A stretch of 56,141 nucleotides of DNA, from NCBI GenBank assembly GCA_035457425.1, contig DATIBR010000103.1, positions 1 through 56,141 on the forward strand. The letters run 5' to 3'. Source of the DNA: Terriglobales bacterium (GTDB lineage: Bacteria > Acidobacteriota > Terriglobia > Terriglobales > Acidobacteriaceae). Both the position numbers and the translations under genes were made by a program. Shown here piece after piece: positions 1 to 56,141 of this stretch (positions are counted from its first letter, which is position 1; every line of letters starts with the position of its first letter). Under the pieces are notes generated by a model. The model made no database searches. It was not told where the DNA came from and saw only the letters and a list, made by a program, of their open reading frames with translations.

Positions 1-985
1 CATCGTGATAGATCTTCTCCTCGATGACCGTTCCATCGAGATCATCAGCGCCAAAACGCAGCGCGATCTGCGCGATCTTCGGCGTCAGCATCTGCCAGTA
101 GGCCTTGATGTGCGCGAAGTTGTCGAGCACCAGCCGGCCGATAGCGATCTGCTTGATGTCGCTCATGCCGGTCGTCTTCGGCAGGTGCTGCAGCGGCGTG
201 TTGTCCGGGTGGAAGGCCAGCGGGATGAAGGTCTGGAATCCGCCCGTCTCGTCCTGGAGCGCGCGCAGCTTCAGCAGGTGGTCGACGCGGTCCTCGTCGT
301 TCTCCACGTGCCCGTAGAGCATGGTGGCGTTCGACTTGAGGCCGATCTCGTGGGCGGTGCGCGCGGTCGCGAGCCACTCGTCGCCGTCGATCTTGTGGTC
401 GCAGATGACGCGGCGCACGCGGTCGATGAAGATCTCCGCCCCGCCGCCGGGCAGCGAGTCCACGCCCGCTTCCTTCAGCTTGAGCAGTGTGTCCTTGATC
501 GAAAGCTTCGCGCGGCGCGCGAGATACGCGATCTCGACCATCGTGAACGCCTTCAAGTGCACCTGCGGAAAGCGCTGCTTCAGCCCGCGGATGAGGTCGA
601 GGAAGTACTCGAACGGCAGGTCAGGGTGCAGCCCGCCGACGATGTGGAACTCGGTCACGGCTTCCGAGTAGCCCGAGGCCGCGGTCTCCCAGGCTTCCTC
701 GAGCGCCATGGTGTAGCTGCCCTCGGAGCCCTGCTTGCGGCCGAAGGCGCAGAGGCGGCACGCCGCCACGCACACGTTCGTCGGATTGATGTGGCGGTTG
801 ACGTTGAAATACGTCGTGTTGCCGTGCATCCGCTCGCGCACCTGGTTGGCGAGCCAGCCGATGGCGAGAATGTCGCCGGAGCGGTAGAGCGCGAGCGCGT
901 CGTCGGCCGAAAGCCGCTGCTGTGCCAGGACCTTCTCCGCGATCGGCTTCAGCCGCGCGTCGTCCGTCTGGAATGCGTGGGACAT
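1..985 (-). CDS. mqnE: Aminofutalosine synthase MqnE (3' end cut by window edge)
   Basis: Radical SAM enzyme of the futalosine route to menaquinone. MqnE joins a chorismate-derived enolpyruvyl-benzoate to SAM to give aminofutalosine. Seen: about 328 codons starting MSHAFQTDD, with the CX3CX2C iron-sulfur motif in CVAACRLCAFGRK (near residue 58), then FHIVGGLHPDLPFEY and, near the window edge, GTVIEEKIYHD, which is typical of MqnE rather than MqnC. Only the last part of the protein lies outside the window. The ATG at 985-983 is preceded at 9 nt by TATCAT (complement of 995-1000), the short-leader arrangement seen elsewhere here. An mqnP-like prenyltransferase lies 1 kb away on the same strand, which supports the pathway assignment. 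Alternative: MqnC, less likely from the HIVGG and EKIYH signatures. Confidence 0.88.
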   Translation of the reverse strand, partial: MSHAFQTDDARLKPIAEKVLAQQRLSADDALALYRSGDILAIGWLANQVRERMHGNTTYFNVNRHINPTNVCVAACRLCAFGRKQGSEGSYTMALEEAWETAASGYSEAVTEFHIVGGLHPDLPFEYFLDLIRGLKQRFPQVHLKAFTMVEIAYLARRAKLSIKDTLLKLKEAGVDSLPGGGAEIFIDRVRRVICDHKIDGDEWLATARTAHEIGLKSNATMLYGHVENDEDRVDHLLKLRALQDETGGFQTFIPLAFHPDNTPLQHLPKTTGMSDIKQIAIGRLVLDNFAHIKAYWQMLTPKIAQIALRFGADDLDGTVIEEKIYHD

Positions 986-994
986 CTGAGCTTC

Positions 995-1000
995 ATGATA
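995..1000 (-). promoter_or_regulatory. Candidate -10 element of mqnE
   Basis: On the minus strand TATCAT ends 9 nt before the mqnE ATG. With a usual 6-8 nt discriminator, transcription would start at or just before the start codon. No clear -35 is visible. Inferred from spacing only. Confidence 0.4.
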
Positions 1001-1073
1001 ACCGATGCGCGGGCCGCCCCGGCCGCATGGAATCTGGTTTTGAACGCTCGGGCCGCCTTTGAACGCTAAGCCC

Positions 1074-1453
1074 TTATTGCACCTCGATAGCGTCGTTGGA
1101 GAGATGGATCTCCATCTTTAATTGGACGTAGGCAGTGGAGCCAGATCCGCCTTGAGCCTGGACGACCGAGAATCTTTTCAGACGCTTCGCCTTGAAGCCC
1201 TGAGCCTCGGCTTCGATCATGTAATCGCCCGGCGGAGTTCGAACCTCGCATAACCTCCTGAGTCCGTTTGCTCCGCCGCGAACGGTGTCCCTCTCTTTTC
1301 CGTCGACTGGATCGCCACATCGGCATTGCTGATGGGCAGCCACATCGGGTCCACCAACTGCACGACCACACTTGGGTGCTCCACTGTCTTTCGCGGCATT
1401 TCCTGGCAGGGCGCGGAGCTCAGCTGCAGCAGTAGTACCAAGAGTGGCCACAT
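1074..1453 (-). pseudogene. Frameshifted small secreted protein with carboxypeptidase-regulatory-like fold
   Basis: Two overlapping minus-strand frames together make one plausible protein. The first (from ATG at 1453, RBS AAGGAG) begins with signal peptide MWPLLVLLLQLSSAPCQ and runs through VVVQLVDPMWLPISNADVAI and SGGYARFEL before hitting a stop. The second continues with TPPGDYMIEAEAQGFKAKR and ends at a TAA at 1074. The pattern (variable element, then GGYARFEL, then PPGDYMIEAEAQGF) matches the CarboxypepD_reg / CNA-B-like secreted proteins common in Acidobacteria. Restoring one C near 1232 would give ...FELPPGDYMIEA, so a single-base deletion or a sequencing error explains the break. Base composition is less GC-rich than in neighbouring genes. 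Function unknown. Confidence 0.6.
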
Positions 1454-1502
1454 GGCGGGACTCCTTCCTTGGAACCTGAACGGTCAAGGTAGCTGGTCTT
1501 GC

Positions 1503-1535
1503 AAGCAAGAGAACGCCGGAGCCGAAGCCCCGGCG
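1503..1535 (-). terminator. Probable terminator of the cold-shock gene
   Basis: On the minus strand the arms CGCCGGGGC and GCTCCGGCG (one G-T pair) flank a TTCG tetraloop and are followed by TTCTCTTG. It lies 17 nt after the csp stop codon. Confidence 0.6.
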
Positions 1536-1551
1536 GTGAAGATGCGGCCGG

Positions 1552-1758
1552 CTACAGCTTGGTGACGTTGGCGGCCTGGGCGCCTTTCGGTCCGTCGGTC
1601 ACGTCGAACTCGACCGCCTCGCCCTCGTTGAGCGAGCGGTAGCCCTCACCCTGGATGGCGGAGAAGTGGACGAAGACATCGCCTCCCTGCTCCCGTTGGA
1701 TGAATCCGTATCCCTTGGTCGCGTTGAACCACTTCACGGTGCCACGTTCTCTTGCCAT
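1552..1758 (-). CDS. Cold-shock domain protein (CspA family)
   Basis: Small single-stranded nucleic acid-binding protein of 68 residues, the usual CspA length, acting as an RNA chaperone or antiterminator in the cytoplasm. Both RNA-binding motifs are present: [15 protein letters not shown] (RNP1, KGYGFI) and DVFVHFSAI (RNP2, VFVHF). It ends AQAANVTKL as in the family. I start at the ATG at 1758 ([11 protein letters not shown]) because AAAAGGAG lies about 11 nt upstream. An in-frame upstream extension exists but would add residues foreign to the family. The mRNA leader appears long and structured (see 1759-1884), as for cspA-type mRNAs. Which paralogue (CspA, CspC, etc.) cannot be told. Confidence 0.92.
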
Positions 1759-1794
1759 CGCGTGTATCGCTCCTTTTCGAGGCCGCGCCCGTCG

Positions 1795-1831
1795 CAAAAA
1801 CGAAATCCCCGAAAGCCACAGGCCTTCAGGG
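1795..1831 (-). promoter_or_regulatory. Terminator-like hairpin in the csp leader
   Basis: On the minus strand CCCTGAAGGCC, loop TGT, GGCTTTCGGGG form an 11-bp stem (two or three G-T pairs), followed by ATTTCG and then five T's. It lies about 37 nt before the csp start and downstream of a TATAAT at 1884-1879. It could end mqnP transcription or act as an attenuator of csp. Confidence 0.5.
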
Positions 1832-1878
1832 AGCGGTCAGCGGTATTGCTCGTGCTTCACGTGCGCGAACTCGGCGGG

Positions 1879-1884
1879 ATTATA
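1879..1884 (-). promoter_or_regulatory. Candidate -10 element for csp
   Basis: Perfect TATAAT on the minus strand, 120 nt before the csp ATG and just after the mqnP stop. It implies a leader of about 110 nt. No convincing -35 hexamer. Confidence 0.5.
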
Positions 1885-1915
1885 GGACGGCAGGCGCGGG
1901 AATGCTAGTTTTCTG

Positions 1916-2773
1916 CTAGCGGCGCAGCAGGACGTCGGCGGCGACGAACACGAAGAACACCACTGAGATCACGCCGTTCATGGTGAAGAACGCGGCGTTC
2001 AGCTTGCTGAGGTCGCGGGCAGAGACGAGCGAGTGTTCATAGGCAAGCAGCACGCCGACCAGCGCGATGCCGGCGGCGCCGATGGCGCCGAGGTGAAAGA
2101 GCAAGGCGAGCCAGACCAGCAGGCCGAGCATGGCGAGGTGCAGCCCACGGGCGATCCAGAGCGCGTTCGCGATCCCGAGGAAGCGCGGTATCGAGTGCAG
2201 GCCCTCGCGGCGATCGAATTCGTAGTCCTGGCAGGAATAGAGGATGTCGAAGCCGCCCACCCAGAAGGTGACCGCGGCGGTGAGTACGAGGATCCGTGGG
2301 TCGAGGGCGCCGCGGATGGCGATCCAGGCCGCGGCGGGAGCGAGGCCGAGCGCGAAGCCGAGCACCAGGTGCGACCAGCGCGTGAAGCGCTTGGTGTAGG
2401 AGTACAGCAGCACGATGGCGAGGGCGACAGGCGAGAGATAGAGGGCCAGGCGGTTCAGTCGCGCGGCGGCGAGGATCAGCGCGCCCGAAGCGACGATGAC
2501 GAACAGCGCCACGAAGCGCTTGCTCAAGCGCCCGGCGGGCAGCGCGCGCGTCGCAGTGCGCGGATTGGCGGCGTCGATGTCGGCGTCCGCCAGGCGGTTG
2601 AAGGCCATCGCCGCGGAGCGGGCGGCAACCATCGCGACGATGATCCACGCCAGTTGCGCAGGGCGCGGCCAGCCGCCGGCGGCGAGCACGGCGGCGGTGA
2701 GGGCAAACGGGAGCGCAAAGATCGAGTGCTCCCACTTGATCATTTCCAGTGTGATTCGCAGGTCGCGTAGCAC
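1916..2773 (-). CDS. mqnP: UbiA-family prenyltransferase, likely MqnP (menaquinone)
   Basis: Membrane enzyme that attaches the polyprenyl tail to an aromatic acid. In futalosine-pathway organisms MqnP does this for menaquinone. Seen: about 285 residues, eight or nine hydrophobic segments, and the two Asp-rich prenyl-diphosphate/Mg motifs, [18 protein letters not shown] and [20 protein letters not shown] chose the GTG at 2773 ([17 protein letters not shown]). It aligns with typical N-termini and lies 7 nt after a TAGAAT -10. A TTG-initiated form 14 codons longer is possible. Same strand as mqnE 0.9 kb away, separated by csp and the broken gene. The MqnP label rests on mqnE context, since UbiA/MqnP/UbiX-linked paralogues look alike. 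Confidence 0.8.
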
Positions 2774-2780
2774 TGGCGAG

Positions 2781-2786
2781 ATTCTA
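2781..2786 (-). promoter_or_regulatory. -10 element of mqnP-like gene, leaderless arrangement
   Basis: TAGAAT on the minus strand, 7 nt before the proposed GTG start at 2773. This position also argues against the longer TTG-initiated form, whose start would lie upstream of the promoter. Confidence 0.5.
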
Positions 2787-2841
2787 GCGCGCCCGCGGAG
2801 TCGAGGGCGCAACAACCGCCGCCCGGTTGTGCCCGGCGGCG

Positions 2842-2874
2842 AGAAAAAGAAGGCACGGCATCGCTGCCGTGCCT
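2842..2874 (-). terminator. Intrinsic terminator after the BON-domain gene
   Basis: Perfect 10-bp stem on the minus strand, AGGCACGGCA / TGCCGTGCCT with a GCGA loop, followed by TCTTTTTCT. It starts 15 nt after the stop of the 2890-3684 gene. Confidence 0.9.
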
Positions 2875-2889
2875 GGGGAGAAGCCCTGC

Positions 2890-3684
2890 TTATCGCGGCT
2901 TCTGGTTCGCTACCGCAAGGTTGTTGGTGACGGCGAAGACGCCGGAGACGCCGTTGGCGCGGATGCCGGCGATGTTCTTGTCGCCGTCGTTCAGCACCTG
3001 GCCGGCGAGCGTGACCTTGCCGTTCTCGACGATGATGCGGATGGGCTGCTGCGGATCCATCGCATACTTCGAGAGCACCGGGTCGCCGTAGATGGCGCGC
3101 GCCACGCGGACGCGCAACTGGTCGTCCAGGATGGAGGCGGGCGAGACTTCGACGTTGTCGATGACGTCCTTCACGCCGGGCGTGTTCTCGACGATGGCCA
3201 GCGCCGACGCCTTGTCGGTGTCGGTGCGGGCGGTGCCGCCGAGGGTCACGATGCCGTTCTTCACGTCGAGCGTGAAGTTGTTGAAGGTGTTCCCGGCCGT
3301 GACGTTGCGCCCGACGCCCATGATCAGCCCCTGGTCGACGCGGTCATAGCGCAGCTTGTCGGCGAGCGTGTTGTAAAGCTCGTCATCGGAGACGCTGCTC
3401 GAGACTTCGAGCTTGTTGACGGTGTCGGAGACGCCCTTCACGTGCTGCGCCTTCTTCTCGGCGCGCACCTTGTCGGAGTACTTCTCCACCGACCCGGTGA
3501 GGGTGGCGACGCCGTCGGAGACGGCGACCTTCACATTCTGGAATTCCTTCTTCTTGCCGAGCTCCTGCTGGGCGGCCTGCTGCGTCTGCGCGTCGTTGCC
3601 GCCCTGCGGCAGCGCCGCGGCCGAGACCGCCAGCAGCGCCGTCACCAGCGCCGGAGCCAGGAAACGCTTCACTGTGCCCCACAT
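2890..3684 (-). CDS. Secreted multi-BON-domain protein
   Basis: Predicted periplasmic protein of 264 residues with signal peptide [20 protein letters not shown]... cleaved near ALP-QGG. Three BON-like units follow, each with the V-x-G-x-V turn: [17 protein letters not shown] (about 48-65), [16 protein letters not shown] (about 137-152) and [16 protein letters not shown] (about 216-231). BON domains (OsmY-type) bind phospholipid surfaces and stabilise envelopes under stress. ATG at 3684 has the purine-rich RBS AGAGGAGAAGGG. The gene lies downstream of tamB on the same strand but is separated by 133 bp holding two operator-like sites, and it has its own terminator, so it is probably a separately regulated envelope-stress gene (inference). 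Confidence 0.85.
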
Positions 3685-3702
3685 GTCCCTTCTCCTCTCG
3701 AT

Positions 3703-3746
3703 TTAACCGTTTGGTTAATTTGGATGATGTCGCTACCCGTTTGGTT
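3703..3746 (-). promoter_or_regulatory. Two operator-like sites upstream of the BON gene
   Basis: TTAACCGTTTGGTTAA (3703-3718) is an inverted repeat, TTAACC-N4-GGTTAA. The core CCGTTTGGTT recurs at 3737-3746, exactly 30 bp from its copy at 3707-3716, about three helical turns. The region is AT-rich in a GC-rich setting and directly precedes the BON RBS. A TetR-type or similar dimeric repressor is plausible, but no such regulator gene is in the window. Confidence 0.55.
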
Positions 3747-3817
3747 GCGAAAAAGTAGGCCTGGGGCCGGTATCCGGAGCCTGACCGGGGAGATGCCGCG
3801 GGCGCCGGCCGCGCGGG

Positions 3818-6800
3818 CTAGCGCTTGCGGCTGCGCAGCTTTATGTCGAAACCGACGACGCCGTTCTGGTCGCGCACCGCCACGATGGACACGTTGCGAT
3901 TGATGTTGAACTCCACCTGGATGATCTGCTGGGCGGACTGGGTGAGGTTGGTGATGTAGGTGAGCGTGACCTTGTCGGAGACCTGCTGCTCGATCGTGAC
4001 GCGGGCATTGGGGTTCGACTCGGGGCCGCCGGCCTGCGGGTCGATCTTGATCTTGGAGATGCCGAACAGCTTCTGCGCGCGCTGACTGATGGTGGCGTTG
4101 AGCGCCTGGCCGAGGATGGCGTTGGACGCCGTCTCGGTGAAGGACTGCTGCGAGGTGGGCTGGAGCACCTGCTCTTCCTGGGTGCGGCCGAGCGCGAGCA
4201 GCGCGATGATGTCGCCGGTCGGCAGCGGCGGATCGGAGTGGTAGGTGGTGCTCAGCTTGTCGAGCGTGCCGTGGAAGCCGAGGGTGATGTCGTACTCGCG
4301 CACGCGCGCGCTGGCTTCGATGTTCAGCACGGGCTCGATGCGAACGGGATTGGTGAGGGTGATGTCGCCGCGCTCCAGGTGGTACTTGGTGGAATTGAAG
4401 AAGACGTCGCCCTGGATGACGTTGACCTTGCCGAGGATCACGGGGTGCGCCGCCGTCCCGCGCAGGTGAAGGTCCACGTTGCCGGAGACCTTGGCCAGAG
4501 AGGTCTCGACTTGGAGCTCGGGGGTGGAGACGATGTGGACGTCGAAGCGCAGGTTGTTGAGGGGCGAATCGGGCTTCGGCATGGCGGGCGGCTGCTTGGA
4601 GCGCGCCAGATAGAGGGCGAAGTCGAAGCGCGGGTTCAGGCCGAAGCGCGTGACGGTGACGTCGCCGGAGAGCAGCGAGTTGGCGGTGGTGCCGACGAAG
4701 CGGAGGTCGGCGTTGGCGAGGGCGCTGACGCCAGGCGGATAGCGCAGGCGGATGTCGCCGCTGTGCGCGGAGAGGTTGAAGTAGATGCCGTTGGCGTAGC
4801 TGATGAAGCCGCCGAGCTCGAGCAAGCCGCCGCCGCTCTTGGCGGTCAACTTCTCGACCTGGAGGCGGTTCTCGTTGAAGACGAGGGCGCCGTTGATGTT
4901 GGAAAGGCCATTGGGCAGGTCGATGAAGGAGATGCCAGCCTCGCGGATCTCGACGCGGCCCTGCATCTGGGGTTTCTGCGTGGTGCCGCGGATGTTGAGG
5001 GCGAGCGTGGTCTCGCCGTAGCCGAGCAGGTCGCGGTTGAAGGTCTGGACAAGCTTGAGGTTGACGCGGCCGTCGGCGCGGACGTCGAGTTCGTGCGCGC
5101 CGCCGATGCCGACGCTGCCCGAGGCCTGCAGGTCGGTCTGATCGCCGACGAGATGCAGGCTCTCCACACGCAGGACCTCGTTGGCCATGGCGAAGCGGAT
5201 GGGCCCCTGGTTGTTGATGCGCAGCTTCTCGATCTCGGCGGAGATCTGGTCAATGCTGCCCTGGACGGTGAGCCGCCGCCAGGACCGCAGCGGGCCGCTC
5301 ACGTCGACGGCGCCGACCATCTGCGAATGGCCGGTCACGCGGCCCTGCAGGTAGGCGCGGAGGATGGGATCGATGTCGACGTGGGCGAAGCGCAGGCGCA
5401 TCTGCGCGGGAAAGTCGCCGCGAAGGCGGACGTCGCCATCGAGCGCGAGCTCGGCGTTCTCGAGATGGGAGCGCGCGGTGAGCTTCATGTCGGGGCCGTG
5501 GGTGACCGCCGAGGCTTCCAGGTCGCCGGTCTCTTCCCCGTTGAGGACTAGGTTCCGGACCGAGAGCTTGCCGTTGATGACCGGCTCTTCCACCGTGCCC
5601 GAACCCTGCGCGGAGAAGCTGGCCACGCCCTCCACGGTGAAGCGCGGGGTCTGGAGCTGACGGAAGCCGGCGAGCTGAAAGTCGGCGCCGCGCAGGTCGA
5701 AGCGGAAGGTGTTGGCGCCGGTGTCGTAGGCGGCGTTGCCGGTGATGCGGGCGCCGTTATGGGCGAAGACGAGGTTGTTGAGCTGGGCCTCGCGGCCGGC
5801 GAGCCGCAGGTCGGCGGTGAGCGACTTGTAGGGCTCGCCGTAGATAGACCCGCCGGCGAGCTGGATCCCGCCGCCGCCGCGCATGTCGTTGCGCGTTCCG
5901 GTGACGGTGAGCGACGCGTTCAGCGTCCCGGTGACCGGGTAGTCGTAGCCGAGAAGCGTCTGAAGATCTTTCACGTCGGCGTCGCGGATGCCGAGCCGCG
6001 CCTGGAAGGCCGTGCTGTCGTTGAAGGCGCCCTTGACGAGTTGCGCGCTCGCCTCGACGTCGAGCCGCGCCTTGCCGCGCGTGAGCGTGCCCTGGCGGAT
6101 GGCGGCGAGCGATGGCGTGTATTCCACGTCGCCGACGAGCGAATCCCAGTGGACGCGCGTGCGCTGCGGCGGGGGCGCCGGGGCGCCCGCAGCGGGTTGC
6201 GCTTCCGGCGGCGGCTCGTTCTGTGACAGCACGAGGATGGTGTCGAAGTCGGTGACCTCGAGGTGGCCGGCGGCGGAGGGCTGCGCGAGCTTGCCGAAGA
6301 CGCGTCCGGTGAAGGAGGCGCGGCCGTTGACCTGGACCGGCAGCGGCCCGGTGCGATGGAGCGCGGCGAGCGCGGGCTCGAACTCGCGCAGGTCGTTGGT
6401 GTTGAGCGCCACGTTGAGCCGCGCGGTCTCGGAGCCGAACGTGCCGGCGGCATTGAGGCGCGTCGCGCGGGTCGCGAGGCTCAGTTCGGCGACCTGGATG
6501 ACCTGCGAGCGCCCTTGGTAGGCGGCGCGCACGCGGGCGTTGACCGGCAGTTGCTGCGGCGCGGGATTGGGCGGCGGAGCGACGTCGAGCGCGATGTTCG
6601 CTTCGAAGTTGCGCGGCGAGCCGAGCCACTGCAGGTCGAGCGTACCGTCGGCCGCGCCGACCGGCTGGACCTTCGAGAGCGGCAGCCTGGGGGTGGAGAG
6701 CGCGGCGGCGACCTGCGCGACGCTGATGCCGGAGAGCTTCAGGTTCGCGAGTCCGCGCTGCGGCTGGCCGGCGGTCGGCTTGGTTCTGGCGCCGGTCTTT

Positions 6801-7897
6801 TCGGCGGCCTCGGACCAGTGGAAGACGTCGGCCTGGCCGGAGAGGCGTCCGCCGTAGACCGTGCCGGTCAGGCTGCTGATGGAGATGCGGTCGCGCGTGG
6901 CGGAGTAGTTGGCGCTGGCGTTGAGGCCCGGGACTTCCATGCCGGGCTGCGCCCAGGTCACGTTCTGCAAGGTGACGCGGCCGGAGGTCGAGATGTCGGC
7001 GACGGTGTAGGTTCCCTGCCCGCCGGCAGCGAGCTTGCCGGAGCGCAGCTGCGGCGTGCGCGAGATGGCGCCGAGTTCGGCGAGGTCGAGCGAGACCTGG
7101 TAGGCGGCCTTGATGCGCGGGTCGTTGAAGTTCTCCATGCTGCCGCTGGCGTCGATGCGCGATTTCGCGGAGGCCCAGTGCAGCGCCTTGAGCTCGGCGG
7201 TCGAGCGCGCCAGGCTGAACTCGACCTGGAGGTTGGAGCGCACCGGCAGGAAGTTCGTGTAGCGCGCGTCCATCTGGCCGATCTCGAACTTTCCGTTGTA
7301 GCGCTGCGCGAACAGGTCATAGCCCATCTCCGCTTTCACATCATTGCCGGAGAAGTTGAAAGGGATGCGGTGGTCGTTGAATAGCAGCATGCCGTCGACG
7401 ATCTCGGCGTGGTCGACCTGGAGCTCGAACAGGCGCTCGACCGGCGACTTCTTGCTCTCGGTCTTGACCTTGGGGACGGGCTGGTTGGTGCTGCCGTCCG
7501 GGAAAACGATGATGTGGATGACGGGGTGCTCGATACGCACGTCGCGCAAGCCGACTTCGCGGCCGAAGAACGAGAGGATCTTGGCGCGGGCGTAAAGGCG
7601 GTCGGCGTGCGCGTAGGGGATCTCGTCGGGGCCTTCGAGGCCGTGCAGGGTGACGTCGATGGCCTCGGCCTCGAGGCGCGAGACGTTCCAGCGGAAGTGC
7701 TTCATCTCGACGCGGGCGCCGGTGACGCGTTCCAGTTCGGTGACGAGCTTGCGCCGGACAGTGTTCTGGAAGCTCGAACTGGTGAGGTAGAGCCCGGCGG
7801 CGATGACGATGGCGAACAGCGAGAAACCGATGGTCGCGCGGCGGATGAGGCGGCGGCGACGGCGGCGGCGCAAGCGCAGCTCGGCTTCCGTGCTCAT
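3818..7897 (-). CDS. tamB: TamB-like translocation/assembly module protein
   Basis: Large (1359 aa) inner-membrane-anchored protein spanning the periplasm, of the TamB/AsmA-like group implicated in phospholipid transport and outer-membrane protein assembly. Seen: a basic N-terminus (LRLRRRRRRRLIRRA), one membrane segment at about 18-40, a long beta-rich body of repeated short strands, and a C-terminal TamB (DUF490) domain with GDIIALLALGRTQEEQVLQ, TASNAILGQALN and ending VVGFDIKLRSRKR. The length is close to that of Proteobacterial TamB. Its ATG overlaps the SurA-like stop by 4 nt (ATGA) and bamA lies just beyond, so the three genes form one operon transcribed bamA to tamB. Omp85-TamB linkage is known in many diderms. 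Confidence 0.9.
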   Translation of the reverse strand: MSTEAELRLRRRRRRRLIRRATIGFSLFAIVIAAGLYLTSSSFQNTVRRKLVTELERVTGARVEMKHFRWNVSRLEAEAIDVTLHGLEGPDEIPYAHADRLYARAKILSFFGREVGLRDVRIEHPVIHIIVFPDGSTNQPVPKVKTESKKSPVERLFELQVDHAEIVDGMLLFNDHRIPFNFSGNDVKAEMGYDLFAQRYNGKFEIGQMDARYTNFLPVRSNLQVEFSLARSTAELKALHWASAKSRIDASGSMENFNDPRIKAAYQVSLDLAELGAISRTPQLRSGKLAAGGQGTYTVADISTSGRVTLQNVTWAQPGMEVPGLNASANYSATRDRISISSLTGTVYGGRLSGQADVFHWSEAAEKTGARTKPTAGQPQRGLANLKLSGISVAQVAAALSTPRLPLSKVQPVGAADGTLDLQWLGSPRNFEANIALDVAPPPNPAPQQLPVNARVRAAYQGRSQVIQVAELSLATRATRLNAAGTFGSETARLNVALNTNDLREFEPALAALHRTGPLPVQVNGRASFTGRVFGKLAQPSAAGHLEVTDFDTILVLSQNEPPPEAQPAAGAPAPPPQRTRVHWDSLVGDVEYTPSLAAIRQGTLTRGKARLDVEASAQLVKGAFNDSTAFQARLGIRDADVKDLQTLLGYDYPVTGTLNASLTVTGTRNDMRGGGGIQLAGGSIYGEPYKSLTADLRLAGREAQLNNLVFAHNGARITGNAAYDTGANTFRFDLRGADFQLAGFRQLQTPRFTVEGVASFSAQGSGTVEEPVINGKLSVRNLVLNGEETGDLEASAVTHGPDMKLTARSHLENAELALDGDVRLRGDFPAQMRLRFAHVDIDPILRAYLQGRVTGHSQMVGAVDVSGPLRSWRRLTVQGSIDQISAEIEKLRINNQGPIRFAMANEVLRVESLHLVGDQTDLQASGSVGIGGAHELDVRADGRVNLKLVQTFNRDLLGYGETTLALNIRGTTQKPQMQGRVEIREAGISFIDLPNGLSNINGALVFNENRLQVEKLTAKSGGGLLELGGFISYANGIYFNLSAHSGDIRLRYPPGVSALANADLRFVGTTANSLLSGDVTVTRFGLNPRFDFALYLARSKQPPAMPKPDSPLNNLRFDVHIVSTPELQVETSLAKVSGNVDLHLRGTAAHPVILGKVNVIQGDVFFNSTKYHLERGDITLTNPVRIEPVLNIEASARVREYDITLGFHGTLDKLSTTYHSDPPLPTGDIIALLALGRTQEEQVLQPTSQQSFTETASNAILGQALNATISQRAQKLFGISKIKIDPQAGGPESNPNARVTIEQQVSDKVTLTYITNLTQSAQQIIQVEFNINRNVSIVAVRDQNGVVGFDIKLRSRKR

Positions 7898-8574
7898 CGT
7901 GCCCTGGCCTCCGACTTCGGCGCCTTCTCCTCGAGCCGCTGGATGCGCGACTGGGTGCGCAGGTTCTTCAAGTAAGCGGTGAGGAGTTCATCGATACGCT
8001 GCTGCACCAGAAGCTCTTCGATCTGGTCCGAGATCTGCGGCAACGGGGGCGGGTTCAATCCTTTCGACCGCAACTCGGGAACAAGCGTGTCGCGGTAATA
8101 GGCTTCGACGTTGCGCGCGTCGATATGGATGCTGGGGCGGAAGCGGAGGTCGACGAAGCGCAGGATGTCGAGGTAGCCGGCGATGTGGGAGCGGACGTCG
8201 TCCTCGGTGAGGCCGTAGCTGGTGAGCAGGGAGCGCCACTGCTGGTCGTCGGCGGCGGGCGCGAGCTGGTGGCGGAGGTTGGCGACCTTGGCGTCGACCT
8301 CGGCGGCGGGGACCGGGCGGTAGGTGGTGAGGCCGATCTCCTGGAGGATGAGTTCCTGGTCGACGAGGCGATCGAGGGCGGCGTCGCACTCGGCGTCGGT
8401 GAGCGTGTTGACGGCGCGGCCGGAGGAGAGCGCTTCGAAGCGGATGGCCTCGTCCCACTGGCTGGCGAGGATGATGCCCTTGTTCACGACGACGACGACG
8501 CGGTCGAGCGTCTCGGCAGTGGCGAGCGCGCCCACGAGCAGGAGGAGCGCGAGTTGGAGACGGCGAGTCGTCAT
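7894..8574 (-). CDS. SurA N-terminal-like periplasmic chaperone without PPIase domain
   Basis: Predicted periplasmic protein of 226 residues. Signal peptide MTTRRLQLALLLLVGALATA, then LDRVVVVVNKGIILASQWDEA, the hallmark opening of SurA/PpiD N-terminal domains (LDRVVAVVNDxVIxxSE). Helical segments DAALDRLVDQELILQEIG and YGLTEDDVRSHIAGYLDILRFV follow the SurA_N pattern. The C-terminus is a helix (QISDQIEELLVQQRIDELL), and no parvulin domain is present. It sits 2 nt after bamA and overlaps tamB by 4 nt, so it is probably a chaperone delivering outer-membrane proteins to the Omp85 protein (inference). I give no gene symbol because it is only the SurA chaperone half. Confidence 0.8.
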   Translation of the reverse strand: MTTRRLQLALLLLVGALATAETLDRVVVVVNKGIILASQWDEAIRFEALSSGRAVNTLTDAECDAALDRLVDQELILQEIGLTTYRPVPAAEVDAKVANLRHQLAPAADDQQWRSLLTSYGLTEDDVRSHIAGYLDILRFVDLRFRPSIHIDARNVEAYYRDTLVPELRSKGLNPPPLPQISDQIEELLVQQRIDELLTAYLKNLRTQSRIQRLEEKAPKSEARAR

Positions 8575-8576
8575 GG

Positions 8577-11500
8577 CTAGAACGTCTGCCCGATGGAGAA
8601 GAAGAAATTGAAGTGCGACAACGTGTCCGAGCGCGTCTCGCGGCGGATCGGGAACGTCGGTGGGTTCAGGTTATACCCAAAGTCAACGCGCACGGGGCCG
8701 ATGGGGGTGCGGTAGCGGATGCCGGCGCCCAACGCCTGCGAGTTGTAGTTGAAGTCGCAGCGCGCAGTGACCGTCAGCAGCTCGCACTGGCTCTTGTGCG
8801 GCTGCGAGACGCGGAAGAGGCTGGGGAAGATGTCGCTGGCGGTGGCGAAGACGTTGCCCATGTCATGGAAGAAGACGAGGCTGAGGTTGTTCTCGACCAG
8901 CGGGAGCGGAATGGTCGGCGTGCGCAGCTCCAGGTTGTTGATGAACATGCCCTCGCCGCCGAGGGGGAAGCCGGTCTCGCGGTCGCGCGGGCCGGCCTGG
9001 TTGATGGCAAAGCCGCGGTGGGAACTCGATCCGCCGCCGAAAAAGCGCTCGGGCAGCGGGACGAATCCGGCGGGGCCGAAGGGCTTCTCGATGCCGAGGC
9101 GCGTGGAGCGCGCGAACACCCAGCGCTTCTTGTCGAAAGTGAACGCGTGGTAGGTGTTGTTCTGGATGAGGAAGCGGGAGAAGCTGGCCTCGGAGCCGAG
9201 GAACTCGGGCGCGACGCCCATGTCGGCCAGGGTGTAAGTGCCCTTGGTGGTCTCGAGAGGGTCGTCGCGCTTGTCGCGGATGTAGGTGAGGCTGGGCATG
9301 CCGATGCGCACCGGGCGCGAGAACAGCGGGATGAGGAAGGGGTCGATGACGAGCGTGCGCGGGTCGACCTTCACGCGGCGGTAGGTCATGCGATAGAGCA
9401 GGGTGGTGATCTTGCTGACCTTGTGCTCGATCTGCGCGGAGCCTTCGAGACGCTGGGCGGTGAAGGTGCGGACGTCGCGGGTGTCGTCAAAGAAGGCGGT
9501 GATGGTGAGCTTGAGGTCCTCGTTGTCGAACCAGCGCGGGGCCTCGTAGCTGAAGAGGCCGCGCTGCTGCAGGCGGCCGAAGCGGGACTTAAAGATGAGC
9601 GTGTGGTTGCGCCCCATGAAGTTGATGCGGGTGACGTCGAAGGAGACGCGGGGGCTCACACCGGTGCGGCCTTGGGGGTCGGTGGCGCCCGGCTCGGAGC
9701 CGGTGGCAATCTCGATGCCGAAGCCGTAGTTGAAGGTCCAGCGGCGGGCCTCGGTGAGCTGCAGCAGGACGTTCTTCTCGCGCGCCTCGCCGTCCGGGTT
9801 CTGGATGGCGATGTTGACCTCGTTGAAGATGCCGAGGTCGTAGAGGCGGCGCTGGGTCTCGAGCATGTCAGCCTGGCTGAGCGGCGCGCCGTTGTGCACC
9901 TGGAGCTCGCGGTCGACGACGTAGGGGCGGGTGAAATGCAGGCCGGCGATGAGGACGCGGTCGATGAAGACCGGCTGGCCTTCCACGATGCGGTAGGTGA
10001 CGTCCATGCGCTGAGGATCGCCGGGCATGGGCTTGGCTTCCGACTCGAACGAGACCTGGGGGAAGCCGTGGTCGAAGTAGTAGTTGACGATGGCGTCGCG
10101 GTCGGTGGCGACGTTGAAGTCGGAGTAGGGCTGGCCCTCGCTGGTGTTGAGCAGCTGGCGCAGCGTCTCGTCGGAGATGGAGTTGTTGCCCTCGATGGCG
10201 AGGGTGCGGACGCGCGTCTGGGGGCCTTCCTTGATGGTGAGTGTGACGCGCATGCGTCCGGTCTCGCCCTGGTAGTCGTCCTGCACGTCGCCGGTGACCT
10301 GCACGTCCTGGAACCCGTTGGAGCGGTAGAGGTCCTCGATGGAGCTGATGTCGCGCGAGAGCATGGACTGGCTGAAGCGTCCGTGGGAGAGCAGCCATCC
10401 GGCGGGCTGCAGCAGCATGCGCTCGCGGATGATGTCTTCGGGGAAGTATTCGTTCCCCTGGATGATGAGGTCGGTGAGCTTGTGGCGCTCGCCCTTCTCG
10501 ATGATGTACTCGACATGACGGTGGTCGCCCTCGGCCGGTGGCTGGCGAAAGTTGACGTCGACGTCGAAGTAGCCCTGCGTCTGGAAGTAATCGCGCAGGT
10601 TGCGGCGGCCCTCGTTGAGCAGGTCGTCGTCGACCGCGTTCTCTTCGTAGATGGGGATGTATTTCTTGAGCTTCCCCTTGCGGATCTTGGCGCCCCGCAG
10701 GTGCAGGTCGATGGTCGGGCCGCGATCGACCTGGAAGGTGTAGTCGACGGTGTTGGTGGCGAGCTGGTACTCGGAGCGCAGCAGGACGACGTCGGCCTCG
10801 AGGCGGTCCTTCTTGTTGTACTTCTTGCGCAAGCGGTCCATGGCGCGCTGCGCCTTGCCGCTGGTCACCTTGTCGCCGGTGTAGAGCTGCGAGATCGAGA
10901 CCATCTCGGCAGGGGTGTAACCGAAATCGCCCTGGAAAACGACGGCGCCCACGCGGGCGCGCTCCCCGGCCGTGATGTGGAAGAGCAGGTCGACCTGCTG
11001 CGTCTCGGGATGGCGCTGCTCCTCGGCCGCGACCTCGGACTGGAAGAATCCCTGGTCGCGCAAGACGTTCTTGATGCCGTCGATCGCGGTGGCGATCTTT
11101 TCCGGCAACAGCAGCTCGCCCAGATCGAGCTTAGTGGCGTTGCGGAGCTGGCTGTCGGTGGGCCCGTAGCGCGGGATGCCGGACATCCGGATCCACCCGA
11201 TGAAGTAGTTGGGCTCGCCGACGAAGGTGAGGTCGACTTCGCCCGTCGCGGTGCGCTCCGCGTCCACGTGGACCTCGGCGAAGCGGCCGGTGGCGTGCAG
11301 CGCCTGGATGCTGCGGCGGACCTTGTTGCGGTCCAGGGGCTGGCCGACTTCCTGGACTACGCGCTCGCGTAGGCGCGGCTCATCCGGGATGGCGCCGGCG
11401 AAACGGATCTCGTGGACCCGCAGCCCGCTGAAACGCGCGAGCGCGGAGAACTCCGCGATGTGAGTCTGGGAGGGCTGCGCCGGCGTGGAGTGCGGTGGGG

Positions 11501-11702
11501 GCGGGGCGGTCTGGGCGAGCGCGGGCGCGCCGGCGCACACCAGCGCCAGCAGCCACAGCCACGTGCGAAGTCTCTGGGAGATCGCTTTCAGCGCCGCCAA
11601 TATTGTCTTGTCGCCCTTCGCAGTCGTGTTCAGGCGTCGGATCCAGGTCCCGGGTGCACGAATAGACGAGAGAGACCGACCAGCGGCGGCAGGCCCGGCC
11701 AT
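8577..11702 (-). CDS. bamA: Omp85-family outer-membrane assembly protein (BamA/TamA-like) with seven POTRA units
   Basis: Outer-membrane insertase of up to 1041 residues. A signal peptide at about 46-64 ends APALA-Q. Then come seven POTRA-like repeats, each starting with a beta-strand plus Gly: LRVHEIRFAG (94), FIGWIRMSG (167), RVGAVVFQGD (250), TIDLHLRGAKI (330), KLTDLIIQGNEYF (408), RVRTLAIEGNNSIS (497) and FIDRVLIAGLHFT (579). The beta-barrel runs from about 655 and ends FFFSIGQTF with the terminal Phe of outer-membrane proteins. E. coli BamA has five and TamA three POTRA units. The longest frame starts at ATG 11702. A TTG at 11600, much closer to the signal peptide, is an equally plausible start. 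First gene of the bamA/SurA-like/tamB operon, divergent from the E1-like gene. Confidence 0.9.
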   Translation of the reverse strand: MAGPAAAGRSLSSIRAPGTWIRRLNTTAKGDKTILAALKAISQRLRTWLWLLALVCAGAPALAQTAPPPPHSTPAQPSQTHIAEFSALARFSGLRVHEIRFAGAIPDEPRLRERVVQEVGQPLDRNKVRRSIQALHATGRFAEVHVDAERTATGEVDLTFVGEPNYFIGWIRMSGIPRYGPTDSQLRNATKLDLGELLLPEKIATAIDGIKNVLRDQGFFQSEVAAEEQRHPETQQVDLLFHITAGERARVGAVVFQGDFGYTPAEMVSISQLYTGDKVTSGKAQRAMDRLRKKYNKKDRLEADVVLLRSEYQLATNTVDYTFQVDRGPTIDLHLRGAKIRKGKLKKYIPIYEENAVDDDLLNEGRRNLRDYFQTQGYFDVDVNFRQPPAEGDHRHVEYIIEKGERHKLTDLIIQGNEYFPEDIIRERMLLQPAGWLLSHGRFSQSMLSRDISSIEDLYRSNGFQDVQVTGDVQDDYQGETGRMRVTLTIKEGPQTRVRTLAIEGNNSISDETLRQLLNTSEGQPYSDFNVATDRDAIVNYYFDHGFPQVSFESEAKPMPGDPQRMDVTYRIVEGQPVFIDRVLIAGLHFTRPYVVDRELQVHNGAPLSQADMLETQRRLYDLGIFNEVNIAIQNPDGEAREKNVLLQLTEARRWTFNYGFGIEIATGSEPGATDPQGRTGVSPRVSFDVTRINFMGRNHTLIFKSRFGRLQQRGLFSYEAPRWFDNEDLKLTITAFFDDTRDVRTFTAQRLEGSAQIEHKVSKITTLLYRMTYRRVKVDPRTLVIDPFLIPLFSRPVRIGMPSLTYIRDKRDDPLETTKGTYTLADMGVAPEFLGSEASFSRFLIQNNTYHAFTFDKKRWVFARSTRLGIEKPFGPAGFVPLPERFFGGGSSSHRGFAINQAGPRDRETGFPLGGEGMFINNLELRTPTIPLPLVENNLSLVFFHDMGNVFATASDIFPSLFRVSQPHKSQCELLTVTARCDFNYNSQALGAGIRYRTPIGPVRVDFGYNLNPPTFPIRRETRSDTLSHFNFFFSIGQTF

Positions 11703-11716
11703 GCCGCTTGCTCTCT

Positions 11717-11739
11717 CGAACCCTATAATAAAAGGTTCG
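11717..11739 (+). promoter_or_regulatory. Divergent promoter with inverted repeat around a TATAAT
   Basis: Perfect TATAAT at 11724-11729 on the plus strand upstream of the MoeB/ThiF-like gene, framed by CGAACC (11717-11722) and GGTTCG (11734-11739), arms of 6 bp with an 11-bp centre. The same AT-rich centre reads TATTAT on the minus strand, toward bamA. Possible operator covering a shared promoter. Confidence 0.45.
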
Positions 11740-11770
11740 TTGCCCTTTGCCGATTCGGAAATCCTCGACC

Positions 11771-12787
11771 GTGGACCCGACCGAACGTTATTCCCGCCAG
11801 TTGCTGTTCCGCCCCCTCGGGGCGGAAGGCCAGCGCAAGCTGGCTGCCGGCCGTGTCGCGGTGGTTGGATGCGGGGCGACCGGCTCCGCGGTGGCTGCGC
11901 TGCTGGCGCGCGCGGGGGTGGGCACGCTGCGCATCATCGACCGCGACTACGTGGAACCCAGCAACCTGCAGCGGCAGGTGCTGTTCGACGAGCACGACGC
12001 CGCCGAGTCGCTGCCCAAGGCGATCGCCGCGGCGCGGAAGATCGCGGCGTTCAACAGCGACATCGTCGTCGAACCCCACGTCGCCGACCTCACGCCGGCC
12101 AACGTGCGCGAGCTGCTCGGCGAGAGCGATCTCGTGCTCGACGCCACCGATAACTTCGAGACGCGCTACCTGGTGAATGACTACTGCGTGGAGCAAGGCC
12201 GTCCGTGGATCTATGCGGCGGCCGTGGGCAGTTACGGCGTGACCATGAACATCGTGCCGGGCGAAACGGCGTGCCTGGCCTGCGTCTTCCCTGCTCCGCC
12301 GCGGGGCGTGGTCGAGACCTGCGACACTTCCGGCATCCTGAACTCGGCGGCCAACCTGGTGGCGTCGCTCGAGGCCACCGAGGCGCTCAAGTTCCTGGTG
12401 GGGGCGCGGGACCAGGTGCGGCGCACGCTGCTCTCGTTCGACGTGTGGACGAATGAGCGCTCCGAGATCTCCGCCGGGAAGCCGAGGCCGGATTGCCGCG
12501 CGTGCGGCGAGCGCGATTTCGTCCACCTGGCCGGCGAGTCGCGGCCGCAGATCACGCTGTGCGGCCGGAACTCCGTGCAGATCCACGAGCGGCAGCGCCC
12601 GGTGGACTTCGAAGAGATGAAGCTCCGCCTGGAGCCGCATGGCCAGGTCCGGCACAACGACTTCGTGCTGAAGTTCTTCCGCGCGCCGTACGAGCTGACG
12701 CTGTTCCCCGACGGCCGCGCCATCATCAAGGGCACCACCGACACCGCGGTGGCACGCTCGCTGTATGCGCGATTTATCGGGTCGTAA
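11771..12787 (+). CDS. ThiF/MoeB/HesA-family adenylyltransferase (E1-like)
   Basis: ATP-dependent enzyme that adenylates the C-terminal Gly of a ubiquitin-like sulfur carrier (ThiS or MoaD), 338 residues. Seen: family opening TERYSRQLLFRPLG; nucleotide-binding VAVVGCGATGSAVAALLARAG; DRDYVEPSNLQRQVLF; DATDNFETRYLVND; conserved ETCDTSGILN with the Cys; and two CXXC pairs, CLAC and CRAC, that would hold structural zinc. The last 90 residues form an extra small domain not found in minimal MoeB. I chose GTG 11771 (VDPTERYSRQ) from family N-termini. A TTG at 11747 would add eight residues. It may serve thiazole (thiG is at 32.3 kb) or molybdopterin synthesis, and the sequence alone does not decide. 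Confidence 0.85.
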   Translation: MDPTERYSRQLLFRPLGAEGQRKLAAGRVAVVGCGATGSAVAALLARAGVGTLRIIDRDYVEPSNLQRQVLFDEHDAAESLPKAIAAARKIAAFNSDIVVEPHVADLTPANVRELLGESDLVLDATDNFETRYLVNDYCVEQGRPWIYAAAVGSYGVTMNIVPGETACLACVFPAPPRGVVETCDTSGILNSAANLVASLEATEALKFLVGARDQVRRTLLSFDVWTNERSEISAGKPRPDCRACGERDFVHLAGESRPQITLCGRNSVQIHERQRPVDFEEMKLRLEPHGQVRHNDFVLKFFRAPYELTLFPDGRAIIKGTTDTAVARSLYARFIGS

Positions 12788-12900
12788 CTGGCCCTCCCAG
12801 CCTCTCAACCGATAGCAGCAAATCCTGTGCAGCGGCTGGCATCCCCTGTTAATCAGGTAGTAATCCAACTCCCTTAGTCCCACGTTGTAGGGAGAACCCC

Positions 12901-13746
12901 ATGCATCGCCTGAGTTTGATCGTCATCCTGATCTTCGCCGCCGCGTCCGCGTTCGCGCAGACCAGCAGCAGCAGCGGCTCTACCCCGGCAGCGCCGCCGT
13001 CGGGCTCCTCGGTCACCGCCACCTCGCCCGCCTCCGGAACAAACACCGGAGCCAGCGCCGACACCAACGCCAACACGCCGGCGCCGGCCACCACCAGCGC
13101 GGCTCCGCAGCCGGCACAGCCGGGCACGGCGCTGCCTCCGGCTCCGGGCACGACCAGCACCACCACGAATCCCGCGCCCGCCACGAGCAACACCACGGTG
13201 AACACGACGGGCGTCGTAGGCACCGGCAACGCGGCGCCGGGCGCCGTCTCCCCCGAGATCCACTTCGAGACGGTGATGCCGGCTCCAGGCGCGACCAGCA
13301 ACATGCCGGGCGCGCCGGCGGGCGCGACCAGCTCGCCGACCACGCCGGGAACGATCTCGGCGCCGACGACCTTCAGCGTGGGCGTGCAGAAGAACGCCAT
13401 CCAGCCGCAGGCGAACCCGAACGCGGAAGAGGCGCCGGCCGCCTACCTCGACCTGAGCGGCAAGAGTTTTGCCGGGGCGACCACGACGGCGCAGCCGGCG
13501 GACAACCGCAGCCTGGCGGAGATCGCGGCGCAGTACAAGCGCGGGCGCGTGACGCAGGCGGGCAAGGTCTTCACCAACGAAGACATCGCGCGGCTGAACG
13601 CGCGCAGCGACGTGAACGTGATGGGCGCGCAGGACAACGCGGCGCTCCCGCAAGGCGAGGAAGCCGCGCCCGCCGACCAGCAGCAGCCGCAGGGGCCGCC
13701 GAAGGGGAAGAAGCGCAGCCCGTTCGCGCCCAAGCTGCCCAAGTAA
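12901..13746 (+). CDS. Low-complexity secreted protein of unknown function
   Basis: 281 residues with signal peptide MHRLSLIVILIFAAASAFAQ. Residues 20-150 are a disordered Thr/Ala/Pro/Ser/Gly-rich stretch with many TSTTTN- and APATS-like runs. A less repetitive segment follows: PEIHFETVMPAPGATS, AAYLDLSGKSFAGA, then NRSLAEIAAQYKRGRVTQAG and VFTNEDIARLNARSDVNVMG, ending in a basic Pro/Lys tail. The helix AEIAAQYKRGR... and FTNEDIARL resemble a short motif seen in acidobacterial secreted proteins, but I cannot name the family. RBS AGGGAGAA precedes the ATG, and a strong terminator follows, so it is probably monocistronic. Possibly an envelope linker protein. Confidence 0.75.
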   Translation: MHRLSLIVILIFAAASAFAQTSSSSGSTPAAPPSGSSVTATSPASGTNTGASADTNANTPAPATTSAAPQPAQPGTALPPAPGTTSTTTNPAPATSNTTVNTTGVVGTGNAAPGAVSPEIHFETVMPAPGATSNMPGAPAGATSSPTTPGTISAPTTFSVGVQKNAIQPQANPNAEEAPAAYLDLSGKSFAGATTTAQPADNRSLAEIAAQYKRGRVTQAGKVFTNEDIARLNARSDVNVMGAQDNAALPQGEEAAPADQQQPQGPPKGKKRSPFAPKLPK

Positions 13747-13808
13747 GCCGACCCACGTCCGACGTCCGCACGCGCCGGCAGGCGGAGCCGAACATGGCGC
13801 GCGCTCAC

Positions 13809-13840
13809 GGGCCTCGCACTCGCGAGGCCCGTTGTTTTTT
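13809..13840 (+). terminator. Intrinsic terminator
   Basis: Perfect 9-bp stem GGGCCTCGC / GCGAGGCCC with an ACTC loop, followed by GTTGTTTTTT. It ends the 12901-13746 transcript. Confidence 0.93.
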
Positions 13841-13917
13841 GCTCGCTCGGAATGACCGTGGTTAGGGGGACTATCTGCTATCTTGTTGCGTTCCTGCTGC
13901 TCGTCAGGAGATGACGC

Positions 13918-15201
13918 ATGGCTGACGCGGTCCCAAACTCCGGCTTGCCGCGCCCTTCCCTCGCCTACCGCTGGCTGGTGCTGTTCTTCCTGAGCATGGC
14001 GATGTTCGGGAACTACTACATCTTCGACAGCATCAACCCGCTGGTCGACATCTTCAAAGACCAGCTGGGCTTCTCCGCCACGGTCATCGGCTACCTCAAC
14101 AGCTTCTATAACGCAGCGGCCATCATCGCGCTCGCGGTGGGCGGCATCATCGTCGACCGCTTCGGGACGAAGAAGTCCATCACCCTGTTCGCGATCCTCT
14201 GCCTGATCGCTTCCGTATGGATGGTCCTGAGCGGCAAGGCGTGGTCGATGCTGGGCGCGCGCTTCCTGCTCGGCATGGGCGCGGAGCCGCTGATCGTCGC
14301 GGTGACGACCGCGCTCGCAAAATGGTTCAAGGGGAAGGAGTTGAGCTTCGCGTTCGGCGTGAACCTGCTGATCGCGCGCGCGGCGTCGTGGCTGGCGGAC
14401 AACACGCCGACGTGGGCGTCGTGGTCGTACGACGGCACCTGGTACCGCCCGCTGTATATCGGGGTGATCGCCGGCGGCATCTGCGTCGCCGCGGCGGTCA
14501 CCTACTGGATCTTGGAAGCGCGCGCCGAGACGCGGTTCCAGGTCGGCGAAGCAGCCGCGACTGACAAGCTCAAGATCAAGGATGCCTTCCTGTTCGGCCG
14601 GACGTTCTGGTACATCGTGGCGCTGTGCGTCACGTTCTACGCTACCGTGTTCTCGTTCCGGCTGTTCGGGATCGACTACTTCATGAGCGCGCACGGCCGG
14701 ACGCGGGAGAGCGCCGGCGCCCTGAATGGGTTCTTGCCGCTGATGTCGATGTGGGCGACGCCGGTATTCGGGTTGATCGCCGACAAGGTCGGCAAGCGCG
14801 CGACCTTCATGCTGTTCGGCTCCGTGCTGATGCCCATCGTGTTCGTCATGATGGGCTACTCGCACGTCACGCTCTGGATACCGGTCGGGATGCTGGGCGT
14901 GGCGTTCTCGCTCATCCCGGCCATCATGTGGCCGTCGGTGGCGTACCTGGTGGAGGAGCGGCGGCTGGGCAGCGCCTATGCCCTGATGACGCTATGCCAG
15001 CAAGTCGGCTGGCTGGCGATGAACCAGGCCATCGGCTTCAGCCAGGACAAGTTCAATGCCAGCCCGAGCAATCCTCCGGGTTACCTGCCGATGCTCTGGA
15101 TCCTGGCCGGAGTGAGCCTGGCCGGCATCCTGTTCTCCTTCCTGCTGTGGCAGGCGGAGCGCGGAAAGCAGGCGCATGGGCTGGAGACCATCAAGGCGTA
15201 G
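13918..15201 (+). CDS. MFS transporter (MFSD1-like)
   Basis: Inner-membrane secondary transporter, 427 residues, with about 12 hydrophobic segments. Motif A is visible in the N-half as GGIIVDRFGTKKS and its C-half counterpart as FGLIADKVGKRATF. The first membrane segment ends GNYYIFDSINPLVDIF, and the later segment reads LGSAYALMTLCQQVGWLAMN. Both recall the MFSD1 group, whose characterised members move dipeptides, so a small-peptide or organic-anion substrate is possible (weak inference). ATG at 13918 has RBS AGGAG 8 nt upstream. The gene stands alone between a terminator and a long spacer, so context does not suggest a substrate. Confidence 0.85.
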   Translation: MADAVPNSGLPRPSLAYRWLVLFFLSMAMFGNYYIFDSINPLVDIFKDQLGFSATVIGYLNSFYNAAAIIALAVGGIIVDRFGTKKSITLFAILCLIASVWMVLSGKAWSMLGARFLLGMGAEPLIVAVTTALAKWFKGKELSFAFGVNLLIARAASWLADNTPTWASWSYDGTWYRPLYIGVIAGGICVAAAVTYWILEARAETRFQVGEAAATDKLKIKDAFLFGRTFWYIVALCVTFYATVFSFRLFGIDYFMSAHGRTRESAGALNGFLPLMSMWATPVFGLIADKVGKRATFMLFGSVLMPIVFVMMGYSHVTLWIPVGMLGVAFSLIPAIMWPSVAYLVEERRLGSAYALMTLCQQVGWLAMNQAIGFSQDKFNASPSNPPGYLPMLWILAGVSLAGILFSFLLWQAERGKQAHGLETIKA

Positions 15202-15523
15202 CCGGATGGCGTAGCCGGACTTGTCGCCGTTGCGCTTCGGTCCGGCTCAGGGCAAGGAAACGGCAAAAACCTGCCGCCGCCATCCGCGCTGGATTAGTAC
15301 AGATGCCGGGAAACGAGGAGCCGCTAGGCAACTAAAGTGGCAGCTTTTACACTCTCTGTTACAGCGGCACACCCGGGAGCGGGGGCGGCCGCAGCGCAGG
15401 ACCGGCCCAAGGTCTCATAAGTCCCGTGATTCCAGTCGAGTGGCGGGAATTCTCAGAGCAGCAGTACAACGAATCAGCTACTTAGCCGCATCTATTTGAA
15501 TAAGCGGCCTGCTAAAGGCGCAA
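15202..15523 (+). other. Long spacer before the ECF sigma gene
   Basis: 322 bp without a credible gene. It holds a small tandem duplication at the MFS stop (GGCGTAGCCGGA twice), a possible hairpin AGCCGGAC / GTCCGGCT with a long loop and no T-tract, and AT-richer patches around TTTTACACT (near 15345) and TTTGAATAAG (near 15495). A promoter for the sigma operon should lie here. GGGAATT near 15446 could be an ECF -35 for autoregulation, but I see no firm match. Confidence 0.4.
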
Positions 15524-16132
15524 TTGACACAAGCGAAAAAACTGATAGCTCCCGGGCTCTCAGAGGCAGAGGCGATCCAGCGGGCCCAACGGGGTGACGC
15601 GGAAGCTTTCGAAGCCCTTTATGGGCTGCACAAGCGACGCGTGTACTCGCTCTGCCTGCGAATGACCGGGAACACGGCCGAGGCCGAAGACCTCACGCAG
15701 GAAGCGTTCCTGCAGCTGTATCGCAAGATCGCGACGTTCCGCGGGGAGTCGGCGTTCTCGACCTGGCTGCATCGGCTGGCGGTGAACGTCGTGCTGATGC
15801 ACCTGCGCAAGAAGGGACTGCCGGAAGTCTCGCTGGAAGAGACGATGGAGCCCCAGCAGGAAGACGGCCCGAAGAGAGACATCGGCGCGCGTGACAACGT
15901 GCTGGCCGGGTCGATCGACCGGGTGAACCTGGAGCGGGCGATCGAGAGCCTGCCGCCGGGCTACCGGATCATCTTCGTGCTGCACGACATTGAAGGGTAC
16001 GAGCACAACGAAATCGCGGAAATGATGGGGTGCTCGATCGGCAACAGCAAGTCGCAGCTGCACAAGGCCCGCATGAAGCTGCGCGACCTGCTCAAGTTGA
16101 GCAAGGCGGAACAGAAAGCGAGCCGCAGGTAA
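15524..16132 (+). CDS. ECF (group IV) RNA polymerase sigma factor
   Basis: Extracytoplasmic-function sigma factor, 202 residues. Region 2: [23 protein letters not shown], then [20 protein letters not shown] (core-binding helix, DxTQExFL) and [20 protein letters not shown]. Region 4: [27 protein letters not shown] followed by [18 protein letters not shown], the helix-turn-helix for the -35. The start is the TTG at 15524, since no ATG lies upstream of region 2 and AAAGG sits 5 nt before it. The next gene is a zinc-finger anti-sigma, 81 nt downstream, so the pair forms a standard cell-surface sensing unit. The target regulon cannot be read from this window. Confidence 0.92.
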
Positions 16133-16213
16133 GACCCGAGAAGAGCCGCAAAGGCCGCCGGGAGCAGTCGAAAAGCAACAGAGGAAGTTTTCGGGGAGAG
16201 GAAGTACAAGAAC

Positions 16214-16843
16214 ATGACCTGCGCAGAGTTTCAGAAGGCGCTGCCGAGCATCATCGATGGCGGTGCGAGTCCGGAGCAGGAAGCGCACCTGAGGGATTGC
16301 GCGGTGTGCTCGGACCTGGTCCAGGACCTGCGGTACATCGCCGAACAGGCGAAGCTGCTGGTGCCGATGCACGATCCGAGCCCGAAGGTGTGGGCGGGGA
16401 TCCAAAGCTCGCTAGAGCGGGAAGGGTTGGTGCGGCCGACAACGGCCGGCCGATTTCAACCGGCGCTGATCCCCGGAGGCGCGCGCTGGGGGAACCTGGC
16501 GCGCTGGGGAGCCATCGCGGCGCTGGCGCTGGTGGCGGTGTGGATCGTGGGCACGCGCATGAGCCCGACGAGCGGCACGCCGACGGCGAACGTGCCAACG
16601 CCGGCGCATGACGCCGCGGGCGACGCCGACGATCAGCAACTGATCGCGGTCGTGCAGCAGCGGCGGCCAGAGCGCGCGGAAGTCTACAGGCGCAGCCTGC
16701 AGGACGTGAACTCCTACATCGCAGACGCGAAGAAGAGCCTGGAGGAGAATCCGGGCGACGAGCAGGCGCGCGCGCACCTGATGCAGGCGTACGAGCAGAA
16801 GGCGATGCTGTACGACATCGCGACCTCGGGGCCGACGCAATGA
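16214..16843 (+). CDS. Zinc-finger anti-sigma factor (membrane)
   Basis: 209 residues. The N-terminal cytoplasmic ZAS domain carries HX3CX2C (H25-L-R-D-C29-A-V-C32) with an additional Cys3, as in anti-sigma factors that clamp ECF sigma factors. A single membrane segment at about 98-114 (WGAIAALALVAVWIVG) follows, then a periplasmic helical part: ADDQQLIAVVQQRRPERAEVYRRSL and ARAHLMQAYEQKAMLYDI. The RBS GGAGAGGAAG lies upstream. Directly after the sigma gene and before a DUF4097-like secreted protein, an arrangement common in Acidobacteria. The C-terminal helical domain likely senses the envelope signal (inference). Confidence 0.88.
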   Translation: MTCAEFQKALPSIIDGGASPEQEAHLRDCAVCSDLVQDLRYIAEQAKLLVPMHDPSPKVWAGIQSSLEREGLVRPTTAGRFQPALIPGGARWGNLARWGAIAALALVAVWIVGTRMSPTSGTPTANVPTPAHDAAGDADDQQLIAVVQQRRPERAEVYRRSLQDVNSYIADAKKSLEENPGDEQARAHLMQAYEQKAMLYDIATSGPTQ

Positions 16844-16908
16844 AGACCGGCGCAGGAGCAACGGCGGGATCCCACGGCGCCGTGCCGACGACCGGCAGGA
16901 GAGGACGT

Positions 16909-17745
16909 ATGGGCAAAGCCAACTTCGGGCTGCGGATCGCCGCGATCGCCCTGCTGGCGACGGGAGCTCTCGCCGCCGACAAGCGCAACGAATTCAAGTT
17001 CAACGCCGCCAGCGGGTCGAGCGTGACCGTGACCAACCTGCACGGCGCGGTGACGGTGAAGAGCGGCGCGGGCCGCCAGGTGCTGATCGTCGCGACCACG
17101 CACTCCGACCAGATGGCGGTGGAAGCGAACCAGTACGGCAGCCGCATCGACGCACGCACCAGCGGCAAGGCCGCGGGCGACGCCGCGCGCGTGGAGTACG
17201 AAGTCACGGTGCCGGCCGACGTGGACATCACCGTCCGCGGCGGCAGCGGGAGCGTGCGCGTCGAACGCGTGCGCGCCGACGTCGAAGTCGAAGCAGATTC
17301 GGGGCGCGTGGAAGTGCGCGACTCCTCGAACGGGCACGTGCACGTCCGCACCGTGGACGGCCCGGTGAACCTGTTCTCGCTCAGCAACTCGCACATCGAG
17401 GTGACCACGGTGAGCGGCGACGTCACGCTGAAAGCCGTGACCGGTCCGCACCTCAACGTGAACGCCGGCAAGGGCAGCATTTACTACGACGGCGACTTCG
17501 GCGGCTCGGGCGAGTACATCCTCACGAACAACTCCGGGAACATCGAGGTCACGGTGCCGGCGAGTGCCGCCATCAGCCTGAAGGCGCACTCCATCCGCGG
17601 CAGCGTGCAGAACGACCTCGCGGGGCAGGAGATGCCGGGCATGCAGGCCGGCGCGCCACGTTCCCTGGTAGGCACCTCCAAGGCCGCTTCCTCCTCGGTC
17701 GACCTCCGTTCCTTCAGTGGTAAAATCCGCGTCAAGAAGCAGTGA
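16909..17745 (+). CDS. Secreted DUF4097-like beta-helix/adhesin-type protein
   Basis: 278 residues, signal peptide MGKANFGLRIAAIALLATGALAA. The body consists of repeated short beta-strands such as SVTVTNLHGAVTVKSGAG, GSVRVERVRADVEVEADSG, GHVHVRTVDGPVNL and GNIEVTVPASAAISLKAHS, the right-handed repeat pattern of the DUF4097 / putative auto-transporter adhesin head-like family. No catalytic motif. I prefer ATG 16909, which has RBS AGGAGAGG and a signal peptide directly after it, over an ATG at 16840 that overlaps the anti-sigma stop but lacks an RBS. In many genomes such proteins follow ECF sigma/anti-sigma pairs. The role is unknown, perhaps an envelope sensor or target. Confidence 0.8.
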   Translation: MGKANFGLRIAAIALLATGALAADKRNEFKFNAASGSSVTVTNLHGAVTVKSGAGRQVLIVATTHSDQMAVEANQYGSRIDARTSGKAAGDAARVEYEVTVPADVDITVRGGSGSVRVERVRADVEVEADSGRVEVRDSSNGHVHVRTVDGPVNLFSLSNSHIEVTTVSGDVTLKAVTGPHLNVNAGKGSIYYDGDFGGSGEYILTNNSGNIEVTVPASAAISLKAHSIRGSVQNDLAGQEMPGMQAGAPRSLVGTSKAASSSVDLRSFSGKIRVKKQ

Positions 17746-17786
17746 AAAACCGGTGGCGGCGAAAGCCGCCACCGTTCACGCACACG

Positions 17787-18326
17787 ATGACGCCGAGTCG
17801 CACCGTATTCCTGACGGGATTCATGGGCGCCGGCAAGACGAGTGTGGGCGCCGCGCTCGCACGGCGCATGGGATGCGCGTTCCACGACCTGGACGCGCTC
17901 ATCGTGGAGCGCGCGCGGCAGAGCGTGGCCGAGATCTTTGAGACTTCAGGCGAAGCCGGTTTCCGGCGGCTGGAGAGCGAGGCGCTCGCGGCCTTGCTCG
18001 AGCGGCTCGGCGACGCGCCGGCGGTCATCGCGCTGGGCGGAGGGACGTTGGAAGACGCGGCGAACTTGCGGGCAGTGCGGGAGCGCGGCATCCTGGTGGC
18101 GCTGGAGGCGCCGCTCGAGACGCTGCTCGCGCGCACGCGTCGCACGCCCGGGACGCGCCCGCTGGCGCTGGATGAAGCCGGCTTCCGCAGGTTGCATGCG
18201 CGGCGCCAGGCGCTCTATGCCGCCGCCGACGTGCGGGTGGATTCCGCCGCCGGCGACGTGGAACAGGTGGCGGCGCGGGTGCAGGATTCGATCGAGACTG
18301 GCATGGCTCATCGGAGGCAGAAGTGA
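17787..18326 (+). CDS. aroK: Shikimate kinase
   Basis: Cytoplasmic enzyme phosphorylating shikimate in aromatic amino acid synthesis, 179 residues (usual about 170). P-loop GFMGAGKTSVG at residues 10-20, shikimate-binding Asp pair region FHDLDALIVERA, conserved FRRLESEAL, GGG motif VIALGGGTL and lid Arg in RTPGTRPLA. ATG 17787 (MTPSRTVFLTGFMGAG) is chosen because a longer frame would begin inside the preceding gene. The stop TGA overlaps the GTG of the next gene. The envelope sigma operon upstream is an unexpected neighbour, so aroK may have its own promoter in the DUF4097-like gene's 3' end (GTAAAAT near 17720). Confidence 0.93.
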   Translation: MTPSRTVFLTGFMGAGKTSVGAALARRMGCAFHDLDALIVERARQSVAEIFETSGEAGFRRLESEALAALLERLGDAPAVIALGGGTLEDAANLRAVRERGILVALEAPLETLLARTRRTPGTRPLALDEAGFRRLHARRQALYAAADVRVDSAAGDVEQVAARVQDSIETGMAHRRQK

Positions 18327-19051
18327 AGCGATCGCTCGTAGCCCTGGCAATACTGATCTCCCTCGCCCTGTTCGCTGCCGCGGCGGCCGCCAAGAAAGAG
18401 AGCGGCACGACGGTGGATTCCGGCAGCTTCGAGGTGCTGGTCGACGGCAAGCGCGTCGGCACCGAGCACTTCAAGATCCAGCAGAATGCCGCCGGCAGCG
18501 TCACCACCTCGACCATCAAGGTGGTGGCCGGAACCAAGGCCGAGCAATCTTCCACCCTGCAGCTCAACGCAACCGGTGAATTGGTGCACTATGACTGGAA
18601 AGAGTTGAGCCCGGGCAAGGCCCAGACCACGGTCGAAGTCAGTGGCGGCATTCTTCTGCAGAAGGTCACACTCGTGGCCGGGAAGAAGCCCGACGAATTG
18701 CCGTACATGACGCCGCCGTCCACCTTCATCCTGGACGACAACTTCTTCACCCACCGGCAACTCATCGTTTGGCGATATCTCGGCGGGAACTGCGGGACGA
18801 AGGATGGGAAATTCGCATGCGTCCCCGGGAAGCTGGGGATCCTCGTCCCGGCGCAGCACATCAAGGCCATCGTCGCGCTGGAGCTGGTCGGACTCGAAAA
18901 GATCTCGTGGAAGGGCTCGGAGCGAGAGGTGCTGCACGTCAAGCTGACGGCCGACGAGATCGCGTGGGACATCTGGGTGGACCCGGCGGATTCCTACAAG
19001 GTTCTCCGCATCCTCATCCCGGCGAATAAGACCGAGGTCCTGCGCACGTAG
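18323..19051 (+). CDS. Secreted protein of unknown function
   Basis: 242 residues with signal peptide MKRSLVALAILISLALFAAAAAA. The mature part looks like an all-beta lipocalin-like or DUF6134-like fold: GSFEVLVDGKRVGTEHFKI, TSTIKVVAG, STLQLNATGELVHYDWKE, then GGILLQKVTL, FILDDNFFTHRQLIVWRYLG and IAWDIWVDPADSYKVLRIL. Two Cys (GGNCGTKDGKFAC) could form a disulfide. GTG start overlapping the aroK stop by 4 nt, with GGAGG 8 nt upstream, so it is translationally coupled to aroK. The pattern (reporting-strand, polar, reporting-strand) resembles proteins binding a lipid or sugar, but I do not recognise the family with certainty. Confidence 0.75.
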   Translation: MKRSLVALAILISLALFAAAAAAKKESGTTVDSGSFEVLVDGKRVGTEHFKIQQNAAGSVTTSTIKVVAGTKAEQSSTLQLNATGELVHYDWKELSPGKAQTTVEVSGGILLQKVTLVAGKKPDELPYMTPPSTFILDDNFFTHRQLIVWRYLGGNCGTKDGKFACVPGKLGILVPAQHIKAIVALELVGLEKISWKGSEREVLHVKLTADEIAWDIWVDPADSYKVLRILIPANKTEVLRT

Positions 19052-19074
19052 GGTCCGTCGCACCTGGAGGCCGG

Positions 19075-20091
19075 TTGGCAGCCGATCAGCGCAAGAACAT
19101 CCTGTTCGCCTACGGCGTGGCGCTATTCCTGTTGTTCATCTATCTGGCGCGCGGCGTCGTGCTGCTGGTGTACGTCTCGGCGCTGGCGGCGGTCGTGGTC
19201 TTCCCCGCGGTCGAGCAGGTACAGCGGCTGCGCATCGGGAAATGGCATCCCAGCCGCGGGCTCGCCATCCTGCTGGTGATCGTGGCGGGGCTCGCCGCGC
19301 TGACCATCTTCTTCATCTTCGCGCTGCCGCCGGTGTTCCACGACCTGCGCACCCTGGCGGAGGAAGCGCCGAGCCGCACCGCCGAGCTGAACGAGCGCTT
19401 CCATCGCATCCCGTATGCCGACCGCATCGACCTGGGCGCGCTGCAGCAGCATGCCACGGCGGCACTGGGCGGGCTGCTGGGGCTGTTCAAGGGAGTGGCG
19501 GGCGGCGTGTTCGCCTTCTTCAGCTGCCTGATCATGACGGCGTACTTCATCATCGACGGCGAGCACGCGTTCCAGTGGGCGATGTCGCTGTTCCCTGCGC
19601 GGCAGCGCGCGCGGCTCGACCCCACGCTGCGGCGCGCGCAGCGGCGGGTGCGCAACTGGCTGATCGGGCAGCTCGCGCTCATGCTGATCCTGGGCGTGGC
19701 GGCCTTCGTGGTCTTCGGACTGCTGCACGTGCGGTACTTCTACCTGCTGGCGGTGATCGCGGGCCTGGCCAACATCATCCCGATCGTGGGTCCCATCGTG
19801 TCGCTGATCCTGGCGTCGCTGGTGGCATCGACGGACGGCTGGGCGAAGCTCTCCGGCGTGCTCATCTTCTACCTGGTCTACCAGCAGGTGGAGAATGCGT
19901 TCCTGACGCCGAGGATCATGAAGCAGACGGTGGACCTGCCGCCGGTCGCAGTGATCATCGCCCTGGCGCTGGGCGGAGCGCTGGCGGGCGTTCCGGGCGC
20001 GCTGGTAGCGGTGCCGACGGCCGCGTGGGTCGCGGTGCTGATCGACGAGTACGTGGTGAAAGGGAACGAGCCCGAAACCAGCGCGAGCTAG
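19075..20091 (+). CDS. AI-2E/PerM-family membrane permease
   Basis: Inner-membrane protein of the AI-2E transporter (PerM/YdiK/TqsA, DUF20) family, 338 residues. Seen: two N-terminal membrane helices (NILFAYGVALFLLFIYLARG and VVLLVYVSALAAVVVFPAVE), a central soluble helical segment (LRTLAEEAPSRTAELNERFH), and a C-terminal cluster of helices with the family signature ANIIPIVGPIVSLILASLVA and VYQQVENAFLTPRIM. The start is TTG 19075 with GGAGG 6 nt upstream. Function in the family is varied (autoinducer-2 or small-molecule export, Na+/H+ exchange), and the substrate here is unknown. Convergent with galT, with 1 bp between the stop codons. Confidence 0.87.
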   Translation: MAADQRKNILFAYGVALFLLFIYLARGVVLLVYVSALAAVVVFPAVEQVQRLRIGKWHPSRGLAILLVIVAGLAALTIFFIFALPPVFHDLRTLAEEAPSRTAELNERFHRIPYADRIDLGALQQHATAALGGLLGLFKGVAGGVFAFFSCLIMTAYFIIDGEHAFQWAMSLFPARQRARLDPTLRRAQRRVRNWLIGQLALMLILGVAAFVVFGLLHVRYFYLLAVIAGLANIIPIVGPIVSLILASLVASTDGWAKLSGVLIFYLVYQQVENAFLTPRIMKQTVDLPPVAVIIALALGGALAGVPGALVAVPTAAWVAVLIDEYVVKGNEPETSAS

Positions 20092-20092
20092 C

Positions 20093-21112
20093 CTACTTCG
20101 CCGCCCCCGCCGCCTGCTCCGGGATCTTGACGTTACGCAGGAACTCGGCCGCGGCTTCCGGCAACACCACGTTGATGAACATCCCGGAGCCGAGCTCGAA
20201 GCCGGCGACCTTGGTGAGCCGCGGGATGATGCTGATGTACCAGTGGTAGTACTTCACGCCGCGGCTCTCAGCGGGCGCGGTGCGGATGGCGTAGTTGAAG
20301 TCGGGATTCTCGAGGCCGTAGTAGAGCTTGCCCAGGATCGTCTTCATGACCCGCGCCAGGTCCACCAGCTCCTCCTCGTTGATGTCCCCGAAGCTCGCCA
20401 TGTGGCGCTTGGGATAGACGTGCGTGACGAAAGGGGTGGGCGAGGCGAACTGCTCGCCGGCGATGAAGTGCTCGCTCTCCAGGACGATGCGCGTACCCTC
20501 CTGCACCTCTTCGTGGTTGAGCTGGCAGAAGATGCACTCGCCGTACTCGTCGTAGTGGCGCAGCGCCTCCTCGAAACGCTCTCGCACCTGGTGCGAGATG
20601 ACCGGGATGGCGATGAGCTGCGAGTGCGGGTGCTCGAGGCTGGCGCCGGCGGTGCCGCCATGGTTCTTGAAGATGATGATCTGCTGGACGCGCGGGTCCT
20701 GCGAGATCTCGTCGTAGCGCTGCTTGTAGGCGCGGAAGATATTCGCGACGTGGGACTCGGGCAGGAGCGCGGTCGTGAGGTTGTGCTGCCGGCCTTCGAC
20801 GATGACGTCATGGATGCCGACGCCGTTGATGGTGCGGCGCGAGCGCTCGATCCGGCGCGTCGGCTGGCCTTCGCGGGCGAGCGCGGAGAACTTGTTGGGG
20901 ACCACGCGGATCTGCCACTTGCCGTCGTGGTCGAGGTGCATGATCTCGGGGGGCGCGAGCGCCTCGTTGCCACCGCAGAACGGGCAATTCTCGCTGTATT
21001 CCGGGAGCGGCTTCACGTCGCGCTTCACGCTGAGCTGCTCCGGGCGCTTGGCGCGCTCGGTCGCGATGATGACCCACTCCTTCGTGACACGGTTCTGGCG
21101 TAGCTCGGGCAT
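20093..21112 (-). CDS. galT: Galactose-1-phosphate uridylyltransferase
   Basis: HIT-superfamily nucleotidyltransferase of the Leloir pathway, 339 residues. Opening MPELRQNRVTKEWVIIATERAKRP is typical. Zinc-binding CPFCGGNE near residue 43 and a second Cys pair in CIFC. Catalytic HPHSQL (HPHxQ, with the uridylylated His) near residue 160. HVYPKRHMAS further on. I start at ATG 21112 because an upstream extension lacks similarity. Divergent from asd. No other Leloir gene is near, so it could also act on other hexose-1-phosphates. Confidence 0.9.
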   Translation of the reverse strand: MPELRQNRVTKEWVIIATERAKRPEQLSVKRDVKPLPEYSENCPFCGGNEALAPPEIMHLDHDGKWQIRVVPNKFSALAREGQPTRRIERSRRTINGVGIHDVIVEGRQHNLTTALLPESHVANIFRAYKQRYDEISQDPRVQQIIIFKNHGGTAGASLEHPHSQLIAIPVISHQVRERFEEALRHYDEYGECIFCQLNHEEVQEGTRIVLESEHFIAGEQFASPTPFVTHVYPKRHMASFGDINEEELVDLARVMKTILGKLYYGLENPDFNYAIRTAPAESRGVKYYHWYISIIPRLTKVAGFELGSGMFINVVLPEAAAEFLRNVKIPEQAAGAAK

Positions 21113-21250
21113 GGCAGCCTCGCGGGCCAGCGATGGGGGCTTTGGCTGGCAGATCAGTGCGCTGCGGAGCATATCAAAACCCGCTCCAGCAGCGGCCAAA
21201 AATCGCCCCGGAAGCGGGATGGTAAAATCGCTTTTCACTCGGAACGGACA

Positions 21251-22306
21251 ATGGTGAACAGCAAGACGCCTGTGGGCATCCTGGGCGCGACCGGCATCGT
21301 CGGGCAGCGCTTCCTCCAGCTGCTGGAGATGCATCCGTGGTTCGAGGTCACGTGGGTGGCGGCCTCGGAGCGCTCGGCCGGACTTCCCTACGCGAAGGCG
21401 GCGAACTGGCGGCTGAAGACGCCGATCCCGGAAAAGGTCGCGAGCATGATCGTCTCGCCGGCCGATCCGAAGGACGCGCCGAAGGTGATCTTTGCCGCCC
21501 TCGACTCGAAGATCGCGCAGGAACTGGAACCCAGGTTCGCCGAGGCCGGCTGCGCCGTGGTCTCGAACTCCAGCGCCTTCCGGATGCAGCAGGATGTTCC
21601 GCTCATCATTCCCGAGGTCAACCCGACGCACCTCACGCTGATCGACAAGCAGCCGTGGCGCAAGAAGTCCGGCGGCTTCATCGTGACGAATTCGAACTGC
21701 TCGGCGATGGGGCTGGTGCTGGCGCTGGCGCCGCTGCAGCAGAGATTCGGCGTCGAGAAGGTGTTCGTGGTCACGATGCAGGCGGTCTCGGGCGCGGGCT
21801 ATCCGGGGGTGGCGTCGCTCGACATCCTCGGCAACGTGATCCCGTTCATCGCGAACGAAGAGGACAAGCTGGAGAGCGAGCCGCGCAAGATGCTGGGCAG
21901 CATGAACGGCGCGGGCGCGGTGCTGGCCGACATGGTGGTGAGCGCGCAGTGCAACCGCGTTGCGGTGGAAGACGGCCACACCGAATCGGTCTCGGTGAAG
22001 CTCAAGAAGCCGGCGACGCGCGAGGAGATCATCGAGGCGTGGACGTCGTTCCGCGGCGTCGCGCAGGAGAAACGCCTGCCGAGCGCGCCGGACCAGCCCA
22101 TCTTCTATGACCCGGCGCCAGACCGCCCGCAGCCGCGGCTCGACGTGGAGCGGGGCGCGGGCATGAGCGCCAGCATCGGCCGGCTGCGACCGTGTCCGCT
22201 GCTCGACTGGAAGTTCACGCTGCTCTCGCACAACACCGTCCGCGGCGCGGCGGGCGCGGCCCTGCTCAACGCGGAACTCCTCCAGGCGCAGGGCTACATC
22301 GGTTGA
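21251..22306 (+). CDS. asd: Aspartate-semialdehyde dehydrogenase
   Basis: NADP-dependent reduction of aspartyl-4-phosphate, the branch to lysine/DAP, threonine and methionine; 351 residues. NADP-binding GILGATGIVGQRF, then SNSSAFRM, catalytic Cys in TNSNCSAMGL, and VSGAGYPGVASLDILGN. C-terminal His/Arg motif in EDGHTESVSV. The enlarged size and the NxxWRLKTPIPE region are those of the archaeal/fungal-like Asd group (USG-1 distinct). ATG 21251 with GGAACGGA upstream, and a TAAAAT -10 candidate at 21223-21228 predicts a leader of about 15 nt. Its stop overlaps the lysC start, so the two are coupled. Confidence 0.95.
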   Translation: MVNSKTPVGILGATGIVGQRFLQLLEMHPWFEVTWVAASERSAGLPYAKAANWRLKTPIPEKVASMIVSPADPKDAPKVIFAALDSKIAQELEPRFAEAGCAVVSNSSAFRMQQDVPLIIPEVNPTHLTLIDKQPWRKKSGGFIVTNSNCSAMGLVLALAPLQQRFGVEKVFVVTMQAVSGAGYPGVASLDILGNVIPFIANEEDKLESEPRKMLGSMNGAGAVLADMVVSAQCNRVAVEDGHTESVSVKLKKPATREEIIEAWTSFRGVAQEKRLPSAPDQPIFYDPAPDRPQPRLDVERGAGMSASIGRLRPCPLLDWKFTLLSHNTVRGAAGAALLNAELLQAQGYIG

Positions 22307-23679
22307 GCCTCGTCATGAAATTCGGCGGGACGTCCGTGGAGGACGCCGCCGCCATCACGCGCGCGGCCGCGATCGTGCAATCGCGGTTGGCGGAGCAGCC
22401 GGTCGTGGTGGTGAGCGCGATGGCCAAAGTCACCGACCAGCTGGTCGCGTGCGCCAACGCCGCCGGCAACGGCGACCGCGAGGCCGCGCTCGGCATCGCG
22501 CGCGGCCTGCGCGAGCGCCACTACACCGCCGCCAGCGAGCTGCTCGGCACCGGCGTCTTCACGCAATTCCACTCCGAGCTGGAAGGCGAGTTCGACGCGC
22601 TCGACGAGCTGCTGCGCGGCATCGCCGCGGTCGGCGAGCTCACGCCGCGGACCACCGACAATGTGCTCTCGTTCGGCGAGCGCCTCTCCAGCAAATTGGT
22701 GACGGCGGCCTTCTCGGCGCGCGGCCTGAGCGCGTCGCTGGTCGACGCGCGGCAGTGCATCGTGACCGACGACCGGCACACGCGCGCCACGCCGCTGTTC
22801 GACGAGATCAACGACGCGCTCGCCGAATACGTGCGCCCGCTGCTGGAGCGCGGCCGCGTGCCGGTGATGGGCGGCTTCATCGGCGCGACCCAGGACGGCG
22901 CGCCGACGACCATCGGCCGCGGCGGCTCGGATTTCTCCGCCGCCATCGTCGGCGCCGGCATCGGCTCCGCCCGCATCGAGATCTGGACCGACGTCGACGG
23001 CATGAAGACCACCGACCCCAACCTTTGCCCCGACGCCCGTCGCATCAAGGTCATCAGCTTCGACGAGGCGGCGGAGCTGGCCTATTTCGGCGCGAAAGTG
23101 CTGCACCCGGCGACGCTGCTGCCGGCCGTCCAGAAGAACATCCCGGTGCTGGTGCTGAACTCCCGCAACCCGAAGAACGAAGGGACGCGCATCGTGGCGC
23201 GCGCGCCGGGCTGCAAGAACCCGTTCAAGGCCATCGCGGCGAAGAAGCGCATCACCATCGTGGACGTGGTGGCGACCCGCATGCTGGGCGCGCACGGCTT
23301 CCTGAAGGCCATCTTCGAGGTCTTCGACCGCCACCGCTGCGCCGTCGACGTGGTGTCGACCTCGGAGGTCAGCGTCTCGCTCACGGTGGATTCCAATGAA
23401 GCGATCCCCGCCATCGCCGCCGACCTCGGCAAGCTGGCCGAGGTGAAGTACGAGGGCCGCAAGGCCATCGTCTGCCTGGTGGGCGAGAACATCCGCGGGA
23501 CCCGCGGGGTGGCGGCCAAGGTGTTCAGCGCCATCTCCGACGTGAACGTGAGGATGATCAGCCAGGGCGCGAGCGAGATCAACATCACGTTCGTGATCGA
23601 AGAGGACGACGTGCCGCAGGTCGTCCAGCGTCTTCACAAGACGTTCTTCGCGGACGCCGACCCGGCAGTATTCGACTGA
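22303..23679 (+). CDS. lysC: Aspartate kinase (lysine-sensitive type)
   Basis: First step of the aspartate pathway, 458 residues. Amino-acid-kinase domain opens MSLVMKFGGTSVED, with the catalytic KFGGTSV. ATP/Asp-binding TIGRGGSDFSAAIVGAG and EIWTDVDGMKTTDPNL follow. Two C-terminal ACT domains: RITIVDVVATRMLGAHGFLK and AIVCLVGENIRGTRGVAAKVF, the second ending with SEINITFVIEEDD. I use TTG 22303, which overlaps the asd stop (TTGA) and gives the usual S-L-V-M-K-F-G-G start. ATG 22315 is the alternative. ACT domains imply feedback inhibition by lysine or threonine. Confidence 0.94.
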   Translation: MSLVMKFGGTSVEDAAAITRAAAIVQSRLAEQPVVVVSAMAKVTDQLVACANAAGNGDREAALGIARGLRERHYTAASELLGTGVFTQFHSELEGEFDALDELLRGIAAVGELTPRTTDNVLSFGERLSSKLVTAAFSARGLSASLVDARQCIVTDDRHTRATPLFDEINDALAEYVRPLLERGRVPVMGGFIGATQDGAPTTIGRGGSDFSAAIVGAGIGSARIEIWTDVDGMKTTDPNLCPDARRIKVISFDEAAELAYFGAKVLHPATLLPAVQKNIPVLVLNSRNPKNEGTRIVARAPGCKNPFKAIAAKKRITIVDVVATRMLGAHGFLKAIFEVFDRHRCAVDVVSTSEVSVSLTVDSNEAIPAIAADLGKLAEVKYEGRKAIVCLVGENIRGTRGVAAKVFSAISDVNVRMISQGASEINITFVIEEDDVPQVVQRLHKTFFADADPAVFD

Positions 23680-23687
23680 GTGGAGCG

Positions 23688-23693
23688 TAGAAT
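23688..23693 (+). promoter_or_regulatory. Candidate -10 element of dapB, leaderless arrangement
   Basis: TAGAAT 7 nt before the dapB ATG, between lysC stop and dapB. No clear -35. It could be an internal operon promoter. Confidence 0.4.
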
Positions 23694-23700
23694 CCCAACG

Positions 23701-24393
23701 ATGAGACTGCTTGTCCTAGGCCGCGGGAAGACCGGCGCGCTCGTTGCCTCGGTGGCGCGCGAGCGCGGCCACGAGGTCCGGGTAATGGGCGCGGAGGAGA
23801 ATCCGGGCGGCGCGGCGCTGACCCCGGATGCCCTGCGCGACGTGGATGCGATCATCGACTTCACCACGCCGCAGGCGGTGATCCCCAACATCATCGGCGC
23901 GATGCAGGCGAAGAAACCGATGGTCGTGGGCACGACCGGCTGGTACGACAAGCTGGCGATGGTGCGCGACCTGGTGCGCGAGTCGAATGGTTCCCTGCTC
24001 TGCGCGCCGAATTTTTCCATCGGCGTGAACGTGTTCTTCGAGGTCGCGCGCGCCGCCGCCGCCGCGTTGAAGCACGGCTACGCCGCCCACATCGTGGAGC
24101 GCCACCACGCGCAGAAGAAAGACGCGCCCTCGGGAACGGCGGCAAGGATGCAGCAGATCATCCAGGAGATCAGCGGCAAGGAACTGGAGATCACCAGCAT
24201 CCGGGAAGGCGACGTGGTCGGCACGCACGTGATGCTGTTCGACTCGCCCAACGACACCATGATGTTCACGCACGACGCCAAGTCGCGCCGCGGCTTCGCC
24301 GAGGGGGCGGTGGTCGCCGCCGAATGGCTGCGCGGCAAGCAGGGCTTCTTCGAGTTCAAAGATGTGCTGCTTACTAAGCAAGCCGGAAAGTAG
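23701..24393 (+). CDS. dapB: 4-Hydroxy-tetrahydrodipicolinate reductase
   Basis: NAD(P)H-dependent reductase of the DAP/lysine pathway, 230 residues, slightly shorter than E. coli DapB (273). Rossmann start LLVLGRGKTGALVASVARERG, then DFTTPQAV and VGTTGWYD. Catalytic VERHHAQKKDAPSGTA contains the His pair, Lys and the DAPSGTA motif. ATG 23701, 21 nt after lysC, lies 7 nt after TAGAAT (23688-23693), so it may also be transcribed independently as a leaderless message. Part of asd-lysC-dapB-dapA. Confidence 0.94.
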   Translation: MRLLVLGRGKTGALVASVARERGHEVRVMGAEENPGGAALTPDALRDVDAIIDFTTPQAVIPNIIGAMQAKKPMVVGTTGWYDKLAMVRDLVRESNGSLLCAPNFSIGVNVFFEVARAAAAALKHGYAAHIVERHHAQKKDAPSGTAARMQQIIQEISGKELEITSIREGDVVGTHVMLFDSPNDTMMFTHDAKSRRGFAEGAVVAAEWLRGKQGFFEFKDVLLTKQAGK

Positions 24394-24402
24394 ACTAGTC
24401 GC

Positions 24403-25305
24403 ATGAATCTTCGCGGCTGCGGTACCGCCCTCGTAACCCCCTTCAAGACCGACGGCTCCATCGACGAAGCGGCGCTGCGCGCGCTGGTGAAGTGGCAGGT
24501 GGAGTCGGGCATCGACTTCCTCGTTCCCTGCGGGACGACGGGCGAAACGCCCGCGCTGGCGGCCGACGAGATCCGCCGCGTCATCGAGCTGACGATCGAA
24601 GAGGCTGCCGGGCGTGTGCCGATCGTCGCCGGCGCCACCTCGAACGCGACCCGGGAAGCGGTGGAGAAGGCCAAGGCGGTGGCAAAGATCAAGGGCGTGG
24701 ACGCCATCCTGACCGCGTCGCCCTACTACAACAAGCCGACGCAGGAGGGCCAGTACCAGCACTTCAAGGCCATCGCCGAGGCGGTGGACAAGCCGCTGGT
24801 GCTCTACAACGTGCCGGGGCGGACGGCGGCGAACATCGAGCCGGCGACGCTGGCGCGGCTGGCGCAGATCAGGAACATCGTGGCGGTGAAGGAAGCCAGC
24901 GGCAACATCTCGCAGATCGCGGACGTCTTCAACGCGGTGCCGGAGAACTTTCTGGTCTTCTCCGGCGACGACGCCATCACGCTTCCGGTGATCGCGCTGG
25001 GCGGCGTGGGCGTGATCTCGGTGGCGTCGAACGAGATCCCGGCGGAGATGGGCGCGATCACCCGCGCCGCGCTCGCCAACAAGTGGAGCGACGCGCGCCG
25101 GCTGCACCGCCGCTTCCTGCCGCTGATGCAGGCGAACTTCATCGAATCGAACCCGCTGCCCGTGAAAGCCGTGCTGGCGATGATGGGGAGGATCCAGGAG
25201 AACTATCGCCTGCCGCTGGTCCCGATGAAGAAAGATACGCGCGCGAAGCTGGAGCAGGTCGCGATGGAAGCCGGCCTGATCGGCGCGCGCAAGGCCGCGA
25301 GCTAG
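24403..25305 (+). CDS. dapA: 4-Hydroxy-tetrahydrodipicolinate synthase
   Basis: TIM-barrel aldolase condensing pyruvate with aspartate semialdehyde, 300 residues. Typical opening GCGTALVTPF, then CGTTGETPAL, SPYYNKPTQEGQYQHF with the catalytic Tyr, and VPGRTAANIEP. Schiff-base Lys in VAVKEASGN, and FSGDDAITLPVIALGGVGVISV. Gene order after dapB with a 9-nt gap. The stop TAG lies in CTAG shared with the stop of the opposing glycosyltransferase gene. Last gene of the asd-dapA run. dapD is 1.9 kb on, past a convergent two-gene insert. Confidence 0.95.
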   Translation: MNLRGCGTALVTPFKTDGSIDEAALRALVKWQVESGIDFLVPCGTTGETPALAADEIRRVIELTIEEAAGRVPIVAGATSNATREAVEKAKAVAKIKGVDAILTASPYYNKPTQEGQYQHFKAIAEAVDKPLVLYNVPGRTAANIEPATLARLAQIRNIVAVKEASGNISQIADVFNAVPENFLVFSGDDAITLPVIALGGVGVISVASNEIPAEMGAITRAALANKWSDARRLHRRFLPLMQANFIESNPLPVKAVLAMMGRIQENYRLPLVPMKKDTRAKLEQVAMEAGLIGARKAAS

Positions 25306-26351
25306 GCGGCGCTGCTGAGCTGGGGCCGCCGGGCGAGCCGTTCATGGAGGCCTGCGTAGCCATCGGCCATGCGCTCCGCCGTGTACTTCCCTTCTACGGA
25401 GCCGCGGCACGCGGCGGGCTCGAGCTCGCCGGCGCGGCGGCTGGCCCCCGCCATCTCCTCGGCCGTCTCCACCAGGAAGCCGTTCACGCCCGGCCGGACG
25501 AGCTGCGCGAGCGCGCCTCGCCGGAAGGCGATGACCGGCGTGCCGCACGCCCACGCCTCGAGCGCGACCAGCGAGCTGGTCTCGTCGACGAGGCTGGGAA
25601 GCAGCACGGCGCGCGCGCGTCGCAGCAGCTCCAGCTTCTCCGCCAACGCCGGCCGCTCCACCCAGCGGACGTCGTGCCGCGCGATGTGCGGCTCCACGCA
25701 CTCCGCGAAATAGCGGCGGTGATAAGCGAAGGGATACACCTGACCGGCAAGCACCAGCGGAAGCTGCGCGCGCTCGGCGGCTTCGATGGCGAGGTGCGCG
25801 CCCTTCTCGACACAGACGCGGCCGAGCCACAGCAGGTAGTCGCCCTTTTCCGCGGTCAGCGGAAAGCGCTCGAGCGCGATGCCGTTCTCGACGACGCCGG
25901 CGAGGTTCGGCAGGTCGCGGAAGTCGCGCGCCTGCGACGCGGAGACGCAGTTGAACGAGACGTTGGGCGCGATGTTCGCGAAGAGCTCGCGCGGATACAT
26001 CCGGCGCGGCAGATGCAAGGTCGCTAGCACCGGGACGCTGGCTTCGTGGGCATGCTGCCAGAGAGCGCCGCTGTGGTCGTGGATGAGGTCGAAGGAGCGC
26101 GAACGGAGAGCCGCCAGGACCTTCTGATGGAGCGCTTCCTGCCGCTCCGCGAGGTGGTCGTCGGCAACGGGAGGCGGGCCGATGGCAAGCAGTTCGCCGG
26201 TGACGCGCGAGCCGTCGCAGGCAGCGACGGTGGTGCGGTGTCCGCGCGCGAACATCTCGGCCTCGAGCGTGTGCAGCACCTGCTCCGCGCCGCCGCAGCT
26301 CTGGTCGCTGACAGGCAGCAGCGGATACGCGATGTACAGGATGCCGGCCAT
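25302..26351 (-). CDS. Glycosyltransferase, GT4-like
   Basis: GT-B fold sugar transferase, 349 residues. N-terminal acceptor domain with YIAYPLLPVSDQSCGGAEQV (GGAE loop) and DLIHDHSGALWQHAHE. C-terminal donor domain: GDYLLWLGRVCVEKGAHLAIEAA, then LLPSLVDETSSLVALEAWACGTPVIAFRRGAL, carrying the EX7E motif typical of GT4. No membrane segment. Six nt after a PIG-L deacetylase gene on the same strand, so the two likely act in sequence on a sugar acceptor, for instance making and deacetylating an N-acetyl-hexosamine glycoconjugate (inference). It differs from BshA at the N-terminus, so bacillithiol synthesis is possible but unsupported. The stop overlaps the dapA stop at a shared CTAG. Confidence 0.85.
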   Translation of the reverse strand: MAGILYIAYPLLPVSDQSCGGAEQVLHTLEAEMFARGHRTTVAACDGSRVTGELLAIGPPPVADDHLAERQEALHQKVLAALRSRSFDLIHDHSGALWQHAHEASVPVLATLHLPRRMYPRELFANIAPNVSFNCVSASQARDFRDLPNLAGVVENGIALERFPLTAEKGDYLLWLGRVCVEKGAHLAIEAAERAQLPLVLAGQVYPFAYHRRYFAECVEPHIARHDVRWVERPALAEKLELLRRARAVLLPSLVDETSSLVALEAWACGTPVIAFRRGALAQLVRPGVNGFLVETAEEMAGASRRAGELEPAACRGSVEGKYTAERMADGYAGLHERLARRPQLSSAA

Positions 26352-26357
26352 CGGTCG

Positions 26358-27137
26358 CTAATGGGAGTAGCTGGATGCGCCGGTGGTTGTCCGGAAGCGC
26401 CGGCGGTGAGCGGCAAAGGCCTCGGCGACCTCGCTGCCAGTGATGCCCCACTGCCAGGCTTCGTAGTTCAGCACGCCGGCGTGCGGGGGCGCAGCGTAGT
26501 CGTAGGCCGCGAGCGGACGGAATCGTTCGCCCTGCGCCAGGAAGTGCTGCAGGACCTCGCGCTGCGATGCGTAGGCGCCATACATGCGGAGCTTGCGGTC
26601 CCACTCGGCGGGCGCCGGCGTGAGCACGACCTCGTTGCCGGCCGCAGTGCGGAATTCCTGGCGGACGAGCGCGCCATCCACGGAGCGGTGGTAGCAGGGA
26701 TACTCCCATGCTGCCGCGCCAGTGTGCGCGCCCGCGATGGACGCAAGTAGGTTGACGGCGTCGTGGTCGGGATGTCCACCCTCGAATGCGGGCGCGACGA
26801 TAGCGTGCGGCCGCAGGCGCGCGACGAGCAGGTCGAGCCAGGCTTGCGCGCGCTCGAGTTCCCGGAAGAGCCGCTGGTCGGTGACGTCGCAGAAGTGCGC
26901 CGTGCCACCCACCAGCGCGCACGCGGCCCCGGCCTCGCCGCGGCGCTGCGCGGCATACTCCTCGCGCGAGCCGTAGTCCTTCCAGAAGTAGCGGTCGAGG
27001 GGCGCGCCATCGGTGAGGTAGGCGACGTGCGGCTCCGTCACCCGCTGCAACAGGACACCGCAGCCGACGGCTTCGTCGTCGGGATGCGCGGCGAGGACCA
27101 GGGTGCGTCCGAGGAGCGGCGCGAGCGGATCGGGCAT
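26358..27137 (-). CDS. PIG-L/LmbE-family deacetylase
   Basis: Zn-dependent N-acetylglucosaminyl deacetylase family, 259 residues. Zinc motif [18 protein letters not shown] (AHPDDE, His and Asp ligands) near residue 14 and the distal HPDHDAVN supplying the third ligand. LTDGAPL and [15 protein letters not shown] match the family helix. No signal peptide. Members deacetylate mycothiol/bacillithiol precursors, LPS sugars or antibiotics. It is followed after 6 nt by the glycosyltransferase gene and is divergent from dapD, with 73 bp between the starts. The shared AT-rich TGTATACTG could serve both directions. Confidence 0.87.
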
Positions 27138-27195
27138 GGCTTCTTGGATGCGGCGGGCGGCGGACGCGCAGCTTGGTCGACGCGAAACGCGGCCT

Positions 27196-27202
27196 GTATA
27201 CT
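27196..27202 (+). promoter_or_regulatory. -10 element of dapD, possibly bidirectional
   Basis: TATACT at 27197-27202 lies 8 nt before the dapD GTG. TTGGTC at 27173-27178 gives an 18-bp spacer as a weak -35. The minus strand reads TATACA over 27201-27196 toward the PIG-L gene, with a leader of about 50 nt. Confidence 0.5.
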
Positions 27203-27210
27203 GCGGCGCG

Positions 27211-28053
27211 GTGCACGAACTGCAGCCACAGATCGAGAACTTCTTCGCCGCGGGCCTGCCCGCGGGCGATGCGCTCACGGAAGCGCACCGCGTCTTCAAG
27301 GATTTCCGGCGGGAGCTGGGACGCGGGAGGATCCGCGCGGCCGAACCCGATGGCGCGGGCGGCTGGCGCGTGAACGCATGGGTGAAGCAGGGCATCCTGC
27401 TCGGCTTCCGCATCGGCGAGCTGGCGGAGATGGGCGACCCCAAGGTGCTGAGCTTCGTCGATAAAGACACCTTCCCCGCGCGTGCGATGCACGTGGCCGA
27501 CGGCGTGCGCGTGGTGCCGGGCGGCTCGGCTATCCGCAGCGGCGCGTACGTGGCGAAATCGGTGATCTGCATGCCGCCGATGTACGTGAACGTGGGCGCC
27601 TACGTGGACGAAGGCAGCATGATCGATTCGCACGCGCTGGTGGGAAGCTGCGCGCAGGTCGGCAAGCGCGTGCACGTGAGCGCCGCGGCGCAGGTCGGTG
27701 GCGTGCTCGAGCCGGTGAATGCCGCGCCGGTCATCATCGAGGACGACGTGCTGGTGGGCGGCAACTGCGGCGTCTATGAGGGCACGCGCGTCGGAACCCG
27801 CGCGGTGCTCGGCGCCGGCGTCATCCTCACACGCTCGACGCCGGTGTTCGACACGGTGAAGGGCGATATCTACCGCGCGACCGATTCGGAGCCGCTGATC
27901 GTCCCGGCCGGAGCGGTGGTCGTTCCCGGGGCGCGCGCCGTGACGAAGGGCAAAGCGAAGGAGTGGGGACTTTCGCTCTACACCCCGGTCATCGTGAAAT
28001 ACCGCGACGAGAAGACAGACCGCGGCGTGGAGCTGGAGGACATCCTGCGGTGA
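27211..28053 (+). CDS. dapD: Tetrahydrodipicolinate N-succinyltransferase
   Basis: Left-handed beta-helix acyltransferase, 280 residues, transferring succinyl from succinyl-CoA in the DAP pathway. N-terminal helical domain [15 protein letters not shown]. The hexapeptide coil region includes [23 protein letters not shown], then [32 protein letters not shown] and [21 protein letters not shown]. The GTG at 27211 is preferred because it immediately follows the promoter element and starts at the usual family N-terminus. Longer frames would start upstream of the promoter. The stop overlaps the next GTG by 4 nt. Confidence 0.94.
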
Positions 28054-29456
28054 CGCCTGAGAAAGCAAGCAGCCCGCGCAATCCGGCGCTCTTCCCCACC
28101 ATCGGCCTGTTCTTCCTGGCCGCGGTGCTGGTCATCGTCAACGAGCTGCGGCCCGAGACCATCCCGCACAGCGTGCTGCTGTTCGCGCGTTGGGCCGCGA
28201 TACTCGCCCTCGTCGGATATGCCTGGTTCCGCAAGTCGCTGACCACCTGGATCCTGGTGGCGATGGTGGTGGGCGCGGAGGTCGGCCACGATTGGCCGCA
28301 GGTGGCGACCAGCCTGCGCGTCCTCAGCCTGATCTTCCTGCGGCTCATCAAGACCATCATCGCGCCGCTGATCTTTGCCACGCTGGTGGTCGGGATCGCC
28401 GGGCACTCGAACCTGAAGCAGGTGGGCCGCATGGGGGTGAAGGCGCTCATCTACTTCGAGGTCGTCACGACCATCGCGCTGTTCATCGGCCTGGCGGCCA
28501 TCAACATCAGCAAGGCGGGTGTGGGCGTGAACCCGCCGGCGGAGATGCACGAGCAGCTTCCGCAGGCGCCCAAGCAGAGCGCGACCGACATCATCCTGCA
28601 CGCGTTCCCGGAGAACGTGGCGAAATCCATCGCCGAAGGCCACGTGCTGCAGGTGGTGGTGTTCAGCATCATCTTCGCCATCGCGCTGGCGCTGCTGAGC
28701 GAGCAGAAGCGGCGGCCGATGCTGAACTTCTGCGAGAGCCTGTCGGAGACGATGTTCAAGTTCACCAACCTGGTGATGCTGTTCGCGCCCATCGGCGTGG
28801 GCGCGGCCATCGCGTACACCGTCGGGCACATGGGGCTGGGCATCCTGGTGAACCTGTTCAAGCTGCTGGCCACGCTGTACGTGGCGCTCATCGTGTTCCT
28901 GCTGGGCGTGCTGCTTCCGGTGGCGCTGCTGGCGCGCGTGCCGCTGCGGAAGTTCATCAACGCCATCGCCGAGCCGGTGTCGATCGCGTTCGCGACCACC
29001 AGCTCGGAGGCCGCGCTGCCGCGCGCGATGGAGTCGATGGAGGCCATCGGCGTACCGCGGCAGATGGTCGCGTTCGTCATGCCGACGGGCTACAGCTTCA
29101 ACCTCGACGGCTCCACGCTGTACCTGTCCCTGGCGTCCATCTTCGTGGCACAAGCGGCCGGCATCCACCTCACGCTGGGCCAGCAGCTCGTCATGGTCTT
29201 CACGCTGATGCTGACGTCGAAGGGCGTGGCGGGCGTGCCGCGCGCGACGCTCGTCATCCTGCTGGGAACGGCGGCCTCGTTCAACCTGCCGGAGTGGCCC
29301 ATCTTCATCATCCTCGGCATCGACGAACTGATGGACATGGCGCGGACGTCGGTCAACGTGATCGGCAACTGCCTGGCGACGGTGGTGATCGCGCGCTGGG
29401 AAGGCGAGTTCGGCAAGGAAAGCACCGACCCGGTGATCGCGGACGCGATCAAGTAG
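28050..29456 (+). CDS. Dicarboxylate/glutamate:cation symporter (DAACS family)
   Basis: Inner-membrane sodium/proton symporter of the GltP/DctA family, 468 residues. Core membrane signatures: [23 protein letters not shown]1-like serine-rich [21 protein letters not shown], and the HP2 region [20 protein letters not shown], matching the family NMDGT-type motif, then [14 protein letters not shown] and [19 protein letters not shown] 28050 overlaps the dapD stop (GTGA), so it is coupled to dapD. About 80 N-terminal residues with two extra helices precede the usual start. The substrate may be glutamate, aspartate or a C4-dicarboxylate. Coupling to dapD hints at a link with aspartate-family metabolism (inference). 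Confidence 0.9.
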
Positions 29457-29480
29457 CGGCAAAGGCAAAGGCCGCGGCCG

Positions 29481-29494
29481 AGGGCGGCCGCCCT
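29481..29494. repeat. Short perfect palindrome between symporter and RNase J genes
   Basis: AGGGCGGCCGCCCT, fully palindromic, in a G/C-rich run that also contains GGCCGCGGCC. Resembles the other intergenic palindromes here but has no T-tract, so a terminator role is doubtful. Confidence 0.4.
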
Positions 29495-29530
29495 ACCCAA
29501 GTCACAGCGTGTTAGCATCGTCTGTTGGCG

Positions 29531-31201
29531 ATGCCTCCTGGAAAGCTCCAAGTCGTCCCGCTCGGCGGACTCGGCGAGTTCGGCATGAACTGCATGGCCG
29601 TGCGCTGGGGCGACGACATCATCGTCATCGACGCCGGCCTGATGTTCCCCGAGAGCGAGCTGCTGGGCGTCGACATCGTCGTTCCGGACATCACCTACCT
29701 GCTGGAAAACCGCAGCCGGGTGAAGGCCATCGTGCTCACGCACGGGCACGAGGACCACATCGGCGGGCTGCCGTGGATCCTGAGCGAACTGAACGTGCCG
29801 GTCTGGGGCACGGAGTTCACGCTCGCCTACGTCGAGAACAAGCTGGAAGAGCACGGGCTGCTCGACAACGCCAACCTCAACGAGATCGTGCCGGGCGAGC
29901 GCTTCACCATCGGGACGTTCACCATCAACCCCATCCAGGTCACGCACTCGCTGGTGGACTGCGTCGCGCTCGCCATCCATACGCCTATCGGCGTGATCGT
30001 CCACACCGGCGACTTCAAGGTCGACCCCACGCCGACTGACAACCGCCTCTTCGACCTGCACACCTTCGCGGAATACGGCAAGGAAGGCGTGCTGGCGCTG
30101 TTCCAGGACTCGACCAACGTCGAGCGGCCGGGCTACACGCCGAGCGAGCGCGCGGTGCGGCGGAAGTTCGACGACGTTTTCCGCGCCACCAAGAAGCGGC
30201 TGTTCATCTCGTGTTTCTCGTCGTCCATCCACCGCATCAAGCTGGCGCTCGACCTGGCGTTCGAATACAACCGCAAGGTGGCGCTGGTGGGGCGCTCGAT
30301 GACCGAGTCCACCGAGATCGCGCAGGACCTTGGGTACATCGACATCCCTGACGGCCTGCTCATCCACGCCGGGCAGATCAAGGACTTCCCGCCGGAGCGG
30401 GTGTGCGTGATGATCAGCGGGACGCAGGGCGAGCCGATGTCGGCGCTCTCGCGCGCGGCGGTCGAGCAGCACAAGCACGCCAAGATCGAGCGCGACGACA
30501 CCGTCGTGCTCAGCTCGCGCATCATCCCGGGGAACGAGAAGGCCATCTACCGGATGATCGACCACCTCTTCCGCCGCGAGGCGCACGTCATCTACGAAGA
30601 CGGCTCGTCGCCGCCGGTGCACGTCTCCGGGCACGCCAGCCAGGAAGAACTGAAGCTCATCATCAACCTGGTGAAGCCGCGCTACTTCATCCCCATCCAC
30701 GGGGAGTACCGGCAACTGCGCCGCCACGGCGAGATGGCTGCGGCGATGCACGGCGCCGTCGGCAGCGTTCTGCACATCGAGAGCGGCGACGTGCTCGAGT
30801 TTGACGAACTGGGCGCGCGCAAGGCCGGCAAGGTCACTGTTGGGCGCATCTGCATCGATTCCGGCTCGCGCACCGACGTGGTCGAAGACCTGATCATCAA
30901 GGACCGCCGCCACCTCTCGGAAGACGGCATCGTGCTCCCCATCATCGCCATCAACAAGCTCACCGGCCGGGTGGAGTCGGCGCCGGAGATCGTGACGCGC
31001 GGCTTCGCCGTCGGCACGGGCGAGAACGGCTTCATGCAGGAGGCGCGCAGCGTGGTGATGCAGACGCTCGACCAGTCCAGCGTGGAAGAAAAGGGCGATT
31101 ACGGCGTGATCAAGGAGAAGATCCGCGCCGACCTGAAGCGCTACATCGTGAAGCAGACGCAGCGCCGCCCGCTCATCATGCCGGTGATCTTAGAGGTGTA
31201 G
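29531..31201 (+). CDS. rnj: Ribonuclease J (metallo-beta-lactamase / beta-CASP)
   Basis: 5'-3' exo/endoribonuclease for mRNA turnover and rRNA maturation, 556 residues as usual for RNase J. Motifs: VVPLGGLGEFGMN; zinc motif LTHGHEDHIGGLPW near residue 76; IQVTHSLVDCVALAI; FKVDPTPTD. Beta-CASP motifs CFSSSIHRIKLALD and SGTQGEPMSALSRAA, and VSGHASQEELKLIINLVKPRYFIPIHGEYRQL. ATG 29531 is chosen, and TTG 29525 two codons earlier is possible. An RNase J in an organism with apparently many leaderless messages is of interest because it can degrade from the 5' end. The stop is 2 nt from the next gene. Confidence 0.95.
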   Translation: MPPGKLQVVPLGGLGEFGMNCMAVRWGDDIIVIDAGLMFPESELLGVDIVVPDITYLLENRSRVKAIVLTHGHEDHIGGLPWILSELNVPVWGTEFTLAYVENKLEEHGLLDNANLNEIVPGERFTIGTFTINPIQVTHSLVDCVALAIHTPIGVIVHTGDFKVDPTPTDNRLFDLHTFAEYGKEGVLALFQDSTNVERPGYTPSERAVRRKFDDVFRATKKRLFISCFSSSIHRIKLALDLAFEYNRKVALVGRSMTESTEIAQDLGYIDIPDGLLIHAGQIKDFPPERVCVMISGTQGEPMSALSRAAVEQHKHAKIERDDTVVLSSRIIPGNEKAIYRMIDHLFRREAHVIYEDGSSPPVHVSGHASQEELKLIINLVKPRYFIPIHGEYRQLRRHGEMAAAMHGAVGSVLHIESGDVLEFDELGARKAGKVTVGRICIDSGSRTDVVEDLIIKDRRHLSEDGIVLPIIAINKLTGRVESAPEIVTRGFAVGTGENGFMQEARSVVMQTLDQSSVEEKGDYGVIKEKIRADLKRYIVKQTQRRPLIMPVILEV

Positions 31202-31203
31202 CG

Positions 31204-32232
31204 ATGTCGGCGCGCGTCTTCGCTCTTCTCTTCTGTCTCAGCGCTGCCACATATGCACAGCAGGCCCCAAGACTGCTGCGTGAGGCCGGACACTGCCTCG
31301 CAACCCAGGAAGCCAACTGGCTTCGCTTGAATGAGAAATCTCCCAAGACCGTCAGCGCTGGAGTGTTCCTCGATCGGAAGAGCTATCCGGGGGAGGAATA
31401 CCTGTACGTCGTTGTCTATGACCATGGCACTCGCGACAGAGGCTTCGTTTTCGGAGTGAGCGTTGGCCGAGAAGGGCGCTTGCATACGTTAACGGTCAAC
31501 AACAACGCACGGTTCGTCGCTGCTGGAGAGAAGGTAGAGTTTGCTCCCAATGAGGATCCACTGTGGGGGATCTGGACTCAGCAGCATATGTTGGCGGCGA
31601 TTCGTCGCATCCGCAAGGAACCGGCGTTCATGCTGCGGCTGAGCAATCTTCACCGGGAGATGCCTTCCGTTCAGTGCGACTCGTATGTTTCGGCTGTCCC
31701 AAGGATACCCAACAGGCCAAAACCGCTCGTGCAGAGCCTCTATGCAGAAGTGGTAGCCCATCACCCCCTTGGCATCTCAGTGGGCGGCAAGTTGAAGGTT
31801 TTCGCACCGTATCTCAGTAAGGCACTCCTTCACAGAATCAACCTAGCGAACACCTGCTTAGAAGATTGGGATCGGCAGAACCCTGATCCCACGGCGAAAC
31901 CACCCGGAATTGAGGGTGGGCTCTTCACGGGTGATGACTTGCGGGGCGAGCCACAGGCCTTCGTGATCGAGAGAGTGCAGTCTGCAGAAGATGGCTCCGT
32001 TCGTGTGTACGTAAGGCTCACTCACCAGGAGCCGGGCGAAAGCCCATGGTCTTGGCGCGTCGCGGCAATCGTTGTGCGAGAAAGCGGTCGCCCAGTTGTC
32101 GATGACGTGATCTACCTCGGAGATACTCCGCAAGATGTTGACACACGACTTTCGGAGTATCTAACCCAAGGATGCGATGGCCCTCGTTGGGTCGGCTCCG
32201 GGGTTGGGAGCGACAACAAGCAGCAAGAATAG
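31204..32232 (+). CDS. Secreted protein of unknown function, AT-richer than its neighbours
   Basis: 342 residues with signal peptide MSARVFALLFCLSAATYAQ. Two parts can be seen: residues about 20-140, with YPGEEYLYVVVYDHGTRDRGFVFGVS, and a second, DUF3828-like part containing LSKALLHRINLANTCLEDW and VYVRLTHQEPGESPWSWRVAAIVVRE with DDVIYLGD. That layout recalls small NTF2-like stress proteins. Third-codon GC is visibly lower than in flanking genes (codons such as AAT, AGA, ACA), which suggests a younger acquisition or low expression. It begins 3 nt after the RNase J stop but has no visible own promoter. Function unknown. Confidence 0.75.
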   Translation: MSARVFALLFCLSAATYAQQAPRLLREAGHCLATQEANWLRLNEKSPKTVSAGVFLDRKSYPGEEYLYVVVYDHGTRDRGFVFGVSVGREGRLHTLTVNNNARFVAAGEKVEFAPNEDPLWGIWTQQHMLAAIRRIRKEPAFMLRLSNLHREMPSVQCDSYVSAVPRIPNRPKPLVQSLYAEVVAHHPLGISVGGKLKVFAPYLSKALLHRINLANTCLEDWDRQNPDPTAKPPGIEGGLFTGDDLRGEPQAFVIERVQSAEDGSVRVYVRLTHQEPGESPWSWRVAAIVVRESGRPVVDDVIYLGDTPQDVDTRLSEYLTQGCDGPRWVGSGVGSDNKQQE

Positions 32233-32247
32233 CTGGGCGCCAGCCGC

Positions 32248-32253
32248 TACAAT
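32248..32253 (+). promoter_or_regulatory. -10 element of thiG, leaderless arrangement
   Basis: TACAAT ending 6 nt before the thiG ATG, so transcription is predicted to start on or next to the start codon. No RBS and no thiamin (TPP) riboswitch sequence is seen between the 31204-32232 gene and thiG, since only 27 bp separate them. Confidence 0.55.
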
Positions 32254-32259
32254 AAAGCT

Positions 32260-33030
32260 ATGGATCCCCTAATCATCGCAGGGCGCGAGTTCCGCTCGCG
32301 CCTGATCGTTGGAACCGGCAAGTACAAGAGCGGGCAGGAGACCGCGCGCGCCATCGAGGCCTCGGGCGCGGAGATGGTGACGGTCGCCGTTCGCCGCGTG
32401 AACCTCGACCGCTCGAAGGAATCCCTGCTCGACTTCATCGACCCGAAGAAGTATTTCCTGCTGCCGAACACGGCGGGCTGCTACACCGCCGAGGAAGCCA
32501 TCCGCACGGCGCGGCTCGGCCGCGAGGTCGGGCTCTCCGACTGGGTAAAGATCGAGGTCATCGGCGACCAGGCCACACTGTATCCCGATGTGCAGGCGAC
32601 GGTGGAAGCCACGCGCGTGCTGGTGAAGGAAGGCTTCACCGTGCTGCCTTACACCAGCGACGACATCGTGGTGGCAAAGCGGCTGCTCGACGCGGGCGCG
32701 GCGGCCATCATGCCGCTGGGCGCGCCCATCGGCAGCGGCATGGGCATCCAGAACCAGGCCAACATCCGCATCCTGCGCGAGCTGATCACCGGCGTGCCGC
32801 TCATCGTGGACGCGGGTGTAGGCACGGCGAGTGACGCCGCGCTCGCCATGGAGCTGGGCGCCGACGCGGTGCTGATGAACACCGGCATTGCGGCAGCCGA
32901 AGACCCCATCCTGATGGCGGACGCGATGCGGCACGCGGTCATCGCCGGCCGCGCGGCGTATCTGGCCGGAAGGATGCCGAAGAAGCTGTATGCGACAGCG
33001 AGCTCGCCCCTGGAGGGAGTGGTCCGCTAG
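32260..33030 (+). CDS. thiG: Thiazole synthase
   Basis: TIM-barrel enzyme making the thiazole phosphate of thiamin from DXP, dehydroglycine and ThiS thiocarboxylate; 256 residues. Signatures: [30 protein letters not shown] with the catalytic Lys region, [20 protein letters not shown], and [10 protein letters not shown]. Lys of the imine likely in [52 protein letters not shown]. It stands alone here, without thiS, thiH/thiO or thiC. The E1-like gene at 11.8 kb could provide the ThiF function. Confidence 0.95.
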
Positions 33031-33036
33031 AACGAT

Positions 33037-33055
33037 GGCGGGCGACTCGCCCGCC
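33037..33055. repeat. Palindromic repeat GGCGGGCGA-C-TCGCCCGCC after thiG
   Basis: Perfect 9-1-9 inverted repeat just after the thiG stop, sharing the core GGCGACTCGCC with the palindrome inside leuS (53019-53039). It has the form of a dispersed element rather than a terminator, as the next bases are CTCCACATGG. Confidence 0.7.
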
Positions 33056-33062
33056 TCCACAT

Positions 33063-33100
33063 GGTCAAAAGAAAAGGGCGGCCGTTGCGGCCGCCCTTTA
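33063..33100 (-). terminator. Intrinsic terminator, mainly for the 33118-33513 gene
   Basis: Perfect 11-bp stem AAAGGGCGGCC / GGCCGCCCTTT, loop of 5. On the minus strand the stem is followed by TCTTTTGACC, and the pairing A's extend the T-tract to TTTTCTTTT. It can also stop plus-strand transcription from thiG, as the two genes converge. Confidence 0.88.
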
Positions 33101-33117
33101 CGTCTCGCTCGCCCTGC

Positions 33118-33513
33118 CTACTGGGCTTTCGGTGTTTCCGGCGCCATCTTCAGGCTGGCGATGTGGATGGACTTCTTGTCCGCATCGGTGTGACCGGTGA
33201 CGGTCACGTGATGGCCTTCGTGACCCTTGATGGAGTCCTGGTTCTCGATCATCCAGACGGAGCTGTCAGCGTCGTTGACGAGCACGGCCTTCTGGCCGCC
33301 CTCGATGCACTTCTTAGCGCAGGCGGCCTTCTCGGCGCTGGCGCCCTGCGCGCCACACTTCTCGTCGACGATGAAGCCGGTGACGGTCGTCTCGTTGGCC
33401 GAAGCCTTCGCGGAGGTGGCTGGTTTGTCCTTCTTGTCCTTGCCGGTGCCGGCCCAAGCGGCCACACCGATGACGAGCGTGAAAACCAACAGAACTAGCA
33501 GAAACCGTTTCAT
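33118..33513 (-). CDS. Small secreted protein, function unknown
   Basis: 131 residues, signal peptide MKRFLLVLLVFTLVIGVAAWA. The mature protein starts with a Lys/Ala-rich linker, then TTVTGFIVDEKCGAQ, KAACAKKCIEGGQKAVLVND, VWMIENQDSIKGHEGHHVTVTGH and IHIASLKM. The OB-fold-like beta pattern and Cys/His content (two or three Cys plus GHEGHH) match a family of small acidobacterial secreted proteins, possibly metal-binding; I cannot name it. The RBS is not strong. It has its own terminator. The upstream 137 bp separates it from the ftsB-like gene. Confidence 0.7.
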   Translation of the reverse strand: MKRFLLVLLVFTLVIGVAAWAGTGKDKKDKPATSAKASANETTVTGFIVDEKCGAQGASAEKAACAKKCIEGGQKAVLVNDADSSVWMIENQDSIKGHEGHHVTVTGHTDADKKSIHIASLKMAPETPKAQ

Positions 33514-33651
33514 GTTGAATCTCCCGAATGCGGCGGCTGCCGCAGAATTCGGCGGTTGGGCCGCCGTGGATCCCCGATCAAAGTGGCCTGAAGACGTTAC
33601 AACCGACGTACGGACGCTTGCAACCTATTGGATTGGGAAAATCGCGATCGG

Positions 33652-34014
33652 TTACTGCTTTTTCGCGCTGGCGCTGGCGGGGGGCTGCGGCGGAGGCGGC
33701 GCGGGGACGGTGTAGACGACCTCGCCCGGGCGCGCGTAGCGCAGCTGTTCACGCGCTTCTTTTTCAATGGTTTTCGGGTCAGACTTCAACGACTGGATAT
33801 GCTTCTCCAGGCGCTCGTTCTCGAGCTGGATCTGCTCGGTCTCAGCCTGCAATCTCTTGTGCTCGTTGCGCTTCTGCTGGTAGACGACGAAGCCGTTGGC
33901 GCCGAAGACGACGTGCCAGGCGACCTGCACGGCCAGCAGGATGACCGCCGCGGTCGCGACCTTGCGGCGCGCGCGCACGATGCGGTCGACGGTCTGGTGA
34001 AGCTTCTCGATCAT
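33652..34014 (-). CDS. FtsB/DivIC-family septum formation protein
   Basis: Bitopic inner-membrane cell-division protein, 120 residues. Basic N-terminus MIEKLHQTVDRIVRARRKV, single membrane segment ATAAVILLAVQVAWHVVFGA at about 22-41, then a coiled coil (KRNEHKRLQAETEQIQLENERLEKHIQ), the conserved DPKTIEKEAREQLRYARPGEVVY, and a Pro-rich tail. Matches DivIC/FtsB, which link FtsQ/DivIB and FtsL in the divisome. ATG 34014 follows GGAGAGAA closely, and a longer frame has no support. Lies 74 bp downstream of the phosphohexomutase gene. Confidence 0.87.
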   Translation of the reverse strand: MIEKLHQTVDRIVRARRKVATAAVILLAVQVAWHVVFGANGFVVYQQKRNEHKRLQAETEQIQLENERLEKHIQSLKSDPKTIEKEAREQLRYARPGEVVYTVPAPPPPQPPASASAKKQ

Positions 34015-34088
34015 TTCTCTCCAGGGCTCCGCAGCAGGCTGCTTCGCCCTCGCGCTTTGCTCGCGCGATTCCGGCGCTCGCTCCGCGC

Positions 34089-35498
34089 TCACCCGTGGAA
34101 GACCCATTCCTTGGCCGCGGCTGCCAGCTTCGGCTTATCCGCCTCGGTGCGTGCTTCGGTGTACGCCCGCACGACCGGTTCGGTGCCGGAGAGCCGGTAG
34201 CAGACCCACGAGCCGTCATCGAGCACGAGCTTCATCCCGTCGGTGCGGACGATGCTCGCCACTTTCCGGCCCGCGAACTCGCGCGGCTCCTGCCTTAGCT
34301 TCTCAGTAAACGTCGCTTTCACCTCGGGCGTCAATCGGAAGTTCTGCCGTTCGGGGTAAAAGGAACCAACTTGGTCAAATAATCGCCGTAATAGCTCCTT
34401 CATCGACCTGCCACGGCGCGCGACCATCTCGCAACACAGCAGGCCCGCAAGCACGCCGTCTTTCTCCGGGACGTGGTGGCGGATGGAGAGCCCGGCGCTT
34501 TCTTCCCCGCCGATGGCGATCTTGTCCTGCTTGATGAGCTCGCCGATGTACTTGAAGCCGACGGGCATCTCGTGCAGTTCGATCGCGAGCTTCCGCGCGA
34601 GCGCGGTGACCATGTCGGTGGTGACGACGGACTTGGCCACGCCGTTCTTCCAGCCGCGCGTTTCGACGAGATAGTCGAACAGGAGCGCGATGACGTAGTT
34701 CGGCTGGACGAAGCTGCCGTCGTCGTCCACGATGCCGAAGCGGTCGGCGTCGCCGTCGGTGGCCACGCCGAGGCGCGCGCCCGATCTCTTCATCGCGGCG
34801 CGCAGGTCGTTGAGCAGCTCGCCGTCAGGCTCGGGCGCGTGGCCGCCGAACAGCACGTCGCGGTAGTCGTGGACGGTGGCGCATTCGATGCCGGCCTCGC
34901 GCAGCAGCGTATCGGTGTAGCCGCGGCCTGCGCCCCAGAGCGGATCGAAGGCGACCTTCAACCCCGCCTTCTTGATAGCGCCGAGATCCACGATGTCCTT
35001 GATGCGCGCGAGGTAGTGCGACTTCACCTCGATGGGCTGCGGGGTGAGCGACTCGCCGATGTTGCCGCTGATGGCGCCGGCGTCGAAGGCGGCGACCTCG
35101 GCCTCGATCTGCTTCGTCACTTCAGGCAGAGCGGGCGCGCCGTCGGGCGTGGAGAACTTGATGCCGTTGTACTCCGCGGGATTGTGCGAGGCGGTGAAGT
35201 TGATGGCGCCGTCGGCCTTCGCGCGGCCGACCTCGTAGGCGATGGCGGGGGTGGGCGCGGGCTCGGAGATGAGCAGCGGCGTGATGCCGTGCGCCGTCAG
35301 GATCTTCGCGGCCTGCTCAACGAAGACTTCGCCCAGGAAGCGCGGGTCGCGGCCGACGATGACGCGCGCGCCCTCGCGCTTCTGCGAGACGACGTAACGC
35401 GCGACGCCTTCGACCGCCCGGCGGACGTTGGCGAAGGTGAACTCTTCCGCCATGACCGCGCGCCAGCCCGAGGTCCCGAACTTGATCTGCACCGGCAT
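34089..35498 (-). CDS. Phosphoglucomutase/phosphomannomutase family
   Basis: Alpha-D-phosphohexomutase, 469 residues, interconverting hexose 1- and 6-phosphates for cell-envelope sugars. Family motifs in order: KFGTSGWRAVMAEEFT, catalytic phosphoserine loop FTASHNPAEYNGIKF, metal loop GVATDGDADRFGIVDD, sugar-binding GGEESAGLSIRHH and phosphate-binding RLSGTEPVVRAY. PMM/PGM or GlmM activity cannot be told from these motifs. ATG 35498 with GGAGG 4 nt upstream. Upstream lies a GCGGATGAAC-type repeat, and the promoter must be in or before it. Confidence 0.92.
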   Translation of the reverse strand: MPVQIKFGTSGWRAVMAEEFTFANVRRAVEGVARYVVSQKREGARVIVGRDPRFLGEVFVEQAAKILTAHGITPLLISEPAPTPAIAYEVGRAKADGAINFTASHNPAEYNGIKFSTPDGAPALPEVTKQIEAEVAAFDAGAISGNIGESLTPQPIEVKSHYLARIKDIVDLGAIKKAGLKVAFDPLWGAGRGYTDTLLREAGIECATVHDYRDVLFGGHAPEPDGELLNDLRAAMKRSGARLGVATDGDADRFGIVDDDGSFVQPNYVIALLFDYLVETRGWKNGVAKSVVTTDMVTALARKLAIELHEMPVGFKYIGELIKQDKIAIGGEESAGLSIRHHVPEKDGVLAGLLCCEMVARRGRSMKELLRRLFDQVGSFYPERQNFRLTPEVKATFTEKLRQEPREFAGRKVASIVRTDGMKLVLDDGSWVCYRLSGTEPVVRAYTEARTEADKPKLAAAAKEWVFHG

Positions 35499-35510
35499 AA
35501 TGCCTCCGCC

Positions 35511-35535
35511 GCGGATGAACGCGGATGACGCGGAT
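35511..35535. repeat. Short tandem repeat GCGGATGAAC / GCGGATGAC / GCGGAT
   Basis: Two and a half imperfect copies of a 9-10 bp unit in the divergent spacer between the phosphohexomutase and cutA genes, directly adjoining a TAGAAT (35535-35540). GCGGATGAACGCGGATGA-like strings are widespread interspersed repeats in some soil bacteria (recalled, not searched). Confidence 0.6.
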
Positions 35536-35596
35536 AGAATGCGCGAGAGAACCTTAGATGCTAAAACCGCGGAGAGTTTGTGTATAGAGGTGAGCG

Positions 35597-35914
35597 ATGA
35601 CGGACAAACGCATCACCCTTGCGACGGCGGGCTCGCGGGAAGAGGCCGAGCGGCTCGCGGAGGCACTGGTGGAGCGGCGCTTGGCGGCGTGCGTGAACGT
35701 GGTCGGCCCGATGCGCTCGGTGTATCGCTGGCAGGGCGCGGTGGAGCGCGCCGACGAGTTCCTGCTGCTCATCAAGAGCACCGCGGCGCAGTTCGCGGCG
35801 GTCGCCGCGGCCATCCAGGAGCTGCACTCGTACGAACTTCCGGAGTGCGTGGAGCTGACGATCACCGCCGGCAGCGACGCCTACCTGAAGTGGCTGGCGG
35901 AGAACGTGAAGTAG
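35597..35914 (+). CDS. cutA: CutA1-family protein
   Basis: Small trimeric ferredoxin-like protein linked to divalent-cation tolerance, 105 residues. RITLATAGSREEAERLAEALVERRLAACVNVV is the family opening. YRWQGAVERADEFLLLIKST and LHSYELPECVELTITAGSDAYLKWL complete the conserved core. RBS GAGGTGAG precedes ATG 35597. TAGAAT at 35535 is a candidate -10 with a leader of about 50 nt. Convergent with the CGS/CGL gene, whose stop codon directly abuts. Confidence 0.92.
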   Translation: MTDKRITLATAGSREEAERLAEALVERRLAACVNVVGPMRSVYRWQGAVERADEFLLLIKSTAAQFAAVAAAIQELHSYELPECVELTITAGSDAYLKWLAENVK

Positions 35915-37093
35915 CTAGACCGCCTTCAGCGCGTCGTCGAGGTCGGCCATGATGTCGTCGACGTCTTCGATGCCGACGGAGATCCGCACCATGCCGTCGG
36001 TGATCCCGATGGCCTTGCGGCCCTTCTCCCCGAGCGCGGCGTGCGTCATGGTCGCGGGATGTGAAATGAGCGTCTCGACCCCGCCGAGCGACTCGCCGAG
36101 CGAGCACACGCGCACCTTCGCCAGCATCTTCTTCGCGTTCTTGAGCGACCCGGTCTCGAAGGTGATCATCGAGCCGAAGCCGGTCATCTGCCTCTTCGAG
36201 AGCTCGTGCTGCGGATGCGACTTCAGCCCGGGATAGAACACCTTCTCGACTTTCGGGTGCGCCTCGAGGAAGGCAGCGACGGCGCGGCCGTTGCGGTCGT
36301 GCTGCTGCATGCGGACGGCCAGCGTCTTGACGCCGCGCAGCACCAGCCAGCACTCGAAGGGCGACATGATGGCGCCCGACGACTTCTGTACGAAGGCAAA
36401 CCGCTCGGCGTGCTCGGGCTTGGTGCCGATGACGGCGCCGCCCAGTCCGTCGGAGTGCCCGTTCAGGAATTTCGTGGTCGAGTGCACCACCATGTCGGCG
36501 CCGAGCGCGATGGGCGACTGGAAGTACGGCGACATAAAAGTGTTGTCGACGATGACCTCGACGTCGCGCTTGTGGCAGAGCCGACTGATGGCGGCGATGT
36601 CGCTCACCGTCATCAGCGGGTTGGTCGGCGTCTCCACGTAGATGAACTTGGTGCGGCGCTTGAGCGCGCGCTCGACCTGGCCGACGTCGGAGGTGTCGAC
36701 GTAGCTGAACTCCAGGCCGAAGTTGCTGAGGATCTGGTTGAACAGGCGCGGCACGCCGCCGTACACGTTGTGCGAGCAGACGACGTGGTCGCCGGCCTTG
36801 AGCATGGTGCAGAGCGCGGTGATGGCCGCCATGCCGGAGGCGAAGACGTGCGCCGAGCTTCCGCCCTCGAGCGCGGCCAGGTTCTCCTGCAGGCGATCGC
36901 GCGTGGGATTGGTGAGGCGCGCGTATTCGTAGCCCTGGCGCGGCTTGCCGAGCTCGTCTTGCACGTAGGTGGAGGTGGCGTAGATCGGAACCGAGACCGC
37001 GCCGGTCGCCGGGTCGGCTTCCTGCCCGCTGTGGATGCACTTGGTCGCGAAACCGCGAACGTTGCTCTTTTCCTGCTTCTTGCTTCCAAACAT
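35915..37093 (-). CDS. Cystathionine gamma-lyase/gamma-synthase family PLP enzyme
   Basis: 392-residue PLP-dependent transsulfuration enzyme. Signatures: ATKCIHSGQEADPATGAVSVPIYATSTYVQ, YEYARLTNPTRDRLQENLAALEGG, FASGMAAITALC, VYGGVPRLF, ETPTNPLMTVSD, DNTFMSPYFQSPIALGAD, and PLP-Lys in VVHSTTKFLNGHSDGLGGAV. The upstream partner gene is a cystathionine beta-synthase-like enzyme overlapping by 1 nt (TGATG), a pairing found in reverse transsulfuration (homocysteine to cysteine). I therefore favour cystathionine gamma-lyase (MccB/MetB-like), but gamma-synthase cannot be excluded from sequence alone. Confidence 0.88.
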   Translation of the reverse strand: MFGSKKQEKSNVRGFATKCIHSGQEADPATGAVSVPIYATSTYVQDELGKPRQGYEYARLTNPTRDRLQENLAALEGGSSAHVFASGMAAITALCTMLKAGDHVVCSHNVYGGVPRLFNQILSNFGLEFSYVDTSDVGQVERALKRRTKFIYVETPTNPLMTVSDIAAISRLCHKRDVEVIVDNTFMSPYFQSPIALGADMVVHSTTKFLNGHSDGLGGAVIGTKPEHAERFAFVQKSSGAIMSPFECWLVLRGVKTLAVRMQQHDRNGRAVAAFLEAHPKVEKVFYPGLKSHPQHELSKRQMTGFGSMITFETGSLKNAKKMLAKVRVCSLGESLGGVETLISHPATMTHAALGEKGRKAIGITDGMVRISVGIEDVDDIMADLDDALKAV

Positions 37094-38040
37094 CAGATCC
37101 CACCTTCGAAGATCTTTTTCGACATGTAGCGCTCGGCGAGGTCGGGGATGACGGTCACGACGCGCTTCCCTGCACCGAGTCGCTTTGCCACCTGGATGGC
37201 CGCGTACACCACGGCGCCGGCGCTCGAGCCGCCGAGCACGCCTTCCTGCCGCGCCAGGTCCTTCACCATCTGGAACGCTTCCGGGTCCCTGACCATGATG
37301 ATCTCGTCGGCCAGCTTGGGGTCGAAGGTCTTGGGCATGAAGCTGGCGCCGATGCCTTCGACCTTGTGGTCGCCGGGTGGCCCGCCGCCCAGCACCGAGC
37401 CCTGCGTCTCCACCGCGAAGCAGCGCACGCCGGGGAGCCGCTCCTTGAGGTAGCGCGCGATGCCGGTGAACGTGCCGCCGGTGCCCACGCCGATGACGGC
37501 GGCGTCGATGCGGCCTTCCATCTGCTCGAAGAGCTCGGCGGCGGTGGTGTCATGATGGAAGTCGGGATTGGCGGGGTTTTCGAACTGGAGGGCGACGAAG
37601 GCGTTGTTCTGGGCGGCGTGCTCTTTCGCGCGGCGGATGGCGCCCTGCATCCCCTCGGCGTCGGGTGTGCGCATCACCCGGGCGCCGAGTGCCTCCATGA
37701 TCTTCACCTTCTCCACCGAAAACCGCTCGGGGACGAAGAAGACGACGTTGTAGCCCTTGTTGACGCCGATGAGCGCCAGCCCGATGCCGGTGTTGCCGGC
37801 CGTGGCTTCCACGATGGTGCCGCCCGGCTTGAGTTTTCCTTCGCGCTCGGCGCGCTCGATCATCCCGATGGCGGCGCGGTCTTTTACGCTGCCCCCGGGG
37901 TTCATGTACTCGAGCTTGGCGAAGACGTCGGCTGCGCCCTGGGGAACGAGCCGCCTTAGATGGAGTAATGGGGTCGCGCCGACCAGTTCCGTGATGTTCT
38001 CGGCGACGCGCAGGTGATGGGCCGCTTCGGTGGTTTTCAT
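37093..38040 (-). CDS. Cysteine synthase / cystathionine beta-synthase-type PLP enzyme
   Basis: Fold-type II PLP enzyme, 315 residues. GATPLLHLRRL, then KLEYMNPGGSVKDRAAIGMI with the PLP Lys in SVKDR, EATAGNTGIGLAL, GVGTGGTFTGIARYLKE, and LGGSSAGAVVYAA. Together with the CGL gene directly downstream it probably forms a CBS/CGL (MccA/MccB-like) pair. Pure CysK proteins use different loop residues (for example GISSG), and the GGSSAG here is like CBS and MccA. No haem or CBS regulatory domain at the C-terminus. ATG 38040 with AAGGA 5 nt upstream. Confidence 0.88.
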   Translation of the reverse strand: MKTTEAAHHLRVAENITELVGATPLLHLRRLVPQGAADVFAKLEYMNPGGSVKDRAAIGMIERAEREGKLKPGGTIVEATAGNTGIGLALIGVNKGYNVVFFVPERFSVEKVKIMEALGARVMRTPDAEGMQGAIRRAKEHAAQNNAFVALQFENPANPDFHHDTTAAELFEQMEGRIDAAVIGVGTGGTFTGIARYLKERLPGVRCFAVETQGSVLGGGPPGDHKVEGIGASFMPKTFDPKLADEIIMVRDPEAFQMVKDLARQEGVLGGSSAGAVVYAAIQVAKRLGAGKRVVTVIPDLAERYMSKKIFEGGI

Positions 38041-38103
38041 CCTTGTCCTTCGCGGTTGACTGACAAGGGTAAAGGCCGCGCGCGGCGCAGGTCAAATGAG
38101 GCA

Positions 38104-38134
38104 AGACAAAAGCGACGCGGCGGACCGCGTCGCT
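38104..38134 (-). terminator. Intrinsic terminator after the VWA genes
   Basis: Perfect 10-bp stem on the minus strand, AGCGACGCGG / CCGCGTCGCT with a TCCG loop, followed by TTTTGTCTT. It ends the two-gene VWA transcript before the CBS-like gene. Confidence 0.9.
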
Positions 38135-38150
38135 GGCGAAGCTGGACTGC

Positions 38151-39257
38151 TTATTGCTCTTGTTTGGCGGCGCGCTGCTGCTCGGCGTAGTAGCCGCTGC
38201 GCGTCCGGACCTGGAGCTTGCCGTAGCCCGAGGCGCGCGCTTCCACCTTCACGGTGCGGTAGCCGCCGCGTGCCATCGGGTTGGTGGGCTTGTAGCCGAT
38301 GATGTACTGGTTGCGGATGTCGTGCGCGACGGCGCGGCTGATCTCGTCGACCTCGCGCGCGTCCTTGGGGAAGAAGTAGACGCCGCCGGTCTCGAGAGCG
38401 AGCTGCGTGAGCGCGCGCTTGGCGCGGCGCGCTTCGCGGTCGTCGCCCAGGATGCCGATGGTGTAGACCACCGGGCCGTTCTCATCCTGGAGCGTGCGGA
38501 CGGCGCGCTCGAGCGACTCGCGGCTGGAGTTGTCCTCGCCGTCGGTGACGACGACCAGCACCTTCTTGTCCTTGGTGCCGTTCTTCGCCAGGTGGTCGGC
38601 GGAGGCGATGACCGCGTCGTAGAGCGCGGTGCCGCCGCGCGAATCGATCTTCTCCAACGCTTCCTTCATCAGGCCGATGTTCGAGGTGAAGTCCTGGTCG
38701 AGCCAGTACTCGTCGCTGAAGTTGACGATGAACACCTCGTCGGCGGGGTTCGAGGCGCGGACGAGGTTGAGCGCGGCCTCATTCACGGCCGAGCGCTTGT
38801 CGCGCATCGAGCCGGAGTTGTCGACGATGATGCCTAGCGAGACGGGCACGTCCATGCGCCGGAAGCTGGTGATCTGCTGCGGCTGGTTGTCCTCGTAGAC
38901 GACGAAGTCGTTCCTCGCCAGGTTGGTGACCATGCGCTGGCGCGAGTCGTAGACGGTCGCGTAGAGCTGGACTTCCTGCACATCCTTCTTGAAGACGTAC
39001 TGCTCGCCCCGGCGCTCGAGCTCCTGGCCGGCCCCGGTTGTCGTGGACGGCGGCGCGGGCTGCGCATTGGGATAGGTCGTGCCGCCGGGAACGTTGGTCG
39101 CCGGTGTCGGCGCCGAGACCACCGACGTGGTGGCGCGCGGCAGCGTTTCCAGCTCCTCCGGCGTCACGCGGTCCTGCTGCGCGCGCACGGAGTACGCCGG
39201 GAGCAGGATGAGGCCGAGGAGGAACAGTGTGAGGAGGAAGTTATTCCGAAGGTGCAT
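38151..39257 (-). CDS. Secreted VWA-domain protein (VWFA-related, acidobacterial type), copy 2
   Basis: 368 residues with signal peptide MHLRNNFLLTLFLLGLILLPAYSVRA, a Pro/Thr-rich linker, then a VWFA-related domain. LYATVYDSRQRMVTNLARNDFVVYEDN (accessory beta-domain), the MIDAS VSLGIIVDNSGSMRDKRSAVNEAALN (DxSxS), ALYDAVIASADHLAKNG and VLVVVTDGEDNSS. C-terminal IRNQYIIGYKPTN and LQVRTRSGYYAEQQRAA match the family's end. The start at 39257 overlaps the end of the upstream VWA gene by 17 nt. MIDAS proteins bind partner proteins via divalent metal; the ligand is unknown. Confidence 0.88.
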   Translation of the reverse strand: MHLRNNFLLTLFLLGLILLPAYSVRAQQDRVTPEELETLPRATTSVVSAPTPATNVPGGTTYPNAQPAPPSTTTGAGQELERRGEQYVFKKDVQEVQLYATVYDSRQRMVTNLARNDFVVYEDNQPQQITSFRRMDVPVSLGIIVDNSGSMRDKRSAVNEAALNLVRASNPADEVFIVNFSDEYWLDQDFTSNIGLMKEALEKIDSRGGTALYDAVIASADHLAKNGTKDKKVLVVVTDGEDNSSRESLERAVRTLQDENGPVVYTIGILGDDREARRAKRALTQLALETGGVYFFPKDAREVDEISRAVAHDIRNQYIIGYKPTNPMARGGYRTVKVEARASGYGKLQVRTRSGYYAEQQRAAKQEQ

Positions 39258-40281
39258 AGTAGCCCGTCTTTGAATACACATGCAGTGGCGGGAGTCCTTT
39301 CGGCGGATTGAGCTTGACCTTGATCTTCCGCCACTTGCCGTCCTTGGTCGGATTCTTTGGACGGTATCCGATGACATATTGGTTGCGCAGCTCGATGCCG
39401 ATCTTGGTCGCCACATCGGTGAGCTCGTTGGGGTTGTCGACGGTGAAGGTGCGTCCGCCGGTGATCTCGGTGATCTCGCTCAGCAGGAGTGGGCCGCGCC
39501 TTTCCTCGTCGGTGGCCGCGTAGGCGTCGAAGATGCCGATGGCGTAGATCTGCACGTCGGCTTCCTTGACCGCGGACTTCACCTCGCCCTCGGTGTAGCG
39601 GCTGCGGTTGTCGCCGCCGTCGGAGATGATCAAGAGGGCTTTCTTGTTGTGATGGCCGTCCTGCATCTTGTTCATCGCGAGATAAATGGCGTCGAGCAGC
39701 GACGTCCGGCCCTTGGGCAGCGCATAGACCAGGCGGCCCTGGATGTCTTCGACCGAGCGCGTGAAGTCCGACAACTGCTCCGGCCGGTCGGCGAAAGTGA
39801 CAAGGAAGAACTCGTCCTGCGGGTTCGCCGTCTTGAAGAACTCGATGACCGCTTCCTTGGCCTTGTCGATCTTGTTCTTCATCGAGCCGGAGAGGTCGAA
39901 GATCACGCCCAGCGAGATGGGGGCATCCTCGTTCGAAAAGTGCCGGATCTCCTGCTTGTCCTTGCCCTCGAACAGCTGGAAGTTCTCGCGCTCCAGCCCG
40001 GTCACCAGGCGGTTCATCGGGTCGGTGATGGTCACCGGAACCAGCACCAGGTCCACCTCGACCTTCATCGGCTTGGTGTGGGTCTTGAGGCTGGGGTCGG
40101 CCGCCATCTCGGGCGGCTTCGGCTCCGCTTTCGGCAGCGGCTGCACGTGCACGTTCTGCTCTTCCCCCTGGCCCCAGGCGAGCGCCGTCGCCAGCAAAAC
40201 GACGACGAGCAGGGGGGCGCAAAGGGGGCGTGCGCGAAGGCAACGCGCGGCCAGTCTCGGCAACGTACCGGAGGTCGGCAT
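39241..40281 (-). CDS. Secreted VWA-domain protein (VWFA-related, acidobacterial type), copy 1
   Basis: 346 residues, probable signal peptide ending ALAWGQ after the basic opening MPTSGTLPRLAARCLRARP. Same plan as its neighbour: DLVLVPVTITDPMNRLVTGLERENFQLFEGKD, MIDAS LGVIFDLSGSMKNKIDKAKEA, TSLLDAIYLAMNKMQ, LLIISDGGDNRSRYTEGEV, IRNQYVIGYRP-like RNQYVIGYRPKN and HVYSKTGYYAPSE. It is a paralogue, probably a tandem duplication. First gene of a two-gene operon. An 18-bp palindrome (40292-40309) lies in its leader just before the ATG. Confidence 0.87.
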   Translation of the reverse strand: MPTSGTLPRLAARCLRARPLCAPLLVVVLLATALAWGQGEEQNVHVQPLPKAEPKPPEMAADPSLKTHTKPMKVEVDLVLVPVTITDPMNRLVTGLERENFQLFEGKDKQEIRHFSNEDAPISLGVIFDLSGSMKNKIDKAKEAVIEFFKTANPQDEFFLVTFADRPEQLSDFTRSVEDIQGRLVYALPKGRTSLLDAIYLAMNKMQDGHHNKKALLIISDGGDNRSRYTEGEVKSAVKEADVQIYAIGIFDAYAATDEERRGPLLLSEITEITGGRTFTVDNPNELTDVATKIGIELRNQYVIGYRPKNPTKDGKWRKIKVKLNPPKGLPPLHVYSKTGYYAPSE

Positions 40282-40291
40282 GGGGGAACCG

Positions 40292-40309
40292 GGCTCGCCG
40301 CGGCGAGCC
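40292..40309 (-). promoter_or_regulatory. Palindrome in the leader of the first VWA gene
   Basis: GGCTCGCCGCGGCGAGCC, fully palindromic, 10 nt before the VWA ATG. On RNA it could form a 7-bp hairpin masking or framing the ribosome site. A TAACAT upstream (minus strand, near 40335) is the best -10 candidate. Confidence 0.4.
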
Positions 40310-40469
40310 TTTCAGTTTTGCCTCGAGAGAGCGAATGTTACCACACCGCTTCGCGCCCTGTTCGGCGCACCTCGCGTCCCAGGGCCGCGCTGGCGTGGGT
40401 GCTTGCCCTCATTAGGATGATTCAGCAGAGACCCAGGTTATCCGCAGGGACGATAAGGAATGCCTTTGC

Positions 40470-40475
40470 TACAAT
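40470..40475 (+). promoter_or_regulatory. -10 element of the DUF1015 gene
   Basis: TACAAT 17 nt before the proposed ATG at 40493, a predicted leader of about 10 nt. Another in-frame ATG at 40460 lies before the hexamer and is therefore unlikely to be the start. Confidence 0.5.
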
Positions 40476-40492
40476 CGCCGCCGAAGCCCCCG

Positions 40493-41779
40493 ATGGCGAG
40501 CCTGTTCCCCTTTCGCGCGCTGCGCTACGACCCCGAGCGCGTCCGGGTGGCCGACGTCGTCACCCAGCCCTACGACAAGATCACGCCCGCGATGCAGGAG
40601 CGGTACTACGCCGCCAGCCTCTATAACCTGGTGCGGATCGTCCTGGGGAACCCCCGCATCGAGGGCGACTTGTACCGGGCGGCGGCCCAGCACTTCACTG
40701 ACTGGCGGGCCAACCGCATCCTGAAGCGCGACGCCGAGGCCTCGGTCTACCCCTACTCGCAGACGTTCACGGCGCCCGACGGGAAGACGATGGAGCGGCG
40801 CGGCTTCCTCGCCCTGGGGCGCCTGCACGACTACGAAGAACGCGTGGTCTACCGCCACGAGCAGACGCTATCGGCGCCCAAGGCCGACCGCCTGAACCTG
40901 CTGCGCGCGACCAAGGCGCACTTCGAACAACTGTTCTTCCTCTACAGCGACCCGCAGCACGAGGTGGAAGCGCTGCTGTTCGGCAACGGCGACGTGCCGC
41001 AGGTGCAACTGACTGACGAGTACGGCGTGCTGCACCGTTTCTGGTGCAACTCGGAGGCCGACGCCATCGCCCGCGCGCAGTCGCTCATGGCCAACAAGAA
41101 GCTCATCATCGCCGACGGCCATCATCGCTACGAGACCGCGCTCAACTACCGCAACGAGCGGCGTGAGGCAGCCGCCAAGCCGGACGCAGACGCCCCCTAC
41201 GAGCGCGTGCTGATGACCTTCGTCAACCTGGACTCGCCCGGCCTGGTCATCCTGCCGACGCATCGCGTGGTCCACGGCCTGGCGATGTTCGACGCGGAGC
41301 AGTTGCTGCGCGGCGCCATGCGTTACTTCGAAGTCGAGCCGCTGCCGCCCGAACTGGATGCTGCCGGCGCGAGCAAGGCGCTCGCTCCCGGCAAGCGCGG
41401 AATGCGTTTCGTCGCGTTCTGCAGCGAGCGCAACTTCCTGTTCACCGCGCGCCCGGAATCGCTCGGCGAGTTGCTCTCCGGGCTGTCCCCGCGCCAGCGC
41501 GAGCTCGACGTCGTGGTGCTGCACCGCGTCCTGCTGCAGAAGGTCCTGGGCATTTCGGAGGAGGCCATCCGGGAGCAGCGCAACCTCGCCTACCTGCGGG
41601 ACGCGGGCGAGGCGATGGCGCGGGTGCGCGGCCGCCAGGCCGACGTCGCCTTCCTGATGAACCCCGTGACCATCGAGCAGATGCGCGAGGTCGCGTTCGC
41701 TGGCGAGGTGATGCCGCAGAAATCCACCGACTTCTACCCCAAGCTGCTGAGCGGGTTAGCGATCTATGCGCTCGAGTAA
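40493..41779 (+). CDS. DUF1015 family protein
   Basis: Cytoplasmic protein, 428 residues (usual for DUF1015), with no known biochemical function. Diagnostic segments: FPFRALRYDPERVRVADVVTQPYD, SLYNLVRIVLG, SVYPYSQTF, and LIIADGHHRYETALNYRNERR. LMTFVNLDSPGLVILPTHRVV and VAFLMNPVTIEQMREVAFAGEVMPQKSTDFYPKL complete the family pattern. The amidase gene overlaps its last 14 nt. Start at ATG 40493 (MASLFPFRAL). In other bacteria DUF1015 genes often sit near serine or phosphoserine metabolism; here the neighbours are cell-wall genes. Confidence 0.88.
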   Translation: MASLFPFRALRYDPERVRVADVVTQPYDKITPAMQERYYAASLYNLVRIVLGNPRIEGDLYRAAAQHFTDWRANRILKRDAEASVYPYSQTFTAPDGKTMERRGFLALGRLHDYEERVVYRHEQTLSAPKADRLNLLRATKAHFEQLFFLYSDPQHEVEALLFGNGDVPQVQLTDEYGVLHRFWCNSEADAIARAQSLMANKKLIIADGHHRYETALNYRNERREAAAKPDADAPYERVLMTFVNLDSPGLVILPTHRVVHGLAMFDAEQLLRGAMRYFEVEPLPPELDAAGASKALAPGKRGMRFVAFCSERNFLFTARPESLGELLSGLSPRQRELDVVVLHRVLLQKVLGISEEAIREQRNLAYLRDAGEAMARVRGRQADVAFLMNPVTIEQMREVAFAGEVMPQKSTDFYPKLLSGLAIYALE

Positions 41780-43202
41780 GCCCCTCATCGCATTCGCGCT
41801 GGTGCTGTTGCTGCGTCCGGCGCTCGAGTCCGCCGACGAGCGGCGGTTGAGCGTCTTTTCGCCGCAAGGCAACTACGCCGTCGCCACGCTCGAGCGCGAG
41901 GGCCGCGCCTACATCGGGCTGCAAGAGCTGCTGGAACCCCTCGCCCATCCCGAGATCCAACACGAAGGCGGCCGTATCCGCGTGCGCGTTGGCCAGGTGG
42001 AGGCCGAGCTGCGCGCCGGCAAGTCGAAGGCGAAGATCGGGCGGGGCGAGATGGATCTCGGCGCGAAAGTGCTGGTGGAAGACGGCCGCGTCTATGTGCC
42101 GCTGCGCGGCGCGCCCGCGGTGCTCAGCCGCCTTGCGGGCATGGCGTCGGAGCTGCACGAAAGTTCGCGCCGCCTCATCGTCGGCGGCGCGGCGGTGCGC
42201 TTCACTGCGGAGCTGCGCCACGGCGAGACGCCCGCGCTCGTGCTGAACTTCTCTGCCCCGGTGAATCCTTCGATCGCGACCGAGCCTGGGCGGCTGCGGC
42301 TGGTCTTCACGCGCGACGCGCTCACCAGCGCGAGTGAGAACTTCAAGTTCGACGAGCCCAGCATCCCCTCGGCCAGCTACAGCGAGAGCGGCGGGGCGGC
42401 GGAGATCGACGTACACGCGCGCGTGCCGCTGATGGCGAATTTTTCCGACGGCGGACGCACCATCACCATCACCGCCGCGCCCGGTGGCGCACAGCCCGTC
42501 TCCGCGCAGGGACCGCAGGCGGGCGCCCCCGCCGGCGAACAGCCGCCGGGCGCTGAGACGCCGCTGCCGACCGGCAATGCGCCCACGCCGATGGTCGCCG
42601 GCCAGCCCCGGCAGCGCTACCTGGTGGTCATCGACGCCGCGCATGGCGGCGCCGATCCCGGCGCGAAGCTGAAGGACGGCTTGGAAGAGAAAGAGGTGGC
42701 GCTGGCGTTCGCGCGCCGCCTGCGAGCCGCGCTGGCCGACCGCGGCGTGGCCGCGCACCTGCTGCGCGACGGCGATTCCGCGCTCACCAACGAGCAGCGC
42801 GCCGCCGCGGCGAACAGCATGCACGCCACCATCTTCGTCACGGTGCACGCCGGCACGCCGGGAACGGGCGTGCGGCTGTACACCTCGATGCAGCCGGAAG
42901 CGGAGAACCGCCCGGCGGCGTTCTATCCGTGGGAGGCGGCGCAGGCGTTCTACATCCGCCCGAGCCGGATCGTGGCGCAGGCCGCGGTGGAGGAACTGGG
43001 CAAGCGCAAGGTCACGGTGCTGCTCATGCCGGCGAATGTGCGGCCGATGAACAACGTGGCGGCCGCGTCGCTGGGCGTGGAGCTGGCCGTGCCGCCCTCC
43101 GATCCGGACCGCGTGACCAACGCGCGCGCGCAGGACGCGATCGCCGCCGCCATCGCCGCCGGCATCGCCAACGCGCGCGCGGTGCTGGAGGCGCCGCAAT
43201 GA
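41766..43202 (+). CDS. N-acetylmuramoyl-L-alanine amidase (Amidase_3) with N-terminal copper-amine-oxidase-like domains
   Basis: Peptidoglycan amidase, 478 residues, exported (N-terminal RSSKPLIAFALVLLLRPALESA). Residues about 25-130 resemble AMIN/copper-amine-oxidase N-like beta domains (YIGLQELLEPLAHPEI, LGAKVLVEDGRVYVPLRG). Residues 140-240 are an AMIN-like beta-domain, then a Pro/Gly-rich linker. Catalytic Amidase_3: VVIDAAHGGADPGA (zinc His), KEVALAFARRL (zinc Glu), and IFVTVHAGTPGTG (second His). The distal catalytic Glu is likely in AASLGVELA. The stop overlaps the GerMN start as ATGA. Most likely acts in daughter-cell separation. Confidence 0.85.
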   Translation: MRSSKPLIAFALVLLLRPALESADERRLSVFSPQGNYAVATLEREGRAYIGLQELLEPLAHPEIQHEGGRIRVRVGQVEAELRAGKSKAKIGRGEMDLGAKVLVEDGRVYVPLRGAPAVLSRLAGMASELHESSRRLIVGGAAVRFTAELRHGETPALVLNFSAPVNPSIATEPGRLRLVFTRDALTSASENFKFDEPSIPSASYSESGGAAEIDVHARVPLMANFSDGGRTITITAAPGGAQPVSAQGPQAGAPAGEQPPGAETPLPTGNAPTPMVAGQPRQRYLVVIDAAHGGADPGAKLKDGLEEKEVALAFARRLRAALADRGVAAHLLRDGDSALTNEQRAAAANSMHATIFVTVHAGTPGTGVRLYTSMQPEAENRPAAFYPWEAAQAFYIRPSRIVAQAAVEELGKRKVTVLLMPANVRPMNNVAAASLGVELAVPPSDPDRVTNARAQDAIAAAIAAGIANARAVLEAPQ

Positions 43203-43783
43203 TGCCCCGCCACGTCATGATCACGGTCGGCGTGCTGCTAGTGGCGGTGTTCCTCACCGGCTTCTACGTGCTGCAGCTCAAGAAGACCGCGGAGCAGCAG
43301 GCGCAGCGCACCGACTCGCGGCCGGTGGCGCCGCCCGCCGCCGGTCCGGAAGAGGTGGTCACGCTCACCATCGCCTACGACGACGACGCGGTCTTTCGCA
43401 GCGTGAAGGTGTCGATGCCGGTGCCGCCGGAGAAGACCGAGCGGGCGCGCGAGGTGCTGCGCGCGCTCATCGCGGAATACACGCAGAAGCCCTCGCCGCA
43501 TCCGCTGGCGGAGGGCGCGGACGTGCGCGAGGTCTTCCTGGTCAACGATCTCGCCATCGTGGACCTGAACCCGGCGCTGGCGGATGCGCACCGCTCCGGC
43601 GCGTTCGTCGAGACGCTCACGCTCACCTCGATGGCGGCCACGCTGGCGCAGAACGTGCCGGGCGTGCAGCGCGTCCGCTTCCTGGTCGACGGCAAGGAGC
43701 GCGAGACGCTCGCCGGTCACGCCGACCTCATGGCCACCTACGACGTCAAGCAGATCCAGGAACTGGTGCGGGGGCTGCAATGA
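43199..43783 (+). CDS. GerMN-domain lipoprotein-like or membrane-anchored protein
   Basis: 194 residues: N-terminal membrane anchor MITVGVLLVAVFLTGFYVLQLK, short linker, then a GerMN domain (VVTLTIAYDDDAVFRSVKVSMPV; RAREVLRALIAEYTQKP; REVFLVNDLAIVDLNPALADAHRSGAFVETLTLTSM; NVPGVQRVRFLVDGKERETLAGHADL). In Gram-positives GerMN proteins are spore-germination factors; in non-sporulating bacteria the domain often travels with amidases and cell-wall genes, as here. It overlaps the amidase stop and the murI start by 4 nt each (ATGA), so the operon is tightly coupled. Likely a peptidoglycan-binding partner of the amidase (inference). Confidence 0.87.
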   Translation: MMPRHVMITVGVLLVAVFLTGFYVLQLKKTAEQQAQRTDSRPVAPPAAGPEEVVTLTIAYDDDAVFRSVKVSMPVPPEKTERAREVLRALIAEYTQKPSPHPLAEGADVREVFLVNDLAIVDLNPALADAHRSGAFVETLTLTSMAATLAQNVPGVQRVRFLVDGKERETLAGHADLMATYDVKQIQELVRGLQ

Positions 43784-44577
43784 AGCTCGGCGTGTTCGAC
43801 TCCGGCGTCGGAGGTCTCACGGTGCTGCGTGCGATGGTGAACCTCGTGCCGCAGGCAGACTACCTGTACTTCGGCGACACGGCGCGGCTGCCGTATGGCT
43901 CGAAGTCGGTCGAGACGGTGCGGAAGTATGCCGTCTCCGCCGCGCATTACCTGGAGCAGCACGGCGCCGAGATGCTGGTCATCGCGTGCAACACCGCCAC
44001 CGCGCTCGCGCTCGACGCCATCCAGAGCGCGGTGAAAGTCCCCGTGGTCGGCGTGATCGAGCCGGGCGCGGACGCCGCCGTTGCGGCGACGAGGAAGAAG
44101 AACGTGCTGGTCGTGGGCACCGAGGCGACCATCGGCAGCCATGCGTACAAGCACGCGCTCGAGAAGCGCGGCATGCGCGTCTACGAGAAGGCGTGCCCGC
44201 TGTTCGTCCCGCTGATCGAGGAAGGCTGGGCGGAGCACGACATCACCCAGCGTGTGGCGCACGTCTACCTCGACGAGTTCTTCCAGGATCACGAGAAGGG
44301 GCCCGACCTGCTGGTGCTGGGATGCACGCACTACCCGCTCATCAAGCGGATGCTGCGCGCCGTCGCGCCCTGGCGGGTGGAGATCGTGGACTCCGCCGAG
44401 GCCACCGCGGCCGTGGTCGCGAAGCAGCTCGAATCGTCCGGCTCCTCGCGACTCGCACCTCGCAGCTCGGAACTCAAGTTCTTTGCGACCGATTCGGTCG
44501 AGAAGTTCCGCAGGCTGGGCGAGCGCTTCATGGGACGGCCCATCGCGAACGTCGAGCACGTCGAGATGGAGCACTAG
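43780..44577 (+). CDS. murI: Glutamate racemase
   Basis: Cofactor-free racemase supplying D-glutamate for peptidoglycan, 265 residues. [14 protein letters not shown] (catalytic Asp region), [14 protein letters not shown], catalytic first Cys in [12 protein letters not shown] and second in [14 protein letters not shown]. The C-terminal linker ([19 protein letters not shown], about 217-235) is encoded by five imperfect 7-bp repeats at 44441-44475, yet the frame and the downstream motif [14 protein letters not shown] are intact. ATG overlaps the GerMN stop (ATGA). Fits the preceding cell-wall genes. Confidence 0.94.
44441..44475. repeat. 7-bp tandem repeats inside murI
   Basis: Five imperfect heptamers of the form GCnnCTC: GCTCCTC, GCGACTC, GCACCTC, GCAGCTC, GGAACTC. 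They encode part of a Ser-rich linker in glutamate racemase. Confidence 0.7.
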
Positions 44578-44591
44578 GCCTCCGCGCCATT

Positions 44592-44597
44592 TACAAT
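44592..44597 (+). promoter_or_regulatory. -10 element of rph, near-leaderless arrangement
   Basis: TACAAT 8 nt before the rph ATG at 44606, in the 28-bp gap after murI. Transcription would begin at or one to two bases before the start codon. Confidence 0.5.
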
Positions 44598-44605
44598 CCC
44601 CTGCG

Positions 44606-45343
44606 ATGTATTACCGCTCCGACAATCGCGCCCCCGACCAGATGCGCCCGGTGAAGATCACGCCGGACTTCATCTCCACCGCCGAAGGCTCGGCGCTCAT
44701 CGAGGTGGGCAACACGCGCGTGATCTGCACCGCGTCGGTGGAGGAGAGCGTGCCCCACTTCATGCGGAACTCGGGGCGCGGCTGGGTGACGAGCGAGTAC
44801 GCCATGATCCCGCGCGCTACGCTCACGCGCACGCCGCGCGAAGTCGCGAAAGGGCGACCGAGCGGCCGGACGCACGAGATCCAGCGGCTCATCGGGCGCG
44901 CGCTGCGCACCGTGGTGGACCTGAACCGGCTGGGCGAGCGCACCATCTGGATCGACTGCGACGTCATCCAGGCCGACGGCGGCACGCGCACCGCGTCCAT
45001 CACCGGGGCGTTCGTCGCGCTGGGGCTGGCGCTCCAGAAGCTGGTGGAGGCGGGTACGCTGACGGCGGCGCCCATCCGAGATTTCGTCGCCGCGACCAGC
45101 GTCGGCATCGTGGAAGGCGAGGTGCTGCTCGACCTCGCGTACGAAGAAGACTCGCGCGCCGAGGTCGACCTGAACCTGGTCATGACCGGCGGCAAGCGCA
45201 TGATCGAGATCCAGGCCACGGCCGAGCAGCACCCGTTCGACGACGCGCAGCTCAAGAAGATGATGGACTACGCGCGCGCCGGCATCGAGACGCTGGTCAC
45301 CAAGCAGCAGGCGGTCTTGAGCGGACTGCTCCTCCGCCAATAA
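44606..45343 (+). CDS. rph: Ribonuclease PH
   Basis: 3'-5' phosphorolytic exoribonuclease trimming tRNA 3' ends, 245 residues (usual about 240). [15 protein letters not shown] opening, [30 protein letters not shown] with [27 protein letters not shown], and [24 protein letters not shown]-terminal [22 protein letters not shown] and [12 protein letters not shown]. All catalytic-site features are present, so the gene looks functional. ATG 44606. It runs into an intergenic palindromic element. Confidence 0.95.
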
Positions 45344-45365
45344 GCGCCGCTTCGATGGAAAACCC

Positions 45366-45436
45366 CCGAGCGCAGCGAGGGATCCCTGCCTGAAGGAAAC
45401 TTTCTCGTGAGGGCAAAGCTCCCTCGCGGCGCTCGG
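45366..45436. repeat. Dispersed palindromic element, copy A
   Basis: Imperfect inverted repeat of about 71 bp in the convergent gap between rph and the amidohydrolase gene. Outer arms CCGAGCGCAGCGAGGGA (45366-45382) and TCCCTCGCGGCGCTCGG (45420-45436). A second element of the same design is at 52388-52495: both share GAGGGATCCCT-like inner arms, TCGTGAGG in the centre and GCTCCCTCGC...CGCTCGG in the right arm. It could also act as a bidirectional terminator-like structure for the two convergent genes. Confidence 0.75.
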
Positions 45437-45457
45437 AATGTTGTTTGACCGAAGCCT

Positions 45458-46852
45458 TTACCGACCGGCGGCTCTCAGCTCGTTCTTGTACACCTTCCCG
45501 CCCTTCATCACCCACGGCACGTGCTCGAGCGTCTCGACCTTGGCGAGCGGGTCGCCCGTGACCGCGATCATGTCGGCGTACTTCCCGGCTTCGATGGAGC
45601 CGACCTCCGGCGTCTTTTTGACGTTGGTGATCAGGTCGGCGGCGCTGAGCGTCGCCGCGCGGATGGCCTCGGCCGGCGTCATGCCGTACTGCACCATGTA
45701 GTGGAACTGCTTGGCGTTGTCGCCGTGCGGATAGACGCCCGAGTCGGTGCCGAACGCCATCTTCACGCCGGCCTGCCACGCCTTCTTGAAATTGTCGCGC
45801 TGGAGCTGGCCGAGCGCGCGCTCCTTCTCGACCTTTTCCTGCGTCAGTCCGTGCTTCGGCGCCTCGTTGAGCAGGTAGTCGTCGTTGTAGATGTCCATGA
45901 CGAAGTAGGTGCCGTGCTCGCGCGCCATGCGGATGCCTTCGTCGTCGACCAGCGAGGCGTGCTCGATGGAATCGATGCCGGCGGTGATGGCGTCCTTGAT
46001 GGACTGCGCGCCGTGCGCGTGCGCCGCGATCTTGCGCCCGCCGACGTGCGCCGTGTCGGCGGCCGCCTTCAGTTCCGCGACCGAATACTGCGGAGCGCCG
46101 GGCTGGTCGCCGCGCGAAAGCACGCCTCCCGAGGCGCCGATCTTGATCACGTCGACGCCGTACTTTTCCTGCGCGCGCACCACGTGGATGACCTGGTCCA
46201 CGCCGTCGGCGAGGGAGTAGTCGCGCTCCTCCGGGAACATCATGACGCGGGTCTGCGGCGAGTAGTTGTTCAGGTCGCCGTGCCCGCCGGTGATGGAGAT
46301 CATCGGGCCGCTCGCAATGACGCGCGGCCCGGGGATGAAGCCCTCGGCGATCGAGTTCCGCAGGTCGACCGCGAGGAAGGGCGCCGAGCCGACGTCGCGC
46401 ACCGTGGTGAAGCCCGCCTCGAGCGTCTTCTTCGCGTGCACCACCGCGGCGAAGGCGGAGTTGAAAGGCGTGTCCTTGAAGTCGTACAGCTCGTCGTAGC
46501 GGTCGGCGCGCCCGCTCAAGTGCGTGTGGCAATCGATCAGGCCTGGGAGCAGCGTGGCGTTGCCCAGGTCGATGACTTCCGCGTTCTGCGCCTGGCCGGC
46601 GAGCTCCGCCGCGGGGCCGACGGCCTTGATGCGGTCGCCTTCGATGAGCACGGCCTGCCCGGTGCGGTACTGCCCGGCGGCGACGTCGAGCAGGCGCGCC
46701 GCTTTCACCAGCACGAGCCTGGGCGCGGGCTTTTCGGGCGCGCGCTCGGCGGCGCCGGTCTTGGCCGCGGGCTTTTCGGCCGGCTTGGTCTGCGCGAAGG
46801 CGGCGAAGGCGAGCAAACAGAGCGAAACCAGGAACACGAGCTTGCGGGACAT
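45458..46852 (-). CDS. Secreted amidohydrolase (Xaa-Pro/prolidase-like group)
   Basis: 464 residues, exported (SRKLVFLVSLCLLAFAAFA). Metal-dependent TIM-barrel hydrolase: LLPGLIDCHTHLSGRADRYDE (HxH), DVIKIGASGGVL (carboxylated Lys), KIAAHAHGAQSI (His), DSIEHASLVDDEG (His) and KMAFGTDSGVYPHGDN (Asp). Beta-sandwich halves flank it (VLIEGDRIKAVG and YADMIAVTGDPLA). Similar proteins hydrolyse dipeptides ending in Pro or imino acids. The substrate is not determinable. Convergent with rph, with copy A of the palindromic element between them. Confidence 0.88.
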   Translation of the reverse strand: MSRKLVFLVSLCLLAFAAFAQTKPAEKPAAKTGAAERAPEKPAPRLVLVKAARLLDVAAGQYRTGQAVLIEGDRIKAVGPAAELAGQAQNAEVIDLGNATLLPGLIDCHTHLSGRADRYDELYDFKDTPFNSAFAAVVHAKKTLEAGFTTVRDVGSAPFLAVDLRNSIAEGFIPGPRVIASGPMISITGGHGDLNNYSPQTRVMMFPEERDYSLADGVDQVIHVVRAQEKYGVDVIKIGASGGVLSRGDQPGAPQYSVAELKAAADTAHVGGRKIAAHAHGAQSIKDAITAGIDSIEHASLVDDEGIRMAREHGTYFVMDIYNDDYLLNEAPKHGLTQEKVEKERALGQLQRDNFKKAWQAGVKMAFGTDSGVYPHGDNAKQFHYMVQYGMTPAEAIRAATLSAADLITNVKKTPEVGSIEAGKYADMIAVTGDPLAKVETLEHVPWVMKGGKVYKNELRAAGR

Positions 46853-46917
46853 TGGGGGACTCTCTCTTGAAGGGTGTGCGGAACCGGAGATTCTAGCAGG
46901 AGCGCGCGCCAGTCATT

Positions 46918-46923
46918 TACAAT
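46918..46923 (+). promoter_or_regulatory. Candidate -10 for the LacD-type aldolase gene
   Basis: TACAAT 103 nt before the ATG at 47027. An in-frame ATG only 2 nt after the hexamer is too close and has no RBS. The leader of roughly 95 nt then carries an AGGAG RBS. Confidence 0.45.
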
Positions 46924-47026
46924 CCATGATCGTCACCCGCGGGGCGCGCATCTTGGATGTCCACGGCAACGCACTCGTGCCCGCTTACTCCCCGGCGCAC
47001 CCGCAACGAACACCCAGGAGAAGATC

Positions 47027-48037
47027 ATGAAACTCACACCAGGAAAACTCGCCGGCATGAAAGCCGTGAGCGACCCGCGCGGCGTGATCGCCGCCGCCGC
47101 CATGGACCAGCGCGGCTCGCTGCAGAAATCGCTCGCCAAGGAGAAAGGCGGCGACGTCGGCGACCGCGAGATGGAAGAGTTCAAGTCTCTGGTCACGGAA
47201 GTCCTGACCAAGCACGCGTCGGCCATCCTGCTCGATCCGGAGTGGGGCCTGCCCGCTTCCAAGAAGCGCGCCAAGAACGCCGGCCTGCTGCTCGCCTACG
47301 AGAAGACCGGCTACGACAAGACCGGCCCGGGGCGCCTGCCCGACCTGCTCGACGTCTGGTCGGTGAAGCGCCTGAAGGAAGCCGGCGCCGACTGCGTGAA
47401 GATCCTGCTCTATTACTCGCCGTTCGACCCGCAGAAGATCAACGACATCAAGCACGCCTGGGTGGAGCGCATCGGCGATGAGTGCCGCGCCAACGACATC
47501 CCGTTCTTCCTCGAGTTCGTCACCTACGAGGAAGGCGCGGACGAGAAGGGCCTGGAGTTCGCCAAGAAAAAGCCGCAGGCCGTCATCGGCTCGATGAAGG
47601 AGTTCTCCAAGGACCGCTACGGCGTCGACGTCCTGAAGGTCGAGATCCCCATCAACATGAAGTTCGTCGAGGGCGTGAAAGCCTACGGCGGCCAGAAGGC
47701 GTACGCGAAGCAGGACGCGATGAAGCTTTTCAAGGAAGCCGCCGCGGTCACGACCAAGCCGTTCATCTACCTCTCGGCCGGCGTCTCGAACGCGGAGTTC
47801 ACCGAGTCGCTCGAGCTGGCGGCGGAGTCCGGCGTGAAGTTCAACGGCGTGCTCTGCGGCCGCGCGACCTGGAAGGACGGCATCCCGGTCTACGCGAAGC
47901 AGGGCGCCGACGCCTTCCGCAAGTGGCTGGAGAGCGAAGGCGTGAAGAACATCAGCAACGTCAACGACCGGCTGAAGGCCGCCACGCCGTGGTACAGCAT
48001 CTACGAAGTCGAGGAGCCGGTGGGCGCGGGACGGTAG
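47027..48037 (+). CDS. Tagatose-1,6-bisphosphate aldolase-like (LacD family)
   Basis: 336-residue class I-type aldolase of the LacD/DeoC-like group, cleaving a ketose bisphosphate to glyceraldehyde-3-phosphate and dihydroxyacetone phosphate. LTPGKLAGMKAVSDPRGVIAAAAMDQRGSL, ILLDPEWGLPASKKRA, and DCVKILLYYSPFDPQKI with the likely Schiff-base Lys (K125 in DCVKIL). PFFLEFVTYEEGAD, DVLKVEIPINMKFVEG and FIYLSAGVSNAEFTESLELAAESGVKFNGVLCGRATWKDG. RBS AGGAG 6 nt before ATG 47027. The upstream in-frame extension is rejected. Without other galactose genes nearby, it may work in a general hexose route, perhaps as a fructose-bisphosphate aldolase substitute (inference). Confidence 0.88.
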   Translation: MKLTPGKLAGMKAVSDPRGVIAAAAMDQRGSLQKSLAKEKGGDVGDREMEEFKSLVTEVLTKHASAILLDPEWGLPASKKRAKNAGLLLAYEKTGYDKTGPGRLPDLLDVWSVKRLKEAGADCVKILLYYSPFDPQKINDIKHAWVERIGDECRANDIPFFLEFVTYEEGADEKGLEFAKKKPQAVIGSMKEFSKDRYGVDVLKVEIPINMKFVEGVKAYGGQKAYAKQDAMKLFKEAAAVTTKPFIYLSAGVSNAEFTESLELAAESGVKFNGVLCGRATWKDGIPVYAKQGADAFRKWLESEGVKNISNVNDRLKAATPWYSIYEVEEPVGAGR

Positions 48038-48064
48038 CGCCGGGGGTTCTGTTTGCGTTTCTCG

Positions 48065-48093
48065 AGGGCGCGGCTTCGGCCGCGCCCTTTCTT
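48065..48093 (+). terminator. Intrinsic terminator after the LacD-type gene
   Basis: Perfect 10-bp stem AGGGCGCGGC / GCCGCGCCCT capped by a UUCG-type TTCG loop and followed by TTCTTT. Confidence 0.92.
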
Positions 48094-48096
48094 TGG

Positions 48097-48102
48097 TAGG
48101 CT
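48097..48102 (+). promoter_or_regulatory. Candidate -10 of the MBL-fold gene
   Basis: TAGGCT 7 nt before the ATG at 48110, matching the short-leader spacing seen elsewhere, though the hexamer is weaker than TAnAAT. It directly follows the terminator of the previous gene. Confidence 0.35.
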
Positions 48103-48109
48103 CTCCACG

Positions 48110-48985
48110 ATGAAACGACTGCTCTGGCTGTTCCTGCTGTGCGCTTCCCTGCCGGCGTTCGGCGCGACGATGGAGGTCGTGCTGCTCGGCACCGGCTATC
48201 CCAAGCCCGATCCGGAGCGCGCCGGCCCGGCGACCGCGATCATCGTCAACGACAAGGTCTTCCTCGTCGACGCCGGCCGCGGCGTGATGATGCGCTATGC
48301 CGCGCTCAAACTGCCCTATACCAGCATCAAGGCCGTCTTCCTCACGCACCTGCACTCCGACCACATCTCCGGCCTGCCCGACGTCTTCACCACCACCTGG
48401 ATCTTCGACCGCAACACGCCGCTCGACCTCTACGGGCCCGAGGGCGCGCAGGGCGTCGCCGATGGGGTGCTCCAGATGTTCGCCGTCGACATCCCCATCC
48501 GCCGCGACCTCACCGAGTACAACCATCTCGACGGCGCGAAGTTCAACGTGCACACCATCAGCGAAGGCGTCGTGTACCAGGATGAAGACGTGAAGGTCAC
48601 GGCGTTCCTGGTGGACCATCCGCCCGTCAAGCCCGCCTTCGGATACCTGTTCGAAGGCGGCGGGCGGAAGATCGTGATCTCCGGCGACACGCGCCCGAGC
48701 GACAACCTGGTGAAGTACGCCAAGGGCGCCGACGTGCTGGTGCACGAGGTCTACGCGCCCGGCCGGTTCGAGAAGAACAATCCGCCCAAGGTCGCGGAGA
48801 ACCTGAAGCGCTATCACACGTCAGCGGAGCAAGTGGGCGAGGTGGCGGAACGTGCCGGCGTGAAGCTGCTGGTGCTCTCGCACATCGTCTCGCCCGAGCC
48901 GGAGTACGCCGCGCTCATCGAGCGCGACGTCAAGAAGCACTACAAGGGAAAATTCGTGCTCGGCAAGGACCTGATGCGCTTCTAG
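48110..48985 (+). CDS. Secreted metallo-beta-lactamase-fold hydrolase (RNase Z/arylsulfatase-like group)
   Basis: 291 residues with signal peptide MKRLLWLFLLCASLPAFG. MBL motifs: LLGTGYPKPDPERAGPA, VDAGRGVMMRYAALKL, LTHLHSDHISGLPDVF (HxHxDH), VDHPPVKPAFGYLFEGG and VISGDTRPSDNLVKYAKGAD, with late LLVLSHIV (His). The family is the ElaC/arylsulfatase-like group, which in exported members hydrolyses sulfate or phosphate diesters; the exported location makes tRNA processing unlikely. The stop lies in a CTAG shared with the opposing hydrolase gene. Confidence 0.88.
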   Translation: MKRLLWLFLLCASLPAFGATMEVVLLGTGYPKPDPERAGPATAIIVNDKVFLVDAGRGVMMRYAALKLPYTSIKAVFLTHLHSDHISGLPDVFTTTWIFDRNTPLDLYGPEGAQGVADGVLQMFAVDIPIRRDLTEYNHLDGAKFNVHTISEGVVYQDEDVKVTAFLVDHPPVKPAFGYLFEGGGRKIVISGDTRPSDNLVKYAKGADVLVHEVYAPGRFEKNNPPKVAENLKRYHTSAEQVGEVAERAGVKLLVLSHIVSPEPEYAALIERDVKKHYKGKFVLGKDLMRF

Positions 48986-49728
48986 CGGAGCGCGTGGCGG
49001 AGCCATTGCCCCGTCAGTGGGACGAACACTGGTTCGCGCTCCAGTCGCTGCTGCTTGAGGAATCGCCACGCGCGCTCCGTGAACGCTTCGTCGTAGCGGT
49101 GCGGACCCGGGATCTGTTCGTATTGCAGCGGCCAGCTTCTTTCGTTCAGCGCGCGGCGCGTCGCGACCGCTTCGCGCATCGGGTACGCCGTGTCGGCCTC
49201 CGCGACCATGTAGAACACCGGGATCTTGCGCGGCGCCAGGTCGAGCATGGCGAACTGCCGCGGCCGCAGGGACGCGCACAAGACCGCTGCCGCCGCGAAG
49301 TACCGGCTCTCGGAGATAGCGACGTAGAACGCATGGTCTCCGCCATTCGAGAAGCCCACGGCGTAAAGACGCCGGCCGTCAACCGCGCACTCCTGCGCAA
49401 CCTGCTCGACGATAGAGCGCTGCAGCTCCGGACCATCTTGCGGCGGGATCCAGCCGTAGGGGCCGGTGCCGGTGGGCGCGATGAGGATGATGCGTTCCTT
49501 GCGCGCCAGCTTGCGCCACGCGCCCACCAGCTCGCGGCCAGTGCCCCCGGTGCCGTGATGCAGGAGCACCACCGGCGCGGGCTTGGCGCCCGGCTCACAG
49601 CTCTTGTCGGGCGCGAAGAGGAAGAACTGCCGCGGCCGGCCTTCGAGCGTGAACCTGCGAGCTTCGTCGAGCTCGGCGGCGTGCGCGACCGCCGGCAGCA
49701 GCAGCAACGCGAGCAGCCAGCGCGGCAC
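48982..49728 (-). CDS. Secreted alpha/beta hydrolase, PHB-depolymerase/feruloyl-esterase-like
   Basis: 248 residues, signal peptide PRWLLALLLLPAVAHA. Esterase_PHB-like fold: RQFFLFAPDKSCEPGAKPAPVVLLHHGTGGTGREL (HG oxyanion loop), then LIAPTGTGPYGW, nucleophile GFSNGGDHAFYVA (GxSxGG), VFYMVAEADTAYPMREAV (Asp) and PGPHRYDEAFTERAW (His), a complete Ser-Asp-His triad. GTG 49728 lies 2 nt after the guaA stop with GGGAG as RBS, so it is in operon with guaA. The substrate is unknown; short-chain esters or polysaccharide-linked esters are possible. Confidence 0.85.
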   Translation of the reverse strand: MPRWLLALLLLPAVAHAAELDEARRFTLEGRPRQFFLFAPDKSCEPGAKPAPVVLLHHGTGGTGRELVGAWRKLARKERIILIAPTGTGPYGWIPPQDGPELQRSIVEQVAQECAVDGRRLYAVGFSNGGDHAFYVAISESRYFAAAAVLCASLRPRQFAMLDLAPRKIPVFYMVAEADTAYPMREAVATRRALNERSWPLQYEQIPGPHRYDEAFTERAWRFLKQQRLEREPVFVPLTGQWLRHALR

Positions 49729-49730
49729 CG

Positions 49731-51359
49731 CTACTCCCACTCGATCGTGCCCGGAGGCTTCGAGGTCGTATCGTAGACGACGCGGTTGATGCCCTTCACC
49801 TCGTTCACGATGCGCGTCGAGATGCGCTTCAGCAGGTCCCACGGCAGCTCGGTGACGTCGGCGGTCATGCCGTCTTCCGAGTGCACACAGCGGATGGCGC
49901 AGGTGTAAGCGTAGGTCCGCATGTCGCCCATCACGCCGACGGTCATCACCGGCAGCAGCACGGCGAACGATTGCCACACTTTGGTGTAGAAACCGGCCTG
50001 CTTGATCTCGCTGACGACGATGTCGTCGGCTTCCTGCAGCATGGCGACGCGCTCGGCGGTGACCTCGCCCAGCACACGCACCGCCAAGCCGGGCCCGGGG
50101 AACGGCTGGCGCTGCAGAATGTCGTCGGGCATGCCCAAGTCCTTGCCTATCTTTCGGACCTCATCCTTGAACAAATCCTTTAAGGGCTCGATGAGCCTGA
50201 GCTTCATCTTCTCCGGCAGGCCGCCAACGTTGTGGTGCGTCTTGATGGTCTGCGATGGTCCGCGCACCGAGCGTGACTCGATCACATCCGGGTAAAGCGT
50301 GCCCTGGACGAGCCAGTCGATCGAACCCGTTTCCCGTTTCCCGTTTCCGGTTTCCCGGACCTCCAGGCCCTTCTCGTTCGCGGAGACCGTGGCATTGCGC
50401 GGCAGGTCGCCACGCAGCAGGTGCTCGACCGCGTCGTCGAACACCGCGATGAACTCGTTGCCGATGAGCTTGCGCTTCTTCTCCGGCTCGGTGACGCCGG
50501 CGAGCTTCGCCAGGAAGCGCGCGCTGGCGTCGACGGCGATGAGGTTCAGGCCGAGCTTGTCGCGCAGGTTCTGCTGGACCTTGCGGAACTCGTCCTTGCG
50601 CAGCACGCCGTTGTTCACGAAGACGCACGTCAGCCGCTCGCCGATGGCTTTGTGGACCAGCACCGCCGCGACCGAGGAGTCCACGCCGCCGGAGAGCGCG
50701 CAGATGGCTCTTCCCTTCTCGCCCACCTGCTTGCGCACCTGCTCCACGGTCGACTGGATGAAGTGCTCGGGCGTCCAGTCGCCGCGCGCTCCGCAGATGT
50801 TGAAAACGAAGTTGCGCAGCACCTCGGTGCCCAGCTTGGTGTGGTGTACCTCGGGGTGGAACTGCACGGCGTAGATCTTCTTCGCCGGGTTCTCGATGGC
50901 GGCGACGGCGCTGGCCGTTCTTGCCACCAGGCTGAAGCCGGCGGGCAGCTCGCGGGCTTCGTCGCCGTGCGACATCCACACGCTCATCGCGCGGGGCAGC
51001 CCGGCGAAGAGCGCGCAGCCGTTCAGGATCTCGACGTCCGCGTGGCCGTACTCGCGCTTGGCCGCCGGCACCACCTTGCCGCCCAGCTTGTGCGCGATGA
51101 CCTGCAGCCCGTAACAGATGCCGAGGATGGGAACGCCGAGCGCGAGCACGCGCTCGTCCATCTCGGGCGCGTCCTGGTCGTACACGGAGCTCGGCCCGCC
51201 CGAGAGGATGATGCCGATCGGCCGGTACGCCTGGATCTCCTCCAGCTTGGAATCACACGGGAGGACGACGGAGTGGACCTTCTGTTCGCGGACGCGGCGC
51301 GCGATCAGCTGGCTGTATTGCGCGCCGAAGTCGAGGATGACGATGGATTGGGCGTCCAT
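49731..51359 (-). CDS. guaA: GMP synthase (glutamine-hydrolysing)
   Basis: Amination of XMP, 542 residues (usual about 520). N-terminal glutaminase: ILDFGAQYSQLIARRVRE, Cys in GICYGLQVIAH, His-Glu in VQFHPEVHHT. ATP-pyrophosphatase PP-loop ALSGGVDSSVAAVLVHKAIG, then LYPDVIESRSVRGPSQTIKTHHNVGGLPEKMKL and the dimerisation end TIEWE. Residues about 330-345 (GLEVRETGNGKRETGS) come from four tandem CCCGTTT-type heptamers at 50326-50353 and form a small insert before IDWLVQGTLYPDVIES. The frame is kept. Last gene before a secreted esterase, the two spaced by 2 nt. Confidence 0.95.
   Translation of the reverse strand: MDAQSIVILDFGAQYSQLIARRVREQKVHSVVLPCDSKLEEIQAYRPIGIILSGGPSSVYDQDAPEMDERVLALGVPILGICYGLQVIAHKLGGKVVPAAKREYGHADVEILNGCALFAGLPRAMSVWMSHGDEARELPAGFSLVARTASAVAAIENPAKKIYAVQFHPEVHHTKLGTEVLRNFVFNICGARGDWTPEHFIQSTVEQVRKQVGEKGRAICALSGGVDSSVAAVLVHKAIGERLTCVFVNNGVLRKDEFRKVQQNLRDKLGLNLIAVDASARFLAKLAGVTEPEKKRKLIGNEFIAVFDDAVEHLLRGDLPRNATVSANEKGLEVRETGNGKRETGSIDWLVQGTLYPDVIESRSVRGPSQTIKTHHNVGGLPEKMKLRLIEPLKDLFKDEVRKIGKDLGMPDDILQRQPFPGPGLAVRVLGEVTAERVAMLQEADDIVVSEIKQAGFYTKVWQSFAVLLPVMTVGVMGDMRTYAYTCAIRCVHSEDGMTADVTELPWDLLKRISTRIVNEVKGINRVVYDTTSKPPGTIEWE
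50326..50353. repeat. 7-bp tandem repeat inside guaA
   Basis: CCCGTTT three times, then CCGGTTT (28 bp), followed by CCCGG. On the coding strand it encodes Glu-Thr-Gly-Asn-Gly-Lys-Arg-Glu-Thr-Gly. Confidence 0.85.
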
Positions 51360-51401
51360 GGACTAGCTTCTCAAAGCCACCCGTCAGTGTAAAGGAGAAA
51401 G

Positions 51402-52355
51402 CTAGCGCGCAGGGACGCTCGGGATGGGCGCGACCGGCGCCGGCGGGATGCGCGGCGCCGCCGCGACCGCGGCGGGAGCTTCGGCCGGCCGCGCGTCTTC
51501 TTCGATGATGCGCGCGTACGCCGCCAGCTTCACCATGTACAGCCAGTCGGAGACGGCGAAGTACGCGAGCGTGATGACGGCGAACAGGGCCCAAAGCAGC
51601 CAGCTCGAGGCTTCCCCGGCGAACGGGACGAGCGCCAGGTCGAGGAACGTCACCACCCCGATGAGCACGATGCGCAGCGCGCCGGCCACTCCGCCCACGC
51701 CCATGAACTCGCCGGAGCGCCGCCGAAAGACGACCGTCGCTTGCCCGAAGCCTTCGCCCGCCTTCATGCCGCGCGCGGCGTAGATGTTGCCCAGCAGCAG
51801 CAGCCAGTTGATGCGCGAGCGCACGAAGGTGAACAGCAGCGTCAGCGGGAAGAACACCGCCATGAACACGAGCGGCTGCGGCGGCTCGGTGCGCGCCATC
51901 AACAGCGCGGCGGCCAGGAACGAGAGCACGGTGCCGCCGAACGAGAGCGCGCCGATGACGGCGCGCCAGAGGTGCAGGCTCAGGCTCCGGCCCGTGAACC
52001 GCGCGTCGCCGGCGACGAGCGACCGCAGCGTCACCGTCCGCCCCAGCGTTGCGGCGATCACCCACAGCAGCACCGAGGCCGGCGCGACGATGAGGAACAG
52101 GCGCAGCACCGTCGGCCCGCTTCCCTGGAAGATGTGCATGATGGCGTCGGCAATCAGCTGCGGACTGCCGGACTGGAGCTGCCACTCGTCGCGATGCGAG
52201 ACGGTCAGCGAGCGCAGGAACTCGTGCCCGGCGAACCAGGCGAACAGCAGCGTCGCCGCCCCCCACGACCAGCGCCACGCGATCTCCGCCAGGGCGAGCG
52301 AGGGCTCGCGCCAGATGGTCCGGAAGCCGTAGCGGATCGGCGATTCGTTGCTCAC
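51402..52355 (-). CDS. Integral membrane protein, unknown function
   Basis: 317 residues, with about six hydrophobic helices: WRWSWGAATLLFAWFAG, TVLRLFLIVAPASVLLWVIAATLG, AVIGALSFGGTVLSFLAAALLMA, LVFMAVFFPLTLLFTFVRS, IVLIGVVTFLDLALVPF and LLWALFAVITLAYFAVSDWLYMV. The C-terminus is a Pro/Ala-rich cytoplasmic tail. I recognise no family motif; the IREP... opening (YGFRTIWREPSLALAEIAWRWSWG) is conserved in acidobacterial relatives from memory only. Start GTG 52355 gives VSNESPIRYGFRTIW. Upstream is copy B of the palindromic element, so it probably does not share a simple promoter with leuS. Confidence 0.7.
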   Translation of the reverse strand: MSNESPIRYGFRTIWREPSLALAEIAWRWSWGAATLLFAWFAGHEFLRSLTVSHRDEWQLQSGSPQLIADAIMHIFQGSGPTVLRLFLIVAPASVLLWVIAATLGRTVTLRSLVAGDARFTGRSLSLHLWRAVIGALSFGGTVLSFLAAALLMARTEPPQPLVFMAVFFPLTLLFTFVRSRINWLLLLGNIYAARGMKAGEGFGQATVVFRRRSGEFMGVGGVAGALRIVLIGVVTFLDLALVPFAGEASSWLLWALFAVITLAYFAVSDWLYMVKLAAYARIIEEDARPAEAPAAVAAAPRIPPAPVAPIPSVPAR

Positions 52356-52387
52356 AACGGCAGGATATATCACTGGTCCAAACGGCC

Positions 52388-52487
52388 TGTTGAGAAACAT
52401 TCCGAGGCCGCAGGCCGAGGAATCCCTACCCAAACGATGGACTATCGTGAGGTAGGGCTCCCTCGCTTCGCTCGGGATGTTCCTAGA
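52388..52487. repeat. Dispersed palindromic element, copy B
   Basis: About 100 bp between the leuS stop and the membrane-protein gene. Outer left TGTTGAGAAACATTCCGAG and right CTCGGGATGTTCCTAGACGA are imperfect inverses. The inner arms CCCTACC (52424-52430) and GGTAGGG (52451-52457) enclose ACGAT...ATCGT. It shares design and sequence with copy A at 45366-45436. Confidence 0.75.
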
Positions 52488-52494
52488 CGAACGG

Positions 52495-55035
52495 CTACTT
52501 CACGACCACATTCACCAGCTTGCCCGGCACGACGATGGTCTTCACGACCTGCTTGCCGTCGAGCGAGGCGCGGACCTTCTCGTCGGCGAGCGCGCGCTCG
52601 CGGACGTGGTCCTCGGCGGCATCCGCCGGGACCGTGAGGCGCGTGCGCACCTTGCCGTTCACCTGCACTACGATCTCGATCTCGTCTTCCCTGGCGAGCG
52701 CGGGGTCGTACTGCGGCCAGTTGTCGTGCAGCAGGCTGCCCTGCTCGCCCATCGCTTCCCAGAGCTCGTGCGCCAGGTAGGGCGCCATCGGCGCGAGCAG
52801 CAGCACAAGGTCGCGGTCGATCTCGCGAACAAGCTGCGCCGGGACCCGGCCGGAAGCGATGGCCTCCTCCGCGCCGTAGAGCTCGTTCACCAGCTCCATG
52901 ATGGCGGCGATGGAGGTGTTGAAGTGCCAGCGCGAGGCAAAGTCGTCGGAGACGCGCCGGATGGTCTGGTGCAGCTTGCGCTGGAGAGTGCGGGCCTCGG
53001 GTCCTGACTCTTTTGTAGGCGCCGGCGACTCGCCGGCGCGGGCGTGCTTCATCACGAAGCGGTACACGCGCGAGAGGAAGCGGCTGATGCCTTCGACGCC
53101 CATGTCCTGCCAGTCGAGGTCGCGGTCGGGCGGCGCGGCGAACAGCGTGTAGAGCCGCGTGGCGTCGGCGCCGTACTTCGCGATCATGTCGTCGGGCGAC
53201 ACGACGTTGCCGAGCGACTTCGACATCTTCGCTCCGCCCTTGATCACCATGCCCTGCGTGAACAGGCGCGCCGCCGGCTCGTCGTTCTTCACCATGCCCA
53301 GGTCGCGCATCACCTTCGTCCAGAAGCGCGAGTAGATGAGGTGCAGGATGGCGTGCTCCACCCCGCCGATGTACTGGTCGATGGGGAACCAGTAGCCGAT
53401 GGTCGCGGTGTCGAGCGCGCGGTCCGAGAGCTTGGGGTCGGTGTAGCGGTAGAAGTACCAGGACGAATCGACGAAGGTGTCCATGGTGTCGGTCTCGCGG
53501 CGAGCGTGGCCGCCGCACTTCGGACACTTCGCGGTCACCCACTTCTCGTGCCGCGCGAGCGGCGAGCCGCCCTGCAGCGTGATCTCGACGTCGTCGGGCA
53601 GCTCGACCGGCAGGTCCTTCTCCGGCACGGGCACGATGCCGCACTTCGGGCAGTAAAGCATCGGGATGGGCGTGCCCCAGTAGCGCTGGCGCGAGATGCC
53701 CCAGTCCTTGAGCCGGAACATGACCGCGCGCTTGCCGAAGCCCTTCTGCTCGGCGTGCTCGCCCATCTTCTGCTGCGCTTCGCGGCAGGAGAGCTCGCTG
53801 AAGTCCCCGGAGTTGATGAGCAGCGAATCTTCGCCGGTGTAGGGCAGCAGGTTGGTGTCGCCTTCGTCGGCGCCGGGGACTTCGCCGGTGCGCCGCGGCA
53901 GGATGACGATGCGGATCTCGAGATCGTACTTCTTCGCGAACTCGTAGTCGCGCTCGTCGTGCGCCGGCACGCTCATGATCGCGCCGGTGCCGTAGTCCAT
54001 CAGGACGTAGTTCGCCACCCAGATGGGGATCTTCTCGTTGTGGAACGGGTTGACTGCGTAGCGTCCGGTGAACAGGCCCTTCTTCTCGCCTTCCCCGAGC
54101 TCGCCGGCCTCCTTCGCCTGGCGCTGGGCGAGCACCATCTCTTCGACCTTCTCGGCCAGATCGGGGTCGTTGCCGACCAGATCCATCACAAGCGGGTGCT
54201 CGGGCGCGAGCTGGATGGAGGTCGCGCCGTAGATGGTGTCGATGCGCGTGGTAAAGACGGTGATCTTGTCGCCGCTCTTGGCCGGCTTCTCGAGCTTGAA
54301 GTCGACGTACGCCCCCTCGCTGCGCCCGATCCAGTTGCGCTGCATGGTCCGGACCTTCTCCGGCCAGCCCTCGAGCTTCTCGATGCCCTCGAGCAGCTCC
54401 TGCGCGTAGTTGGTGGTGCGCAGGAACCACTGCTCCAGCTCGCGCTGCTCGACCGGCGTGGTCTCGTGCCGCCAGCAGCAACCCCCGACCACCTGCTCGT
54501 TCGCCAGCACGGTGGCGCACTCCGGACACCAGTTCACCCGCGACTTCTTCCGGTAGGCGAGCCCGCGCTCGTACATCTTCAGGAAGAACCACTGGTTCCA
54601 GCGGTAGTACTCCGGCAGGCAGGTCGTGACCTCTTTCGCCCAGTCGTAGGCGTAGCCGAGGCGCTTCATCTGCGCCTTCATGTGCGCGATGTTCCCGAGC
54701 GTCCACTTCTTGGGGTGGACCTTGGCCTTGATGGCGGCGTTCTCGGCGGGCAGCCCGAAGGCGTCCCAGCCCATCGGGTGCAGCACGTTGTAGCCGCGCA
54801 TCCACATGTGGCGCGCGAGCGCGTCGCCGATGGAGTAGTTGCGCACGTGCCCCATGTGCAGCGCGCCCGAGGGATACGGCAGCATCTCGAGCACGTAGTA
54901 CTTCTTGCGCTTCGAGTCCGAGGGCTCCGCGGCGTAGAGCTTGGGATCGGCTTCGAAGCGGGCGTACCACTTCTCCTCGATCTTCTGCGGCTCGTAGCGC
55001 AGCAGCTCTTCGCGGGTTGTTTTCTCGTCAGCCAT
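52495..55035 (-). CDS. leuS: Leucyl-tRNA synthetase
   Basis: Class I aminoacyl-tRNA synthetase charging tRNA-Leu, 846 residues. HIGH-type motif [21 protein letters not shown]. Editing domain around residues 220-410, with [21 protein letters not shown] and PVPAHDERD-like [16 protein letters not shown]. Zinc Cys pairs in WCPECATVL and [16 protein letters not shown] in [18 protein letters not shown]. An insert [13 protein letters not shown] at about residues 659-672 comes from a perfect palindrome (53019-53039), in the linker between catalytic core and anticodon-binding domain. The frame is kept, so the insert seems tolerated. ATG 55035 chosen. The preceding TTG is not needed. Confidence 0.95.
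53019..53039. repeat. Palindromic repeat inside leuS
   Basis: GCGCCGGCGA-C-TCGCCGGCGC, a perfect 10-1-10 inverted repeat. On the coding strand it encodes Ala-Gly-Glu-Ser-Pro-Ala-Pro. It shares the GGCGACTCGCC core with the palindrome after thiG. Confidence 0.85.
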
Positions 55036-55052
55036 CAACGATCACAAGCGAG

Positions 55053-55122
55053 CCACGAAGCACACGAAGGTCTCACCAAGATTCTCATGAGGTCCCTCGT
55101 GCGACCTTCGTGTCCTTCGTGG
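55053..55122. repeat. Inverted pair of CCACGAAGGACACGAAGG-type repeats
   Basis: Arms of 20 bp at 55053-55072 and 55103-55122 in inverted orientation (19 of 20 bases pair), 30-nt loop. The right half overlaps the 3' end of nfo and supplies its C-terminal codons. Such ACGAAGGACACGAAG strings are dispersed repeats in several environmental bacterial phyla (recalled). Confidence 0.8.
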
Positions 55123-56074
55123 TCTGCTTTTCGTCTCTCACAACCAATCTCTTCAGCGCTTCCACGTTCCGCCGATCATCGCCCGGGCGGTCGATCGGCG
55201 TCTCGGCGATGAACGCCGCGTGCGCCGTTCGCGGGTCGTTCAGCAGCCGGCGAAACGTCCCGAGGCCGATGGTTCCCTGCCCGATGTGCTCGTGCCGGTC
55301 GAGCTTCGAGCCGCGCGGCTTCTTCGCGTCGTTGCAATGCCATACCGGCACGTTCGCGAGCCCGACCGTCGCATCCAGCTGCCGCAACGTCTCTTCGTAA
55401 CCTTCCGGCGACACGATGTCGTATCCGCTCACGTGCACGTGGCAGGTGTCGATGCACGCCGCCACCGGCACCACGCCGCGCAGGTAGTGCAGCAGCTCCG
55501 CCACCTGCTCGAACGAGCCGCCCAGCGAGTACTCCGCGCCCGCGGTGTTCTCCACCAGGATGGCCAGGCCCTTGCCGGCCAGGTCCAACCCGCTGCACGC
55601 CGCGGCGATCGACGCCGCCACGCGCTTCAAACCTTCGTCCCGGCTGCCGCCGCGGAACGAGCCCGGATGTAGCACCAGGTACTCCGCGCACAGCGCCAGC
55701 GCCCGCTCGACCTCGCCGCGGAACGCCTCCACCGACTTCATGTGGAACTCGGCCGTCGTCCCCGCCAGGTTGATCAGGTAGTTCGAGTGGATCACCAGCG
55801 GCTTCAGGCCGTACTGCTCGCGCAGGCGCGACATCGTCTCGCACTGCGCCGCCGCCAGGCCGTACGGCTTCCACTGCCGCGGGCTCGACGAGAACACCTG
55901 GAACGCGTTGCAGCCCAACCGGTACGCCCGCTCCGCCGCCGTCTCCACGCCGCCCGCGGTCGAGGTATGGATCCCGATGCGCCGCGCCGTGTGCTTCGGC
56001 GGCCGCTTCGGAGGCGGTAACCGCTGGAGATCCTGTTCCTTGGCCAGACTGCGCTTGACGATGCTGCGAGGCAC
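55085..56074 (-). CDS. nfo: Deoxyribonuclease IV (AP endonuclease, Nfo family)
   Basis: Zn3 TIM-barrel AP endonuclease in base excision repair, 329 residues. Metal ligands in order: GIHTSTAGG (His), VIHSNYLINLA (His), VLHPGSFRGG (His), LVENTAGAEYSLG (Glu), ACIDTCHVHVSGYD (Asp and His), WHCNDAKKPRGSKLDRHEHIGQGTIG (His, Asp, His) and FIAETPIDR (Glu). All are intact. N-terminal 30 residues are an extra basic, Pro-rich tail. The last residues EKQTTKDTKVARGTS are encoded by a dispersed repeat. GTG 56074 lies 13 nt after TAAAAT (complement of 56088-56093). The last 47 bp of the window beyond this hold nothing else I can call. Confidence 0.93.
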   Translation of the reverse strand: MPRSIVKRSLAKEQDLQRLPPPKRPPKHTARRIGIHTSTAGGVETAAERAYRLGCNAFQVFSSSPRQWKPYGLAAAQCETMSRLREQYGLKPLVIHSNYLINLAGTTAEFHMKSVEAFRGEVERALALCAEYLVLHPGSFRGGSRDEGLKRVAASIAAACSGLDLAGKGLAILVENTAGAEYSLGGSFEQVAELLHYLRGVVPVAACIDTCHVHVSGYDIVSPEGYEETLRQLDATVGLANVPVWHCNDAKKPRGSKLDRHEHIGQGTIGLGTFRRLLNDPRTAHAAFIAETPIDRPGDDRRNVEALKRLVVRDEKQTTKDTKVARGTS

Positions 56075-56087
56075 GGGTGAATCCTTG

Positions 56088-56093
56088 ATTTTA
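56088..56093 (-). promoter_or_regulatory. -10 element of nfo
   Basis: TAAAAT on the minus strand, 13 nt before the GTG start, predicting a leader of about 6 nt. Confidence 0.45.
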
Positions 56094-56141
56094 TCAGGTC
56101 GACCGTCGTCGGCTGCCGGTCCACGCCCTCGCCATTCTTGG

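Follow-up and report, generated by a model that had tools for sequence, protein, structure and literature searches.

A seven-POTRA Omp85 protein encoded with a PPIase-free SurA core and TamB in an acidobacterium, and its relatives fused to TamB

Introduction

The DNA analysed here (the window) is a stretch of 56,141 nucleotides from a Terriglobales bacterium (contig DATIBR010000103.1, assembly GCA_035457425.1). It contains a gene for an Omp85 protein, followed head to tail by a SurA-like gene and tamB, and the question is what sort of machine these three genes encode. A sequence-only reading of the window counted seven POTRA domains in the Omp85 protein, proposed that chaperone, insertase and TamB form a combined Bam/Tam system, and looked to the deltaproteobacteria for comparable proteins. 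The last is the wrong frame. The organism is an acidobacterium, and 79 of the 80 best named matches carry the titles of acidobacteria, their genus names being ones that we take to be acidobacterial; the remaining one (L158) bears the title Rhodanobacteraceae. Among named relatives the closest is a metagenome-assembled genome titled Candidatus Korobacter versatilis, with 69% identity over the aligned Omp85.

The accessible text of Heinz et al. 2015 (PMC4494059) describes second copies of BamA in Acidobacteria, some with seven POTRAs, and also BamA-TamB operons in this phylum. The main point of the sequence-only reading, seven POTRAs together with TamB, is therefore already in print. Here we describe the three proteins, how widely they occur together, and a set of relatives in which TamB and Omp85 form a single chain.

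Results

The operon and its proteins

The order of the three genes, the 2-nt gap between omp85 and the SurA-like gene, and the 4-nt overlap between the latter and tamB are as first read, judging by the open reading frame coordinates (Table 1).

Table 1. Features of the operon and its borders, in window coordinates.
Feature	Position	Strand	Basis
omp85, seven POTRAs and barrel, 1041 codons	8577..11702	-	ORF, Pfam, model
POTRA 1 and 2, residues 95-244; both absent from most fusions	10971..11420	-	model, profile positions
POTRA 3 to 7, residues 250-651	9750..10955	-	model, Pfam
Barrel, residues 655-1037, 16 strands (own count)	8592..9740	-	Pfam, model
SurA N+C core, no PPIase domains, 226 codons	7894..8574	-	Pfam, model, fold match
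tamB, 1359 codons	3818..7897	-	ORF, Pfam
Three-BON-domain protein, neighbour only	2890..3684	-	downstream of tamB
ThiF-family gene, divergent; the operon's upstream limit	11747..12787	+	

Downstream of tamB there is a UbiA gene as well as the three-BON gene. The BON protein was considered as a fixed part of the operon and rejected, since it follows tamB within 1.5 kb at just 24 of the 64 loci with room for it.

Pfam recognises seven POTRA stretches and an Omp85 barrel in the first protein (POTRA 222.8 bits, cut-off 21.3), and a genome-wide six-frame search places the same seven POTRAs at 9759-11420. AlphaFold2, run with 58 sequences, predicts seven beta-alpha-alpha-beta-beta units over residues 95-651, and then the 16-strand barrel (mean pLDDT 85.2). 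The claim of seven POTRAs is thus borne out by all three approaches, the predicted structure giving seven folds against a lower limit of six. The model places a signal helix at residues 33-53. The gene may start elsewhere than at the ATG at 11702, as a TTG at 11600 lies just ahead of this predicted helix.

The family to which the protein belongs is less easily read from its fold or from profiles. Structurally it neighbours BamA, Sam50 and TamA, and VIA-align ranks Sam50 chains first, only a few Z units ahead of BamA and TamA, so that the fold search does not tell the Omp85 subfamily. The NCBI equivalog model for BamA, TIGR03303, is passed (363.9 bits, cut-off 297.15), and that for TamA, NF047950, is not (76.7 bits, cut-off 625). 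By Pfam and the model alike, the number of POTRAs is neither the five of BamA nor the three of TamA. As for a TamA gene, tamB adjoins, with the SurA-core gene alone intervening.

The middle protein falls below the Pfam cut-offs for SurA (22.6 bits, cut-off 27.2). Its model (mean pLDDT 93.6) has the fold of the SurA N+C core (8pzv_F, Z 14.6, rmsd 3.1, 170 residues aligned), and the PDB entries that it matches best are chains of SurA, mainly in complex with BAM. Aligned SurA residues run from 25 to 426, leaving out the PPIase domains. There is no Pfam match to a rotamase domain in the protein, and residues 144-185, where these domains would sit, are represented by 40-44 letters in all 76 aligned relatives. 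With this stretch so short and the N+C fold matched, the gene encodes the SurA N+C core alone. The description "SurA-like chaperone" therefore holds for the fold, and fails for the PPIase domains, which are missing. By eye, there is a hydrophobic N-terminal stretch resembling a signal peptide. The protein shares with E. coli SurA the N+C core fold, which in SurA is also seen bound to BAM, and differs from it in having no PPIase domains and in being encoded by a gene tied to one Omp85.

The third protein is TamB, as labelled, with PF04357 passed at 140.7 bits (cut-off 22.4). The NCBI TamB equivalog NF047952 is not passed (62.8 bits, cut-off 825), and the protein also matches the AsmA-like DUF748 and YhdP models. 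An arginine-rich start is followed by a hydrophobic stretch that looks, by eye, like a signal anchor.

Conservation of the three genes

A survey of gene neighbourhoods shows that the triad is kept throughout the class. When loci were picked by the SurA core (52, including the window; L100-L102 were dropped from the count, having matched solely through a PPIase-bearing SurA), Omp85 was adjacent in all 52 and TamB in 51, and 46 had seven POTRAs in one frame according to our own profile. The single TamB miss is at a contig end. When loci were picked by Omp85 alone, the SurA core was present at 79 and TamB at 76 of the best 80 named loci, with seven POTRAs in 74, six in five and five in one. The locus lacking the SurA core stops at a contig end.

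The SurA core was also used to select 20 regions in other acidobacterial families. The order is tamB-omp85-sur in 15 of them, with a gap of 1.7 kb in one case, and omp85-sur-tamB in one; three have a SurA core without partners nearby, and one has an Omp85 fragment only. Thus the partners stay together though the gene order differs in other families. SurA cores apart from any Omp85 are found at L219, L224 and L227. The other sets of regions were likewise picked by a SurA match, and the pairing is tested solely by the loci picked by Omp85 and by TamB, the latter including ten unfused loci, nine from the top unfused matches and one (L348) from further down. The full set of phylum-wide SurA-profile matches, found in 180 of 199 genomes, was put aside, as many stop at the N domain within longer frames.

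Other envelope-assembly genes in the genome

The genome encodes a separate BamA on contig C192. This has 955 residues and five POTRAs, scores higher on TIGR03303 (461.1 bits) than the window protein, and is accompanied by an OmpH/Skp gene within the stretch fetched. Four frames elsewhere in the genome match rotamase, one of them a SurA_N + Rotamase protein, and a BamD-like protein is also encoded elsewhere. TamB exceeds the cut-off at the window locus only. The sequence-only reading would be contradicted by separate canonical bamA and tamA operons; the first gene is present on C192, and a separate TamA was not seen in the genome, the sole other Omp85 barrel (contig C99) having no POTRA match.

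In a search with the C192 BamA, all 25 genomes had a BamA copy apart from the TamB locus. Five POTRAs were counted by our own profile in 21 of 24 such frames and three, four and six in the others; the 25th frame (L286) is a fragment and stands outside this count.

Natural fusions of TamB to Omp85

At least 31 other acidobacterial loci have TamB and Omp85 in one open frame of 1940-2477 codons, always with TamB first. In the first three genomes concerned, Pfam confirms TamB, POTRA and Omp85 in one protein. The sample of the phylum comprised 297 genomes, 262 with TamB, and contained at least 30 TamB frames of 1900 codons or more; among the 30 listed, 28 are fusions by our own profiles (a Pfam check was run on four of these), which together with the first three gives 31. 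Three candidates were rejected: in L249 and L253 a single in-frame stop lies between tamB and omp85, and in L231 the long open frame is accompanied by a TamB match in another frame.

In 22 of the 31 fusions the match to the Omp85 profile starts at POTRA 3 (called at model positions 182-201, with POTRA 3 beginning at 190), in three at POTRA 4 and in L259 at POTRA 1. The remaining five have no clear profile start. Hydropathy was examined in 21 fusions: the N-terminal stretch is strongly hydrophobic in 18 (19-residue mean above 2) and less so in two, and one fusion is cut off by a contig end. None of the 21 has a stretch above 1.5 at the junction of TamB and Omp85, which suggests that the Omp85 part lacks a separate signal peptide.

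A SurA core was found in the fetched flanks of none of the 31 fusions, three of the downstream flanks being shorter than 1 kb. When 20 fusion-bearing genomes were searched as a whole, a full-length SurA core turned up in four (G099, G068, G341 and G092). Two of these, G099 and G068, keep an Omp85 with POTRA 1-2; L259, the only fusion that keeps seven POTRAs, belongs to G099.

Phylogeny of the Omp85 proteins

A tree was calculated for 55 chosen Omp85 C-terminal parts (12 BamA, 17 of the seven-POTRA type, 16 of the 31 fusions and 10 of TamA type) and rooted on BamA. It has three supported clades: BamA (100/100), the TamA-type proteins with E. coli TamA (100/98), and the seven-POTRA type together with the fusions (100/100). 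The window protein lies outside the TamA clade, in its sister clade under this rooting, and is separated from E. coli BamA, the BamA split having support of 98/89 in an earlier tree and 100/100 in this one. In both trees the C192 BamA groups with E. coli BamA. The earlier tree had no TamA-type rows, and two divergent fusions (L234 and L235) and L238 were excluded from it because of their long branches in the preceding tree. Phylogenetically, then, the window Omp85 is neither BamA nor TamA proper, and is placed in a third clade, nearer to TamA. Since it nevertheless passes TIGR03303, automatic annotation will mislead by naming it BamA.

The TamA clade includes nine acidobacterial proteins (L339-L347). 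Our own profile detects just one to three POTRAs in these, and the label "TamA-type" rests on the start of the Omp85 profile (POTRA 5 in eight of the nine) and on the tree. At all nine loci a separate tamB adjoins and POTRA 1-2 are absent; a SurA core was found beside none of the nine.

The fused state must have changed at least three times on the earlier tree and at least twice on the 55-row tree, and three to four times in bootstraps of both. The number of fusion or fission events may therefore be put, with some uncertainty, at two or three at least.

Discussion

A probable TAM-type machine alongside BAM

On the basis of these observations we think it likely that the operon, taken as a whole, encodes a trans-envelope machine of TAM type that works alongside a normal BAM; its TAM-type character is the more secure part and is very probable. 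TamB would be anchored in the inner membrane, with its C-terminal end meeting the POTRA arm, and the barrel would form the outer-membrane end, so that client proteins and/or lipids could pass to it along one continuous TamB bridge. Less surely, POTRA 1-2 would receive the SurA core, which once docked might hand unfolded outer-membrane proteins to the machine.

The simplest reading of the gene distribution is indeed that POTRA 1-2 receive the SurA core, since the core lies beside nearly all loci of the seven-POTRA type and is absent beside the fusions and the TamA-type proteins. In the solved complexes at the head of the fold search E. coli SurA is docked on BamA, and the proposed dock may be likened to this. 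The fusions mostly have neither POTRA 1-2 nor a neighbouring SurA-core gene, as if the two formed one loading module, and we infer that such a module would be detachable. A dock for the SurA core is nevertheless a tentative assignment, somewhat short of an even chance. We offer with similar caution a wider reading, in which the third acidobacterial Omp85 lineage comes in two interchangeable forms, and the SurA-core gene has gone along with POTRA 1-2 in more than one switch between them. In the modular form, POTRA 1-2 and the dedicated PPIase-free SurA core would couple chaperone, TamB and barrel; in the single-chain form, TamB would run straight into POTRA 3, as a polypeptide of about 2000 residues reaching from the inner to the outer membrane.

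Some observations point the other way. G341 and G092 have a full-length SurA core, yet only fusions without POTRA 1-2 were seen in them, and no Omp85 with POTRA 1-2. The Omp85 passes the NCBI model for BamA, the NCBI models for TamA and TamB are not passed, and there are the SurA cores that stand without an Omp85.

It is possible, if rather unlikely, that POTRA 1-2 dock TamB instead, in which case fusion would make the dock needless and the SurA core would have been lost for some other reason. The start of most fusions at POTRA 3 fits this, and the DUF490 domain of Borrelia TamB binds POTRA 2 and 3 of BamA (PMC11361582, in its accessible text), which is partly supportive. However, the nine TamA-type loci pair with a separate tamB while having neither POTRA 1-2 nor a SurA core, and the seven-POTRA fusion L259 sits in a genome that keeps the SurA core.

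A role in phospholipid transport is a little less likely again. Here TamB would be a lipid bridge, the Omp85 its outer-membrane end, and the SurA core would only fold the Omp85 or hold its arm. The matches of the window TamB to DUF748 and YhdP agree with this, and from Veillonella the available text of PMC10665443 reports that tamB mutations suppress mla lipid defects and proposes a single-chain MlaD bridge. Against it, TAM catalyses the assembly of outer-membrane proteins in vitro (PMC11341756, in the part available), and protein clients are the better match for an operon that includes a SurA core.

It is improbable that the Omp85 is an extra BamA paralogue that shares only its regulation with tamB and forms no joint complex: operon linkage alone is no proof of contact, and such a case is raised by Heinz et al. 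for BamA-TamB operons (PMC4494059, accessible text), but in 31 fusions TamB is joined to Omp85 proteins of the clade to which the window protein belongs. Most improbable is the combined Bam/Tam system of the sequence-only reading, with the window Omp85 as main insertase having its own SurA and TamB, which could appeal to the tight operon, to the name BamA given by TIGR03303 and to the hybrid BAM-TAM proposed for Borrelia, which has one BamA (PMC13382580, accessible text), and which we reject because the genome has a canonical set of its own, with the higher-scoring five-POTRA BamA that groups with that of E. coli, Skp nearby, and SurA-type and BamD-like genes elsewhere.

Comparison with known systems

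Our preferred reading, a TAM-type machine alongside BAM, can be set against several known systems. It shares with proteobacterial TAM an Omp85 gene adjoining tamB and the same side of the tree, and differs in its seven POTRAs in place of three, its extra SurA-core gene and its separate clade. The second BamA of Heinz et al. is, from the accessible text of PMC4494059, alike in phylum, in being a second copy, in having seven POTRAs in some cases, in its TamB operon and in its closeness to TamA; what the present trees add is that TamA-type proteins of the same phylum form a separate clade. The Borrelia BamA-TamB hybrid (PMC13382580 and PMC11361582, in the text available) likewise pairs with TamB an Omp85 of more than three POTRAs, but Borrelia uses its BamA for this, whereas the window genome has a separate one. 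The elongated MlaD of Veillonella, as described in the available part of PMC10665443, shares with the TamB-Omp85 fusions the idea of one polypeptide from inner membrane to barrel; it is an unrelated protein, with an MCE domain, and the proteins of the window itself are unfused.

The words SurA, chaperone, fusion and fused do not occur in the main text of PMC4494059. Neither a SurA-core gene in such an operon nor a TamB-Omp85 fusion was found in the literature searched (titles and the beginnings of abstracts, with few subscription papers), and no description of either was found in the accessible text of PMC13382580, searched for such words, or of PMC13067283, searched for TamB with fusion. A dedicated SurA core and one-chain TamB-Omp85 relatives thus appear not to have been described previously, on evidence that is weak because subscription papers lie mostly outside that literature. 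The original observation is real and mostly known, and it is the SurA core and the natural fusions that lift it.

The fusions, in which TamB and Omp85 are covalently tied, bear on the question of whether the two form a continuous path across the periplasm. They also offer a natural single-chain target for structural work. The PPIase-free SurA core, as predicted here, would be a chaperone reduced to a minimum and serving a single insertase, so that simple binding assays could test what the extra POTRA domains do. Together, the SurA core and the fusions turn the question of how TamB meets Omp85 into one that can be tested directly.

TamB–Omp85 fusions in relatives

TamB and Omp85 are held within a single open frame of 1940–2477 codons at 31 loci in other acidobacterial genomes, and in all of these TamB comes first and Omp85 second.

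Fusion loci and a neighbouring gene of the operon
Feature	Position or loci	Setting
TamB–Omp85 fusion loci	L233, L234, L235, L240-L248, L250-L252, L254-L259, L329-L338	other acidobacterial genomes
Three-BON-domain protein	window 2890-3684	after tamB

Two further loci, from two genomes within one family, have tamB and omp85 in a shared reading frame but parted by one stop codon, which is TAA at 4629-4631 in L249 and TAG at 4621-4623 in L253.

Variation in gene neighbourhood

Only some of the relatives have the three-BON-domain protein close by. The genome that carries the operon has a third Omp85 barrel on contig C99 (locus L016), in a frame of 539 codons in which no POTRA match was found.

SurA-core genes also occur with no Omp85 or TamB in the neighbourhood (L219, L224, L227), their neighbours there including hrcA and EPSP-synthase genes. 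At L102, a SurA gene with a PPIase domain is divergent to a seven-POTRA omp85, which is followed by a TamB match. An acidobacterial triad of seven-POTRA omp85, SurA-core gene and tamB is found in a record titled Rhodanobacteraceae (L158), which is probably a metagenome-assembled genome that has been wrongly binned or wrongly named.

TamA-type loci

In Acidobacteriota, TamA-type Omp85 genes adjoin tamB at L339-L347, and their products cluster with E. coli TamA in the tree. No SurA core was found near the TamA-type genes at these loci. One genome (G181) seems to have both a TamA-type locus and a SurA-core locus with TamB.
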